DNA of 44,262 bases from Thermoanaerobaculaceae bacterium (GTDB taxonomy: Bacteria; Acidobacteriota; Thermoanaerobaculia; Thermoanaerobaculales; Thermoanaerobaculaceae). Under the pieces are notes generated by a model. That model did not search any database, was not told the origin of the DNA, and saw nothing but the letters and a program-made list of their open reading frames with translations. Within the stretch, counting starts at the first letter, position 1. The number at the start of each line of letters is the position of its first letter. Of this stretch, positions 1-44,262 are shown piece by piece. The translations under genes and the position numbers were made by a program. The stretch lies in NCBI GenBank assembly GCA_025456225.1, contig JALOLB010000004.1:1-44262 (forward strand), in the 5' to 3' direction.

Positions 1-114
1 CCGCGCGGCGCATCGCGGCCCGGAGGGCCGCGCCGGCGCACGGAGTGCCCGGGCCACCTTGCGATGGCTCTCGCGAGGCTCATCCCCCGTGCTCCAGGCG
101 AAAGAAGATGCAGC

Positions 115-726
115 CTACCCGGCCGGCTGGTGCGGACGGGTGGCGATGAGCCGGCACATCCAGACGCCCAGGGCGACCGACCCCCACAGCAGGAGGAACG
201 CCAGGCCCCGCAGCACGGTCGCGAGCTGCATGTCGTGCTCCAGGAGGCCCAGCGAGTCCAGGAGGTAGGCCCAGTCGTGGGCGACGGCCGGCTCGCCGCC
301 GCCGACCGTCACCAGCGGTAGCACCTGGGCCCGGGCGTCGCCCATGTAGGTCGCCACGTTGTAGAGGTTGGTGGCCTCCCAGAAGCCGCCGACCGGCAGC
401 CCGAACCAGTCTCTCTGACGCAGCAGCAGCCAGGTCGCCACGAGCGGCACGGCGCACTGCAGGATGGTGCCGCCGGCGACCATCACCCACTCGCCGAGGA
501 AGCCGAAGACGAGGTGCCCGGCCTCGTGAATGGCGAGGTTGATGCCGCCGAACAGGCTCCCGTACTCCCAGTCGCGCAGGTGACGCACGCCAACGTAGGC
601 GAAATACGCGAGCAGGAGCGCCCTTGGGATCCACATGCGACCTGGTGCCCACCCGGTGATCGCCTCCTGGAGGTGATCCAGCCGGCCGGGTTCCGAGCGC
701 CGCGGCGGGGCTTCGATCGTGCCCAC
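115..726 (-). CDS. Membrane protein with HEAGH zinc-protease-like motif
   Basis: A 203-residue protein of unknown function with several hydrophobic segments (about residues 33-48, 58-80, 84-100 and 172-192). The motif H67-E-A-G-H71 lies in or next to a membrane segment, which is the HExxH pattern of intramembrane site-2-type (M50) metalloproteases. A late HDW near residue 161 could supply a further ligand, but no classical NPDG motif is visible. The start is GTG at 726. The gene stands alone, followed by about 110 bases before the next minus-strand gene. It may be a divergent M50-like protease or a non-catalytic membrane protein; the family assignment rests on the motif only. Confidence 0.6.
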   Translation of the reverse strand: MGTIEAPPRRSEPGRLDHLQEAITGWAPGRMWIPRALLLAYFAYVGVRHLRDWEYGSLFGGINLAIHEAGHLVFGFLGEWVMVAGGTILQCAVPLVATWLLLRQRDWFGLPVGGFWEATNLYNVATYMGDARAQVLPLVTVGGGEPAVAHDWAYLLDSLGLLEHDMQLATVLRGLAFLLLWGSVALGVWMCRLIATRPHQPAG

Positions 727-836
727 GGTGGAAGGCTACAGCATGAGGCCCTGGAACGCGGATTACGAAACCGAGTAGGCTGCGAGGTCAGCAGGCGTGG
801 TGAGGGGTCTGGTGCCCATCCGATGTGTGCTGCGAG

Positions 837-2045
837 TCAGCGCACCGTGAACCACTGGATGCCGAGCCTGCCCTCGTGCACCGTGACATCCACCTCGTCC
901 CCGACGCTGTGCTTCTCGTAGACGGACCTTGGGACATCGACCTCTTGTGTGGTCGTTCTCGGTCCCCAGGGCGAGAGCTTCAGGTGGTAGGACGTGCGCT
1001 TGTCCCTTTCGACCCGCTGTTCAACGACCCTGGCGTGGTAGCCAACTGGGGCTGATCTGTCCAACAGCCCGTTGAGCAGGATGACGCTCCCGTAGCCGTA
1101 GACCGCACAGAACAGAAGAAGCCCAATTGCGGTGGACGGTTTCCGCCTCACGTCGTCAGCGCAAGCCAGAACCAAGACAAAGAGCGAGATCGATGCCAGC
1201 AGGAACGGCGACCAGAACCGCCCCCAGGTCAGGATCTCCCAGTCGAGCACGGCCCGGAGAGCGAGGCCCAGGCAGGGCATGAGGAACGCGAGGCCGACAT
1301 CTGGCAGAGGACTGCCGCGTCTTGCATCGAGCTTGATGGCCCCGCGAAGGCCACGCACCGATAGAAGGGCCGCGAGAGGCATCGCAAGACACGTCCAGAT
1401 GGCAAGGTGATAGGGAACTGGCCTGAGCATCGCCCAGAGTCCTGCAGCAAGGCCTCCTCCATTCAGGATCCAGGCGAGTCTCCGCGCGCTTTGAAGCACC
1501 CATCGCCGGTGGTGCGCGGTTTCGCCCAGCCTTGTGTCGTCAAGGGCTGTTTCGAGCTCTTGTTCGGCTTCCACGGCGTCCAGATTGGTCAGGTTCTCGT
1601 TGAGCCACACACGCAGCTCAGTCTCCCGCTCCAACAGTAGGCCGACCTTGAGCTTCCTGACCTGTGGGTCTTCCGGGACCAGGACCAGGGTCTGGATGTA
1701 CTGGGTTGGAAGGAGCCGAAAGCCCTTGATGAAGCGGACTTGCAGCTCGGTGGTGCGAAAGCCATCTGCGAGCTTGACGCGGTCGGGGTAGATCTCGAGC
1801 TTGGTCTTGAAGGCGGAATAGGCAGAGTAGAGCATGAACAGGAAGCCCGCAGTCGCGCCGACAAGACAGGGCACGAGGAACCCAAGATCGCCAGTGCGTC
1901 GATCCAGAAAGGGGATCGAGGCCATCCAGACGCACAGTGCCAGCAGGAAGGGTGTCGCTATGGCAAAGAAGACTCTCCAGAACCTCGACATCCTGAAGAC
2001 CTGGACCCGATCCTGGGCTGCGGGCGTTCTGTCACACTCCTGCAA
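837..2045 (-). CDS. Polytopic membrane protein of unknown function
   Basis: A 402-residue protein that I do not recognise. Two hydrophobic segments near residues 25-45 and 55-75 are followed by a soluble stretch (about 80-165) that looks like a small PH-like fold. More membrane segments lie near 195-330, and a C-terminal soluble domain of about 75 residues resembles small OB- or DUF3592-like domains (pattern YHARVVEQRVERDK ... VPRSVYEKHSVGDEVDVTVHEG). Two starts are possible. TTG at 2045 is preceded by GAGGAG at 7 bases. ATG at 1991 begins MSRFWRVFF and has a weaker ribosome site. I extend to the TTG because of the ribosome site. The gene is transcribed in the same direction as its neighbours but is separated from the upstream run by a 3' relic. 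Confidence 0.7.
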   Translation of the reverse strand: MQECDRTPAAQDRVQVFRMSRFWRVFFAIATPFLLALCVWMASIPFLDRRTGDLGFLVPCLVGATAGFLFMLYSAYSAFKTKLEIYPDRVKLADGFRTTELQVRFIKGFRLLPTQYIQTLVLVPEDPQVRKLKVGLLLERETELRVWLNENLTNLDAVEAEQELETALDDTRLGETAHHRRWVLQSARRLAWILNGGGLAAGLWAMLRPVPYHLAIWTCLAMPLAALLSVRGLRGAIKLDARRGSPLPDVGLAFLMPCLGLALRAVLDWEILTWGRFWSPFLLASISLFVLVLACADDVRRKPSTAIGLLLFCAVYGYGSVILLNGLLDRSAPVGYHARVVEQRVERDKRTSYHLKLSPWGPRTTTQEVDVPRSVYEKHSVGDEVDVTVHEGRLGIQWFTVR

Positions 2046-2171
2046 GGCGCTTCTCCTCGGCTGTGCAGCTCGCGCGCCACGGCCGCCAGGCTGTCATCCC
2101 AGGCTGGAAGACGAGCCGACACTCTGGCTCGGCCGCTCCGCGCCGGCAGTGTAGCGGCCCAGAGGATCCGA

Positions 2172-2266
2172 GGCTACAGCTTGCCCAGGCGGATCTCCTG
2201 GACCGAGTGGACGCTGCGGTCGATGAAGAAGTCGTTGCGCACCACGAGGCGGAACGGGCCGCGGTC
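2172..2266 (-). pseudogene. Relic of the 3' end of a second copy of the 14868-15935 gene
   Basis: These 95 bases match 14866-14960 with only four mismatches and keep the reading frame. They encode RGPFRLVVRNDFFIDRSVHS followed by VQEIRLGKL and a stop. The intact parent ends in the same sequence with LGTL. No upstream part of the parent gene is present: similarity stops abruptly at 2266, where the stop codon of the thioredoxin-like/BACON gene lies. The fragment has no start of its own. The high nucleotide identity implies a recent duplication or recombination. Confidence 0.85.
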
Positions 2267-3299
2267 ACCTCGGGGCCGGCGAGGCCGGAGCGCGCTGCAG
2301 GTGCCGTCGAGCGCGCATGACCTGCCCCTGGGTCGTGACGGTGACCGTCGTCGAGCACGACATGCCGCTGCCGGTGGCGTCGATGCGCACGGTGCCGTGC
2401 TGCCCGGCGGCCGGGGTGCCGACAAGCGACACCACACAGGTCGCAGGCATCGCGCCGGAGGCTGGCACAATCTGCAGCCAGGTCACCTCGGGCGTGGCCG
2501 TCCAGCTCAGCACGTCGGGCCCGTCGATGGAGATCTCGGCGGAGGGGGTCGACGGGCCGAGCACAATCCCTGACGGGGTGACATCGAGTACGGCCGGCGA
2601 GGCGATCGCCGCCTGGAGCATGTCGTAGGCGCCGCCGCCGGTCGGCCGGTGCTCGATCAGGGCGAGAGCTCGCAGGTGCTGCCAGTCCACGTTCGAGAGT
2701 GAGGCGACGTCGATTGTGGCGGAGGTCGTGTCGCCAGGCTGGAGTGGGCCCGCAAGTGGACGGGTGGCGGTGGCGCGTACCCACGTCTGGGTCAGCCCGA
2801 TCGGGTTGTCCTCCCAGACGATCACCCAGAACGCGGCGGCCTGGTCCGGTGTGAGGGGCGCATCGGACAGATTGGTGGCGCGCACGTACACCTGCAGGCC
2901 GTCACCGACGCGGCGGCTCCACACCCTGACCGATGCGGCGGGTGGCCGGGCCAGCTCGGCGTTGAGCATCGCCTTGTAGCGGTTGTAGTAGTCGACCGGC
3001 CCCTGGGAGACGTCGAGCCCGCTCCCGACCATGACGAGCGGCAGGTAGACCGAGGACGGCCCGTGATAGGCGGCCCACCAGCGGTCGACGCGGCCCGAGC
3101 TGAAGCTGTCGTAGGCGTACTCGAGCAGCACCGCCCGGCCGGCCATCTCGGCCTGGAGAGTGCTGACGGACGGTGCCGCCAACCGACAGTAGGTACCGCC
3201 GCCGCGCACGAAGAGCTCGAACACCCCCAGCCTGTCCTCGGCTCCCGCCCCGCTTGCCAGCAGCAGCAGGATCAGAGCACGCCTCACGGTTGGTACCAT
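2265..3299 (-). CDS. Exported thioredoxin-like protein with BACON-type domain; active site GTYC
   Basis: A 344-residue protein. ATG at 3299 gives a clear signal peptide (VRRALILLLLASGAGA). Residues about 22-125 resemble a thioredoxin-like domain (VFELFVRGGGTYC ... LLEYAY ... VMVGSG). A beta-rich middle follows, then a BACON-like domain with the VTWLQIVPASG signature near 260-330. It is a paralogue of the product of 19838-21514. Alignment of VFELFVRGGGTYC with VFEGFYHPG-Sec-GVC puts Gly (codon GGT) where the paralogue has selenocysteine, so only the resolving Cys remains. The last residues, RRHLQRAPASPAP, recur at the C-terminus of the leucine-rich-repeat protein at 32044-34113. It is the last gene of the long minus-strand run and its start overlaps the preceding gene by 16 bases. 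An envelope role is inferred from the signal peptide and neighbours. Confidence 0.7.
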   Translation of the reverse strand: MVPTVRRALILLLLASGAGAEDRLGVFELFVRGGGTYCRLAAPSVSTLQAEMAGRAVLLEYAYDSFSSGRVDRWWAAYHGPSSVYLPLVMVGSGLDVSQGPVDYYNRYKAMLNAELARPPAASVRVWSRRVGDGLQVYVRATNLSDAPLTPDQAAAFWVIVWEDNPIGLTQTWVRATATRPLAGPLQPGDTTSATIDVASLSNVDWQHLRALALIEHRPTGGGAYDMLQAAIASPAVLDVTPSGIVLGPSTPSAEISIDGPDVLSWTATPEVTWLQIVPASGAMPATCVVSLVGTPAAGQHGTVRIDATGSGMSCSTTVTVTTQGQVMRARRHLQRAPASPAPR

Positions 3300-4138
3300 T
3301 GTCGCCCTCCAAGCCGGTCCATCTCTTCCTCCACGGCGTCCACCAGCTCGCCGAGCTCCAGGTCCCCGACCCACCGGCGGCCGTTGATGAACAAGGTCGG
3401 CGTTTCCTCGACGCCGTTGGCGATGCCCTCTTTCTTGCTCGCGACCAGCTTCTCGCGGGTGGCCGGGTCAGCCGCGCGCGCCGCGAAGGTGTCTCCATCA
3501 AGGCCGACGGCGACCGCCCACTCACGCTGCCTGCTCGGTGCAAACTCGTCGAAATGCCGGTAGGAGTGAAGCAGGAACTCCCAGAACCGCCCCAGCTCGG
3601 CGGCGGCGGTGAACGCAAGGCCGGCCTCGGTTGAGCCCTCGTGGCCGCGAATCGGGAAGCATCGGAACGCCAGCCGCACTCGTCCCTCCAGGCGACCGGC
3701 GCGCACCTCCTGCACCAGGGCGCGGACCAGCTTGCTGCAGTACGGGCCGCGCGCGCAGGCATAGACGACGAGGGTGACCGGGGCGTTCTCGTGACCGACG
3801 GAGGTGGCCGGGTCGATGGCGATGACAGCGGGTGCACCGCCTCCAACCATGCTGCGCGCCCGGCGGGAAAGCGAGCGGCCAATGCGGGCCTCGTCCTGCC
3901 CGGCTGCCACTCGCCGGCAGATGCTCTCGGCCAACCTCACCGCGAGCGCACAGGTTGGACGGGCGGCAAGGCAGCGATCGAGGGTGTCGTCGCAACAGTC
4001 GTAGGGGTGCTCGGTGTGGAGCAGGCGCAACGCCAGCTCGTGCTTGGGTCCCGTGAAGGCATCGCAGGTGGGGGTCTGCGACCAGACTGGGGCCGCGAGG
4101 GTCGCGGCCAGCACCAGGGCGAGCTTCAGCTCACGCAC
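3284..4138 (-). CDS. Exported DsbA/thioredoxin_4-like protein with GPYC active site
   Basis: A 284-residue protein with an N-terminal signal peptide (LALVLAATLAAPVWSQ). A Cys-rich region of about 80 residues, TPTCDAF ... CCDDTLDRC ... CALAVRLAESIC, precedes a DsbA-like domain (VTLVVYACARGPYCSKLV, RCFPIRGHEGS, TEAGLAF, GVEETPTLFINGRRWVGD). The cis-Pro loop (ETPTLF) is intact, but the CxxC site reads G-P-Y-C, with GGC where TGC is expected. A nearby Cys lies three residues earlier (CARGPYC). The GTG start at 4138 is preceded by GAGGAG and overlaps the upstream gene by 8 bases. A role in periplasmic thiol chemistry is likely from the family. Loss of the first Cys suggests altered activity, unless the upstream Cys substitutes. 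Confidence 0.8.
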   Translation of the reverse strand: MRELKLALVLAATLAAPVWSQTPTCDAFTGPKHELALRLLHTEHPYDCCDDTLDRCLAARPTCALAVRLAESICRRVAAGQDEARIGRSLSRRARSMVGGGAPAVIAIDPATSVGHENAPVTLVVYACARGPYCSKLVRALVQEVRAGRLEGRVRLAFRCFPIRGHEGSTEAGLAFTAAAELGRFWEFLLHSYRHFDEFAPSRQREWAVAVGLDGDTFAARAADPATREKLVASKKEGIANGVEETPTLFINGRRWVGDLELGELVDAVEEEMDRLGGRQWYQP

Positions 4139-4604
4139 GTTGACGTCTCCTCTCCAGCCACCGGTCGATGCCAACTTGCCCCCGGTCTCCGACCAGTACC
4201 AGCATGCTCAGCGCCAACCACCCCAGATCTCGCATCACGGTGAGCCAGGAGATGGGGTCCTCGCCGGCGCCCTGGGACGCGAAGCATCCGCACGACATGT
4301 CGAGGCCGCGCCCGAGCGCGATCGCCAGGGCGCCAATGAACACCAGCATCATTCCGGCCACGAGCAGCGCTGCGGCTCGGGTCCTGACACCGGCCAGGAG
4401 CATGAGGCCGGCCGCGACCTCGATCCACGGCAGGGTGATGGCCGTGAGGTTGACGAGACTGAGCGGCAGGATGTCGTAGGTCGCGACGTCGACGGCGAAC
4501 GCGTGCGGGACGGCGATCTTGTGCCATGCCGCGCCGACGAACAGCACACCCAGGTACCAGCGCGCAGGCACCGCAAGCCAGGCGGAGACCCTGGCCGCGG
4601 TCAT
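4131..4604 (-). CDS. MauE/DoxX-family membrane protein with SCGCF motif
   Basis: A 157-residue integral membrane protein with four predicted membrane helices (about 10-28, 48-70, 75-98 and 122-140). WYLGVLFVGAAWHKI and LPWIEVAAGLMLLAGVRTRAAAL are typical of DoxX/MauE proteins. The motif MSCGCF near residues 103-108, on the loop between helices 3 and 4, is the Cys-containing site of MauE-type proteins thought to act with periplasmic thiol-disulfide enzymes. The start overlaps the end of the rhodanese-like gene by 4 bases (ATGA), and its own end overlaps the DsbA-like gene, so the set is translationally coupled. It probably passes electrons or supports maturation of the neighbouring exported redox proteins; this is inference from family and context. 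Confidence 0.8.
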   Translation of the reverse strand: MTAARVSAWLAVPARWYLGVLFVGAAWHKIAVPHAFAVDVATYDILPLSLVNLTAITLPWIEVAAGLMLLAGVRTRAAALLVAGMMLVFIGALAIALGRGLDMSCGCFASQGAGEDPISWLTVMRDLGWLALSMLVLVGDRGQVGIDRWLERRRQRA

Positions 4605-5098
4605 CGCGACTCCTCGCGCTGCAGCGCCGGAGCACCGCCGCGCACGAAGCTCACGTTCTTGATGCCCCGACCCGAGATCTCGCGCCCGAGATGCTCGCCG
4701 CTGTCAGGGTGGCCTCCGTCGCCGTAGACCACGACGCGGGTGGCGCGGCTGGCGGCAATGGCACGCGCGAGCTCGGCCAGGCGCGCGTCCGGGATGGGGT
4801 CCAGCCAGTCAAACGGCACGTGGACCGCGCCGGGAAGCCGCGGTCCTGCGAGTGCCTCCGCGGGCGTGCGGGCATCGATGCGGAAGGTGTGCGAGGAGCC
4901 GACCGCCGGGTCGTCGGGTGCCACCGGAGTCACCTCGCCGCCCGGCTCGGGGCAGGGCACCAGCACCTCGTAGGGAGTGCGTGCCAATAGCGGCAACCCA
5001 TTGGGCCGCAGAGTGTTGACTGCGAGCGCCACGCCCGCGCTGACTGCCGCGACCAGTGCGGCCTCGACGAGGGTACGCTGCACCATCCGCACCGTCAC
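4601..5098 (-). CDS. Membrane-anchored rhodanese-like protein lacking the catalytic Cys
   Basis: A 165-residue protein with one N-terminal membrane or signal segment (LVEAALVAAVSAGVALAV) and a rhodanese-like domain from about residue 70 (FRIDARTPAEAL, PGAVHVPFDWLDPIPDARL, RVVVYGDGGHPDSG, LGREISGRGIKNVSFVRGG). The loop that carries the persulfide Cys in active rhodaneses (VVYCxxG) reads VVYGDGG, with GGC at the expected position, so sulfurtransferase activity is not expected. A lone Cys sits in the linker (VLVPCPEPGG). It overlaps genes on both sides by 4 bases. It may be a binding or scaffold module for the adjoining MauE, DsbA-like and thioredoxin-like proteins. Confidence 0.78.
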   Translation of the reverse strand: MTVRMVQRTLVEAALVAAVSAGVALAVNTLRPNGLPLLARTPYEVLVPCPEPGGEVTPVAPDDPAVGSSHTFRIDARTPAEALAGPRLPGAVHVPFDWLDPIPDARLAELARAIAASRATRVVVYGDGGHPDSGEHLGREISGRGIKNVSFVRGGAPALQREESR

Positions 5099-6636
5099 AC
5101 CCCACAGCTCGAGCCGCGCCGCAGCTCCTCGTCCTGGCGCAGCAGGTCGATGATCCGCTCGTCCTCGCCATGCTCGCCGGGGCCGAGCCCCCAGGCCAGA
5201 GGGACATGATCAGCCGGTGGGCGGGTGGTGGGCGGCGCCCAGGGATCGGCCGAGAACGTCCAGCGCACCAGCACGCGGGGTCGCGACTCGCGGTAGTCGA
5301 AGTTGAACCCCTGCCGGTCGTCGGCGGTGGAGTCACGGCGTGCGAGCTGCCACTCGAGCCCAGCGCGGAGGCCGTGCCACGGCGGCAGCCAGACGCCGAG
5401 TGTGATCTTCCCGGTGAGGTCGCGTCGTTGCTCGGTGGTGCCGAAGACCTGCTCGCCCTCCGGTCCCCCGGAGTGCGGGTAGTCGTCCCACGAGACGGAA
5501 ACAGCGACCCGCGCGGTGACGCCCCGGCCCAGACTGAACCGGGTTGCGGCCGCGACCGAGGCGCCCCGCAGGTCGTAGGCGGGAGAGTGGGCGTTCGAGC
5601 CGCGCACCGTCGCGCCCATCACCGTGGAGGCGCCTGGAAGCAGTCGGACCGGTCCGCCAACGCCGGCATCCCACTCCTGGCGGGTTCGCCGCTCGTCGCG
5701 ATAGTCGCGGTGGCCGCCTCCGGCGAACGCAAGCCATCCGTCTGACCACTCGACCTCGACCTCCCCGCGGAGCGCCTCGGCGTAGAGTGAGGGTGACTGG
5801 TCGAGGAGCAACCGTTCGGCACGGATGCCGAGGAGCAACCGATGGCGGGCCCCGGTGAGGATGCCGCCCAGGCGGGCCGCACCCTGAAGGCTTGAGAGCT
5901 CGCGGTACTCCTGCTCGTGCAGGCCGTGACCGAGCACCTCGAGTTCCAGCACGGGCCGGATTGCCGTGGCGGCCGGAGTCGACAGGCGCAGCCGCAGCTC
6001 CAGGTCGGCCAGGGCGCTCGACGTGCCCGTGGCGCCGGTGTCGGTGGGAGAACCTGCCAGGGCGTTCGAGGTATGGCCGATTCCGAGCTCCATGTCGCCG
6101 CTCACCGGGTCGAGCCACCAGGGGTCGAGGCGGCGCTGGAGCATCGACCACACGGGAAGGTCCTCGGGGAACACGGGGGAGCGCCGGCCGACGGCGTCGA
6201 GTGCCACCCGTGCCGTGCTGGGGTCGGCCGCCAGGTGAGCGCGGAACGCCTCGGCCAGCGACTTTCGGGACACCCAGGGGCCATCCGGAGGCTTCTCGGC
6301 GGCGGCGAGGTCACGGGCCGCCAGCTCCGGGTCGCCCTGCCGGAGGTGGACGCAGGCGAGCCACAGCCGTGCCACAGCGCTCTCGCCCTGGCGGTCGAGC
6401 GCCCCGTGCAGGGTGCGCTCGGCCCAGAACAGGTTGCCGTCCAGGAGGTAGGCACGGGCCAGCCAGAGCGGCAGGACAGGGTCGTCCGGGTGGCGAGCGA
6501 CCGCACCCCTCAGTCGCTCCACGGCCGGTCGGAGCTCACCCCGGGCAAGCTGCTCCTGCGCTACACGACGCTCGCACGCTGCGTCGCATGGCGGCGCCGG
6601 TGGCGGTGTGGCGGCCGCCACCGCGGCCAGGAGCAT
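5095..6636 (-). CDS. TPR plus outer-membrane beta-barrel-like protein (paralogue 1)
   Basis: A 513-residue protein. A short signal-like N-terminus is followed by TPR-type helices to about residue 190 (EQLARGELRPAVERLRGAVA, PDDPVLPLWLARAYLLDG). Then comes a long region of alternating strands ending near FSADPWAPP, which suggests an outer-membrane beta-barrel. The architecture recalls TPR-barrel export factors, but I cannot name the family. It aligns throughout with the product of 23521-25095: SNALAGSPTDT/TNAFAGSPTDT, AGGGHRDYRDERRTRQEWDAG/AGGGHRDFQDPWRTRQELDAG, WDDYPHSGG/VDDYPHSGG. Both have a tail of about 45 residues beyond the last strand, DHVPL...GLG...ER...RQDEELR, ending with Cys (SSCGV here). 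The ATG lies 11 bases after the CGGC-protein stop and the end overlaps the rhodanese-like gene. Confidence 0.7.
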   Translation of the reverse strand: MLLAAVAAATPPPAPPCDAACERRVAQEQLARGELRPAVERLRGAVARHPDDPVLPLWLARAYLLDGNLFWAERTLHGALDRQGESAVARLWLACVHLRQGDPELAARDLAAAEKPPDGPWVSRKSLAEAFRAHLAADPSTARVALDAVGRRSPVFPEDLPVWSMLQRRLDPWWLDPVSGDMELGIGHTSNALAGSPTDTGATGTSSALADLELRLRLSTPAATAIRPVLELEVLGHGLHEQEYRELSSLQGAARLGGILTGARHRLLLGIRAERLLLDQSPSLYAEALRGEVEVEWSDGWLAFAGGGHRDYRDERRTRQEWDAGVGGPVRLLPGASTVMGATVRGSNAHSPAYDLRGASVAAATRFSLGRGVTARVAVSVSWDDYPHSGGPEGEQVFGTTEQRRDLTGKITLGVWLPPWHGLRAGLEWQLARRDSTADDRQGFNFDYRESRPRVLVRWTFSADPWAPPTTRPPADHVPLAWGLGPGEHGEDERIIDLLRQDEELRRGSSCGV

Positions 6637-6647
6637 CGCCCACGAGC

Positions 6648-7091
6648 TCAGTTGTAGGCCTCCATGAGCTCGCGGGGCTCCGCCAGGAGGTGCGCCGCCA
6701 GCTCTCGCATGCCGGCGTCATGCCAGAAGCTGAGCTTGTCGTGAGCTTCGAGGTACTTCAGTGGAATCGGGTGCGTTCCCACCACCACCGGCAGGCCGTA
6801 CTGCTTCTCCATGAACTCCTTGAAGCGTCGGATATTGGGGCAGGGTGGGTAGCCGACGACGAGGCCGGTCGCCAGGTGCACGACATCGCACTTGTTTCTC
6901 AGGAACTCGGCAGGGACGTACTCCACGTTGCCGCCCGGGCACCCGCCGCAGGTGGAGTACCCGACGATCTCGACCGGCTCGTCGGCGGGATAGCGGGAGA
7001 AGCCTCCATGCCGTTCCCGCAGTGCCCGGAAGCACTTGCCGCCGCCGCAGTCGCGGTAGCGGGCGCAGATGATGATCCCGACTCTGGTCAT
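6648..7091 (-). CDS. CGGC-domain protein
   Basis: A 147-residue cytoplasmic protein with nine Cys. GIIICARYRDCGGGKC begins near residue 5, Y-S-T-C-G-G-C-P-G-G-N (CGGC at 48-51) is the motif that names the family, and YPPCPNIRRFKEFMEKQYGLPVVVGTHPIP follows. CGGC proteins are small, anaerobe-associated, probably metal- or cluster-binding proteins of unproven function. The ATG at 7091 has a strong GGAGGAG site. It lies 26 bases after the trans-sulfuration gene and 11 before the TPR-barrel gene, which ties it to sulfur handling in the same transcript. Confidence 0.85.
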   Translation of the reverse strand: MTRVGIIICARYRDCGGGKCFRALRERHGGFSRYPADEPVEIVGYSTCGGCPGGNVEYVPAEFLRNKCDVVHLATGLVVGYPPCPNIRRFKEFMEKQYGLPVVVGTHPIPLKYLEAHDKLSFWHDAGMRELAAHLLAEPRELMEAYN

Positions 7092-7117
7092 CTGACGCTC
7101 CTCCATTTCGGCCCAGT

Positions 7118-8308
7118 CTATGCCTGATCGAGCGCCTGGGAGAGGTCGGCGATGACGTCCTCGACATCCTCGCACCCCACCGAGAGCCTCACGAGGCCGT
7201 CGGAGATCCCGGCCGCCAGGCGGTCCGGTCGCGGCATCGCCGCATGGGTCATGCTGGCCGGATGCTGGATCAGCGACTCCACCCCTCCGAGCGACACCGC
7301 GAGGGTCATGAGCTTGACGTGGTTGAGCATGCGCACGCCAGCCTCGAGGCCGCCCCGCAGCTCGAAGGAGATGAGGGAGCCGGGGCCGTCCATCTGGCGA
7401 TGTCCCAGCTCGTACTGGGGGTGGCTCGGCAGGCCCGGGTAGCGCACCCACTCCACCTTGGGGTGCTGCTCCAGCCACGGCGCCACCGTCAGGGCGCCGG
7501 CCTGAGAGGTACGCACCCGCATCGCCAGGGTCCGCAGCCCACGCAGGGTGAGCCATGCCTGGTGGGGGTCCATGCACGCTCCGAGGTAGGCGTGGACGGG
7601 CCGGATGCGCCGGTGCATCGCCTCGGTCGCCGAGACCACCATGCCGGCCACGATGTCCGAGTGCCCGTTGATGAACTTGGTCATGCTGTGCATCACGACA
7701 TCGGCGCCCCACTCGATGGGGCGCTGCAGCGCCGGGCTGGCGAAGGTGTTGTCGACCAGCAACGTGGCGCCGTTCGCGTGAGCGATGGCGGCGACGGCGG
7801 CCAGGTCGGTGATCGCCATGGTTGGGTTGGCCGGTGTCTCGACGAGGACCAACCGGGTCTCGGGCCGTACGGCGGCCTTCACGGCGGCAAGATCAGCGGT
7901 CTCGACAAAGGTCGATGTGACTCCGAATCGGCTGAAGTCGCGCTCGATCACGACGCGGGAGGGGCCGTACACCGAGCTCGAGCCGACCACGTGGTCGCCC
8001 TGACCAAGGAGGGCGACGAGTACGGTGCACAGCGCACTCATGCCCGAGGACGTGGCGAGCGCCCCGGCGCCCCCCTCCAGGGCCGCCACGGCTGCCTCGA
8101 GCCGGGCGGTCGTGGGGTTGCCCATGCGGGTGTAGATGAACCCGTCCTCCTGCCCGGCGAACCGGGCGGCGCCCTGCTCGCAGCTTGCGAAGGCGAAGGT
8201 CGAGGTCTGGTAGATGGGGGGCGCCACGGCGCCCGTTGTCGGGTCGATCTCCGATCCGGCGTGAATGGTCAGGGTGCTCCGGCCGAGGTGCTTGCTGTCG
8301 TAAGTCAC
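7118..8308 (-). CDS. PLP-dependent trans-sulfuration enzyme (methionine gamma-lyase/cystathionine gamma-synthase family)
   Basis: A 396-residue type-I PLP enzyme of the Cys/Met metabolism family, of full usual length. Hallmarks are APPIYQTSTF near 33, YTRMGNPT for phosphate and PLP binding, LATSSGMSAL, DNTFASPALQRP, the PLP lysine in HSMTKFINGHSD (about residue 208), SLGGVESLIQHPASMTH and GLVRLSVGCEDVEDVIADL. The last two are especially close to methionine gamma-lyases. However, the active-site Cys often found after YG in those lyases is Pro here (VYGPSR), so cystathionine gamma-lyase or -synthase activity is equally possible. The GTG at 8308 has AAGGAGG five bases upstream. It sits 25 bases after the IscU-Mrp-ORP gene. 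A lyase that frees a thiol or sulfide would suit a neighbouring metal-sulfur cluster system (inference). Confidence 0.9.
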   Translation of the reverse strand: MTYDSKHLGRSTLTIHAGSEIDPTTGAVAPPIYQTSTFAFASCEQGAARFAGQEDGFIYTRMGNPTTARLEAAVAALEGGAGALATSSGMSALCTVLVALLGQGDHVVGSSSVYGPSRVVIERDFSRFGVTSTFVETADLAAVKAAVRPETRLVLVETPANPTMAITDLAAVAAIAHANGATLLVDNTFASPALQRPIEWGADVVMHSMTKFINGHSDIVAGMVVSATEAMHRRIRPVHAYLGACMDPHQAWLTLRGLRTLAMRVRTSQAGALTVAPWLEQHPKVEWVRYPGLPSHPQYELGHRQMDGPGSLISFELRGGLEAGVRMLNHVKLMTLAVSLGGVESLIQHPASMTHAAMPRPDRLAAGISDGLVRLSVGCEDVEDVIADLSQALDQA

Positions 8309-8333
8309 ACAGTCCTCCTTGGACTCTGGTCTG

Positions 8334-9932
8334 TCAGTGGTCGCAGACGTTCTCACCGGACACGAGGGTGCCGGCCATCCAGGCGCTGACGAGGGCCTCG
8401 GGGGTGTCCGAGGGGACGCCCACCACGACCTGGATGCCGTGCCCTGTGAAGAGCTGCTGGGCGCGGGAGCCCATCCCTCCGGCAAGGATGAGGTGGGCGC
8501 CGCGCTCGGCGAGCCACGGCGGCAGCAGCCCGGGCTGGTGCTCGGGCGCCTGCACGTCCTGGCGGGCGAGGATCTCGCGCCGGCCGGTGTCAACGTCGAC
8601 GAGGGCGAACGCCGCGCAGTGCCCGAAGTGCTGGGCGAGGCGGCCATCGGCAAGGGGAATCGCAATTCGCATGGGTTGCTCCTGTTTCCTTTCAGGGTTC
8701 GCTGACGCCGGCTCCGGCAGGGTTGCACCCGCCAGAGCCAGCAGAGGCGTGAAAGCACGGTCGAAGGCCTCGGCGATCGGGGCGATGGTCCACGGCAGGC
8801 GCAGCACCGTGCCGGCGTCGCCGGTGGTCGCGATCGCCGGATGCATCGGGATGCGGCCCAGGAACGGCACGCTCATCTCGGATGCCATCCTCTCTCCGGC
8901 GCCGGCGCCGAAGACATCGGTGACATGACCGCAGGAAGGGCAGACCATGGAGCTCATGTTCTCCACCACACCGAGCACGGGCAGACCGAGCTGGCGGCAG
9001 AAGGTGACGGACTTGCGCACCGCGGCGATGGCCACGTCCTGGGGGGTGGTGACGACGACGGCGCCATCGGCGTGACCGAGAAGCTGGCACGCGGAGAGCG
9101 GCTCGTCGCCGGTGCCGGGGGGGGCGTCCACCACCAGGAGGTCGAGGTCGCCCCACTCGACGTCGCGCAGGAGCTGCTCGATCACCTTGGCCTTCATCGG
9201 GCCGCGCCAGATCACCGCCTGGTCCCGGCCGTCCAGCAGCAACCCCACGGACATCACCTTGACCCCGCAGACCTCGATCGGGATCAGCGCCTCGCCGACG
9301 ACGACAGGTCGCTGCCCTTCGATCCCGGCCATCGTGGGCACACTCGGTCCGTGCACGTCCACGTCGAGAAGCCCCACCGCCAGGCCGGCGCGGGCAGCAG
9401 CGGCAGCAAGGCTCACCGCCACCGTGCTCTTGCCGACCCCGCCCTTGCCCGACAGCACGATGATCTGGTGGCGGATGGCTGCCACCCGCGCGCGGAGCTG
9501 CTCGGCTTCGGCGACGCGGGCCGCGGCCTGGCGGGCCTGCTCGGAGCGCCCGTCTTCGCCGCCGCGGAGCGCGTCCCGGCAGGCGGCGTGCAGCGTCTCG
9601 GCGGCCAGTGCGGCGCAGTGTCGTGACTCCTCGGGCAGCCCGCCCAGCTCCTGCAGCACCTCGCCGGGGCCGATTGCCAGCGCCTGGTCGAGCGGCAGGC
9701 CGCGCGCCAGCTCGGTCACCGCACTTCCGGAGGCCAGCGACGGGGCACAGCCGGTGGTCGCAAAGCGCGCCTCGGTGATCCGCTCCGCCTTGCAGCACAG
9801 CCAGATCTCCATGGTGTCGCCGCACGTCCCGGTGATCCGAGCGTACCCGTCGAAGACCAGAGACGCCCCAAGGTTGCGGGGGGATTGGGCGTGATCGAGA
9901 AATGCAGGGGATGGCTCAAGCTCTGATTGCAC
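8334..9932 (-). CDS. IscU-like / Mrp (ApbC) P-loop / ORP (NifX-fold) triple-domain fusion
   Basis: A 532-residue protein with three domains. Residues about 8-125 resemble an IscU/NifU scaffold: NLGA, GTCGDTMEIWL, TTGCAPSLASGSAVTELARG and HCAALAAETLHAAC, with Cys at 37, 62, 106 and 118. Residues about 155-400 are an Mrp/NBP35-type ATPase with Walker A GKGGVGKST (162-170), DAPPGTGDEP and the cluster-binding CPSC (331-334). From 421 a NifX/ORP domain follows (MRIAIPLADGRLAQHFGHCAAFALVD). Mrp fused to an ORP domain matches MrpORP of Desulfovibrio; the N-terminal scaffold is an addition. No stop separates Mrp and ORP, but an ATG at 8672 with CAGGAG six bases upstream could also give a free ORP domain. 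GTG at 9932 follows GGAGGAG and overlaps the preceding ATPase gene by 17 bases. Confidence 0.88.
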   Translation of the reverse strand: MQSELEPSPAFLDHAQSPRNLGASLVFDGYARITGTCGDTMEIWLCCKAERITEARFATTGCAPSLASGSAVTELARGLPLDQALAIGPGEVLQELGGLPEESRHCAALAAETLHAACRDALRGGEDGRSEQARQAAARVAEAEQLRARVAAIRHQIIVLSGKGGVGKSTVAVSLAAAAARAGLAVGLLDVDVHGPSVPTMAGIEGQRPVVVGEALIPIEVCGVKVMSVGLLLDGRDQAVIWRGPMKAKVIEQLLRDVEWGDLDLLVVDAPPGTGDEPLSACQLLGHADGAVVVTTPQDVAIAAVRKSVTFCRQLGLPVLGVVENMSSMVCPSCGHVTDVFGAGAGERMASEMSVPFLGRIPMHPAIATTGDAGTVLRLPWTIAPIAEAFDRAFTPLLALAGATLPEPASANPERKQEQPMRIAIPLADGRLAQHFGHCAAFALVDVDTGRREILARQDVQAPEHQPGLLPPWLAERGAHLILAGGMGSRAQQLFTGHGIQVVVGVPSDTPEALVSAWMAGTLVSGENVCDH

Positions 9933-10800
9933 TCGCTCCTCCAATGGCCTGCAGGCGAGCCCACAGCGCCGTGATCTCGTCAGCGGCGGGACCTTTCAGC
10001 TCGACAACCGGACGACCCTGCACCTGGGCCGTGGTGACGGTCAGGTCGTAAGGGATGCGCCCAACGACCTGCGCCCCCTGCGCCCGCGCCAGCTCCTCGA
10101 TGTCGGCGGTCAGCTCCGGGTGAAGGTCCCACTTGTTCACGCACACGCTCGGGGGCACGCCGAAGTGCCGGCAGAGCTCGAGCACGCGCTCGAGGTCGTG
10201 GCGCCCCGACGGTGTCGGCTCGGTCACCACCAGCACCCCCGTCGCCTCGCTCAGAGAGGCGATGACCGGGCAGCCGATGCCCGGCGGGCCGTCCACCAGC
10301 ACCCACGTCTCACCCCGTTCCACGGCCAACTTCCGGGCCTCCCGGCGCACCAGGGTGACGAGCTTGCCCGAGCTCTCCCCGCCGGGGTCGAGACGGGCAT
10401 GCACCATGGGGCCGACCCGAGTCTCGGACACGTACAGCTCACCGCAGCGGCGGGACGGGAAGTCGATGGCCGCCGCCGGACAGATCCGGACACACAGGCC
10501 GCACCCCTCGCACAGCAGCGGCTCCACGGCGTAGGAGCCGTTGTGAGCCAGGATCGCGCCGGCGCGACAGAGCGGCGCACACGCCCCACAACCCGTGCAC
10601 GCCTCGGCCCGGATCATCGCCTCGTGCCCCGCGAAGAACGGCTCGCTGCGGAGCACCACGGGGTGTAGCAGCAGGTGCAGGTCGGCAGCGTCCACGTCGC
10701 AGTCGGCCAGCACCGCGCGGCCGGCCAGCACCGCCAGGGAGCCCAGCACGCTCGTCTTGCCGGTGCCGCCCTTGCCGCTCAGGACGACGAGCTCCCTCAC
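9916..10800 (-). CDS. MinD/ParA-type ATPase with inserted 2x[4Fe-4S] ferredoxin domain (second of a pair)
   Basis: A 294-residue P-loop ATPase. Walker A SGKGGTGKTS lies at 8-17. Two ferredoxin motifs, CTGCGACAPLCRAGA and CEGCGLCVRICPAAA, lie near residues 65-110, and VLVDGPPGIGCPV provides Walker B. This architecture is that of the two MinD-like ATPases of the Desulfovibrio ORP complex. GTG at 10800 overlaps the stop of the first ATPase gene (GTGA), so the pair is translationally coupled. It is likely cytosolic and an ATP-driven partner in assembling or positioning a metal-sulfur protein; that role is inferred from the family. Confidence 0.9.
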   Translation of the reverse strand: MRELVVLSGKGGTGKTSVLGSLAVLAGRAVLADCDVDAADLHLLLHPVVLRSEPFFAGHEAMIRAEACTGCGACAPLCRAGAILAHNGSYAVEPLLCEGCGLCVRICPAAAIDFPSRRCGELYVSETRVGPMVHARLDPGGESSGKLVTLVRREARKLAVERGETWVLVDGPPGIGCPVIASLSEATGVLVVTEPTPSGRHDLERVLELCRHFGVPPSVCVNKWDLHPELTADIEELARAQGAQVVGRIPYDLTVTTAQVQGRPVVELKGPAADEITALWARLQAIGGASAIRA

Positions 10801-11699
10801 AGGTTCACCCCCTCGTCCACGGCGTAGAACACCCGGCGGCCGCAGGTGCGGACCATCACCGCGTGGCGCGCCATCTCGGCGAGGCGGTCGAGCAAAGCGA
10901 GAAAGGCTGGTCGCAGCTCGGGGCAGGCACTCACCACGGGAAGACCCCGCGCGTAGGCCTCGGCAATGCGCCGATCCTGGGGAATCTCCATGAGAATCGG
11001 GATGCCCTCCTTCGCACAGTACTCGTGGACCCGGGCATCGCCGGCGCCGGCACGGTTGACGATGACGCCGAATGGCAGCCCCAGCCGGCGCACCGTCTCC
11101 ACCGCCAGCTCGAGGTCGTTCAGGCCGAAGGGCGTGGGCTCCGTGACCAGGACCACCACGTCGGCGCCGCGAACGGCCGCGACCACCGGGCACGAGGTAC
11201 CGGGAGGGGCATCCACGATCTGGAGCTCCTCCCCATCTCCGCGCGCCCGCACCGCCCGCACCACCGGCGGCGCAAGGGTCTGCCCGACGTCCAACCTCCC
11301 CGTGATGAGGGTGATGGTGCCAGCCTGGATCTCGGTGAGCTCGCCGATCCGGCGGGGCTCCTCCCGGAGGGCGCCGGCCGGGCACAGGCGCACGCACGCG
11401 CCACACGCGTGGCAGAGGCCGGGGAAGACGTGTGCGCCAGTCGGGAGCACGATGATTCCACCGAACTGGCACGTCTCGCCGCAGGTGCCGCACGCCGTGC
11501 AGGCGTCGAGGTCGACGGCCGGCGTCGGCAGCGTGACATCCTCGCGAAAGGTCTGTTCTCCCGCCAGGAACAGGTGACAGTTCGGCTCCTCGACATCGCA
11601 GTCGAGCAGCCGCACCGGCCGGTCGGCCGCGAGAGCGAGGGAGAGGGCGACCGTGGTCTTGCCCGTGCCGCCCTTTCCCGAGGCGATGGCGACGATCAC
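10797..11699 (-). CDS. MinD/ParA-type ATPase with inserted 2x[4Fe-4S] ferredoxin domain (first of a pair)
   Basis: A 300-residue P-loop ATPase with Walker A ASGKGGTGKTT (7-17), cluster motifs CTACGTCGETCQFGG and CHACGACVRLCPAGA (about 67-110), then IVDAPPGTSCPV and VTEPTPFGLNDLELAVE. It is clearly homologous to the next gene but not a recent copy. GTG at 11699 overlaps the ORP-like gene's stop by 4 bases. Tandem ferredoxin-MinD pairs are a fixed part of ORP gene clusters. Confidence 0.9.
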   Translation of the reverse strand: MIVAIASGKGGTGKTTVALSLALAADRPVRLLDCDVEEPNCHLFLAGEQTFREDVTLPTPAVDLDACTACGTCGETCQFGGIIVLPTGAHVFPGLCHACGACVRLCPAGALREEPRRIGELTEIQAGTITLITGRLDVGQTLAPPVVRAVRARGDGEELQIVDAPPGTSCPVVAAVRGADVVVLVTEPTPFGLNDLELAVETVRRLGLPFGVIVNRAGAGDARVHEYCAKEGIPILMEIPQDRRIAEAYARGLPVVSACPELRPAFLALLDRLAEMARHAVMVRTCGRRVFYAVDEGVNL

Positions 11700-12058
11700 G
11701 CCCAGTGCCCCGCCACGTCGGCCGCGTCGGCCTCCTTCAGGCGGCCGGCCGCCAGGCTTGCCACCGCCTCTGCCACCGTACCCTCGGCACCGGTGAACAC
11801 CTTGACCTCGCCAGCCATAAGCGCTGCAAACGCCTTTGGGCCGCAGTGGCCGGTGACGATGGCCTCGGCCCCGGCGCGGCAGACGAGCGCCGCGGCCTGG
11901 ACCCCGGCACCCTGCGCCGCGTCCAGCGCCTGCGTGTTTGGGATCTCGGTCAGCTCGCGGCTTTCCGTGTCGATCAGCACGAAGGTGCGGGCACGGCCGA
12001 AGCGGGGATCGACCGGGGCGTCCCAGGCCGCATGCTGTGCGGTGATGGCGACCTTCAT
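11696..12058 (-). CDS. ORP-like protein (dinitrogenase iron-molybdenum cofactor/NifX fold)
   Basis: A 120-residue protein covering the whole NifX-type domain: MKVAITAQ at the start, DPRFGRARTFVLIDTES, then GAGVQAAALVCRAGAEAIVTGHCGPKAFAALMAGEVKVFTGAEGTV. Its length equals that of the orange protein of Desulfovibrio (about 117 residues), which holds a Mo-Cu-sulfide cluster non-covalently. Whether this one binds Mo, Cu or another metal cannot be read from sequence. ATG at 12058 overlaps the DUF5320 stop (ATGA). Confidence 0.85.
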   Translation of the reverse strand: MKVAITAQHAAWDAPVDPRFGRARTFVLIDTESRELTEIPNTQALDAAQGAGVQAAALVCRAGAEAIVTGHCGPKAFAALMAGEVKVFTGAEGTVAEAVASLAAGRLKEADAADVAGHWA

Positions 12059-12420
12059 CCCTTGCCTCCCGACCCGCCGTCGGTGTCGCGGTTGGAAGCG
12101 CCGTCGATCTGGGCGCGCACGGCCGCGAGCTCGCTCTCCAGCGCCCTGGCGCGTGCCTCGAGCCACTGTTTCTCGCTCACGGGAGCGCCAGCAGGCATCT
12201 CTCCCCGTGCCCAACCGGGCACGCCCGTGGCCCGGAATGTGTGACGCCAGCCGCGGCCACCGCGGCCGCCTCCGGCATGCCCCCGCCCCCGGCCGAAGCC
12301 GCGACCGGCTCCAAACCCCGGCTGGGCGGACGTGGAAGCCTGTGACGCTCCGCAATGCCCGAGCCCACGGCCCGTCATCGGTCCTTCTCGCAGCGGTCCT
12401 GTGCGATCTCCTCCTGGCAT
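12055..12420 (-). CDS. DUF5320-type Gly/Arg-rich protein
   Basis: A 121-residue protein with the DUF5320 opening MPGGDRTGPLREGPMTGRG, a Gly/Arg-rich middle (GAGRGFGRGRGHAGGG) and a C-terminal coiled-coil-like helix (SEKQWLEARARALESELAAVRAQIDG). DUF5320 proteins accompany NifX/ORP and MinD genes in many anaerobes; their function is unknown. The ATG has an extended GAGGAGGAG ribosome site. It ends inside the start of the ORP-like gene. Confidence 0.82.
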   Translation of the reverse strand: MPGGDRTGPLREGPMTGRGLGHCGASQASTSAQPGFGAGRGFGRGRGHAGGGRGGRGWRHTFRATGVPGWARGEMPAGAPVSEKQWLEARARALESELAAVRAQIDGASNRDTDGGSGGKG

Positions 12421-12435
12421 GATCTCCTCCTCCTC

Positions 12436-13080
12436 TCAGCTCTGTGGGCCGGCCCCACCACGGGGGCCTTTGCCCTTGCCACGGCCCTGTCCCTGACCTG
12501 CTCCGCGGCCGTCGCGCGGCGGAGCACCACGTCCACCGCCCGGGCGCGCACCGCCAGGCCGGGGTTCGCCCTGGTGGCACGGTCCCTGTCCACGACCGGT
12601 GCCTGGGCCCTCACCACGGGGTCCGGTTCCATCACCTCTCGGCATGGTCTCCTCCCTTTCTTCAACCGGCTGGCCCCGCCGGCAGCGACGGCCCATGCGG
12701 CCATGTCGTCGGCCGTGGCAGCCCGGCATCGACAGCGAGGGACTGGGTAGCTGGCCGGACAGGTAGGCGGCGATGATCAGCTCCACATCCCCGGCCAGGA
12801 ACGGGACGAGCCTCAACCCGAAAGACGCCGCCTGCTCGGCCACTGCCCTCGAGACGGCACCGCACAGAACGGTTCGAATTCCCTGGCTCGAGAGGGCCGC
12901 CAGCTTGGCGCCACCGGTTTCGGGCAGCTCCAGCTCGGTGCGATCACCGGCCTTCCCGTCCTGCACGGTGAGCAGGAGCGCCCGGCTCGACACATCGAGC
13001 ACCGGGGAGACCCGCTCACCCCACACCGTCACGGCGATTCGATCCTGTCCCATCCATGGAGCGGAAGGAGCAACTCGCAT
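12436..13080 (-). CDS. NifX/ORP-like domain fused in frame to a DUF5320-like tail
   Basis: A 214-residue reading frame. Residues about 10-120 are a NifX-type domain (DRIAVTVWGERVSPVLDVSSRALLL, GIRTVLCGAVSRAVAEQAASFGLRLVPFLAGDVELIIAAYLSGQL), ending in a basic Cys patch (MPGCHGRRHGRMGRRCRRGQ). Without a stop it runs into MPRGDGTGPRGEGPGTGRGQ, a DUF5320-like sequence. An internal ATG at 12645 is preceded by GGGAGGAG at three bases, so the tail (69 residues) may also be made as a separate protein. It is the first gene of the cluster, 77 bases downstream of the sigma-54 activator gene. ATG at 13080 lacks a strong ribosome site; an alternative start lies nine codons in. Confidence 0.75.
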   Translation of the reverse strand: MRVAPSAPWMGQDRIAVTVWGERVSPVLDVSSRALLLTVQDGKAGDRTELELPETGGAKLAALSSQGIRTVLCGAVSRAVAEQAASFGLRLVPFLAGDVELIIAAYLSGQLPSPSLSMPGCHGRRHGRMGRRCRRGQPVEEREETMPRGDGTGPRGEGPGTGRGQGPCHQGEPRPGGARPGGGRGAPPRDGRGAGQGQGRGKGKGPRGGAGPQS

Positions 13081-13157
13081 GCCATTTGTGCTCCGAGAGC
13101 GTAACTACCCAGTGCAGTGTGACCTGACTGGCACCCATGGCGCAGGAATGACAGTGT

Positions 13158-14576
13158 TCAGTCGCTGGAATGCGGCTCTATGGAGCCAGACTGTCGCGTG
13201 GATGCAATGGTTCCTGCCCTGGTGCGACGCCTGCCGTCCGTGTCGGGCAGTGTCAAACCCAGCTCCTTGACCTTGCGAAAGAAGGTGGCGCGGTGCATCC
13301 CCAGATCGCGCGCCGCGGCCTGCCGGTTGTTGTGGTTGCGGCGCAGCGCGTCATGGATCGCCTCGGCCTCCGCCGCGTGAACCGCTCCGGCGAGGTCGCT
13401 GGCTCGCGCCACGCGCCCGTGGAGCGGCTCGGGAAGATGCCTCGGCTCGATGCGCTGGCCGCGACAGAGCACGAACGCATGCTCGATTGCATTCTCGAGC
13501 TCGCGCACGTTGCCTGGCCAGTCGTGGGCGACCAGCAGCGCCAGGGCGTCGGGCGACACGCCGCTCACGGTGCGGCCCTGCCGGCAGTTGAGCGCGCTCG
13601 TGAAATGCTCGACGAGCAGGGGAATGTCCTCGCGGCGGCGGCGCAGCGGCGGCAGCTCGAGCCGCACGACGTTGATGCGGTAGAACAGGTCCTCCCGGAA
13701 CGAGCCTGCTCGCACCAGCTCCCGCAGGTCGCGGTTGGTGGCAGCGATGATCCGGGCGCTGGTGGGGATGGACGTGTTGCTGCCGAGGGGCTCGAAGGCA
13801 TGCTCCTGGAGGACGCGCAGGAGCTTGACCTGTACCGTGGGAGTCAGCTCCCCGACCTCGTCGAGCAGCAGGGTGCCGCGCTCGGCGCTGGCGAACCGTC
13901 CGGGGCGGTCGCGGTCGGCGCCCGTGAAGGCGCCGGCCCGAACCCCGAACAGCTCGGCCTCGATCAGGGACTCGGGAATCGCCGCGCAGTTCACGGCCAC
14001 GAACGGGCCGCGCCGCCGCTGGCTGGCACCGTGGATGGCCCGGGCGAGCAGCTCCTTGCCGGTCCCGGTCTCGCCCTCGAGGAGGACCGCACAGTCGCTG
14101 TCGGCGATGGCTGGGAGAATGTCGAAGATCCGGCGCATGCTCACGCTGTGGCTCACCAGCTCGCCGATCTGGAACCGGCCTTCGAGCTCGCGGCGCAGCT
14201 CCTCGACGACTGTGAGGTCACGGAATGTCTCGGCGCCGCCGAGGACCTCGCCCGCGGCGTTGCGCAGGAGCGCCGTGGAGATGGAGATCGGGATCCGGCG
14301 GCCGTCCCCGTCGATGATGAAGCAGGGCTGGTTGATGATCGGCTTCCTGCTCTCGATGGTACGGCGGAGAGCGCAGGCGCCCTCGCACAGGCTCGCCCGG
14401 AACACGTCGGAGCAGCGCTGGCCGATCGCTTCCCGGCGGGGAATCCCGGTGATCTCCTCCGCCGCCCGGTTGAACGAGGTGATCCGCCAGTCGAGGTCGA
14501 CCGTGAACACCCCGTCCGAGATGCTCTCGAGGATGCTCTCGGTGGGCTCGGGCGGCTGCTGGCGCTTTCTCAACAC
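13158..14576 (-). CDS. PAS domain sigma-54-dependent transcriptional activator
   Basis: A 472-residue bacterial enhancer-binding protein. A PAS domain (about 12-115, ILESISDGVFTVDLDWRITSFN) carries a Cys cluster, C..VFRASLCEGAC, that could bind a cofactor or sense redox. The AAA+ domain has Walker A GETGTGKE (168-175), the sigma-54 contact loop GAFTGA (215-220) and LLLDEVGE (236-243). A Fis-type HTH lies at the end (ALRRNHNNRQAAARDLGMHRATFFRKVKELGL). GTG at 14576 has GAGAGGTG just upstream. ORP operons of Desulfovibrio are controlled by sigma-54 and a cognate activator of this type, so it is the likely regulator of the minus-strand genes that follow. I could not find a convincing -24/-12 promoter for them. 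Confidence 0.93.
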   Translation of the reverse strand: MLRKRQQPPEPTESILESISDGVFTVDLDWRITSFNRAAEEITGIPRREAIGQRCSDVFRASLCEGACALRRTIESRKPIINQPCFIIDGDGRRIPISISTALLRNAAGEVLGGAETFRDLTVVEELRRELEGRFQIGELVSHSVSMRRIFDILPAIADSDCAVLLEGETGTGKELLARAIHGASQRRRGPFVAVNCAAIPESLIEAELFGVRAGAFTGADRDRPGRFASAERGTLLLDEVGELTPTVQVKLLRVLQEHAFEPLGSNTSIPTSARIIAATNRDLRELVRAGSFREDLFYRINVVRLELPPLRRRREDIPLLVEHFTSALNCRQGRTVSGVSPDALALLVAHDWPGNVRELENAIEHAFVLCRGQRIEPRHLPEPLHGRVARASDLAGAVHAAEAEAIHDALRRNHNNRQAAARDLGMHRATFFRKVKELGLTLPDTDGRRRTRAGTIASTRQSGSIEPHSSD

Positions 14577-14867
14577 TTCACCTCTCAGGCCGGAGAGGGA
14601 GGGATCCGGCGAGTTGCCTGCACCGGCTTCGATGTCCGGTGGGCTCCATGCGATCCTAGGCCCGCCGAAGCTCGTCCGCAACCTGTGGACCCGTCATCAC
14701 GACGGCCGGAGTTCCCCCACACTCGACCAAGGCGCTGCCGCGTCAGGCAGCGTGGGTCGGTGCGGCACCACGATCCTGCCCCTGGCTGGAGGATGGGGAA
14801 GGTAGGCCGGAAACGGTGTGTCCGCCGGCGGGCTGTAGTCCGAGCTCCTCCAGTGGTGCGGTCGAGG
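14577..14867. other. Spacer between the molybdopterin-like protein gene and the sigma-54 activator
   Basis: About 290 bases with no supportable gene. It holds a perfect 7-bp stem (CGCTGCC/GGCAGCG, 14733-14752) downstream of the 14868-15935 gene. The activator's promoter should also lie here. I could not pick out a clear -10/-35 or -24/-12 pair. Confidence 0.5.
14733..14752 (-). terminator. Possible terminator hairpin
   Basis: CGCTGCC-GCGTCA-GGCAGCG forms a perfect 7-bp stem with a six-base loop, about 115 bases beyond the stop of the molybdopterin-like protein gene and before the sigma-54 activator. No U-tract follows, so intrinsic termination is uncertain. Confidence 0.3.
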
Positions 14868-15935
14868 CTACAGCGTGCCGAGACGGATCTCCTGGACGGA
14901 GTGGACGCTGCGGTCGATGAAGAAGTCGTTGCGCACCACGAGGCGGAACGGGCCGCGGTCGTCGAGAGGCTTGTCGTCCTCGGTGGCGCCCAGGACCAGG
15001 TTGTCGGGGTCGCCGAAGACCTCGCGCCCCGACATGAGCGTGCGGTAGCCATCGGCGGCGGTGACCAGGATCCACAGGCGGTCGAGGTCGGTGCCGGCCG
15101 GGACGTGCGGCGCCACGACCTGCGCGAGAGAAGGCCCGGTCCAGGAGTGCATACCGTGGAAGCCGCGGCCCATGCCGAAGCTGGCGTCGGTGAAGCTCAG
15201 GCGGCTCAGCGCCCCGAGCGCCGCAGCGTTGAGAGGCACCGATGTGCCGTCCAGTCGGTGCAGCAGGACGGTCGGTCCGGGCTTCGCCCCCTTCTTCATG
15301 TGTGCGGGGACCTTGACGCCGACCTGTCTGACGCTGACTTCGACCACGTCCTCCACGAAGCGCACCGGCCAGCCGTCACCCGCGGCGACCAGGCAGACAC
15401 CCTTCGGGACCGAGAGGTCGGGCACCTTCTTCTCGGTGTGGCAGTCGCCACAGCCCTCCGGGATCTTCAACCCCGCCCGCGCCCCGACCTCGAGCCAGCC
15501 GTCGGGCTGGGCGAGAGGCGGGATCTCGTCGTGGTGGTGCGGGACGAGCAGACGCAAGCGGTTGGCCAGCAGCACCCGACCACCCTGCATCCCCATCTCG
15601 AGCTCGCCGATGGAGAGCAGCGCCTCCTGCCCGTTTCGGCCCTCCACGACGACGAGGAGGTCGATCGGGCGGTTGAAGCCGTCCTCGACCTTCTTCGTGA
15701 CGGCGGCCCTGCCGACGAGAGAGAACAGGGTGGGGCCGGAGACCTCGTAGGTGCCGCGGTAGCGCCCGTCCGGCCAGGCGACCCTGACCCTGTCGGACAC
15801 CCGGGGCAGCTCGGCGAGAACCGTGGCATCGGCCTTGATCTCGGTCTTCACGCATCCGGTCACGGCGACCTGGGCATGGATCGTGCCAGCAACCAGGAGA
15901 AGGACGAGGACGACAAGGGCTCGAGCAGGGCGCAT
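14868..15935 (-). CDS. Exported protein with two molybdopterin-binding-like domains and one CxxCH
   Basis: A 355-residue protein with a signal peptide (residues 1-21, LVVLVLLLVAGTIHAQ). Two related beta-rich domains (about 30-131 and 185-355) each resemble the oxidoreductase molybdopterin-binding (sulfite-oxidase) fold pattern: ...YEVSGPTLFSLVG...LLVVVEGRNGQEALLSIGELEM and ...WTGPSLAQVVAPHVP...WILVTAADGYRTLMSGREVF...RGPFRLVVRND. Between them are a HHHDE cluster (133-137) and a single haem-type motif CGDCH (162-166). The catalytic Cys of sulfite oxidases is not evident, so cofactor binding is unproven. ATG at 15935 has GGAGGATCCCC upstream. It follows the TonB-dependent receptor by 51 bases and is probably co-transcribed. 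Its last 31 codons recur as a relic at 2172-2266. Confidence 0.65.
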   Translation of the reverse strand: MRPARALVVLVLLLVAGTIHAQVAVTGCVKTEIKADATVLAELPRVSDRVRVAWPDGRYRGTYEVSGPTLFSLVGRAAVTKKVEDGFNRPIDLLVVVEGRNGQEALLSIGELEMGMQGGRVLLANRLRLLVPHHHDEIPPLAQPDGWLEVGARAGLKIPEGCGDCHTEKKVPDLSVPKGVCLVAAGDGWPVRFVEDVVEVSVRQVGVKVPAHMKKGAKPGPTVLLHRLDGTSVPLNAAALGALSRLSFTDASFGMGRGFHGMHSWTGPSLAQVVAPHVPAGTDLDRLWILVTAADGYRTLMSGREVFGDPDNLVLGATEDDKPLDDRGPFRLVVRNDFFIDRSVHSVQEIRLGTL

Positions 15936-15986
15936 GGGGATCCTCCAGGAGGGAAGGGGCGGCGCGTGCCGCCCGGTCACGCTGTT

Positions 15987-18056
15987 CTACAGCCTGGCCG
16001 ACAGGCCCACCGACACGGTGCGGCCAGGAGCCGGGAAGCCGTAGTCGGTCTCGTAGTCGAGGTCGCCGATGTTGCGGATCGAGGTCCAGAGCTCGAGGCT
16101 CTTGACGAGGTCGATTCCGAACCGGGCGTTGGTCAGGACGTAGCTGTCCACCTTCTTGGTGGGGTCGGTGGGGTACTTCGCCGACGGCAGGGAGGTGAAG
16201 ACCTCGTCCATGTACGTGCCGTCGAGGTCGAGGCGCGACGAGAACCAGGGCAGCCTCCACTGGATCCCGACGCCGGCCTTGTGCCTGGGGACGTTCAGGA
16301 CCTTGTTGGTGACGTGCCCCTCGCTGAGGTCCCCGGCGTCGTTGAGGGTGAAGTCGCCGCGCAGGGTGAGCGACTGGCTGGCGAGGAGGATCGCCCCCAG
16401 CTCGATGCCGCGCATGCGGATCTCGCCGTAGTTCTGGTAGAGGTTGGTGGGGTCGCCGCTGTTGCGGCTGATGAGGTCCTTCGTGTCGTACCAGAACCCG
16501 GAGAGCTCCACCCGCAGGGTGTCGGCCACCAGGGTGTTGTACCCGACGAGGAAGTTGGTGCTCTGCTCGGGCTCGAGATCGACGTTGCCACCCTTGCTGG
16601 AGTAGAGGTGCTGCAGCAGCGGGAAGCGGCTCTTCTGCGCCACGGATGCGAAGAGACGGCTCTGGGCGGACAGGATGTAGGTGAGCCCTGCCATGGGGTT
16701 CACGAAGCTGTCGGATGGCCTGGGCAGCGGGTCCTGGCGCACGAGGTTGCCGCTCGTGTCGAGGACGTTGCGCTCCGCGTCGGAGACGTCGAACCAGTCG
16801 TAGCTCACGCCGAGGACGGCCTGCACGCGCTCGGAGAGCTTCCACTCGTCCTCGAGGCCCACGGAGCCGGTGTAGGACTGGGTCTCGGCGAAGGGGAGGT
16901 AGGTGTCGTCCCGCTCCTGATGGTTGTCGGTCTTGTAGTTGAGCGACAGCCGCGCGGTGTTTCGGGCGCCGAGAGGCGACTCGAGCAGGACCGTACCACC
17001 CCCCAGGAAGTCCTTGAAGGTGCTGCGCGCCATCTTCTGGGTGTAGGTCTCGTCGCGGTAGGAGTCGTAGTTGTCCTTGTGATCGTGGTAGAAGAGCTTG
17101 CCCTTCATCACGAGCTGCCTGGACAGTCGCTGGCGGAGGTCGACGTCGGCGCCGCGGTCGCGATAGTCCGGCATGCGGGCGAACTGGGAGAACTGGGGCG
17201 TGCTGAGGAACACCTGGACCTGGTCGGTGGCGGGCGGCATGCCCTTGGTCATGTCCAGGTAGTGGAGGTTGACCCAGTAGGCGGAGTCGGCGCTCGCCTC
17301 GTAGCCCACCTTGAACCACGCGTCGTCCTTGTCGACGTCGGAGTTGACGCGGCGGCCCTTGCCCTGCAGCACCGCCTTGGTGGTGCTGCTCGGGCTCTTC
17401 GTGACGATCGTGCCCTCGTAGGGCTCGTAGTCGCCCGAGACGTCCCAGCCGTCCGACTCCATGTGGGTGTAGCTCAACCAGTAGTTGATCTTGCCGACCT
17501 TCTGGCCGTGCGTCACCACGTACTGCCGGAGGCCGTTGTCGCCGGCCTCAATCGTGCCGCCGTAGTGAGGCGTGTCGCCGGCCTTCTTGGTGATGATGTT
17601 GACGACGCCGCCCATGGCGTTGGCGCCGTAGAGGACCGAGGCGGTCGCCTTGGTCACGTCGATGCGGGCGATGTTGTCGGTGGGGATCTGGTTGAGGTCG
17701 AGCTTGCCGTAGTTGGTCTCGTAGTACGGCACGCCGTCGATGAGGACCAGGATCTTCGACTGGTCGAACCCGTGGATCGACACGTTGGGCTCGTTCTTGC
17801 GGCCGGTCGAGACGCGGATGCCGGGTGTCGTCGCGAGCGCTTCCGCCACGGTGCGGGCGTTCTGGGCCTCGATGTCCTCGGCGGTGACCGTCGTGATCAG
17901 CGTGACCTCGGCCTGCGGCGCATCGGCGGTCACCGTGATCTCCGCCATGGAGTAGAGCTCGAACTCCGGCGGGACCGTGGGCTGGGCCTGCTGCGCCAGG
18001 GCGGTGCCAAGGCCGAGCAGGGTCAGGGTGGTGACTGTCAGAATACGGGGGATCAT
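15987..18056 (-). CDS. TonB-dependent outer-membrane receptor
   Basis: A 689-residue protein: signal peptide 1-21 (LTLLGLGTALAQ), TonB-box-like EITVTA (39-44), plug domain about 50-158 (TAEDIEAQNARTVAEALATTPGIRVS, KILVLIDGVPYYE, VLYGANAMGGVVNIITKK), then a 22-strand-type barrel ending GRTVSVGLSARL. The plug is BtuB/CirA-like, but the ligand cannot be read from sequence. Linkage to a molybdopterin-like protein and, divergently, to a tungstate-binding protein suggests Mo or W oxyanion or chelate uptake; cobalamin or iron remain possible. ATG at 18056 is preceded by a TTG two codons upstream (18062) that is better spaced from AAAGGAGG. Confidence 0.92.
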   Translation of the reverse strand: MIPRILTVTTLTLLGLGTALAQQAQPTVPPEFELYSMAEITVTADAPQAEVTLITTVTAEDIEAQNARTVAEALATTPGIRVSTGRKNEPNVSIHGFDQSKILVLIDGVPYYETNYGKLDLNQIPTDNIARIDVTKATASVLYGANAMGGVVNIITKKAGDTPHYGGTIEAGDNGLRQYVVTHGQKVGKINYWLSYTHMESDGWDVSGDYEPYEGTIVTKSPSSTTKAVLQGKGRRVNSDVDKDDAWFKVGYEASADSAYWVNLHYLDMTKGMPPATDQVQVFLSTPQFSQFARMPDYRDRGADVDLRQRLSRQLVMKGKLFYHDHKDNYDSYRDETYTQKMARSTFKDFLGGGTVLLESPLGARNTARLSLNYKTDNHQERDDTYLPFAETQSYTGSVGLEDEWKLSERVQAVLGVSYDWFDVSDAERNVLDTSGNLVRQDPLPRPSDSFVNPMAGLTYILSAQSRLFASVAQKSRFPLLQHLYSSKGGNVDLEPEQSTNFLVGYNTLVADTLRVELSGFWYDTKDLISRNSGDPTNLYQNYGEIRMRGIELGAILLASQSLTLRGDFTLNDAGDLSEGHVTNKVLNVPRHKAGVGIQWRLPWFSSRLDLDGTYMDEVFTSLPSAKYPTDPTKKVDSYVLTNARFGIDLVKSLELWTSIRNIGDLDYETDYGFPAPGRTVSVGLSARL

Positions 18057-18069
18057 GCTCAAGGGGGCC

Positions 18070-18244
18070 TCCTTTCCGAACACGGGAGGCCGGCAGGTCA
18101 CCCCGCCGACCCTCGGCTCGAGCCCTTCTCCCGGGCTTGCGAGCCTCGCCCGCGCCTTCCCTGTGGGATCGACGCGGGTCGGATGGCGCGTGAATCCTAT
18201 CACGAGGCGGTGGGGCGGAGCGCCCCGGCGACCTGGCAACCGGC
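18070..18244 (-). promoter_or_regulatory. Structured 5' leader of the TonB receptor gene (possible riboswitch)
   Basis: The leader can close a long-range helix. In mRNA sense, AGGUCGCC (18227-18234) pairs with GGUGACCU (18095-18102), and GCCGG (18240-18244) pairs with CCGGC (18089-18093). They enclose about 125 bases with local hairpins: GGGGCG-CUC-CGCCCC (18212-18226), CGUGA/UCACG (18189-18204) and AGCCC/GGGCU near 18121-18140. The 3' part, GACCUGCCGGC, resembles the conserved 3' box of cobalamin riboswitches. The rest of the B12 box is not convincing, so another class, or plain secondary structure, is possible. Confidence 0.35.
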
Positions 18245-18287
18245 TGCGAGTGGCCGCGGGTGGCAGCACCTTCCCCGTCTCTCTGCA

Positions 18288-18320
18288 TTGACAGATATTG
18301 GTGTTAGATATAGGTTGTCA
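18288..18320 (+). promoter_or_regulatory. Promoter/operator of the antitoxin operon
   Basis: TTGACA (18288-18293) is a perfect -35 box in a locally AT-rich stretch. TATAGG (18309-18314) or TAGGTT (18311-18316) could be the -10, which would start the transcript almost at the ATG (18323), a near-leaderless message. The stretch is bounded by TGACA (18289-18293) and TGTCA (18316-18320), an inverted repeat that suits autorepression by a ribbon-helix-helix antitoxin. Confidence 0.5.
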
Positions 18321-18322
18321 TC

Positions 18323-18553
18323 ATGAAAGTGATCTCCCTGCACGTGGACGAGGGTGTCTACCGTGGCCTGCAAGGTCGAGCGGCCCGCCTGGGGCGACCC
18401 GTGGCCGACCTGATCCGGGACGCCATGGAGAGCTATGTTCGCCAGGAGGCCGGGTCCGGGTCGTCGGTGCTCGATCTTCTGCCCCACGACTCCGGGAAGC
18501 TGCTGCGCACGTGGTTGCGAACCGAGCTGCAGGACGAGATGAGGTCCTTGTGA
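18323..18553 (+). CDS. Ribbon-helix-helix antitoxin (CopG/VapB-like)
   Basis: A 76-residue protein. MKVISLHVDEGVYRGLQGRA forms the beta strand and first helix of a ribbon-helix-helix fold, and GRPVADLIRDAMESYVRQE the second helix. The C-terminal half (SSVLDLLPHDSGKLLRTWL) should wrap the toxin. It overlaps the PIN gene by 4 bases (GTGA), the usual antitoxin-first order. Confidence 0.82.
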   Translation: MKVISLHVDEGVYRGLQGRAARLGRPVADLIRDAMESYVRQEAGSGSSVLDLLPHDSGKLLRTWLRTELQDEMRSL

Positions 18554-18984
18554 CGCTCGCTCTGGATACAGACGTCCTGGTCAACTGGCTCATGGACGGA
18601 GCACCTTCACATGCTGCCAGCTCGAGGCTGGTGCGGAGGGAGGTGGAGGAGCTGGGAGGAACTCTTGGCCTGGTTCCTCAAGTGATTCACGAGTTTCTCC
18701 ATGTTTGTACCGACCCCCGGCGGTTCGAGAGGCCGATGCCGATGAAGCGCGCGCTCGAGCTGGTAGGCGATCTGTGGGCCGCGCCGGAAGTGGTGCGGAT
18801 CGTGCCCGGGCCCGAGATGCTGCCACGCACGCTGGAGCTGATGCGCAATCTTCGCCTCGGGCGCAAGCGGATCCTCGACACCGCGCTCGCCGCCACAATC
18901 GAGATCGCGGGCGTGCGCCGCCTGGCGACCCTCAATCCTAGGGACTACAAGCTCTTCCCTTTCATCGAAACCGTCGTGCCATGA
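18550..18984 (+). CDS. PIN-domain ribonuclease toxin (VapC-like)
   Basis: A 144-residue protein. The acidic residues expected of a PIN nuclease are present: D6 and D8 in LALDTDVLVNWL, Glu in VIHEFLHVC, and Asp in RILDTALAATIEIAGVRRLATLNPRDYKLF. It probably cleaves RNA when free of its antitoxin. The GTG start overlaps the antitoxin gene, and its own stop overlaps the tupA-like start (ATGA). That coupling is unusual, since toxin-antitoxin pairs normally form separate units. Confidence 0.85.
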   Translation: MTLALDTDVLVNWLMDGAPSHAASSRLVRREVEELGGTLGLVPQVIHEFLHVCTDPRRFERPMPMKRALELVGDLWAAPEVVRIVPGPEMLPRTLELMRNLRLGRKRILDTALAATIEIAGVRRLATLNPRDYKLFPFIETVVP

Positions 18985-19820
18985 AGCGCCGACCTGGTGT
19001 CACAGCCCCGATTGTCTTGAGCCTGCTCGGGCTGACGAGGGCCACAATGGCGGCGGAGCCGGTCACCGTGATCCTGGCCACGACGACCTCGACCCAGGAC
19101 ACGGGCCTGCTGGATGCGCTCGTGCCGGCGTTCGAGAAAGCGCACCCCGAGATCAGGGTCAAGGCGATTGCCGTGGGCACCGGCGAGGCCCTGGCCATGG
19201 GCCGGCGGGGCGATGCCGACGTGCTCGTCGTGCACGCCCGGGCAGCCGAGGACGCGTTCATGGCCGAGAGCCACGGGCTGCTGCGCTACAATTTGATGCA
19301 CAACGACTTCGTACTGGCCGGGCCGCCGTCCGACCCGGCGGGCGTGAGGGGCAGGGGGATCCTGGACGCGCTGAAGGAGATTGCTGTGGCCCGTGCAACC
19401 TTCGTCACCCGGGGCGACGGGTCCGGCACCCACACGAGGGAGCTGGCGCTGTGGAAGCAGGCCGGCGTCGGCGTGCCGACCGGGAGCTGGTACCTCGAGG
19501 CGGGGCAGGGGATGGGCGCCACGGCCCGCATCGCCTCGGAGAAGCAGGCGTACACCCTGATGGACCGGGGGAGCTTCCTGGCGTTGCAGGCGACGCTCGC
19601 CCTCACGGTGGTATCGGAAGGCGGCGAGGAGCTGCTTAACCGGTACGGGGTCATCGTGGTGAGCCCCAGGACGCACCCGGGCGTCCGGGCAGCTCAGGGC
19701 AGGACGCTGGCCGACTGGCTCGTCTCGGCGGAAGGCCAGAAGCTGATCGGCGAGTTCGGGGTGACGCGTTTCGGCAGGGCGCTCTTCGTGCCCGACGCCC
19801 CTCATGCTGGCGCCAGGTAG
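18981..19820 (+). CDS. tupA: Tungstate/molybdate-binding periplasmic protein (TupA-like)
   Basis: A 279-residue protein with a signal peptide to about 25 (LSLLGLTRATMAAE). TupA signatures are present: VILATTTSTQDTGLLDALVPAFEK, VGTGEALAMGRRGDADVLVVH, FVTRGDGSGTHTRELALW and KQAYTLMDRGSFLAL. The STQDTG and RGDGSGTH loops form the oxyanion site in the family. No permease (TupB) or ATPase (TupC) gene follows; instead the next gene encodes the thioredoxin-like selenoprotein candidate, 17 bases on. The partner transporter must be elsewhere, or the protein acts in binding or sensing. Specificity for W over Mo is from family only. Confidence 0.88.
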   Translation: MKRRPGVTAPIVLSLLGLTRATMAAEPVTVILATTTSTQDTGLLDALVPAFEKAHPEIRVKAIAVGTGEALAMGRRGDADVLVVHARAAEDAFMAESHGLLRYNLMHNDFVLAGPPSDPAGVRGRGILDALKEIAVARATFVTRGDGSGTHTRELALWKQAGVGVPTGSWYLEAGQGMGATARIASEKQAYTLMDRGSFLALQATLALTVVSEGGEELLNRYGVIVVSPRTHPGVRAAQGRTLADWLVSAEGQKLIGEFGVTRFGRALFVPDAPHAGAR

Positions 19821-19837
19821 CGAGTAGGATTCTCCCG

Positions 19838-21514
19838 ATGATCCGCACGCTCGTTCGGGCTCTGGTCTGGCTGCTGGCGGCAGCGGTCGGCTCCCTCGGA
19901 TGGGCTCTCGGCGCCCAGCCGCGGGTGACGGTCTTCGAGGGGTTCTATCACCCCGGCTGAGGGGTGTGCGTGGCCGCCGGGTCGGTGGTCAAGCGACTTG
20001 CGAGCGAGTACGCGGGACGGCCGGTCGTGTTTCTCGAGTACTTCGCCAACGCGTCGGTCGGCGACCGGCAGTCGCGCTTCGACGCGGCGTGGGGGCCGAA
20101 CGGGTACGCCGTGCCGATGGTCATGCTTTCGAGCGGGCACAGCGTGACCCAGGGGACCCAGGACTTCTACACGAAGTACAAGGCGATGATCGAGGCAGAG
20201 CTGCCGCGCCCGGCGGTCGTCGAGCTGGAGGCGTGGCAGCAGCAGGTCGGCACCGTGATGCGGGTGTGGGCGAGCCTCCGCAACACCGCCGCCTTCCACC
20301 TGGACGCGGGCAACCAGGCCACGGTCTGGGCGATCATGTGGGACCAGGGCACCACCGGGGTGACCGGGATGTACGTGCGCGCCGCGAAGAAGGTCGCCGT
20401 GTCACCGGGCATTCCCCCGGGAGGACAGGCCGGCTTCACCTTCGACCTGGCGATGCCGACGGGGATCGATCCCTCGAAGCTGCGGACCATCGCGCTGGCC
20501 GAGTACCGGCCGGCCGGCGCCAGCGGGCCGTTCGACATGCTCCAGGCGGTGCGACCCCTGTCCCCGAGCCTGACACTGTCCCCTTCGTCGCTGCAGCTCT
20601 CGCTACCTCAGGGAACCGGGATGGCCGAGGTGCGGCTGGCGGGTCCTCCCGGGCTCGAGTGGTCGGCCGTGTCGCACGTCCCGTGGCTCGAGGTCACCCC
20701 GTCCCAGGGGCCGCTCGCAACTCCGGCGAGGGTCCGCGTCCTGCTCGCGCCCCTGCAGGAAGGAGCGCAGCAGGGCAGCATCACATTCACGGCCACCTCG
20801 CCCGACGGGCTGAGCCTGGCCGCCGAGCTGCCGGTGACGGTCACCCTCGACGACAGCGCGACGGTCCGGGAGCTCCCCGGGGTCGCCAGCCTGGCCGGGC
20901 AGAACCAGACCGCCTGGCGCTCGTCGCTCACGCTCCACAACCCTGTGGCCGAGGCACGACCCGTGCTTCTGGAGATCAGCGCCCGGGACACAGGCGCCGT
21001 CGTTGCGTCCCGCCAGCTCGATCTGACGGCCGGTGAGGTGCGGGAGCTCGCGGACCTGTACGCCGAGCTCGGGGCTCCATCGGGAGCGGGATGCCTGCGG
21101 GTCACCGGCGACGTGCTGGTCTGGGTGCGGACCTTCAACCTGGGCGAGGCCGGCACCTTCGGGCAGGACGTCGTGAGCAGCAGGGAAGGGGAGATCGGGG
21201 CGGGCGAGGAGATGCTCTTCCCGATCTCCACGGCCAGGAACACGGCCTCCGGCTTCCGTTCGAACCTGTTGCTGCTCAACCGGGAGTCGGTCCCCATCAC
21301 GGTGCACCTGACGGTGGGCGCCGTCAGCCTGGATGTCCCGGTGCCGGCCCGGACCTATGTCCAGCTCACCAACGTCGGCCACGAGCTCGGGCTCCCGGCC
21401 GGCACATCCGTCCTCCGGGTCCGCGCCGACGGCCGGTGGTGCGGATCGGTCTCCACCGTGGACCCGACGACCGGCGACCCCACGACGGTGCGCGGCCAGC
21501 GCCCACCCGAGTAG
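19838..21514 (+). CDS. Exported thioredoxin-like protein with in-frame UGA (candidate selenoprotein, Sec41, UxxC) and BACON domain
   Basis: A frame of 558 residues if TGA at 19958-19960 is read as selenocysteine. ATG at 19838 follows AGGA by eight bases and encodes a signal peptide (LVRALVWLLAAAVGSLGWA). The TGA is codon 41 in VFEGFYHPG-TGA-GVC, giving U41-G-V-C44 at the position of a thioredoxin CxxC. Downstream the same frame continues in good coding sequence: thioredoxin-like to about 140 (VVFLEYFANAS, VMLSSG), a BACON-type domain near 265-325 (VPWLEVTPSQG), then two beta domains like those of the convergent gene 21519-22340. A SECIS-like hairpin begins 10 bases after the TGA. The alternative, initiation at GTG 19964, would drop the signal peptide and active site. 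The paralogue at 2265-3299 has Gly at this position. Confidence 0.8.
19958..19991 (+). promoter_or_regulatory. Recoding UGA and bacterial SECIS-like hairpin
   Basis: After UGA (19958-19960) come 10 bases, then UGGCCGCCG (19971-19979), loop GGU (19980-19982), and CGGUGGUCA (19983-19991). This is a nine-bp stem with two G-U pairs and no mismatch. The apical loop starts 19 bases after the UGA and begins with GG, as bacterial SECIS elements require. The GGUC at the tip matches the loop of the E. coli fdhF element, where the upper stem also starts about 11 bases after UGA. Confidence 0.75.
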
Positions 21515-21518
21515 GAGG

Positions 21519-22340
21519 TCAGGGCAGGAGCACCGGAATGGTCATGGGATCTCCGGTCAGGTTGTCGATGACGGAGGCGTACGCCCAGAACTTGCTATAC
21601 GTTGTGGTGACCTCGATGACAGCGTAGGCGGTGTCAAGGTTGCCCGCCCCAACCACGTCGAAGATCCGGTCCACCTGCAACCAACGGTAGGGCTGCACCT
21701 CGACCAGCTTCGGGGTACCGCGGACCGCGCCGGTCTCGTCCACGATCGAGATTCGCACTGTTCCCGCCTTGTCGTTCAGGTTGACGAGGCCGATGTTGGT
21801 ACGAAAGGCGGCGTTCTGCCTGATGCCCGGCAAGAAGCCCCTGGTCCCGTACGGCACCCCGAAGTTGTCGTCGATGGCGGGGTAGTACTGTCCGAACGTC
21901 GCCACGGCGCTGGCCTGGTTGTAGGTGCGTGAGCTCAGGGCCAGCTTGCCGGTGGCGGTGATGTGGACGATCCCCTTTGCGCTGGCGGTCGGGCTTCGCT
22001 GGAAGAGGCTGACCAGCACGTCCGGCCACTGCGTGGTCCCCCCGGGAGGAATTGTCGCCACAGCGCCGATCCCGACGCTGTTGGAGACGTCGTAGTAGGT
22101 GAAGGTGAGGTCGACCTGCTCGGTGGTCGAGGTGTTGACCGCCGACAGGTCGGTGCGCCATGTGGTGCCGCTGGTACCCCCGAGGTGGGCAACCGAGGGC
22201 ACGTAGTAGTAGTGGAACGCTCCCGGCTGCGCGATCGACCCGGCCGCCCACACCGGGAAGGGCCCGAGCAGCCCTCCGAGCATCAACACCACGACCGCAC
22301 ATCCCGGGACACTGGTCCGAGAACTCGTGTGCTGCCTCAT
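21519..22340 (-). CDS. Secreted beta-domain protein of unknown function
   Basis: A 273-residue protein with a signal peptide (CAVVVLMLGGLLGPFPVWAAGS). Two beta-sandwich-like repeats follow: VPSVAHLGGTSGTTWRTDLSAVNTS... and GIRQNAAFRTNIGLVNLNDKAG.... The same pattern (LAGQNQTAWRSSLTLHNPV, ARNTASGFRSNLLLLNRES) forms the C-terminal half of the selenoprotein candidate next door. The genes converge with only four bases between stops. These modules are common in secreted proteins of Acidobacteria-like genomes; their function is unknown. Confidence 0.75.
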   Translation of the reverse strand: MRQHTSSRTSVPGCAVVVLMLGGLLGPFPVWAAGSIAQPGAFHYYYVPSVAHLGGTSGTTWRTDLSAVNTSTTEQVDLTFTYYDVSNSVGIGAVATIPPGGTTQWPDVLVSLFQRSPTASAKGIVHITATGKLALSSRTYNQASAVATFGQYYPAIDDNFGVPYGTRGFLPGIRQNAAFRTNIGLVNLNDKAGTVRISIVDETGAVRGTPKLVEVQPYRWLQVDRIFDVVGAGNLDTAYAVIEVTTTYSKFWAYASVIDNLTGDPMTIPVLLP

Positions 22341-22926
22341 ACTCTCCCCCTTCCGCTTCCAGGCAAGGATGGTCTCCCCGTCGCATCAAAACGGCGGGCC
22401 GTTCGACTGGATTCCCTCGTCTGTCGGGAAGGCCGGAGGGGTTGGCGACCCTGTCTGCTGCCATCGGCAAGGCTTGGCGCCGATGTCACGAGGTCGAGTC
22501 ACGAGTGGCGCCAGGACCGTCCAGAGCGTCGATGTCCAGAAGATCACGGAGCAGGTAACCTACTCCCGGTATGACGACGCGGACGACGACTTCCAGCAGG
22601 CCCAGGGCGAAGCAACTCCGGTCTTCCCCAAGGGCGATGCCTACTCCTGGCTGCAGGCATCGCGCCACGTCTCGCAGCCTTCGAGGTCGGCCCACCTGCC
22701 CGAATGTGGGTCCTCGGCGGCTACCAGCGCGGCATCTCGGGGGTCGGCCGTCGTCGCGCACGGGACCTGGATGCGTTGAAGATTACGAAGGCGCTCAACG
22801 AGCGGTACCCCGCCCGCAGAAGAGGGTTTCGGCCACAGGCGTGATCGGGAGCTTCGGCCGGGTGTGACGCGTCAGAATCGACGCCGGGAGTAGCTCGGAA
22901 GCAGTCCCGCCACCCGCGGCTGGTGG
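22341..22926. other. 586-base spacer without a supportable gene
   Basis: Short frames occur on both strands, for example plus 22483-22779 (VQSVDVQKITEQVTYSRYDDADDDFQQ) and plus 22704-22844 (MWVLGGYQRGISGVG). None has a good ribosome site or a recognisable family. The region looks like decayed sequence plus the promoter of the 21519-22340 gene. Confidence 0.4.
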
Positions 22927-23379
22927 TCAGTGGTGGGGCTTCGCGTCCGCGGCCGCCTGCTTGAGCTTCATGCCGCAGTGGCACGTACCCGGCTTGTCGG
23001 AGAGGTGGTTGCAGGTGCACGACCCGCCGCAGTTGCAGAAGGAGAGGCCGGTGCCTGCCAGGTTGACCCGCTTGAGGTCGTTGCCGCACCCGCACTTCGT
23101 GGGTTCCTTGGGATCGAGCTTGCAGGTGCAACCTTCCTTGCACGTGCACACGAGCGCCTCGTTCCCCTCGACCTTGACCACGTGGCCCCAGACCAACGGC
23201 TTTCCGCAGGAGCATGTGCCCGGCGCGACAGTCGCCGTCTTGCAGGCGCAGGTCGGCCCACACCCGCAGGTGTAGATGACGTCATGGCGGGCCGGCGCCT
23301 GGGCCGTCACGACAATCCCCAGCCCGCCGCACAGGGCGGCTGCCAGGACGACCAACAACAGGGTTCGCGATCTCGTCAT
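22927..23379 (-). CDS. Secreted Cys-rich triple-repeat protein (metallothionein-like)
   Basis: A 150-residue protein. The signal peptide (LLLVVLAAALCGGLGIVVTAQ) is followed by three repeats of about 36-40 residues, each with the spacing CxC-x(2-3)-CxC-x(n)-CxCG-x2-L: CGCGPTCAC...CSCGKPL, CTCKEGCTC...CGCGNDL and CNCGGSCTC...CHCGMKL. That gives 18 Cys in regular pairs, and a His-containing end (KPHH). Such Cys pairing suggests binding of several soft metal ions (Cu, Zn, Cd) outside the cytoplasm. I do not recognise the family. ATG at 23379 has GGGAGGATCCACC upstream. It is divergent from the TPR-barrel gene with a 141-base shared promoter region. Confidence 0.78.
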   Translation of the reverse strand: MTRSRTLLLVVLAAALCGGLGIVVTAQAPARHDVIYTCGCGPTCACKTATVAPGTCSCGKPLVWGHVVKVEGNEALVCTCKEGCTCKLDPKEPTKCGCGNDLKRVNLAGTGLSFCNCGGSCTCNHLSDKPGTCHCGMKLKQAAADAKPHH

Positions 23380-23520
23380 GGTGGATCCTCCCTCTCGAAT
23401 CACAGGTTCACGTTGTGCTTCAAGCCTACCATCTGGCGGTGCGTCGGGCATCCAGGCAAGGCCCGCGTCCCTCGCTGGTCCCGTAGTGCGCGGTCGAGAG
23501 CACCCGAGTAGCATGTCGGG

Positions 23521-25095
23521 ATGCACTGCCTTGTCGCTCCGACTGCTGTCCTGCTTGCCGTCTCGCTGGTCGCTTCTCCACATGCTGCGGCCGCAGCATG
23601 CCCGGTCAACGTCCCAGTTGAAGTCGAGGCAGTCGACCGGTTGCTACGAAGTGGCTCCTTTGCCGATGCCGCGGCCCGGGCTGGAGCTGCGCATCAGGCG
23701 TGTCCGGCGGAGCCGGCCCTGGTGCGGCTGATGGCCAGGGCGCTCCTCGCCTCCGGCAACTCCGGCCAGGCGGCGGACCTGCTCCGCCAGCAGGTGGACC
23801 AGTTTTCCCTGGACTGCGAGAGCTGGTCGTGGCTGGCGTGGGTCGAGCTGCACCGCAACGAGCCTGCCGCCGCGTGGCAGGCGCTGCAGGCGCCCGGTTG
23901 CCCTGGCTCCCAGCAGGAGGCGAGCCGCTGGGCGCTCCTGGAGGCCGTGGCGCAGCGGGCCGCCGGCGACGCGGCCGGCGTGGCCGCGGCCCTGGCGAGG
24001 GTGGGGGACCGCTCCGTCATGTGGCCGGAGGACGCGAGGCTGCGGGCCGGCCTGGAGAAGCTCCGGGACCCGGTCTGGCAGCAGCCCCTCCTGGCGTCGG
24101 TGGAGCTGGCCACCGGCGGCACCACGAATGCCTTCGCCGGCTCTCCCACCGACACCACCAAGCAGGGCGAGGAGAGCCTCCTGGCGCGCCTGAATGCCGC
24201 GGCCTCCCTGCGCGCCCCGCGTCATGGCCCGGTCACACCGCTCGTCGAGGTCGGAGTGCGGGGCCACGGCATCGCGGCGGACGAGGCACGTGACCTGTCG
24301 TACCTGGAGCTGGCCGGGCGCCTGGGCGCCGAGCTGCGGCTGGGGCGGACCACGGCCGTCCTCACGTACCGGAGGGACACGCTCCATCTCAACCAGGACC
24401 ACTCGCTCTACTCCGAGGGGCAGCGCGCCGAGCTGGAGCTGGAGCTGCCGGGCGGCCTGGTGGTGCTGGCCGGGGGCGGTCACCGCGACTTCCAGGACCC
24501 CTGGCGGACACGCCAGGAGCTGGACGCGGGCGTGGCCGGCACCCTGCGGGCCGGCGGGCTGCCGGTCACCCTCGCCCTGGCCGGACGGAGCTTCGACGCC
24601 CACATGCCGGTCCACGACCAGCGGGGTGGAACGCTCACCGCCGTGACCTCGACGTCCCTGGGTGGCGCCTGGCGTGCGAGGCTCGGGTTGACCGTCGCGG
24701 TCGACGACTACCCTCACTCCGGCGGGTGGGAAGGACTTGTCGCGTTCGGGAGCGCCGAGAAGCGGCACGACACCCTGGCGCGTCTGTCCCTGGGGGCTAT
24801 CCGGCGGCTCGGCAACGGGCTGCAGGTCGGGATCACCTACGAGCACGCCCGCCGCTGGTCGAGCATCGAGGAGGGTTTCCAGGGGAGCTTCTCGTATCGC
24901 GAGCACCGGCTGCTGGCAAGTCTCCGCTTCGATCTGGACGCCAATCCCTGGCGGCGCGGTCGCACGGGCGGCGACCACGTGCCCCTCGACCACGGCCTCG
25001 GCGGCTCGGCTGGGGGCTTCGGCGAGGAGCGCGTCCGCGACCTCGTGCGCCAGGACGAGGACCTGCGCGGCGACTGCGGCTGCTCACCTCACTAG
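23521..25095 (+). CDS. TPR plus outer-membrane beta-barrel-like protein (paralogue 2)
   Basis: A 524-residue protein. A signal peptide ending near AAAAACP precedes TPR-like helices with several Cys (ACPVN, HQACPAEP, SLDCESW, APGCPG) to about 190. A strand-rich barrel region follows to about 480 and a tail GDHVPLDHGLG...EERVRDLVRQDEDLRGDCGCSPH. It aligns along its length with the product of 5095-6636, including the unusual tail with terminal Cys. The N-terminal half is much more Cys-rich than in paralogue 1, which fits a redox-active or metal-rich setting beside the Cys-rich secreted protein. The 3' end overlaps the convergent transporter gene by 12 bases. Confidence 0.7.
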   Translation: MHCLVAPTAVLLAVSLVASPHAAAAACPVNVPVEVEAVDRLLRSGSFADAAARAGAAHQACPAEPALVRLMARALLASGNSGQAADLLRQQVDQFSLDCESWSWLAWVELHRNEPAAAWQALQAPGCPGSQQEASRWALLEAVAQRAAGDAAGVAAALARVGDRSVMWPEDARLRAGLEKLRDPVWQQPLLASVELATGGTTNAFAGSPTDTTKQGEESLLARLNAAASLRAPRHGPVTPLVEVGVRGHGIAADEARDLSYLELAGRLGAELRLGRTTAVLTYRRDTLHLNQDHSLYSEGQRAELELELPGGLVVLAGGGHRDFQDPWRTRQELDAGVAGTLRAGGLPVTLALAGRSFDAHMPVHDQRGGTLTAVTSTSLGGAWRARLGLTVAVDDYPHSGGWEGLVAFGSAEKRHDTLARLSLGAIRRLGNGLQVGITYEHARRWSSIEEGFQGSFSYREHRLLASLRFDLDANPWRRGRTGGDHVPLDHGLGGSAGGFGEERVRDLVRQDEDLRGDCGCSPH

Positions 25096-26613
25096 CCCGG
25101 CCAGCAGGAGCACGACGGCCGGGATCACGACGGAGGCGGCGAGGTTGAGCCAGAACCCTGAACGCACCATGCGCGTGATCGGGACCTGGCCCGAGCCGTA
25201 GACGATGGCGTTGGGCGGCGTGGCCACCGGCAGCATGAACGCCATGCTGCACCCCAGGGCACACCCGAGGGCGGGTGGCACGGGGTCGACGCCGGCCGCC
25301 TGGGCGGCGGCGATCGCCAGGGGCACCAGCATCGTCGCCGTGGCGGTGTTGGACGTCACCTCGGTGAAGTAGATCGCGAACACCGAGAACAGCACCGTGA
25401 GGGCCACCAGGGAGTGGGCGCCCGTGGCGCCGGTGAGGCCCTTCCCGAGCGCAGCAGCAAGACCGGTCGAGAACATTGCCCCGCCGAGAGAGAGGCCGCC
25501 CCCGAACAGCAGGAGGGTGCCCCAGTCGACCGCCCCGGCATCGCGCCAGGAGAGGGTGAAGCGGCGCTCACCCCAGCTCGTGGGCAGCACGAAGAGCACC
25601 ACAGCCGCGACCACAGCAACGACGCTCTCGGGGAGGATCGCTCCGAGCCGGGCCGAGAGGGGATGACCCGCTCCCAGCACCACCGTGACGACCCCTGGCC
25701 CCACCCAACCCGCAACGGCCAGGAGGAACGCAACAAGGACGTTGCGTTCGCCGCGGGACAGCGGCCCCAGCTCGCGGTGCTGCGCCGACACGACTCCGGC
25801 ATCGAGGCTCGCACCACCCGGCGCAGGGAAGGCGAAGCGCACGTAGACCAGCATGAAGCAGAGCATCGCCAGCAGCACCGGCACGGCGAGGGCCATCCAC
25901 TGCAGGAACCCAAGCTTCACACCCGCAAGGGTCGAGAGCTGCCCCATGGCGATGATGTTGGGCGGTGTCCCCACCGGTGTGCCGAGACCGCCGATCGAGG
26001 AGCCATAGGCACAGACCAGGAGCAACCCCGTGGCGAATGTGCCCCGGCGCTTCTCGCTGCCCGAGGTCAGCGACGGGCTGGCCCGCAGCACGCCCAGGGC
26101 GATCGGGTAGAGCATGGCGGTCGTCGCGGTGTTGGAGAGCCACATGGAGAGCCCCGTCGCCAGGAGCCCGAAGCCAGCGAGCACCCGCGCCGGGTGTCCG
26201 GCTACCCAGCGGCTCGACAGGATGCGCAGCGCCAATCGTCGATCCAGCCCGTGGGCGGTCATCCCCTCGGCCAGGAGGAACCCACCCAGGAACAGGAAGA
26301 TCACCGGGTCGCCGAACGGCGCAAACGCAACCTTTGGCGTGACGACGCCCAGCACAACCATCAACGCCGGACCGAGGACGGCCGTGACCGGCAGGGGCAC
26401 CGCCTCGCACACCCACCAGATCACGACCCAGGTCAGGACCGCCGCGAGCCGTGCCGCCGGCACCGGCAGCCCGGTGACTGGAAAGACCAGCATGAGGAGG
26501 GTGGCCAGCGGCCCGAGCACGAGGCCAGTGGTCCGGCGCCCCCGTTCGAACCGCTGCTCGACGTCGGACAGCTCGGCCCGTGGGAGAGGTTCTGTCGAGC
26601 CTGGACTGGCCAT
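25084..26613 (-). CDS. DASS/SLC13-family sodium:anion symporter
   Basis: A 509-residue polytopic membrane protein with the two SNT signatures, WLSNTATTAMLYPIALG (about 165) and EVTSNTATATMLVPLAIA (about 425). Each is followed by a conserved partner, LGTPVGTPPNIIAMG and LPVATPPNAIVYGSG. These mark divalent anion:Na+ symporters (C4-dicarboxylates, citrate, sulfate). The substrate is undetermined; sulfate or dicarboxylate are the usual ones. ATG at 26613 has GGAGG five bases upstream. Confidence 0.92.
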   Translation of the reverse strand: MASPGSTEPLPRAELSDVEQRFERGRRTTGLVLGPLATLLMLVFPVTGLPVPAARLAAVLTWVVIWWVCEAVPLPVTAVLGPALMVVLGVVTPKVAFAPFGDPVIFLFLGGFLLAEGMTAHGLDRRLALRILSSRWVAGHPARVLAGFGLLATGLSMWLSNTATTAMLYPIALGVLRASPSLTSGSEKRRGTFATGLLLVCAYGSSIGGLGTPVGTPPNIIAMGQLSTLAGVKLGFLQWMALAVPVLLAMLCFMLVYVRFAFPAPGGASLDAGVVSAQHRELGPLSRGERNVLVAFLLAVAGWVGPGVVTVVLGAGHPLSARLGAILPESVVAVVAAVVLFVLPTSWGERRFTLSWRDAGAVDWGTLLLFGGGLSLGGAMFSTGLAAALGKGLTGATGAHSLVALTVLFSVFAIYFTEVTSNTATATMLVPLAIAAAQAAGVDPVPPALGCALGCSMAFMLPVATPPNAIVYGSGQVPITRMVRSGFWLNLAASVVIPAVVLLLAGLVR

Positions 26614-26879
26614 GCCTGCCTCCTGCCGGGTGCAACCCGCGGCAGTGTAGCGGCACCCGGATGGCGTGGGGAGCTCTCCGAGCATGCCATCCGCTCTCGT
26701 CGTCCAACAACCGAGGTCACCCGGTTTCGATCCCGTTCAGCGGGGCTGCTCCAGACCAACCGCCCGGTGCCTGGATTTCCCCGGGGGCGGCAGCTTGTCG
26801 CGCTTGGACATGCGGGTGTCGTGCCTGGGCATTCCCACGGGGCGATGGAGGTGCCAAGCTGGGGTTCTGGAGGACGAAC

Positions 26880-27353
26880 ATGACACCGCGCACCCTCGTG
26901 GCAACCCCCACCTTGTTTCTGCTGCTGAGCATGGGCGCGGCCGCTCAGGAGTGGCCGGCCGCCAACACCTGCGGCGGGTCGTCCACAGCGTTGCCGTTCA
27001 CCGACCTCGGCTCGACCGGCGCCTACCCGGTGTTCGACGGCACGAACATCTGGGTACCGAGCGTCCCCGGGAACTCGATCATCGTCGTGCGGGCGGCCAC
27101 GGCGACGGTGCTCGCAACCCTCACCGGGAACGGCCTCGCCGGGCCCAAGCAGGTCGCGTTCGACGGGGAGCGCATGCTCGCGGTCAACACCACCGGCAAC
27201 AGCGTCTCGCTGTGGAACTCCGCGGACCTCCGCGTCATCGGGACGTTCTCGACCGGCGCCGATTTTTCGCCGAACGGTGTCTGCAGCGACGGGCTCAACT
27301 TCTGGATCTCACTTGACCGCCCGGGGGTCTCCGGCTACCTGGGGCGGTACTGA
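26880..27353 (+). CDS. Exported partial beta-propeller-like protein
   Basis: A 157-residue protein with a signal peptide (LVATPTLFLLLSMGAAAQ) and three YncE/NHL-like blades: FDGTNIWVPSVPGNSIIVVRAATATVLATL, FDGERMLAVNTTGNSVSLWNSADLRVIGTF and SDGLNFWISLDRPGVSGYLGRY. A complete propeller would need about twice this length, so it is either a truncated copy or an oligomerising short form. It converges with the Sel1 gene. Confidence 0.6.
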   Translation: MTPRTLVATPTLFLLLSMGAAAQEWPAANTCGGSSTALPFTDLGSTGAYPVFDGTNIWVPSVPGNSIIVVRAATATVLATLTGNGLAGPKQVAFDGERMLAVNTTGNSVSLWNSADLRVIGTFSTGADFSPNGVCSDGLNFWISLDRPGVSGYLGRY

Positions 27354-27456
27354 CAGCGCGCAGCCCCAAAGCGGCAAGCCGTGCGCAGGCTCGGCTGGAC
27401 GGCACGGCCAGGAGCAGCCCAGGGCACGGGTTCCGACAAGCACGCGGAGCATCCCG

Positions 27457-28866
27457 TCACCAGGTCTGGCCGAGCTGCCGGAGCTTCTCCTGAGCCGCCT
27501 GGTGCCCTCCCCTCGCGGCGCGCCGGAAGTGCTCGATCGCCGTTGCCTCATCCCGGGGCACGCCAAGGCCCTCCTGGTACATCCTCCCGAGGTTCCACTC
27601 GGCCCAGGGGTAGCCCTGCGCCGCCGACTGCCGGAACCAGGCCAGTGCCTGCTCAAGATCCCGGCTGACCCCCCACCCGTTCTCGTACATGGTGCCCAGG
27701 TTGTTTTGACCGTTGGCGTCCCCGAGTCTGGCCGCCCGTTCGTAGTACTTGAAGGCCTTGGCCAAGTCCTTCTGGACGCCCAGACCGTACTGGTGCATCC
27801 AGCCGAGCCGGTCGAGGGCGTCAGACCTGTCCTGCGCCGCGGCGAGCAGGCAGAGCCTGAGCGCCTCGGCCTCGTCCTTCTCGACCCCGAGGCCCTCGAG
27901 AAGGAGGCCACAGAGGTTGGAGCATGCCTGCGGCTCCCCCTGCGCCACTGCCTTCCGGTACCACACGGCCCCGGCCTGCGGGTCCTTCGCCAGGCCGCCC
28001 CGGCCCGTGGTGAGAAAGGCGCCGTAGGCGTTCTGCGCCTTCGGGCGCCCCGCCTCGGCAGCCTGCCGGAACAGTGCCGCCGCACGGGCATCGTCCCGCG
28101 GCACGCCCCGGCCTTCCATGAAGGCGAAGCCCGCCTGCTCGGCCGCCTCGGCGTGGCCCGCCGCTGCGGCCTGCAGGAAGAGCTCGACGGCCCGGGCCGG
28201 GTCCTTGCCGCGGAGTCCTGAAGCCTGCTGGAAGATCGCGTCCGCGCGCGACCCGGTCGCCCACACCGTCGCCTTCATGACCGAGGTCGGCGTGGCGAGG
28301 ACCTCGACCGGTGCGGCGTCCACGAGCCCATCGGCGCGCACCGCCGTGACCCGCCAGGTGCCGACGACGATCGTGTCCTCGCCGACGGCGAAGGAGAGCT
28401 CGACCCTGTCGCCGACCGCGGCGACGGCAGCATCACCCAGGACTCGGAGCGTGATGTCCTGGCCGCGCACCGAGGTCACAGCTCCAGGCACGCCCGAGCT
28501 GGGGCTGCCCGGGACAGGTACGTCCGGTCCCGGGCGGAGCTCGTCGCCATGGGGAGGGCCAATTGTCGCCACCATCCCGACCCGCGGCGCTTCCCCGATG
28601 CCCCCCTTTCGCACGGCTCGCACCGAGGTCCCCTGCACGTCGGTCACGGTCCAGTGCCCGATCGCCACCGCATTGCCACCCGCGTCGAGGGGCCTCGACA
28701 CCGACACCCTGTCGCCAACTGCGGGGGTGGGCCCGGAGCGGACAGAGACCACGATCGTGTCCCCGTCCACCCAGCTCACCTCGCCCCGGGTCTGGGCGGA
28801 GAGCCCGAGGGCCGGACCGACAAGGACCAGTGCGACGATCAGACCGATGCGGAAGCGGGTGGGCAT
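27457..28866 (-). CDS. Exported Sel1-repeat protein
   Basis: A 469-residue protein. Signal peptide (LIVALVLVGPALGLSAQ), an N-terminal half of two or three small beta domains (GEVSWVDGDTIVVSVRSGPTPAVGDRVSVSR; GAVTSVRGQDITLRVLGDAAVAAVGDRVEL), and about seven Sel1 repeats from residue 215 (AAAAGHAEAAEQAGFAFMEGRGVPRDDARA, AARLGDANGQNNLGTMYENGWGVSRDLEQA). Sel1 repeats bind other proteins. ATG at 28866 has GAGGAGGAGG upstream. The next gene upstream ends 14 bases away, so the two are likely co-transcribed. Confidence 0.85.
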   Translation of the reverse strand: MPTRFRIGLIVALVLVGPALGLSAQTRGEVSWVDGDTIVVSVRSGPTPAVGDRVSVSRPLDAGGNAVAIGHWTVTDVQGTSVRAVRKGGIGEAPRVGMVATIGPPHGDELRPGPDVPVPGSPSSGVPGAVTSVRGQDITLRVLGDAAVAAVGDRVELSFAVGEDTIVVGTWRVTAVRADGLVDAAPVEVLATPTSVMKATVWATGSRADAIFQQASGLRGKDPARAVELFLQAAAAGHAEAAEQAGFAFMEGRGVPRDDARAAALFRQAAEAGRPKAQNAYGAFLTTGRGGLAKDPQAGAVWYRKAVAQGEPQACSNLCGLLLEGLGVEKDEAEALRLCLLAAAQDRSDALDRLGWMHQYGLGVQKDLAKAFKYYERAARLGDANGQNNLGTMYENGWGVSRDLEQALAWFRQSAAQGYPWAEWNLGRMYQEGLGVPRDEATAIEHFRRAARGGHQAAQEKLRQLGQTW

Positions 28867-28880
28867 CGCCGTCCTCCTCC

Positions 28881-30629
28881 TCACTTGCGACAGAGCGTCC
28901 CCTCGTAGGCGTGGACAGGAGTCACCACCCTTGTGCCTGTGTAGCAGCCGGACGAGGGATCCTGTGGGCCGGTCTGGATGGCGGTGACCGGGTACACGTT
29001 GTTGGCCACGTTGATCCACGTGCCGCCCGCGCCGTCCCGGCAGACGATGGCGCCGAGGCCGCTGTACGGCGGCGGGTTCCACAGGTCGAAGACGACGGTG
29101 ACGGCCGGCCCGGGGCAGGCGGGCGGGGCGGGTGGCGGCGTCGCTGTGGGGATGGGCGTCGGGACCTGGAAGACCGGTGCCGGCGTGGGGGGCAGGTCCG
29201 GCGTCCCGCGGCCCGGGCACGGCTCGGCGTACGGCTCCACCTGCCGCATGAGCTCTTCCGCGAACCTCATGGCGAGGTCGAAGTGCAGCCCGTTGAACGC
29301 CTGGGCACTCACGGCGGCGCGGCGACTCCAGATGTACCGCGTTCCGAGGAGGCTCGTCGAGTCCTGCGGCCAGCAGTAGCCCGCCGGTGATCCTCGTCCT
29401 CTCGTCAGGAAGGACACGCTCAGGAACTTGCTCCTGAGGGCTCCGAGCTCGTACCAGCACCCGAAGTGCTGGTAGGGGCTGTCCGGATTGGTCTCGCTCC
29501 AGCCGCTCAGGGCCGGGAGAAGGGGAATCCTCGTGCCTGGTGGCAACGCGTCCCGCTGCTGCGACAGCGGCACCTCGGCCGGACACCGGAGATCCGGCCG
29601 CCCGGTCGGCTGCGCGTCGTCCGCGGTCCCGATCCGCACGTCCTGCTGGGGCGGCAGGACGAACGGGCTGTGCACCGTCAGGCGGACGGTCGTCCCGGCA
29701 GCGACCCTCGTGCCGGCGGCGACGGACTGCGACTCCACCGTCCCGGTCGCAGAGGGAACGAGCGCCGGCGATCCCGGGGCAAGCTGTGTGGTGAGCCCGA
29801 CCTCGGTCAGGCGGCGCTTGGCGTCCGAAAGCAGGAGGCCCTCGAGGTGTGGCACCGTGACGAGGTGACCGGACGGGTGGTGAGGTCCGGCGCTGCGGCA
29901 CACCTCGAGGACCCTCGGGAGCAGCTCGACGTAGGTCGCGTGCGGCTCGTCGAAGCGCAGCATGGGCACGATGGACCACGCCTGCTCGGTGTTGAAGGTG
30001 CAGTGCTCGAGTGGGGTCGGGCCGGTGCCGTCGAGGGCGAGGCGCAGGCCCGCCTGGATCGCCTGAAACGCCGCGCCGTTGGCGCCGTTCTGCTTGGATC
30101 TCGCTTGGTGCTCCTCGATGAGCCCGGGGTCGAACCGGACCGCCGCGTACGTCCCGGCGAGCCCGAGGTGCCAGCTCGCGTCGAGCATGCGCGAGTCGCA
30201 GGTGGGGTTCCAGTGGAAGGCGTCGGAGCGCGAGGTGGCGTAGGAGTACGACAGAGCGTTGCGGTAGTGCGTGTAGAACCCCTGGATCATGCTCATTCGC
30301 GCCGCGGGCGAACGGCCTTCGGCGAGGCGCGCATAGGCGGCGAGCTTGCCCTGGAGCTCGGCAATCGACCGCTGGCGGTCGGGGGTACTGAAAAACGGCT
30401 GCTGCACGCCGGCCTCGGCGGCGGCGATGTGGGCCGCTGCGTTGGCGAGGTTGGCTGCGACGTCCGCCGACTGGTCGGGTCCGATCTCGCCGTTGAAGTA
30501 CTCGGTCCGAGCGTAGGCCGCACCCAGGTTCTGACCGGCGGCGCAGATGTGGAACTGGACCTCGTTGGCGAGCGCCGCGGTGCAGGAGATGATCGCCCCA
30601 AGAGCCACGGAATGGGCACCCAACCGCAT
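28881..30629 (-). CDS. Exported Cys-containing protein with PASTA domain and Pro-rich linker
   Basis: A 582-residue protein with a signal peptide (ALGAIISCTAALANE). The N-terminal helical domain of about 220 residues (FHICAAGQNLGAAYARTEYF...) is unrecognised. A PASTA-type domain follows at about 265-335 (VTVPHLEGLLLSDAKRRLTEVGL...VESQSVAAGTRVAAGTTVRLTV), then a globular region. A Pro/Thr linker (TPAPVFQVPTPIPTATPPPAPP) leads to a small C-terminal domain with three Cys. PASTA domains usually bind muropeptides, here presumably in the periplasm or at the surface. ATG at 30629 follows GGGGAGG. Confidence 0.75.
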   Translation of the reverse strand: MRLGAHSVALGAIISCTAALANEVQFHICAAGQNLGAAYARTEYFNGEIGPDQSADVAANLANAAAHIAAAEAGVQQPFFSTPDRQRSIAELQGKLAAYARLAEGRSPAARMSMIQGFYTHYRNALSYSYATSRSDAFHWNPTCDSRMLDASWHLGLAGTYAAVRFDPGLIEEHQARSKQNGANGAAFQAIQAGLRLALDGTGPTPLEHCTFNTEQAWSIVPMLRFDEPHATYVELLPRVLEVCRSAGPHHPSGHLVTVPHLEGLLLSDAKRRLTEVGLTTQLAPGSPALVPSATGTVESQSVAAGTRVAAGTTVRLTVHSPFVLPPQQDVRIGTADDAQPTGRPDLRCPAEVPLSQQRDALPPGTRIPLLPALSGWSETNPDSPYQHFGCWYELGALRSKFLSVSFLTRGRGSPAGYCWPQDSTSLLGTRYIWSRRAAVSAQAFNGLHFDLAMRFAEELMRQVEPYAEPCPGRGTPDLPPTPAPVFQVPTPIPTATPPPAPPACPGPAVTVVFDLWNPPPYSGLGAIVCRDGAGGTWINVANNVYPVTAIQTGPQDPSSGCYTGTRVVTPVHAYEGTLCRK

Positions 30630-30930
30630 GTCGGCCTCCCCCTGCTTGCCGTGATGCAAGCGAAAGTGCGCGCTTCGTGTTCTTGGGAAAAGCTTACCAT
30701 GGGCGACGAGTGGGGTGTCCGATAGACCCCGGTGGGTGCGGTCCAGGCCTGAAGACGGTTCGGGTCCTTGCCGAGGTTCACGTCCGCAGGACTTTCCGGC
30801 GCTACCATTTGTCCGGGAGACCTCACGCGATGGGCGGGCCGGAGAGCGGCGGCAGGTCACGAGCCCGGCTGCGACCACCGGCTCCCTGCCGCCCGTCCCG
30901 CGCGCCCGGCAGGTCGGGGAGGGGACCAGG
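30630..30930. other. Divergent promoter region
   Basis: Three hundred bases between divergent genes at 30629 (minus) and 30931 (plus). I see no gene. The stretch around 30675-30705 is locally less GC-rich and may hold the minus-strand promoter, but no clear box pair was found. Confidence 0.35.
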
Positions 30931-31284
30931 ATGACGATCCGGGAGCACTTCAACACGCGCAAGAAGCGGGTCCTCACGGCGCTCCTCGCCTGTGCACTCC
31001 TGGCCGTGGCGAGCGCCTTCGTGAGCGTCCGATATGAGGCCGTCTTCCTCCTCACGCTTGCCTGTGTCCTGACCGCCATCGTCGTCATGTATCTCGCTGT
31101 GATACTCGGCTTCCGCTGCCCGCGCTGCAGGGGGCAGTGGGGATACCTTGCCATGTACTCTGGTGGCGTCTTCTCGATCCGCAAAGACCTCAGGTTCTGC
31201 CCGTACTGTGGTGTCGAGATCGACCAGGCGCTGGGTGTGGACTCGCTCCAGCCGCACCCAGGGTCGATGCGGCCGGACGAGTAG
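30931..31284 (+). CDS. Small membrane protein with zinc-ribbon-like CxxC pairs
   Basis: A 117-residue protein. A basic N-terminus (REHFNTRKKR) and two membrane helices (about 13-32 and 36-58) precede a soluble part with CPRC and CPYC pairs 28 residues apart (FRCPRCRGQWG...LRFCPYCGVEID), a rubredoxin/zinc-ribbon pattern. Function unknown. The ATG is preceded by GGAGGGGACCAGG. It converges with the next gene. Confidence 0.72.
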   Translation: MTIREHFNTRKKRVLTALLACALLAVASAFVSVRYEAVFLLTLACVLTAIVVMYLAVILGFRCPRCRGQWGYLAMYSGGVFSIRKDLRFCPYCGVEIDQALGVDSLQPHPGSMRPDE

Positions 31285-31332
31285 GACCGCCGGGCGAGAG
31301 TTGCCGCCAGGCCTCACGGGGGACCGGGCGTG

Positions 31333-31698
31333 TCAGGGGATGTGCACGTCCGGGATGTGGAACGGCATGAGCAGGCCCGGCAGGGCGACGGCGAGCAGGA
31401 GCACGAGGAGCAGGAGCACGGCGACCTGTACCAGCAGGCGGGTCCCGTCGGTCCTGACGGTCAGCTCGCACCAGACGATCGCGGCGACGCATGCCAGCAG
31501 CACGGGGACGAGGATCGCCTGGCGGGTGATCGCCAGGGCGAACACGGTGAGGCCGGAGAGGGCGGAGTCCCCGATGCCGCCCCGATCGAGCATCCCGACG
31601 AGCACGGACCGGGCGAAGCGCAGCGAGACGTGGGTGCCCAGGGCGGCGCCGCAGGTCAGCAGCCCCGCGATTCTCGAGCGCACTCGGTTGGTCGTCAT
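31333..31698 (-). CDS. Small polytopic membrane protein
   Basis: A 121-residue protein of unknown function with about three hydrophobic segments (around 10-24, 48-75 and 88-112). ATG at 31698 has GGGGAGGGG upstream. No motif is recognised. Confidence 0.55.
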   Translation of the reverse strand: MTTNRVRSRIAGLLTCGAALGTHVSLRFARSVLVGMLDRGGIGDSALSGLTVFALAITRQAILVPVLLACVAAIVWCELTVRTDGTRLLVQVAVLLLLVLLLAVALPGLLMPFHIPDVHIP

Positions 31699-31859
31699 GC
31701 CACCCCTCCCCGCGGTCGGGCTCTTGCCCCAGGTGCAACCGCCCCTGCGCACATGGTACCTGCACGCAGAGCCGGCGAGGTGAGCGCGCCCGCCCGCGCC
31801 GGCGATCGGTGCGATCCTGTTGGCGCGCCATCGACAGACGCCTGGCTCGGGCTCCTGTC

Positions 31860-32020
31860 ACTCCCTCCCTCGCGGCCACAACCAGCTTGGTGGGCGGGGC
31901 CTGGTCCCGCGCAGGCCCGGCTCGTAGTACTGGTAGACGGTGGACGGGGGAGTCTTGGCCCGGACGGGGAACTTCGCCTTCATCTGCAGGGTGAATCGCA
32001 CGTCCTGCATGCCGGCCTGG
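31860..32020 (-). pseudogene. Relic of the 3' end of the alpha-2-macroglobulin-like gene
   Basis: About 155 bases match 34435-34590, the last 50 or so codons of the large gene upstream, at roughly 90% identity. A two-base insertion near 31909 and loss of the stop codon disrupt the frame. It lies just downstream of the leucine-rich-repeat gene. That gene is therefore bracketed by two direct copies of the same gene end. Confidence 0.82.
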
Positions 32021-32043
32021 CGCGTGAGCCTGCTCAATTCGGG

Positions 32044-34113
32044 CTAGGGTGCCGGCGTTCCATTCGGCGAAGCACGCTGCAGGTGGCGTCGAATCCCGTG
32101 GCTGTTGTCGAACCTCGCTGTGACGGCCAGCTCAGTTGTCATCGAGACCGTACAGGTTCCGGAACCGGCGCAGGCGCCGAACCACCCAACAAAGCGCGAG
32201 CCTGGCGCGGCTTGCTGATTCAGCGTCACCGGCGTCCCGTGGTCGAACGACGCCGAGCAGGTCGCCCCGCAATCGATGCCGGCTGGGTTGGACGTGACAG
32301 TCCCCGTCCCGGTGCCGCTCTTCGCCACGACAAGGATCCTGGCCACCAAGGTGGAGAGCGAGACCTCGGAGCTTGGATCGCTCACTACGACGTTCTGGTT
32401 GTTGCCGTGGGGGTCGGTCACTGATCTCACGACCACGGTGTAGAGGGTCTCAGGGTTGAGCCCGGTCACGATCCAACCCGTGGCGGACTTGTCCGTGGTC
32501 ATGCCCAGGAGCGTGTAGGGGCCGCCCGAGGTCGTCGAGCAGTAGACCTGGTAACCGCCAGTGTCGCCTGTGTAGGAGATCGGCGTCCATGTCACGGCGA
32601 TCGAGGAGGCAGTCGCCTCTCCAGCAGCGAGGCCCGTGACTGGCACGGTCTGGGTACTCTGCCAGTCGCCACCGTTCTGCTTGTCATTGAGGAACGCCAC
32701 GATGGTCGGGTCTGAGCTGTGCAGCCCGTTCCAGCGGAAGTCGTTGTAGCCAGGGTTGAGGTTGGTCAAGCTGGTCATGCTACTCGGTACCGCGCCCGTG
32801 AGCTGGTTGGAAGACAGCCATAGCCCCACCAGGTTTGTGAGGTTGCCCAGCTCCGCTGGGATCGAGCCCTGAAGCTGGTTGTTGGACAGGTACAGCTCTT
32901 GCAGGCTTGTAAGGTAGCCCAGCGCGGGCGGGATCGCGCCCGTGAGCTGGTTCGACTCGATGTAGAGGCTACGGAGGGTCGTGAGATTGCCAAGTGACGC
33001 CGGGATCGGACCGGTGAGCTGGTTGGAGAGAAGCGAGAGCTTCGTCAGGTTCGGGAGGTTGCCAAGCTCTGCGGGGATCGTGCCTGTGAGCTGGTTGACA
33101 CCCAGAGAGAGGTATTCCAGGCTCGTGAGGTCGCCCAGCTCTCTGGGAATGGAGCCGGTGAGCTGGTTGCGACCCAGAGAGAGACTCTGCAGCCTCGAAA
33201 GGGCGCCCAACGCCGCAGGGATCGAGCCCGTGAGCTGGTTGGAGTCAAAGTAGAGGCCCAGCAGGCTCGTGAGGTTGCCCAGCGCCGCTGGGATCGAGCC
33301 CGTGAGCTGGTTGTAGGTCAAACGGAGATACTGCAGGCTTGTGAGGTTGCCAAGCGCGGCAGGGATCGAGCCCGCAACCTGGTTGTACATCAGGTTGAGG
33401 CTCTTCAGGTTCGTCAGATTGCCAAGCTCGGGCGGGATCGAGCCCGTGAGCTGATTCCTCAGCAAGTTGAGGGTCTGCAGGTTCGTGAGGTTGCCAAGTG
33501 TCGCTGGGATCGAGCCCGTGAGCTGGTTGGTGTCAAGGTAGAGGTGCTGCAGGCTGGTGAGGTTGCCAAGCTCTGCCGGCATCGAGCCCGTGAGCTGGTT
33601 CCCCTGGAGGACCAGGTACTGCAGGCTCGTGAGGTTGCCAAGCTCCGCTGGGATCGAGCCCGAGAGCTGGTTCGAGCTCAGCCAAAGCTCCTGCAGGCTC
33701 TTGAGGTTGCCCAGCTCCGGCGGGATCGGGCCGGTGAGCTGGTTGGCGTACAGGATGAGGCGCTGCGGGCTCGTGAAGCTGCCAAGCGACGAGGGGAGTG
33801 TCCCTGCGAGGTTGTTGTGATCGAGGATGAGCTGCTGGACCCTGTTCTGCTCGGCGTCGCAGATCACCCCGTACCACGTGCACTCGGTCCCAGGCGCACC
33901 GTTCCAGTTCGTTCTGTTCGTCCAGAAGGGACCATTTGTGCTGTCGTAGAGATCAAGGAGAGCCTGCCTCTCGCTCGCCAGGACGGAGTCGCCTGCCCGG
34001 GCGACGACCGGCTGCGCCGTGGAGGGCGCCACTCCCGTCACCAGCAGCGCCGCGACGGCCATGTGGATAGCAAAGTTCGGGACGCCAGGAGCCGTGACGA
34101 GCTTGGGAAACAC
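32044..34113 (-). CDS. Secreted leucine-rich-repeat protein (plant-type repeats) with Fn3-like and beta-repeat domains
   Basis: A 689-residue protein starting at GTG 34113 (TTGGAGGG six bases upstream), with signal peptide MAVAALLVTGVAPSTAQ. An N-terminal cap like plant LRR proteins (SERQALLDLYDSTNGPFWTNRTNW...C..YGVIC) precedes 15 regular 24-residue repeats of the form LxxLxLxxNQLTGSIPxxLGNL (DNA 32767-33846). A Fn3-like domain follows, then a small disulfide-bearing repeat (GTVTSNPAGIDCGATCSASFDHGTPVTL...GWFGACAGSGTCTVSM). It ends RRHLQRASPNGTPAP, a tail shared with the 2265-3299 product. A likely surface binding protein; the ligand is unknown. Confidence 0.88.
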   Translation of the reverse strand: MFPKLVTAPGVPNFAIHMAVAALLVTGVAPSTAQPVVARAGDSVLASERQALLDLYDSTNGPFWTNRTNWNGAPGTECTWYGVICDAEQNRVQQLILDHNNLAGTLPSSLGSFTSPQRLILYANQLTGPIPPELGNLKSLQELWLSSNQLSGSIPAELGNLTSLQYLVLQGNQLTGSMPAELGNLTSLQHLYLDTNQLTGSIPATLGNLTNLQTLNLLRNQLTGSIPPELGNLTNLKSLNLMYNQVAGSIPAALGNLTSLQYLRLTYNQLTGSIPAALGNLTSLLGLYFDSNQLTGSIPAALGALSRLQSLSLGRNQLTGSIPRELGDLTSLEYLSLGVNQLTGTIPAELGNLPNLTKLSLLSNQLTGPIPASLGNLTTLRSLYIESNQLTGAIPPALGYLTSLQELYLSNNQLQGSIPAELGNLTNLVGLWLSSNQLTGAVPSSMTSLTNLNPGYNDFRWNGLHSSDPTIVAFLNDKQNGGDWQSTQTVPVTGLAAGEATASSIAVTWTPISYTGDTGGYQVYCSTTSGGPYTLLGMTTDKSATGWIVTGLNPETLYTVVVRSVTDPHGNNQNVVVSDPSSEVSLSTLVARILVVAKSGTGTGTVTSNPAGIDCGATCSASFDHGTPVTLNQQAAPGSRFVGWFGACAGSGTCTVSMTTELAVTARFDNSHGIRRHLQRASPNGTPAP
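32767..33846 (-). repeat. 15 tandem 72-base LRR-coding repeats
   Basis: Fifteen in-register copies of a 24-codon unit within the LRR gene, nearly every one containing the codons for NQLTG and most reading SIP or PIP. The near-identical units imply recent expansion or gene conversion and could vary in number between strains. Confidence 0.88.
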
Positions 34114-34434
34114 CGAGTCCCTCCAAGGTCTTCGGTTGTCTGGACCACAAGAACCCCCGGTGCCGCGGTGCCCGAGGCGTACCATGCTTGCCTCGGCATT
34201 CTAGCCCCATCCCCAACTCACGAGCGACGGAGCGTCCCGGTGCAGTCGAGACCTGGGACGAAACAGCATCTGCATTGGCTGCGGCAAGGACCGGTGCGTC
34301 AAGTAGCTGTGCCGCCTCACCGTACCAGACACCATCACCAAGGAGGGACCCAAGGGTCGTCCGTATCGACCAGACGGCGGCCTTTCGACCGTGTCGAGCG
34401 CCGTTGCGAGAGGTCACGCGCGCTGGTTCTCCCG
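34114..34434. other. Spacer between LRR and alpha-2-macroglobulin-like genes
   Basis: About 320 bases with no supportable gene. A short plus-strand stretch encodes NSICIGCGKDRCVK followed by a stop (near 34263-34306), but it has no convincing start. The LRR promoter should lie here. Confidence 0.4.
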
Positions 34435-37400
34435 CTACCTCGCGGCCACCACCAGCTCGGTGGGCGGGGCCTGGTCGCGCAAGCCCGGCTCGTAGTACTG
34501 GTAGACGGTGGACGGAGGCGTCTTCGCGCGCACCGGGAACTTTGCCTTCATCTGCAGGGAAAAGCGCACGTCCTGCATGCCGGGCAGGCGGTCGAAGTAG
34601 AGGATGACCTGGCGGCCGGTGAGGGAGTACCGCTGGATGGTCCCGGCCTGCTTGAGGGCGTCCACCGACTCGGCCACCACATCGAAGCCGGGCGGCACGC
34701 CCAGGTCCACGATCGTCATGCGCGCCTCGCCCGGGCGGTTGTAGCGCACCGTGACGGTGCAGGTGAGGGCGTCGTCCGGGCGCAGGCTCTCGGTGTCGTA
34801 GGCGACGTCGATGCTCATCTCCTTCTCGGTCTGTGGCCTCGGAGCCCGCCAGGGCATGTAGTGCACGGCCACGAGCTGGTACGCCAGGGCTCCGCCGCCG
34901 TTCGTCTCGAGGGTGACGGTGGTCTGAGGTGCGACCTGCTCCCGCAGGCTCACCAGGCGCAGCACGTCGCTCGTCTCGGGGGTGATGGTGAGCTCCTGGA
35001 CGGCCTTGCCGTTGGCGATCACGGTGACGGCCACGGGGCGGTCGATGCCGCCCCCCGGGCCGGTGCCGGCGAGCAGCGCCCGCATCGCGTGCACCGTCGC
35101 CTGGGTCGAGTGCCACGTGCCGCCCGCGTCCTTGTGCTCGATGAGCCACGCCAGCGCCTTGTGGGCGGTGGCGACCTCGTACCCGGCCTTGATGAGCGCC
35201 TGGGCGGCGATGGCCGTGGTCTCGATGTCCAGGACCTCGCCGCGGGAGTGGACGGCGCCCTCGCTGCCACCGGACCAGGACACCCGGCTCTCCTCGACCT
35301 TCTTCAGGGTGAGCAGCCGGTCCAGCACGCCACGGGCCGCGGTGTCCCTGGCGGCAACCAGGGCGCTGGCCCCGACGGCCAGGGTGTAGGGGTCCTGGGT
35401 GTCGCCGAGGTGGTTGCGAAGGTATCCCAGCGCGCGGCTGGGCGCGTCGCCGGTCTGGCCAGCCTCGGCCAGCGCCCAGGCGATGTAGGCGGTGGTGCGC
35501 AGCACCTGGCCCTGGTATTGGTTGATGGCGCCCTCGGCGATGCCGCCCTCGGTGGGCTTCCAGGAGCCGTCCGACTGCTGCTCGGAGGCGAGCCACCTGG
35601 CAGTGCGTTCCAGGACTGCCGGGTCGATCTCGTGGACCTTCGCCATGTCGGCGAACTCCAGCACGCCATAGGCGGTGAGGACGTTGTGGGCCGGCACCTG
35701 GCCGAACCACGAGAACCCGCCGCCGGGCACCTCGAACGAGAGGAGGCGCTGGTAGCCGGTGTTGATGTACTGCAGCGCCTTGAGCTCGACCTCCGGCTTG
35801 ACCTGCTTCGTGGAGCGCAGGTACGCGAGGGCGAGGACGTTGGGGTAGGTGGACGAGGAGGTCTGCTCGAAGCACCCGCCGGGCATCCGCAGGATGGCGT
35901 CCAGGCCTTCCACGACCTGGCTGAAGGCGCCGGGGTAGATCTTGAGGAACAGGTCAGACGCGCCCGCGATGGCTTCGGCCGGGAAGTCGACCCGGTGGCT
36001 CGCGCCCTTCTCCAGGGTGCCGTTCCAGCTCCGGGACACTTCCTCGCCGTCCGGGGCGACGCGCACCTCGCGCTCCACGGCGTCGGCCATGACGCTGCCC
36101 GCCGCCTTGAGGGTGAGGGCGTGACGCCCGGGCTTGTTGACCACGATCCGGAAGTACACCGAGGTGACCTCCCGGGCGCCGAGGCGCAGCGTCCTGACCG
36201 GCTCGTCCCGCAGCTCGTACCAGTCGCCAGGCTGCAGCTCCAGGCGCACCGTCTGCGGCTCGGAGAGGTAGGAGAAGACGGCCACCGGGACGCTCACCTC
36301 GTCGTGCTGGGTGAGGGCGACCGGCAGGTCGAGGTCGACGAAGAAGTCCTGGAAGACCCGGATGCCCTGCTCGGCGGCTCCCAGCTCACCGACCGCCGTG
36401 ACGGCGCTGGCGGCCAGGCGCCATGTGGTGATGGAGTCGGCGAGCGGCACCTCGAGGGTGGCGCGGCCGTCGCCGCCGGTGATCAGCTCGGGCACCCAGA
36501 GCAGCGTCTCGGGGAAGTAGCGGCGCACCCGGGTGGGCTCCTTGAGGGGCTGACTGTCGTCCTTGGCTTCGCCCTTCATCTTCATGGCGCCGACCTCGTT
36601 GCCCGGCATGCCCGCCGCGGCGGGCAAGGCCTGCTGGCGCACCATGTCCAGCCCCTCCCGCATCGCCATCGGGCCCACGTGCCGACCGGACCTGAAGGAG
36701 GGGATCAGCACGGCCGCGACGAGGAGGGCGAGCGGCAGGGCTGCCAGAAGCGGGCGCGACAGGGCGATGGCCAGGAAACGGCCGGGTGAGACGGCCCGGG
36801 TGGCGCAGGCCCGGGCGACCGCGAGGGCGGCGACGACCACGAGGAGCGTGGCGCCACCGGCAACGAGCCAGCGAACGATGACGGCTTCGGGCATGTTCCA
36901 GGGGTAGGAGGAGGCCGCCACCAGGCCAAGGACCGCGGGTGGCACGAGCAGGAAGACGAGCGGCGCCAGGACCGCCAGCTTGCGGACGAGGGGGGCATCC
37001 GCGGCCGCCGGCAGGCGGCGGAGACGCCGGGCGGCCGTGACGAGGAGCAGGAGGGCCAGCACGAAGACGCCGATGACGATGGTCACTGCTGCGGGCTTGA
37101 GGAAGCCGTGGCCGAAGCCGCCGAGCACGCCTGCGGCCACCATCGCCGCCACGACGCCATGGAACCCCAGCACGAAGCGCAGCTCGAGGGAACCGATCGC
37201 CTTCCCGGCCAGCCTGACCTCGTCCTCGGGCAGGTCGGCAAGTGGCCGTCGCCGCAGAATCCGCAGCACGATGTAGAGCACGAACGGGAGCCCCAGGAGC
37301 GCGAGGAGCCCGGCCGGCGCCATGAGCGCGGCGGACGCGATGCGCAGCCGGTAGGCCCGGCTGGCCGCGTCGAAGGCGACCTGCTTCTGGGCGAAGGTCT

Positions 37401-39381
37401 GGCTCCGGGCGCGCGCCGGCAGGCCGCCACCCGAAGCGGCGGAGAGGACGACGCCCGCCGCCTCGTCGATCTGCGGTCGCGCCTCCGCTGGAGGCTGGGA
37501 CGAGAGCGCGTCGGGCGGCACGGATGCGTGGATCTCGTAGCGGGGCTTGAGGAGCTCCTCCTGGAGCATGAAAAACACCCGCTCCAGCCCCGGGCGCATC
37601 TCCTGGAGTGCGAACACTGCCTCGTCGACCGCCGAGAGCCCGAGGGCCGCCACCGCCGGCGTCCCGTCGGGCCTCGTCACCGCGAAGCGGAGGAGGGCCG
37701 TGTCGCCGGGACGGTAGGTTGGCCTGTCGAGGCTCACCGCGATGCTCAGGCCGGCCGGGGGGTTCACCTGGACGATCCTGGTGTCGCCGGCGATGTCGCC
37801 CGAGGCCAGCAGCCGGTAGGCGCGCAGCTCGAGGGTGCCGAAGAGGTCGGGAGGCAGGTCGAGGGCCAGCACGCCGCGCCCGTCGAGCAGGTCGAGGCCC
37901 TGGGTGAGGACCGTGCGCCCGGTCTTGACGACGTCCACGAACGCCCGGCCGCTCGCCCCGGGGGCCAGCACGGACAGGCGGACGGTGTCGCCCACCGTGT
38001 ACACCGCGCGATCGGGGCGCAGCAGCAAGGAGGTGGAAGCGACCTCGAGCTGCCGCGTGGCGGTTGCAGCGGCGCCACGCGCGTCGGTGGCGGTGACCGT
38101 GAGGCTGACGCCGCCACCTGGCGGTGTGACCTTCAGGCGCGCGATGCCGGCCTCGGAGGTCTCGACGCGATTCCCGCCATCCACCTGGACCGTCGTGCGG
38201 GCCGGCCGTCCGTCGGGGTAGGACGTGACCACCCACACGAGATTCTCGACCCCCGGCACGAGCTGGCCGCTTTCCGGGACCAGGTCGATGCGGATCGGAT
38301 CGGGCGTGACCGTCAGCTCGCGGGTGCGCACCTGCGTGTGCCTGGCGCGATCCACGACCGTGGCCTCCAGGGACACCAGGGCGTCGCCGCCCTTGAGCGC
38401 CAGCCCTGCAAGCACCTGCTTGAGGGGCAGGGCAAAGGCGAACCGGCCGTTCTGGTCGGTCTCGCCTTCCACCACCGCGAACTCGACGAACCGGTCCACG
38501 TACTCACTGGCCGCCAACCGCACGCGGCCGCGCGCCACCGGCTCGCCGAAGGTGTAGCGGCCCACGACCACGCCTTGAACCGTCTCGCCGGGCGCGTAGG
38601 TGCCGCGATCACTCTGGATCTCCACGCCGAAGCGGGGGAGCACGTAGCGGTCCACCGTCACGGTGCGCTCGGAGGTGGTGTCGCCGACGGTGGCGACCAC
38701 GGTGTAGGAGCCGGTGTTGACCTGGTCGGCCAGCACGAAGTCCGCCGCCACGAGGCCGAAGTCCGAGGTCGGCGCGATCCTCTTGAAGACCTTGTTGCCC
38801 TTGCCGTCCTTGACCTCGAGGGTGGCCGTCAGGCCCGCCACCGGCTTGAGGTCGAGCGACCCGAGCGCCAGGGCGCGCAGGTGGATGACCTGCCCCGGCT
38901 GGTAGAGCGGCTTGTCGGTCGTGAGCAGCACGCGGAACGAGCGCTTGACCGTGAGGGACTGGGTGACCTGGCTGGACCCGCCCTCCGACTCGGAATCCAC
39001 CACGAGCTTGTAGGCGCCCTCGGGGGCCGTGGCCGGCACCGCGGCCTCGACCAGCGCCACGCCCGCGGCGTCGGTGCGCGCCTCGCCCGACCACGTCCGG
39101 GCGCCGTCAGGCCCCAGCAGCGCCACGCCCACCCGGGCCTCGGCGCTCGGCGTCGCCGTGCGGCCGTCCCGCACGAGCACGCGGAACCGCCCCTGGACCC
39201 CCGGCGTCAGCTCGGTCTGGCCGAACACGAACGCCTCCTGAGCAGACGCCTTGCGCGTCCCGAGCCACACGGCCCGACCGCCGACCACGCTGCCGGCCAG
39301 CACGGCCAGCAACGCCACGGCCTGCCAGAAGCGCCTGCCCCCCAGCCATGCCAGCTCGGGCTCCACGTGATGTCCGCTCAT
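34435..39381 (-). CDS. Alpha-2-macroglobulin-like thioester protein with six internal membrane segments
   Basis: A 1648-residue protein. An N-terminal membrane anchor (about 20-42) is followed by macroglobulin domains: SFRVLLTTDKPLYQPGQVIHLR (MG2) and DRPTYRPGDTALLRFAVTRPDGTPAVAALGLSAVDEAVF. A block near 680-890 carries about six hydrophobic helices (for example LLALLGLPFVLYIVLRILRRR, VTIVIGVFVLALLLLVTAARRL). Next are the A2M domain (FPETLLWVPELITGGDGRATLEVPLADSITTW), the thioester site PGGC1170-F-E-Q1173 and the alpha-toroid (EQQSDGSWKP, TAYIAWALAEAG), ending with a receptor-binding-like domain. Bacterial A2Ms trap proteases through the thioester. The membrane block is unusual for the family. 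No penicillin-binding partner gene is adjacent. Confidence 0.93.
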   Translation of the reverse strand: MSGHHVEPELAWLGGRRFWQAVALLAVLAGSVVGGRAVWLGTRKASAQEAFVFGQTELTPGVQGRFRVLVRDGRTATPSAEARVGVALLGPDGARTWSGEARTDAAGVALVEAAVPATAPEGAYKLVVDSESEGGSSQVTQSLTVKRSFRVLLTTDKPLYQPGQVIHLRALALGSLDLKPVAGLTATLEVKDGKGNKVFKRIAPTSDFGLVAADFVLADQVNTGSYTVVATVGDTTSERTVTVDRYVLPRFGVEIQSDRGTYAPGETVQGVVVGRYTFGEPVARGRVRLAASEYVDRFVEFAVVEGETDQNGRFAFALPLKQVLAGLALKGGDALVSLEATVVDRARHTQVRTRELTVTPDPIRIDLVPESGQLVPGVENLVWVVTSYPDGRPARTTVQVDGGNRVETSEAGIARLKVTPPGGGVSLTVTATDARGAAATATRQLEVASTSLLLRPDRAVYTVGDTVRLSVLAPGASGRAFVDVVKTGRTVLTQGLDLLDGRGVLALDLPPDLFGTLELRAYRLLASGDIAGDTRIVQVNPPAGLSIAVSLDRPTYRPGDTALLRFAVTRPDGTPAVAALGLSAVDEAVFALQEMRPGLERVFFMLQEELLKPRYEIHASVPPDALSSQPPAEARPQIDEAAGVVLSAASGGGLPARARSQTFAQKQVAFDAASRAYRLRIASAALMAPAGLLALLGLPFVLYIVLRILRRRPLADLPEDEVRLAGKAIGSLELRFVLGFHGVVAAMVAAGVLGGFGHGFLKPAAVTIVIGVFVLALLLLVTAARRLRRLPAAADAPLVRKLAVLAPLVFLLVPPAVLGLVAASSYPWNMPEAVIVRWLVAGGATLLVVVAALAVARACATRAVSPGRFLAIALSRPLLAALPLALLVAAVLIPSFRSGRHVGPMAMREGLDMVRQQALPAAAGMPGNEVGAMKMKGEAKDDSQPLKEPTRVRRYFPETLLWVPELITGGDGRATLEVPLADSITTWRLAASAVTAVGELGAAEQGIRVFQDFFVDLDLPVALTQHDEVSVPVAVFSYLSEPQTVRLELQPGDWYELRDEPVRTLRLGAREVTSVYFRIVVNKPGRHALTLKAAGSVMADAVEREVRVAPDGEEVSRSWNGTLEKGASHRVDFPAEAIAGASDLFLKIYPGAFSQVVEGLDAILRMPGGCFEQTSSSTYPNVLALAYLRSTKQVKPEVELKALQYINTGYQRLLSFEVPGGGFSWFGQVPAHNVLTAYGVLEFADMAKVHEIDPAVLERTARWLASEQQSDGSWKPTEGGIAEGAINQYQGQVLRTTAYIAWALAEAGQTGDAPSRALGYLRNHLGDTQDPYTLAVGASALVAARDTAARGVLDRLLTLKKVEESRVSWSGGSEGAVHSRGEVLDIETTAIAAQALIKAGYEVATAHKALAWLIEHKDAGGTWHSTQATVHAMRALLAGTGPGGGIDRPVAVTVIANGKAVQELTITPETSDVLRLVSLREQVAPQTTVTLETNGGGALAYQLVAVHYMPWRAPRPQTEKEMSIDVAYDTESLRPDDALTCTVTVRYNRPGEARMTIVDLGVPPGFDVVAESVDALKQAGTIQRYSLTGRQVILYFDRLPGMQDVRFSLQMKAKFPVRAKTPPSTVYQYYEPGLRDQAPPTELVVAAR

Positions 39382-39440
39382 GGTCGCCTCCCACGCAGGG
39401 TTTGGACCGAGGATAGCAGGATGAGTTCCCGGCCACGACA

Positions 39441-39660
39441 GACCTCAGACCTCAGACCTCAGACCTCAGGGAATAGGGCCTCAGGCCTCAGACCTCAGGC
39501 CTCAGGAACGACAAGACAAGAGAGGGTGGGGGAGAACCTGAGACCTGTCTTTCCTGAGGCCTGAGGTCTGAGGCCGGGTGGTGGGGTGGGCGGAAACCTG
39601 AGGCCTGTCTTTCCTGAGGCCTGAGGCCGGGCGGTCGGGTGGGTGGAGATCCTGAGGCCT
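39441..39660. repeat. Heptamer repeat array with inverted arms
   Basis: Four tandem GACCTCA (39441-39468) are followed by GGCCTCA-type heptamers (39477-39504). Beyond 39535 come two imperfect copies of a unit of about 55-60 bases rich in CCTGAGGC and TGAGGTC, the reverse complement of the first array. The two halves can pair into long hairpins. The array lies between the divergent A2M-like and SRAP genes. No coding frame is credible here. Confidence 0.85.
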
Positions 39661-39680
39661 GGGTGGGGGTAGGATGGGCC

Positions 39681-40343
39681 GTGTGCGGTCGGTTCACGCT
39701 GGCGAGCCCCGGGAACATCGTGGCCGAGGTGTTCGGGCTGGACGAGGAACCCCTGGTGTCGCCCCGGTTCAACATCGCTCCGACCCAGGACGTCACGGTG
39801 GTGCGGACGCCGGCCGGTCGACGGCAGGCGGGCACGCTGCAGTGGGGCCTCGTGCCCTCGTGGGCGAAGGACGAGGCGATCGGCAGCAAGCTCATCAACG
39901 CCCGGGCCGAAACGGTGGCCGAGAAGCCGGCGTTCCGCGCCGCGCTGCGCGCCCGGCGCTGCCTCGTCCTCGCCGACGGGTTCTACGAGTGGCAGCCCGC
40001 GGGCGGCCGCAAGCAGCCCTGGTACTTTCGGGCCGCCGACGGGCGGCCCTTTGCCTTCGCGGGGCTGTGGGAGCGCTGGCAGCCTGCCGCGGGCGAGGCG
40101 GTGGAGTCGTGCACGATCATCACCACGGAGGCCAACGACCTGGTGCGTCCGGTCCACGAGCGGATGCCCGTGATCCTGCCCCTGGACGTCCTCGATCGCT
40201 GGCTCGGAGGCGGCTCGACCGACGCGCTGCAGGCCCTGCTCAGGCCCGCGCCGGAGGGTTTCCTCGAGGCCTACCCGGTGAGCCTGCGGGTCAACAGCCC
40301 GTCCAACGACGATCCGGGCTGCATCGCCCGGTGCCATCTCTGA
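39681..40343 (+). CDS. yedK: SRAP-domain abasic-site crosslink protein (YedK/HMCES family)
   Basis: A 220-residue protein of full family length. GTG at 39681 encodes Met directly before catalytic Cys2 (MCGRFTL), which is exposed when the Met is removed. NIAPTQ (31-36), N73 in NARAE, E103 in GFYEW and H159 in PVHERMP are the other active-site residues. The family forms a thiazolidine crosslink with abasic sites in single-stranded DNA and protects forks. It stands next to a repeat array but has no repair neighbours. Confidence 0.95.
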   Translation: MCGRFTLASPGNIVAEVFGLDEEPLVSPRFNIAPTQDVTVVRTPAGRRQAGTLQWGLVPSWAKDEAIGSKLINARAETVAEKPAFRAALRARRCLVLADGFYEWQPAGGRKQPWYFRAADGRPFAFAGLWERWQPAAGEAVESCTIITTEANDLVRPVHERMPVILPLDVLDRWLGGGSTDALQALLRPAPEGFLEAYPVSLRVNSPSNDDPGCIARCHL

Positions 40344-40425
40344 CGATCTTGTAGCCCATCGACACCGTCAGTGGCAGTTGGCCTCACGAGAGAGTGTCGC
40401 CCGGCAGAGGCCATTCAAGATCGTC
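40342..40425. repeat. Inverted repeat with nested smaller repeats
   Basis: GACGATCTTG (40342-40351) and CAAGATCGTC (40416-40425) are perfect 10-base inverted arms, 64 bases apart. Inside are CGACAC/GTGTCG and TGGCCTC/GAGGCCA pairs that compete with one another. It starts at the SRAP stop codon. It could be a bidirectional terminator, a small RNA fold or a miniature-element remnant. Confidence 0.5.
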
Positions 40426-40464
40426 TGAGGTGGCTCCGCCGAAGGGGGAGCGCCTCGGTGGCAT

Positions 40465-41256
40465 TCACTCCCGCCAGCGGCGGTGGTACCAGAAGTACTG
40501 GTCGGGGTGGGCGAGGATCATCTCGCCGATGGCCTGGTTGCAGCGCACGGTGATCTCGTGGCGGCGCACGTCCTCGTCGCCGCTTCCCGGCAGCTCAAGG
40601 GGGGTGATGTCCACGCGGTGGGTGCCGCGCGTGACGCGATGGCCGGCGAGCACGCAGATCGGCGTGCCGTGCCGTGCGGCAATCGCCCCGGGCAGCGGGA
40701 GGGTGGACGCGGGACGGCCGAGGAACGGCGCCATCTCGCCCCGCGGCCCCGAGTGCTGGTCGGCCACCATCACCACGGCACGGTTCTCCTTGAGGGCCCG
40801 CAGGATGTCGCGCGGTGCTCCGCGGCCCTTGGAGATGAACTGCACCGCGTCGCCGGGGATCGCGAGGATGAACGCGTCGACCTTTTCGTTGTGCTGCTTG
40901 CCCACCAGCAGGGCGCTGGGGATGCCGGAGCTGGCGAGGGCCGTGACGTAGAGCGCCCAGGACCCGACGTGGGCGGTCACGACGATGGTGCCGTGGCCCT
41001 TTTCCAGAGCCGCCCGGATGTGCTCCAGCCCGTGCATCGTGACGTACTTCTCCAGGCGGGAGCGGTCGTGCCCGGAGAAGCGGACGAACTCGGCCACCAC
41101 ACGGCCGAAGTTGCGCGCCGCCCGGAAGCCCAGCCGCCGGCGCTGACGGGGCGAGAGAGCGGGGAGCGCCTGCTCGAGGTTCGCCAGCACCAGGGGGCGG
41201 CGGACGCGCAGGAGCCAGCCGAGCGCTCCGATACCCGCCCCGACCTCCAGGGCCAC
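40465..41256 (-). CDS. LpxL/HtrB-type lipid A acyltransferase-like protein, catalytic Glu missing
   Basis: A 263-residue protein. Family features are LGWLLRVRRPLVLANLEQALPAL, RNFGRVVAEFVRF, IVVTAHVGSWALYVTAL, GKQHNEKVD, VVMVADQHSGPRGEMAPFLGRPAST and an end rich in Trp/Tyr (DQYFWYHRRWRE). The HxxxxE catalytic pair is H-VGSW-A here, so the Glu is Ala. The start is uncertain: GTG 41256 has no ribosome site and gives a short N-terminus. The frame stays open upstream, while a well-placed ATG (41288-41290) is in another frame. It may be an inactive or altered-specificity member acting on acyl lipids at the inner membrane. Confidence 0.78.
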   Translation of the reverse strand: MALEVGAGIGALGWLLRVRRPLVLANLEQALPALSPRQRRRLGFRAARNFGRVVAEFVRFSGHDRSRLEKYVTMHGLEHIRAALEKGHGTIVVTAHVGSWALYVTALASSGIPSALLVGKQHNEKVDAFILAIPGDAVQFISKGRGAPRDILRALKENRAVVMVADQHSGPRGEMAPFLGRPASTLPLPGAIAARHGTPICVLAGHRVTRGTHRVDITPLELPGSGDEDVRRHEITVRCNQAIGEMILAHPDQYFWYHRRWRE

Positions 41257-41319
41257 GGGGCGGGGCCAGGTGGTGCTGCAGCCGCATGACCCCTCCGGCG
41301 GGAGCTCCCGCTCCCTGGA

Positions 41320-41349
41320 TTGTGCGGCAAACGGGGCCGCCCGTACAAT
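41320..41349 (+). promoter_or_regulatory. Candidate promoter of the Rieske-PlsC operon
   Basis: TTGTGC (41320-41325), an 18-base spacer and TACAAT (41344-41349), 19 bases before the Rieske ATG. The -10 match is good (5 of 6) and the -35 moderate. Confidence 0.5.
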
Positions 41350-41368
41350 GCGTCCGGCGGGAGGTGGC

Positions 41369-41698
41369 ATGGGCTTCGTGGCGGTGTGCAAGGCGTCGAG
41401 TATCCGAGACGGCGAGGGCAAGGGCTTTTCCGTCGGGGGACGGGACTTCGCGGTGTTCCGCTGCGGCGAGGAGCTCCACGCGGTGAGCTCCCTGTGTACC
41501 CATGCCCTGGCCGACCTCTCCCAGGGCAGCGTGGATCGCGTCCGCCACCGGGTGGAGTGCCCGCTGCACGGCGCGGAGTTCGACCTGCGCACCGGGGAAG
41601 CGTTGAGCCCGCCCGCGGCGCTGTCGCTGCAGGTGTTCGCGGTGAAGGTCGAGGGCGGCCAGGTGCTGGTGGACCTCTCGGGAAAGCAGCCGGGATGA
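41369..41698 (+). CDS. Rieske [2Fe-2S] ferredoxin
   Basis: A 109-residue soluble Rieske protein. Ligands C43-T-H45 and C64-P-L-H67 lie in SSLCTHALADL and VECPLHGAEFDLRTGEAL. Length and lack of a signal point to a dioxygenase-type or assimilatory small-subunit ferredoxin in the cytoplasm. It overlaps the acyltransferase start by 4 bases, although no oxygenase is nearby. Confidence 0.92.
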   Translation: MGFVAVCKASSIRDGEGKGFSVGGRDFAVFRCGEELHAVSSLCTHALADLSQGSVDRVRHRVECPLHGAEFDLRTGEALSPPAALSLQVFAVKVEGGQVLVDLSGKQPG

Positions 41699-42474
41699 CC
41701 ACCATCAGCCTCGCGCCCCCGACGGGGTGGGCGCGTCAGCGGGCGATCGGCCGCCTGGTGCTCTTCGCAGGCAGCTCCTGGCTGGTGGTGGCGAGCGGGC
41801 TGCACGGGGTCCTGTCGCGGTTCCCCAGGAGGTGGCGGCGGACCGCCCCCTACATCGCCCGTTGGGCGCGGGTGGGACGGCGTGCCCTGGGCCTGAAGGT
41901 GCGGGTGTCCGGCGAGCTTCCCGCCCCGGGCTCCCTGGTCGTGGCCAACCACCAGGGCTGGGTGGACGTCCCGACCATCGGCGGGGTGGGTCCCTGCATC
42001 TTTGCCGCCCGCCACGACATGAGGTCCTGGCCGCTGTTCGGGGCGCTCGCCGCGTCGGGGGCGACGATCTTCATCAACCGCCAGCACAAGCGGGCGGGCG
42101 TGCGGGGCATCCAGCAGGTGGCGTCGGCGCTTGCGGTGGGAGCAACGGTGATCGGGTTTCCGGAAGGCACCTCGTCCGGAACGGGTCTGTTGCCGTTCCG
42201 CACGGGTCTGTTCGAGGCCGCAGTCGTCTCCGGGGCTCCGGTCGTGCCTGCCTCCATCCGGTACCTGGCCGTCGACGGCGTGCCCCTGGATGCGCAAACC
42301 CTGCGTGTGGTGGGGTGGTTCGAGGGGGAGCCTTTCCTCGGCCACGCCCTGCGCCTGGCCAGCCACCACGAGGTCACGGCCGAGGTGACGTTCGGGCAGC
42401 CCCTGCCGATATCCTCCGACCGCCGGGAGCTCGCCGCCGGGGCGGAGGCCGCCGTGCGAACCCTGCTGGTGTGA
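41695..42474 (+). CDS. plsC: 1-acyl-sn-glycerol-3-phosphate acyltransferase (PlsC family)
   Basis: A 259-residue membrane-associated acyltransferase. Motif I is NH86QGWVD91 (HxxxxD), followed by FINRQHKRAG (motif II) and GFPEGTSSGTG (motif III), with an N-terminal hydrophobic helix (VLFAGSSWLVVASGL). It makes phosphatidic acid from lysophosphatidic acid in the usual case. It is co-transcribed with the Rieske gene. Confidence 0.92.
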   Translation: MTTISLAPPTGWARQRAIGRLVLFAGSSWLVVASGLHGVLSRFPRRWRRTAPYIARWARVGRRALGLKVRVSGELPAPGSLVVANHQGWVDVPTIGGVGPCIFAARHDMRSWPLFGALAASGATIFINRQHKRAGVRGIQQVASALAVGATVIGFPEGTSSGTGLLPFRTGLFEAAVVSGAPVVPASIRYLAVDGVPLDAQTLRVVGWFEGEPFLGHALRLASHHEVTAEVTFGQPLPISSDRRELAAGAEAAVRTLLV

Positions 42475-42841
42475 GCGCCCCGGAGCGGGGGAAGAATCTG
42501 CAGGGTGGCGATCGGTCGGGCTTCGGAACCATTGCTGCCAACCTGAAGTTGAACCTGGACGTGGGCGTGGACGTACACGTGGTCATGGCGCGTCGGAGAT
42601 CATGAGCACGAGCTGCGACGGCAACATGCTGGTGAAGCTCGTGACACGCCGACATCCTGGTCCACGTTCACGACCACGTCCACGACCACGTCCACGACCA
42701 CTGCACCTCCAGGTTGTCACGTGAGAGGGTCGAGAGTCGGGGCGTCGTGGCGCGATTGGTCCACAGCTTCTCGAGTCCTCGCCGTGCTAAGCTCACTGTG
42801 CACGGGCGAGGCAAACCCGCAGGCAGCGGAGGCGGCGAGTC
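42475..42841. other. Repeat-rich spacer
   Basis: About 370 bases with no supportable gene. It contains the GTGGACGTG-type repeats (42551-42582) and their reverse-complement array (42661-42700). The promoter of the response-regulator-like gene presumably lies at 42760-42830. Confidence 0.6.
42551..42700. repeat. Inverted arrays of GTGGACGTG / CACGTCCACGAC
   Basis: GGACGTGGGCGTGGACGTAC and its flank (42551-42582) face three tandem 12-base units CACGTCCACGAC, the first with one change (42663-42698). The two are reverse complements and can fold together. The design parallels the heptamer array at 39441-39660 but with a different word. Confidence 0.75.
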
Positions 42842-44200
42842 GTGATACTGATTGTTGACGACGACCCTGCGGCCCTCAAGGCGTCCAGGAAGGCGCTCGA
42901 GGGCGACGGCTACCAGGTGGAGGCGTTCTCCGAACCCTACCGGGCCATGTCGTTCGTCGCCCAGGAAGTGCCCGACCTCATCCTGTGCGAGATCCGCATG
43001 TTCGAGATGAGCGGGTTCGACTTCCTGCACACCTATCGAACACGGTATCCCGGCCGCGAGACGCCGTTCATCTTCGTCTCGGCGCTGGCGAGGCCCGAGC
43101 AGATCGTACGCGGACTCGACAAGGGCGTGGACGACTACCTCACGAAGCCGGTGGACGCGGGCGTGCTCTGCGCGAAGGTCCGCAGCCACCTCCGGCGCGC
43201 CGGGCGGTTCGGCATCCGGGTGGTGCGGGGGCAGCTCTACCAGTTGCCGGTCCCGGCCCTGGTCCGGGAGTGCGAGAAGTCGGGGCTCACCGGGACGCTC
43301 GAGGTGACGAGCGACGACCTCCACGCCGCCATCCGCTTTTCCGGTGGACGGCTCGACGAGGAGAGCATCCCCGACCACGTCCTCGAGAAGCTCTTCGACC
43401 TGGCCCGTGGCCGGTTCGCGATCGTCTCGGTGCCCGCCCCGCCCCCCGCCATCATGCTGGCGACGATGGCCGGCGAGGAGCTGGCCCTCTCGCCGGAGGA
43501 GGAGGACCTCTTCCGGGCTCCAACCGACGAGGTGCCGGTCGAGATCGTCGAGGAGCCATTCCCGGGGCTGGCGGAAGCTGGAGAGGTGGCCACGGCGGCC
43601 GAGAGCTCGGCCTTCCCGGAGTCCCCTCCCGTCCCATTTCCCGGGGAGCCGGTTGCCTCGGCCAGCGAGGTGCCAGCGCCCGGCGAGCCGGCGGTGCCCG
43701 GGGAGGAAGAGGCGCCGGCCCCACCGGCCCTCCACGCCCCCGAGACGAGCGCGCCCGAGGCCCTGCCCGGAGGGGTGCTGTCCGGCGTGCAGGCGGGCGG
43801 CAAGCTGTTCCAGGTCCAGACGGAGGTGGTGGAGGGCGCGCCACGCCGCATCGTCACGGTCGCGACGTATCACGGCAAGACGCTCCTCCGGCGGGACACC
43901 GCGTGCGCGGAGTGCACGAGCCGACACGACCTCCAGCGGCTCGTGACCGCCCAGCACCTGGACGTGGAAGGGGAGGTCCGCCAGCGGGTCGAGGGTTTCC
44001 TTTCGGGGAGCCGAAAGACTGGCGCCGGAGCGCCTCCGCCGTCCTTCGACGACCTCTACCACCAGGGGGCGGAGATGCTGGCCGTGGGCGGTCTGCAGGA
44101 GGCCCTCGCGCTCTGGGAGGAGGCGGCCCATCTGGATCCCGCCGACAAGCTCCTGGCCCGCCGCATCGAGCTGCTCCGTGCCCGCCTCGCCGGGGGGTAG
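42842..44200 (+). CDS. Response-regulator-like protein with Glu at the phosphorylation site, plus DUF4388-like domain
   Basis: A 452-residue protein. The receiver domain (1-120) has VDDDP (5-9), S80 and K102 (YLTKPVD), but the phospho-acceptor reads PDLILCE50IRM, with Glu for Asp. Residues about 125-205 resemble the DUF4388/PATAN domain found in gliding and signalling proteins (GQLYQLPVPALVRECEKSGLTGTLEV). A long Pro/Glu/Ala linker (about 225-310) leads to a beta-rich region (GKLFQVQTEVVEG, CAECTSRHDLQRLV). A terminal TPR-like helix pair ends the protein (FDDLYHQGAEMLAVGGLQEALALWEEAAHLDP). GTG at 42842 follows GGAGG. It is probably a phosphorylation-independent scaffold. Confidence 0.85.
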   Translation: MILIVDDDPAALKASRKALEGDGYQVEAFSEPYRAMSFVAQEVPDLILCEIRMFEMSGFDFLHTYRTRYPGRETPFIFVSALARPEQIVRGLDKGVDDYLTKPVDAGVLCAKVRSHLRRAGRFGIRVVRGQLYQLPVPALVRECEKSGLTGTLEVTSDDLHAAIRFSGGRLDEESIPDHVLEKLFDLARGRFAIVSVPAPPPAIMLATMAGEELALSPEEEDLFRAPTDEVPVEIVEEPFPGLAEAGEVATAAESSAFPESPPVPFPGEPVASASEVPAPGEPAVPGEEEAPAPPALHAPETSAPEALPGGVLSGVQAGGKLFQVQTEVVEGAPRRIVTVATYHGKTLLRRDTACAECTSRHDLQRLVTAQHLDVEGEVRQRVEGFLSGSRKTGAGAPPPSFDDLYHQGAEMLAVGGLQEALALWEEAAHLDPADKLLARRIELLRARLAGG

Positions 44201-44262
44201 GCTCGGTCCGCACAGGCAGGAGCTTGGTGAGCGGGAGACAGCCGCGCGGAGGTGTCTCGAGC

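Follow-up and report, generated by a model that had tools for sequence, protein, structure and literature searches.

MrpORP proteins, in which an Mrp ATPase is joined to a C-terminal ORP domain, are known from Desulfovibrio vulgaris. According to the accessible part of one account (PMC6345978), the Mrp domain passes an Fe-S cluster to Orp3/Orp4, the ORP domain holds its own [3Fe-4S] cluster, whose role is unclear, and Orp8 binds a Mo-Cu sulfide cluster (work cited there); whether the MrpORP cluster is assembled by the general Fe-S machinery or by a parallel route is left open. Neither a NifU-Mrp-ORP fusion nor NifU in ORP clusters is mentioned in that part of the paper, and a search by title and opening abstract, which mostly did not reach subscription journals, returned no description of either. 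Partial texts of two further papers concern the link between scaffold and ATPase: in two-hybrid tests both NifU and NifS of Helicobacter pylori pair with ApbC/Mrp (PMC8144621), and in E. coli cluster release from IscU is driven by HscA/HscB (PMC13423590).

The stretch of DNA analyzed here (the window, 44,262 nucleotides) encodes a protein in which a NifU/IscU-like domain precedes Mrp and ORP. Judged from sequence, the NifU-Mrp-ORP protein is probably a new MrpORP variant, and the ORP-linked NifU subfamily from which its N-terminus comes would be the wider result. In the preferred reading, given a probability of about 0.6, the fusion protein is a relay, made as one polypeptide, that hands Fe-S clusters from scaffold to carrier and is dedicated to maturing the ORP complex.

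The three-domain gene and its neighbourhood

An earlier note on this DNA proposed that positions 8334-9932 encode an IscU-Mrp-ORP protein, and the profile searches bear it out. The gene lies on the minus strand (Table 1), with 532 codons, a stop at 8334-8336, and a GTG start at 9932 that has GGAGG directly on its 5' side. All three domains pass their Pfam cut-offs: NifU_N at residues 11-119 (E 9e-23; 81.2 bits, cut-off 22), ParA/NUBPL (Mrp; PF10609) at residues 153-389 (E 5e-94, above the curated cut-off), and Nitro_FeMo-Co (PF02579) at residues 429-518 (E 3e-19; 69.6 bits, cut-off 26.3). The whole protein scores 480 against the cut-off of 450 for the NCBIfam MrpORP model NF041136. A chance or antisense frame at this place is rejected, since the plus-strand frame has stops and the three domains pass their cut-offs.

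Table 1. Features of the fusion gene and its cluster, by position in the window.
Feature	Position	Strand	Basis or remark
CGGC-domain protein	6648..7091	-	
Cys/Met PLP enzyme, nearest methionine gamma-lyase	7118..8308	-	476 bits (cut-off 549.7, not reached); GTG preceded by AGGAGG
NifU-Mrp-ORP three-domain gene	8337..9932	-	open frame, Pfam and NCBIfam profiles
ORP (Nitro_FeMo-Co) domain	8379..8648	-	residues 429-518; HFGHC and terminal CDH present
ATG codon 421, first residue of ORP, possible internal start	8670..8672	-	sequence and Shine-Dalgarno (SD) pairing
AGGAG, internal SD-like site in the Mrp-ORP linker	8679..8683	-	sequence
Mrp/NBP35 P-loop ATPase domain	8766..9476	-	residues 153-389; Walker A GKGGVGKS; CPSC (Cys331, Cys334)
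NifU-Mrp linker, Cys-free	9477..9575	-	helical in predicted model
NifU_N/IscU-like domain	9576..9902	-	residues 11-119; Cys37, Asp39, Cys62, His105, Cys106; LPEES-RHCA
OrpA1, ferredoxin-bearing MinD/ParA-type ATPase	9916..10800	-	overlaps fusion gene start
OrpA2, second ferredoxin-bearing MinD/ParA-type ATPase	10797..11699	-	
Stand-alone Nitro_FeMo-Co protein (Orp8-like)	11696..12058	-	
DUF5320 protein	12055..12420	-	
ORF, ORP-like N-terminal part, DUF5320-like C-terminal part	12436..13080	-	N-terminal part by eye; C-terminal part below Pfam cut-off
Sigma-54 -24/-12 consensus in front of cluster	13070..13084	-	exact TGGC-N7-TTGC
PAS/sigma-54 activator, Fis-type HTH	13158..14681	-	

The AlphaFold model of the protein (from 92 rows) has a mean pLDDT of 91 and a pTM of 0.77, with pLDDT below 50 over at least three residues only in segment 410-416; Foldseek matches parts of it to Cfd1/ApbC (Mrp) and to IscU structures, including IscU 7c8m (TM 0.85 by target). 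The cysteines at 37, 62 and 106, which the earlier note had likened to IscU ligands, are accompanied by Asp39 and His105, so that the ligand set is complete. The Mrp domain carries the deviant Walker A motif GKGGVGKST and a CXXC (CPSC); in the ORP domain HFGHC and CDH are present, and the first Cys of CXHFGHC is Ala. The same note placed scaffold, carrier and acceptor in one chain; the three domains are there, with ORP as a putative acceptor.

The fusion gene belongs to an ORP cluster with two MinD-type ATPases into which ferredoxin domains are inserted, an ORP protein and a sigma-54 activator. A sigma-54 pattern search returned 63 matches with at most one mismatch, against 38 expected, two of them exact, so the site listed in Table 1 is supported mainly by its place; the true start of the ORF at 12436..13080 likely lies downstream of 13080. 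A sigma-70 promoter search found none, and no cysteine desulfurase is seen in the ORP cluster. Genes resembling methionine gamma-lyase also adjoin Mrp/ORP genes in genomes of the same phylum (L138, L141, L145, L165, L166, L168-L170).

Farther along, a Moco/tungsten riboswitch (18053-18196, minus strand), which barely reaches its gathering score (36.1 against 36), immediately precedes the likely ATG (~18056) in the ORF of a TonB-dependent receptor (15987-18269, minus strand); this may point to regulated uptake of Mo/W next to the ORP cluster. A TupA-like tungstate-binding protein follows at 18981-19820 on the plus strand (206 bits, short of the 400 that NCBIfam requires). The open frame of 1718 aa at 13170-18326 (plus strand), which runs opposite to the regulator and TonB-receptor genes, is apparently a GC-rich shadow frame and no gene.

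Fusion junctions and their distribution

The junction between NifU and Mrp is solid: third-position GC in this linker is 0.91, which is coding-like, and there is no sign of a former boundary. Residues 119-152 hold no Cys, whereas in the eight other listed NifU-Mrp fusions the stretch from NifU to the P-loop contains 3-6 Cys; the spacing is 39 residues in the window protein versus 59-65 in those eight. The window protein has lost the Nbp35/MrpORP-like Cys-rich stretch of the other fusions. Among 22 Mrp-ORP rows the number of Cys ahead of the P-loop is zero in three and at least three in eight; the four-Cys motif therefore does not define the MrpORP family.

The fusion was surveyed at a limit of E 1e-85 with genomes grouped by phylum. 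In the window's own phylum 22 of 396 genomes have a match, five have NifU and Mrp in one frame (the window's genome, G098, G125, G349, and G373), and two have the three-domain form (the window's genome and G098, whose Mrp part is broken by a TAG). Matches occur in 15 of 294 genomes of the phylum of locus L008; three of these (G380, G625, and G680) have NifU-Mrp in one frame with ORP as a separate neighbouring gene, and none has the three-domain form, which is accordingly rare. Five other phyla gave matches in 5/235, 0/201, 2/149, 0/136 and 0/100 genomes and no fusion, weak negatives for the three phyla in which not even the centre genomes matched at this limit. The plasmid search yielded 369 matching records, none of which spans 80% of the query.

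Several of these genes deserve separate mention. In G680 and G625 the TAG that ends NifU-Mrp is followed at once, and in frame, by the ORP ATG (L135 5442-5443, L136 6304-6305), which leaves these genes a single stop-codon change from the three-domain form. The three-domain gene of G098 has its in-frame TAG mid-Mrp (L137 1262-1264), either decay or a sequence error. Pyrrolysine or other recoding at the TAG of these three full-span matches is rejected, since the TAG of G680 and G625 is the NifU-Mrp stop and only that of G098 lies inside Mrp. Divergent NifU-Mrp fusions with an N-terminal extension (L085, L086, and L143, from G373 and G349) form a long branch in both trees.

On a quickly built tree of 62 Mrp domains, with some long-branched rows and with 13 of 19 housekeeping rows removed by hand beforehand, the nine NifU-Mrp rows need at least six changes and the Mrp-ORP fusion at least 11. 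A single origin of the NifU-Mrp fusion is rejected on this tree (one clade, AU p 6.7e-5) and not clearly on the NifU tree, equally quick in kind (AU p 0.06; fewest changes three).

The second junction looks like a former gene boundary, as third-position GC falls to 0.61 in the Mrp-ORP linker. The residues ERKQEQP-M ahead of the ORP domain are the translated AGGAG and ATG, and because of this pair free ORP may be made alongside the fused form from one gene. Of 22 Mrp-ORP frames, 11 open their ORP part with an ATG or GTG (offset 0 or -1), and nine of these 11 have SD pairing of -5.5 kcal/mol or better. Fourteen of the frames have some start codon nearby, of which the three at offsets 4 or -4 are unlikely to be genuine; across all 14, SD pairing is stronger than at the 221 ATGs that occur in frame elsewhere in these genes (p 6e-4).

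These features also feed a rather unlikely alternative, in which NifU-Mrp is truly fused, ORP belongs to a gene of its own, nested or frameshifted, and the three-domain form reflects a stop codon lost recently, or an assembly error, at the Mrp-ORP boundary. The AGGAG and ATG and the low linker GC would fit it, as would a TGA in another frame just before the internal SD, but coding-type third positions persist to about eight codons before the ORP ATG, and in G693, G135 and G098 the Mrp-ORP frame passes through the SD region just as in the window. ORP is free in L008, where there is an ATGA overlap, and in G680/G625, and the sole other three-domain gene is the interrupted one of G098; in-frame MrpORP is nonetheless an established family, and the window protein passes its cut-off.

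The NifU domain and its subfamily

The window's NifU domain is a member of a distinct, largely ORP-linked IscU subfamily that lacks the Lys and Ser of LPxxK-x-HCS. Around His105-Cys106 it reads LPEES-R-HCA; canonical NifU rows have LPxxK-x-HCS, and in ORP-type rows some other residue replaces the Lys and Ala replaces the Ser. In a tree of 60 NifU domains the 26 canonical (KS) and 33 ORP-type (xA) rows are split by one branch with support 100, a split that persists with the motif columns masked; one further row (xS) falls on the xA side, and each of the nine fused rows belongs to the xA group. An ORP ATPase or Orp8 is encoded no more than 6 kb away in 20 of the 33 xA rows versus five of the 26 KS rows, rough shares given that flanks are short at many loci and that NifU similarity guided the choice of many; linkage to ORP is thus not exclusive to the xA subfamily. 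Rows without and with the Lys number 12:5 inside ORP clusters versus 8:21 outside (Fisher, p 0.006), in counts entered by hand that leave out the window, L043 (motif unreadable), and the 16 loci of a scan with the peptide PEESRHCA, which for that reason cannot support the motif.

Subfamily NifU genes sit in ORP clusters of several phyla, usually unfused. In the 16-locus scan of genome contigs a NifU ORF and Orp-type ATPases occur together in eight loci, from Planctomycetota (NifU fused to Mrp), Omnitrophota, Actinomycetota, Dehalococcoidales (two), WOR-3, and Deltaproteobacteria (two). G429, from the same phylum as L008, has OrpA2, OrpA1, NifU, Mrp and ORP in that order as five separate ORFs. 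A genome of the window's genus (G001) carries the same cluster with 61-86% identity per gene; its NifU part is 79% identical, and the contig ends at residue 81, before any junction to Mrp. Most ORP clusters examined have no fused NifU, and in many the stretch read contains no NifU at all. Elsewhere in the host genome two more NifU_N proteins are encoded, one consisting of NifU_N alone and the other a full NifU that also has Fer2_BFD and NifU domains, so the window's NifU is likely specialised.

The lost Lys and Ser, and scores below cut-off for all three equivalog models (NCBIfam NifU_clost, IscU and SufU), would fit a NifU domain that is no active scaffold but serves in structure or docking, or accepts sulfur in the manner of SufU. 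This reading is improbable: all three Cys persist, with Asp39 and His105, in the window protein and nearly all relatives, and NifU_clost and IscU outscore SufU. HscA binds the LPPVK of E. coli IscU, in the LPxxK region, and the subfamily has lost the conserved Lys of this site; a tethered Mrp may therefore replace release by the chaperone.

The proposed relay and its place among known systems

From the domains, ligands, neighbourhood, subfamily and recurrent fusion that are observed, we infer every biochemical step of the relay. The NifU domain would assemble or receive a cluster, with sulfur from the adjacent methionine-gamma-lyase-like enzyme or a general desulfurase. The tethered Mrp ATPase would take the cluster at CPSC in an ATP-dependent dimer, perhaps standing in for chaperone-driven release from the scaffold, and deliver it to ORP-complex proteins, chiefly OrpA1 and OrpA2, encoded just upstream. 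The ORP domain would dock or specify targets, and might also be made alone from the internal start.

The relay is supported by the domains and ligands, the ORP context, the recurrent NifU-Mrp fusion and the ORP-type motif of all fused rows and, by analogy and as far as the accessible texts go, by Mrp transfer to Orp3/Orp4 in D. vulgaris and the two-hybrid contact of NifU and ApbC in H. pylori. The Cys-less linker, the missing first Cys of ORP, the lack of a desulfurase in the cluster, the canonical NifU rows with ORP linkage and the many ORP clusters that have no fused NifU count against it. A relay that builds a heterometal (Mo-containing) cofactor and not plain Fe-S clusters is very doubtful. 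The riboswitch, TonB receptor and TupA-like protein would favour it, as would the Mo-Cu cluster cited for Orp8, but these genes lie outside the ORP operon, a few kb beyond the cluster, and are perhaps unrelated, and to our knowledge Fe-S is the cargo of every IscU/NifU scaffold and ApbC-type Mrp protein examined to date.

A scaffold, an ATP-driven carrier and an ORP domain in one ORP-cluster protein suggest that the cluster has its own cofactor assembly line. On the very question that PMC6345978, in its accessible part, leaves open, the recurrence of a distinct scaffold subfamily beside Mrp, or fused to it, in ORP clusters from several phyla predicts that a dedicated route runs in parallel. 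A broader version is tentative at best: ORP clusters might run an Fe-S line parallel to ISC, NIF and SUF, with Mrp-driven instead of Hsp70-driven handover, methionine-gamma-lyase-like sulfur supply, and a nested start yielding fused and free ORP. If the relay is real, a P-loop carrier, not Hsp70, would be the ATPase that empties an IscU-type scaffold, and the single-chain protein would let scaffold-to-carrier transfer be measured directly.

With NifU/IscU scaffolds (NifU_N; M. thermoacetophila IscU 7c8m, A. fulgidus IscU 4eb5) the window protein shares the fold and Cys37/Asp39/Cys62/His105/Cys106, but it has LPEES-RHCA, a fused Mrp, and its own subfamily on the tree. Two-domain NifU-Mrp fusions (L008, G125, G349, G373, G625, and G680) have the same order and NifU subfamily, and several adjoin a free ORP gene; they differ in being without an ORP domain and in their 3-6 linker Cys. 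The orp cluster of D. vulgaris, in the accessible parts of its descriptions (PMC6345978; PMC3897727), likewise has ferredoxin-like ORP proteins, MrpORP and sigma-54 control. MrpORP itself (DVU2109 of D. vulgaris, Dde_3202; NF041136) differs in its N-terminal four-Cys stretch (DvH, DdG20), absent from the window protein, which has IscU/NifU_N before Mrp and a possible internal ORP start; both share an Mrp ATPase with a C-terminal ORP domain, the CXXC, the CDH end, and an ORP cluster with a sigma-54 regulator.

Follow-up and report, generated by a model that had tools for sequence, protein, structure and literature searches.

The closest described system is the Omp28-related selenoprotein NF045500, that is, the hypothetical protein GOS_C with a Trx-like fold and a UxxC motif (Zhang and Gladyshev 2008, PMC2398784). 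Nothing corresponding to the family considered here is listed among the 119 prokaryotic selenoprotein families inventoried in 2026 (PMC13188914). The limits that this inventory gives for bacterial SECIS hairpins (bSECIS) are a loop of 3-9 nt, a stem of 4-16 bp and G in the first two loop positions (PMC13188914 Fig. 2), with the loop 16-37 nt after the UGA and an energy of at most -7.5 kcal/mol (PMC13188914).

We analysed a contig stretch of 44,262 nucleotides from a Thermoanaerobaculaceae bacterium (phylum Acidobacteriota), below called the window. With high confidence, one of its genes is predicted to encode an exported thioredoxin-fold oxidoreductase that carries selenocysteine (Sec) at the N-terminal residue of the active site (U41-G-V-C44), with the UGA codon decoded via SelB and a hairpin. 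The case is made by comparison: Sec/Cys replacement, a covarying SECIS element, coding sequence on both sides of the UGA, the Sec machinery, and the confident prediction of a thioredoxin-like fold. The gene very probably belongs to a selenoprotein family that occurs in two phyla and is missing from the published lists that were checked.

The gene occupies positions 19838..21514 on the plus strand, stop codon TAG included, and encodes 558 residues if TGA is read as Sec; all its parts given below are on the same strand. As the first-pass annotation of this DNA had stated, the frame runs from ATG 19838 to TAG 21514 with a sole internal stop, TGA 19958-19960. The ribosome site and signal peptide that it had described are also recognisable in the sequence: a likely ribosome-binding site AGGA (19826..19829) lies 8 nt upstream of the ATG, and the hydrophobic start forms a putative signal peptide (residues 1-24, 19838..19909), modelled as a hydrophobic helix at low confidence. 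The TGA (19958..19960) is assigned to Sec, residue 41 of the U-G-V-C motif, from the Sec/Cys pairing across homologues; TGC at 19967..19969 encodes the putative resolving Cys44 of the UxxC motif and is nearly invariant in the family. A thioredoxin-like domain (approximately residues 28-121, 19919..20200) is delimited by the AlphaFold2 model with pLDDT 95 and by a profile match to solved thioredoxins. It is followed by a conserved all-beta domain (approximately residues 125-240, 20210..20557), its constant companion, and by a BACON-like beta domain (approximately residues 245-340, 20570..20857) that is seen in the model. The BACON assignment itself, made in the first-pass annotation, is not upheld by the Pfam model PF19190, which scores 17.3 bits with a cut-off of 25. 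The C-terminal all-beta region (approximately residues 343-556, 20864..21505) was delimited by homologue search and by the model, and long proteins encoded in the same genomes contain this module in repeated copies. Scans for promoters and terminators gave no hit.

A six-frame search of 100 relatives flagged many homologues with exactly one TGA. The search of named genomes used a 9-row alignment as the query; a single-protein query found none. The genomes sampled, 396 and 400, are only a part of each phylum. In total, the family contains 21 Sec loci (15 in Acidobacteriota and six in Chloroflexota) and eight Cys loci, and the TGA falls in exactly the same column. The Acidobacteriota Sec loci are the window gene, L023-L026, L028-L030, L032, L035, L040-L042, L052 and L078, and Cys occupies the column in L022, L043, L051 and L102 of the same phylum. 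In Chloroflexota, Cys is found in L067, L069, L070 and L072, and Sec in L068, L074 and two adjacent pairs of genes, L128 with L148 and L129 with L149, all with TGA. The adjacent genes have different motifs, UWHC and UGYC in the first pair (G745:C47), UGVC and UTIC in the second (G583:C44). Thus the search for Sec or Cys aligned to the TGA, proposed in the first-pass annotation, returned both. The result that it had named as contrary to its claim, a random sense codon at this position, did not occur: the column contains TGA, Cys or, in one subfamily, Gly, and the RxxVFExF segment just upstream of it is conserved. A sequencing or assembly error turning a Cys codon (TGC or TGT) into TGA might be suspected in a genome fragmented into 450 contigs. 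It is extremely improbable, as the same TGA is present in independent assemblies of many genomes from two phyla. Among large ORFs around nine Sec loci, part of them assigned to families, no obvious arrangement of neighbours was seen beyond close relatives, and phage records contained no relative.

The Sec machinery, whose presence the first-pass annotation had named beforehand as a check, is complete in the genome of the window. SelA scores 468.7 bits, SelB 329 bits when its C-terminal part is included, SelD 353.6 bits and tRNA-Sec 70.7 bits. SelD has an in-frame TGA of its own, in the motif SCAGUASK, and ARAGORN reads the tRNA anticodon as TCA. SelB exceeds the cut-off in 14 of 17 genomes of the bacterial family to which the window belongs. 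It exceeds the curated cut-off in 16 of the 17 Sec-bearing genomes tested, a count that leaves out the genomes of L128/L148 and L129/L149; the exception is G012, which is 84% complete. Two genomes with Cys forms only (those of L069 and L072) have no SelB above the cut-off.

The in-frame UGA is flanked by coding sequence on both sides. Over the 14 codons upstream of it, with all pairs of Sec loci summed, substitutions at codon positions 1, 2 and 3 number 564, 550 and 1027. In L040 and L042, which come from a related order, the redox module is at the C-terminal rather than the N-terminal end of the protein, and an uninterrupted stretch of approximately 200 conserved codons leads up to the TGA, with substitutions mostly in third positions. 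These observations bear on the possibility that TGA 19958 is a true stop or a decay mutation, in which case any protein would be cytoplasmic and start at GTG 19964. Standard reading indeed yields an ORF of 516 aa from this GTG, the next start after the TGA, and it lacks the signal peptide, as had been pointed out in the first-pass annotation. Decay is also known in the family: in the locus L071 of Bacterium UASB270 the second Cys is missing after the TGA and an additional TAG closely precedes it, and the genome yields no SelB above the cut-off. For these reasons L071, which looks like decay, was rejected as a Sec locus and left out of the count. For the window gene a stop or decay is nevertheless very unlikely, given the recurrence of the TGA at this codon in 21 loci of two phyla, always next to the conserved VFE segment, the SelB of the Sec-bearing genomes, and the 200 codons preceding the TGA in L040 and L042 with their third-position substitutions.

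A predicted bacterial SECIS hairpin is located at 19971..19991. As had been described in the first-pass annotation, it has a stem of 9 bp (19971-19979/19983-19991) with the loop GGU (19980-19982) and begins 10 nt past the TGA; the loop is 19 nt past it. The hairpin is a part of the predicted minimum-energy fold (-19.8 kcal/mol for a 51-nt stretch) and satisfies all the bSECIS limits given above. Its energy is ordinary (z -0.78) and was discarded as evidence for Sec. Of the 870 TGAs in the window, nine (about 1%) are followed by a SECIS-like stem of 9 bp or more, and TGA 19958 is the only one of the nine with an open frame of at least 30 codons before it and at least 200 after it. Because the energy is ordinary and such stems follow about 1% of TGAs, the case for Sec rests on comparison.

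Comparison of the aligned loci lends support to the SECIS assignment, which is thus backed by covariation and not by folding energy. A 7-bp helix aligned over 18 Sec loci gives 126 cells, of which 93.7% are in standard pairs; for 15 homologues with Cys or Gly the share is 62.9%. A set of 22 Sec rows, obtained by dropping L071 and adding four Chloroflexota loci and the Omp28-like L104, has 92.9% of cells paired, with changes on both sides in five of the seven pairs. The covariation in this set is 0.324, and none of 500 shuffles, which ignore kinship, is as high; when the partner is slid by 1-3 columns, at most 61.7% of cells are paired. G is the second base of the loop in all Sec rows, compared with one of eight Cys rows. 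The loop glycine is encoded by GGU in 12 of 16 rows, while GGU accounts for 44 of 408 glycine codons (10.8%) in these genes; GGC, their commonest glycine codon, never occurs at this position in the 16 rows. The hairpin model scores 52 bits in the window gene, 37 in L051 (Cys-type) and 33 in L034 (Gly-type). The scores in the two non-Sec genes may reflect ancestry or protein constraint. Conservation of the hairpin is possibly driven in part by the protein, since it overlaps conserved codons (AAGPAV).

The open frame alone could also be explained by reading of UGA as some other amino acid, by a near-cognate Trp or Cys tRNA or after reassignment. This is hardly conceivable, since TGA also serves as a genuine stop codon, as in the Gly-type paralogue and several homologues, relatives have Cys in place of the TGA, the SECIS-like hairpins covary, and tRNA-Sec and SelB are present. 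Decoding of the UGA as Sec is the reading that we retain.

Sec and Cys forms belong to sister clades of the same two genomes. In the tree of the redox domain, the window gene pairs with L052, the Sec copy of a sister genome (support 100/98), and the Cys copies of these genomes, L022 and L051, pair with each other (100/100); the node that unites the two pairs is supported at 92/97. The closest full-length paralogue in the genome of the window (contig C346) has the motif CTVC and is 50% identical over 548 residues. Gly forms constitute one group (91/94), and the direction of the changes is not given by the tree. This group includes the paralogue at 2265..3299 on the minus strand, assigned to the Gly-type (GTYC) subfamily by alignment and by the tree. 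The first-pass annotation had taken this paralogue as the match to the active site. However, its GTYC aligns to UGVC with Gly, not a redox residue, in the TGA column; it was therefore ruled out as evidence on the active site, and the Cys paralogue with CTVC takes its place.

The Gly subfamily is found beside DsbA-like genes. In the window, the Gly-type paralogue directly follows a DsbA-like gene (3284-4174, minus strand), and the ends of DsbA-like genes are located upstream of the Gly-type homologue L034 and, probably, of L033 and L053. A thioredoxin-like protein without the nucleophile next to an active one may be its partner or chaperone. Taken as a whole, the data point to a likely unlisted family of exported selenoproteins shared by Acidobacteriota and Chloroflexota. 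Close paralogues in it would differ in having Sec, Cys or Gly at one active-site position, and large surface-type beta proteins would carry the redox module at either end.

The AlphaFold2 model built with 32 homologues has pLDDT 95 for residues 28-252, and the order of strands and helices in its first part is thioredoxin-like. Sec, residue 14 of the domain, is at the start of helix 1 in the model, and the invariant Pro66 is just ahead of a strand, like the cis-Pro loop of thioredoxins. The predicted beta-alpha-beta fold, in which helix 1 begins with the nucleophile, is that of the thioredoxin superfamily. Accordingly, the half of the domain with the active site matches profiles of solved thioredoxins (best E 4.9e-5). 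The full-length model (pLDDT 86) contains only beta domains behind the thioredoxin-like domain. A fold search against PDB, dominated by these beta domains, returned mostly immunoglobulin-like beta domains with TM-scores of at most 0.34 by query length.

Because of the thioredoxin-like model, the profile match and two DsbD/CcdA-type proteins encoded in the same genome, the most likely function is that of an exported UxxC thiol-disulfide oxidoreductase. We infer its export, redox direction, partner and substrate; it may act as a reductase, an isomerase or an oxidase. Firstly, SelB and Sec-tRNA, aided by the hairpin 19971-19991, would decode UGA 19958. Secondly, the exported protein would act outside the cytoplasm, where the selenolate of Sec41 could attack a disulfide or another electrophile and Cys44 could resolve the mixed selenide-sulfide. 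The beta domains behind the redox domain might place or tether the protein. Finally, a membrane reductant of the DsbD/CcdA type could recharge it.

Several other features were observed in the window. A gene encoding a TupA-like tungstate-binding protein (18981-19820, plus strand) ends 17 nt ahead of the selenoprotein start. A candidate molybdenum/tungsten cofactor riboswitch RF01055 (18053-18196, minus strand; 36.1 bits, just at the gathering score) is located directly upstream of a TonB-dependent receptor gene (15987-18057, minus strand) and not far from the TupA-like gene. This suggests a Mo/W uptake island whose outer-membrane receptor is under riboswitch control. The region 18323-18984 (plus strand) contains a short upstream ORF followed by a gene for a PIN-domain protein and resembles a VapBC toxin-antitoxin pair. 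On the minus strand, the gene at 27457-29979 encodes a protein with Sel1 repeats, and that at 32044-34185 a long protein with leucine-rich repeats as well as fibronectin III and InlB-type repeats; both are unusual, large repeat proteins in the window.

The family adds a well-supported group of selenoproteins to lineages with little-described selenoproteomes. Standard annotation would cut such genes at or after the TGA, losing the signal peptide and the active site. Since Sec, Cys and Gly versions share one genome, the effect of replacing Sec by Cys can be compared in natural paralogues. If the proposed function is correct, these common soil and sediment bacteria would use selenium-based redox chemistry outside the cytoplasm.

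The first-pass annotation could not name the family. Indeed, the redox domain of the window protein matches no model of Pfam or NCBIfam, and the family is not in the list of 119; it does, however, have distant kin among Omp28-related proteins. As profile comparison links it to these proteins, including a known UxxC selenoprotein, it is not unrelated to all known families. Alignment of the family profile with that of Omp28-like proteins of the same phylum by hhalign gave 98.8% probability and E 1.3e-16 over 173 columns at approximately 15% identity, which indicates that the two are distant relatives of common ancestry. No paper was found in the literature on the family in Thermoanaerobaculia; an earlier mention in a paper on selenoprotein neighbourhoods or a groundwater MAG study is possible.

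Four Omp28-like proteins are intermediate: L130 and L150 (G466:C170), L104 (G021) and L110 (G220). They are exported, have an in-frame TGA in UxxC-type motifs (UGYC, USGC, ULSC and UPNC), and score below the NF045500 cut-off. They are probably further unannotated selenoproteins of the Omp28-like group. Together with the shared UxxC motif, the thioredoxin-like fold and the hhalign match, these intermediates would fit a reading of the window family as merely a divergent member of the known Omp28-related family (GOS_C, NF045500). We consider that unlikely. At E 0.001 the NF045500 model finds nothing in the genome of the window or in the Sec-bearing genomes G006 and G020, and against 24 family members its best E is 0.1, reached by two of them, the cut-off being 200 bits; the identity between profiles is as low as stated above. 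Since NF045500 is not matched and yet the Omp28-like profile link and the Sec-bearing intermediates exist, we regard the family, as judged by the NF045500 model, as new and as a sister of an already known kind of UxxC selenoprotein. With it, the group of Omp28-like UxxC selenoproteins would come to include a far broader range of exported proteins.

Similarity to other known systems is more limited. The Omp28 family outer membrane lipoprotein NF033782 and DUF1223 (PF06764) match the thioredoxin-like half weakly, with best E of 0.013 and 6e-4, but every member is below the cut-offs, and neither family has a selenoprotein label in the libraries searched. Thioredoxin (PF00085), its Sec form included, likewise has UxxC where helix 1 begins and matches over the active-site half (E 4.9e-5), whereas the window family is presumably exported, has an obligate all-beta domain behind the redox domain, and its tested members are below the Pfam cut-off. 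The DsbA-like, DsbG-like, TlpA-like and SaoT UxxC selenoproteins (PMC13188914) presumably also perform extracytoplasmic thiol-disulfide exchange, but they have another architecture and show no significant family match. With NF045500/GOS_C the family shares the thioredoxin-like fold with UxxC, known Cys homologues and an exported Omp28-like context. In contrast, NF045500 is a model of 377 positions with a different C-terminal part, and the window family has its own signature, RxVxFExF...UxxC...YLPLVMVDSG, together with its beta domains and BACON-like or repeat modules.
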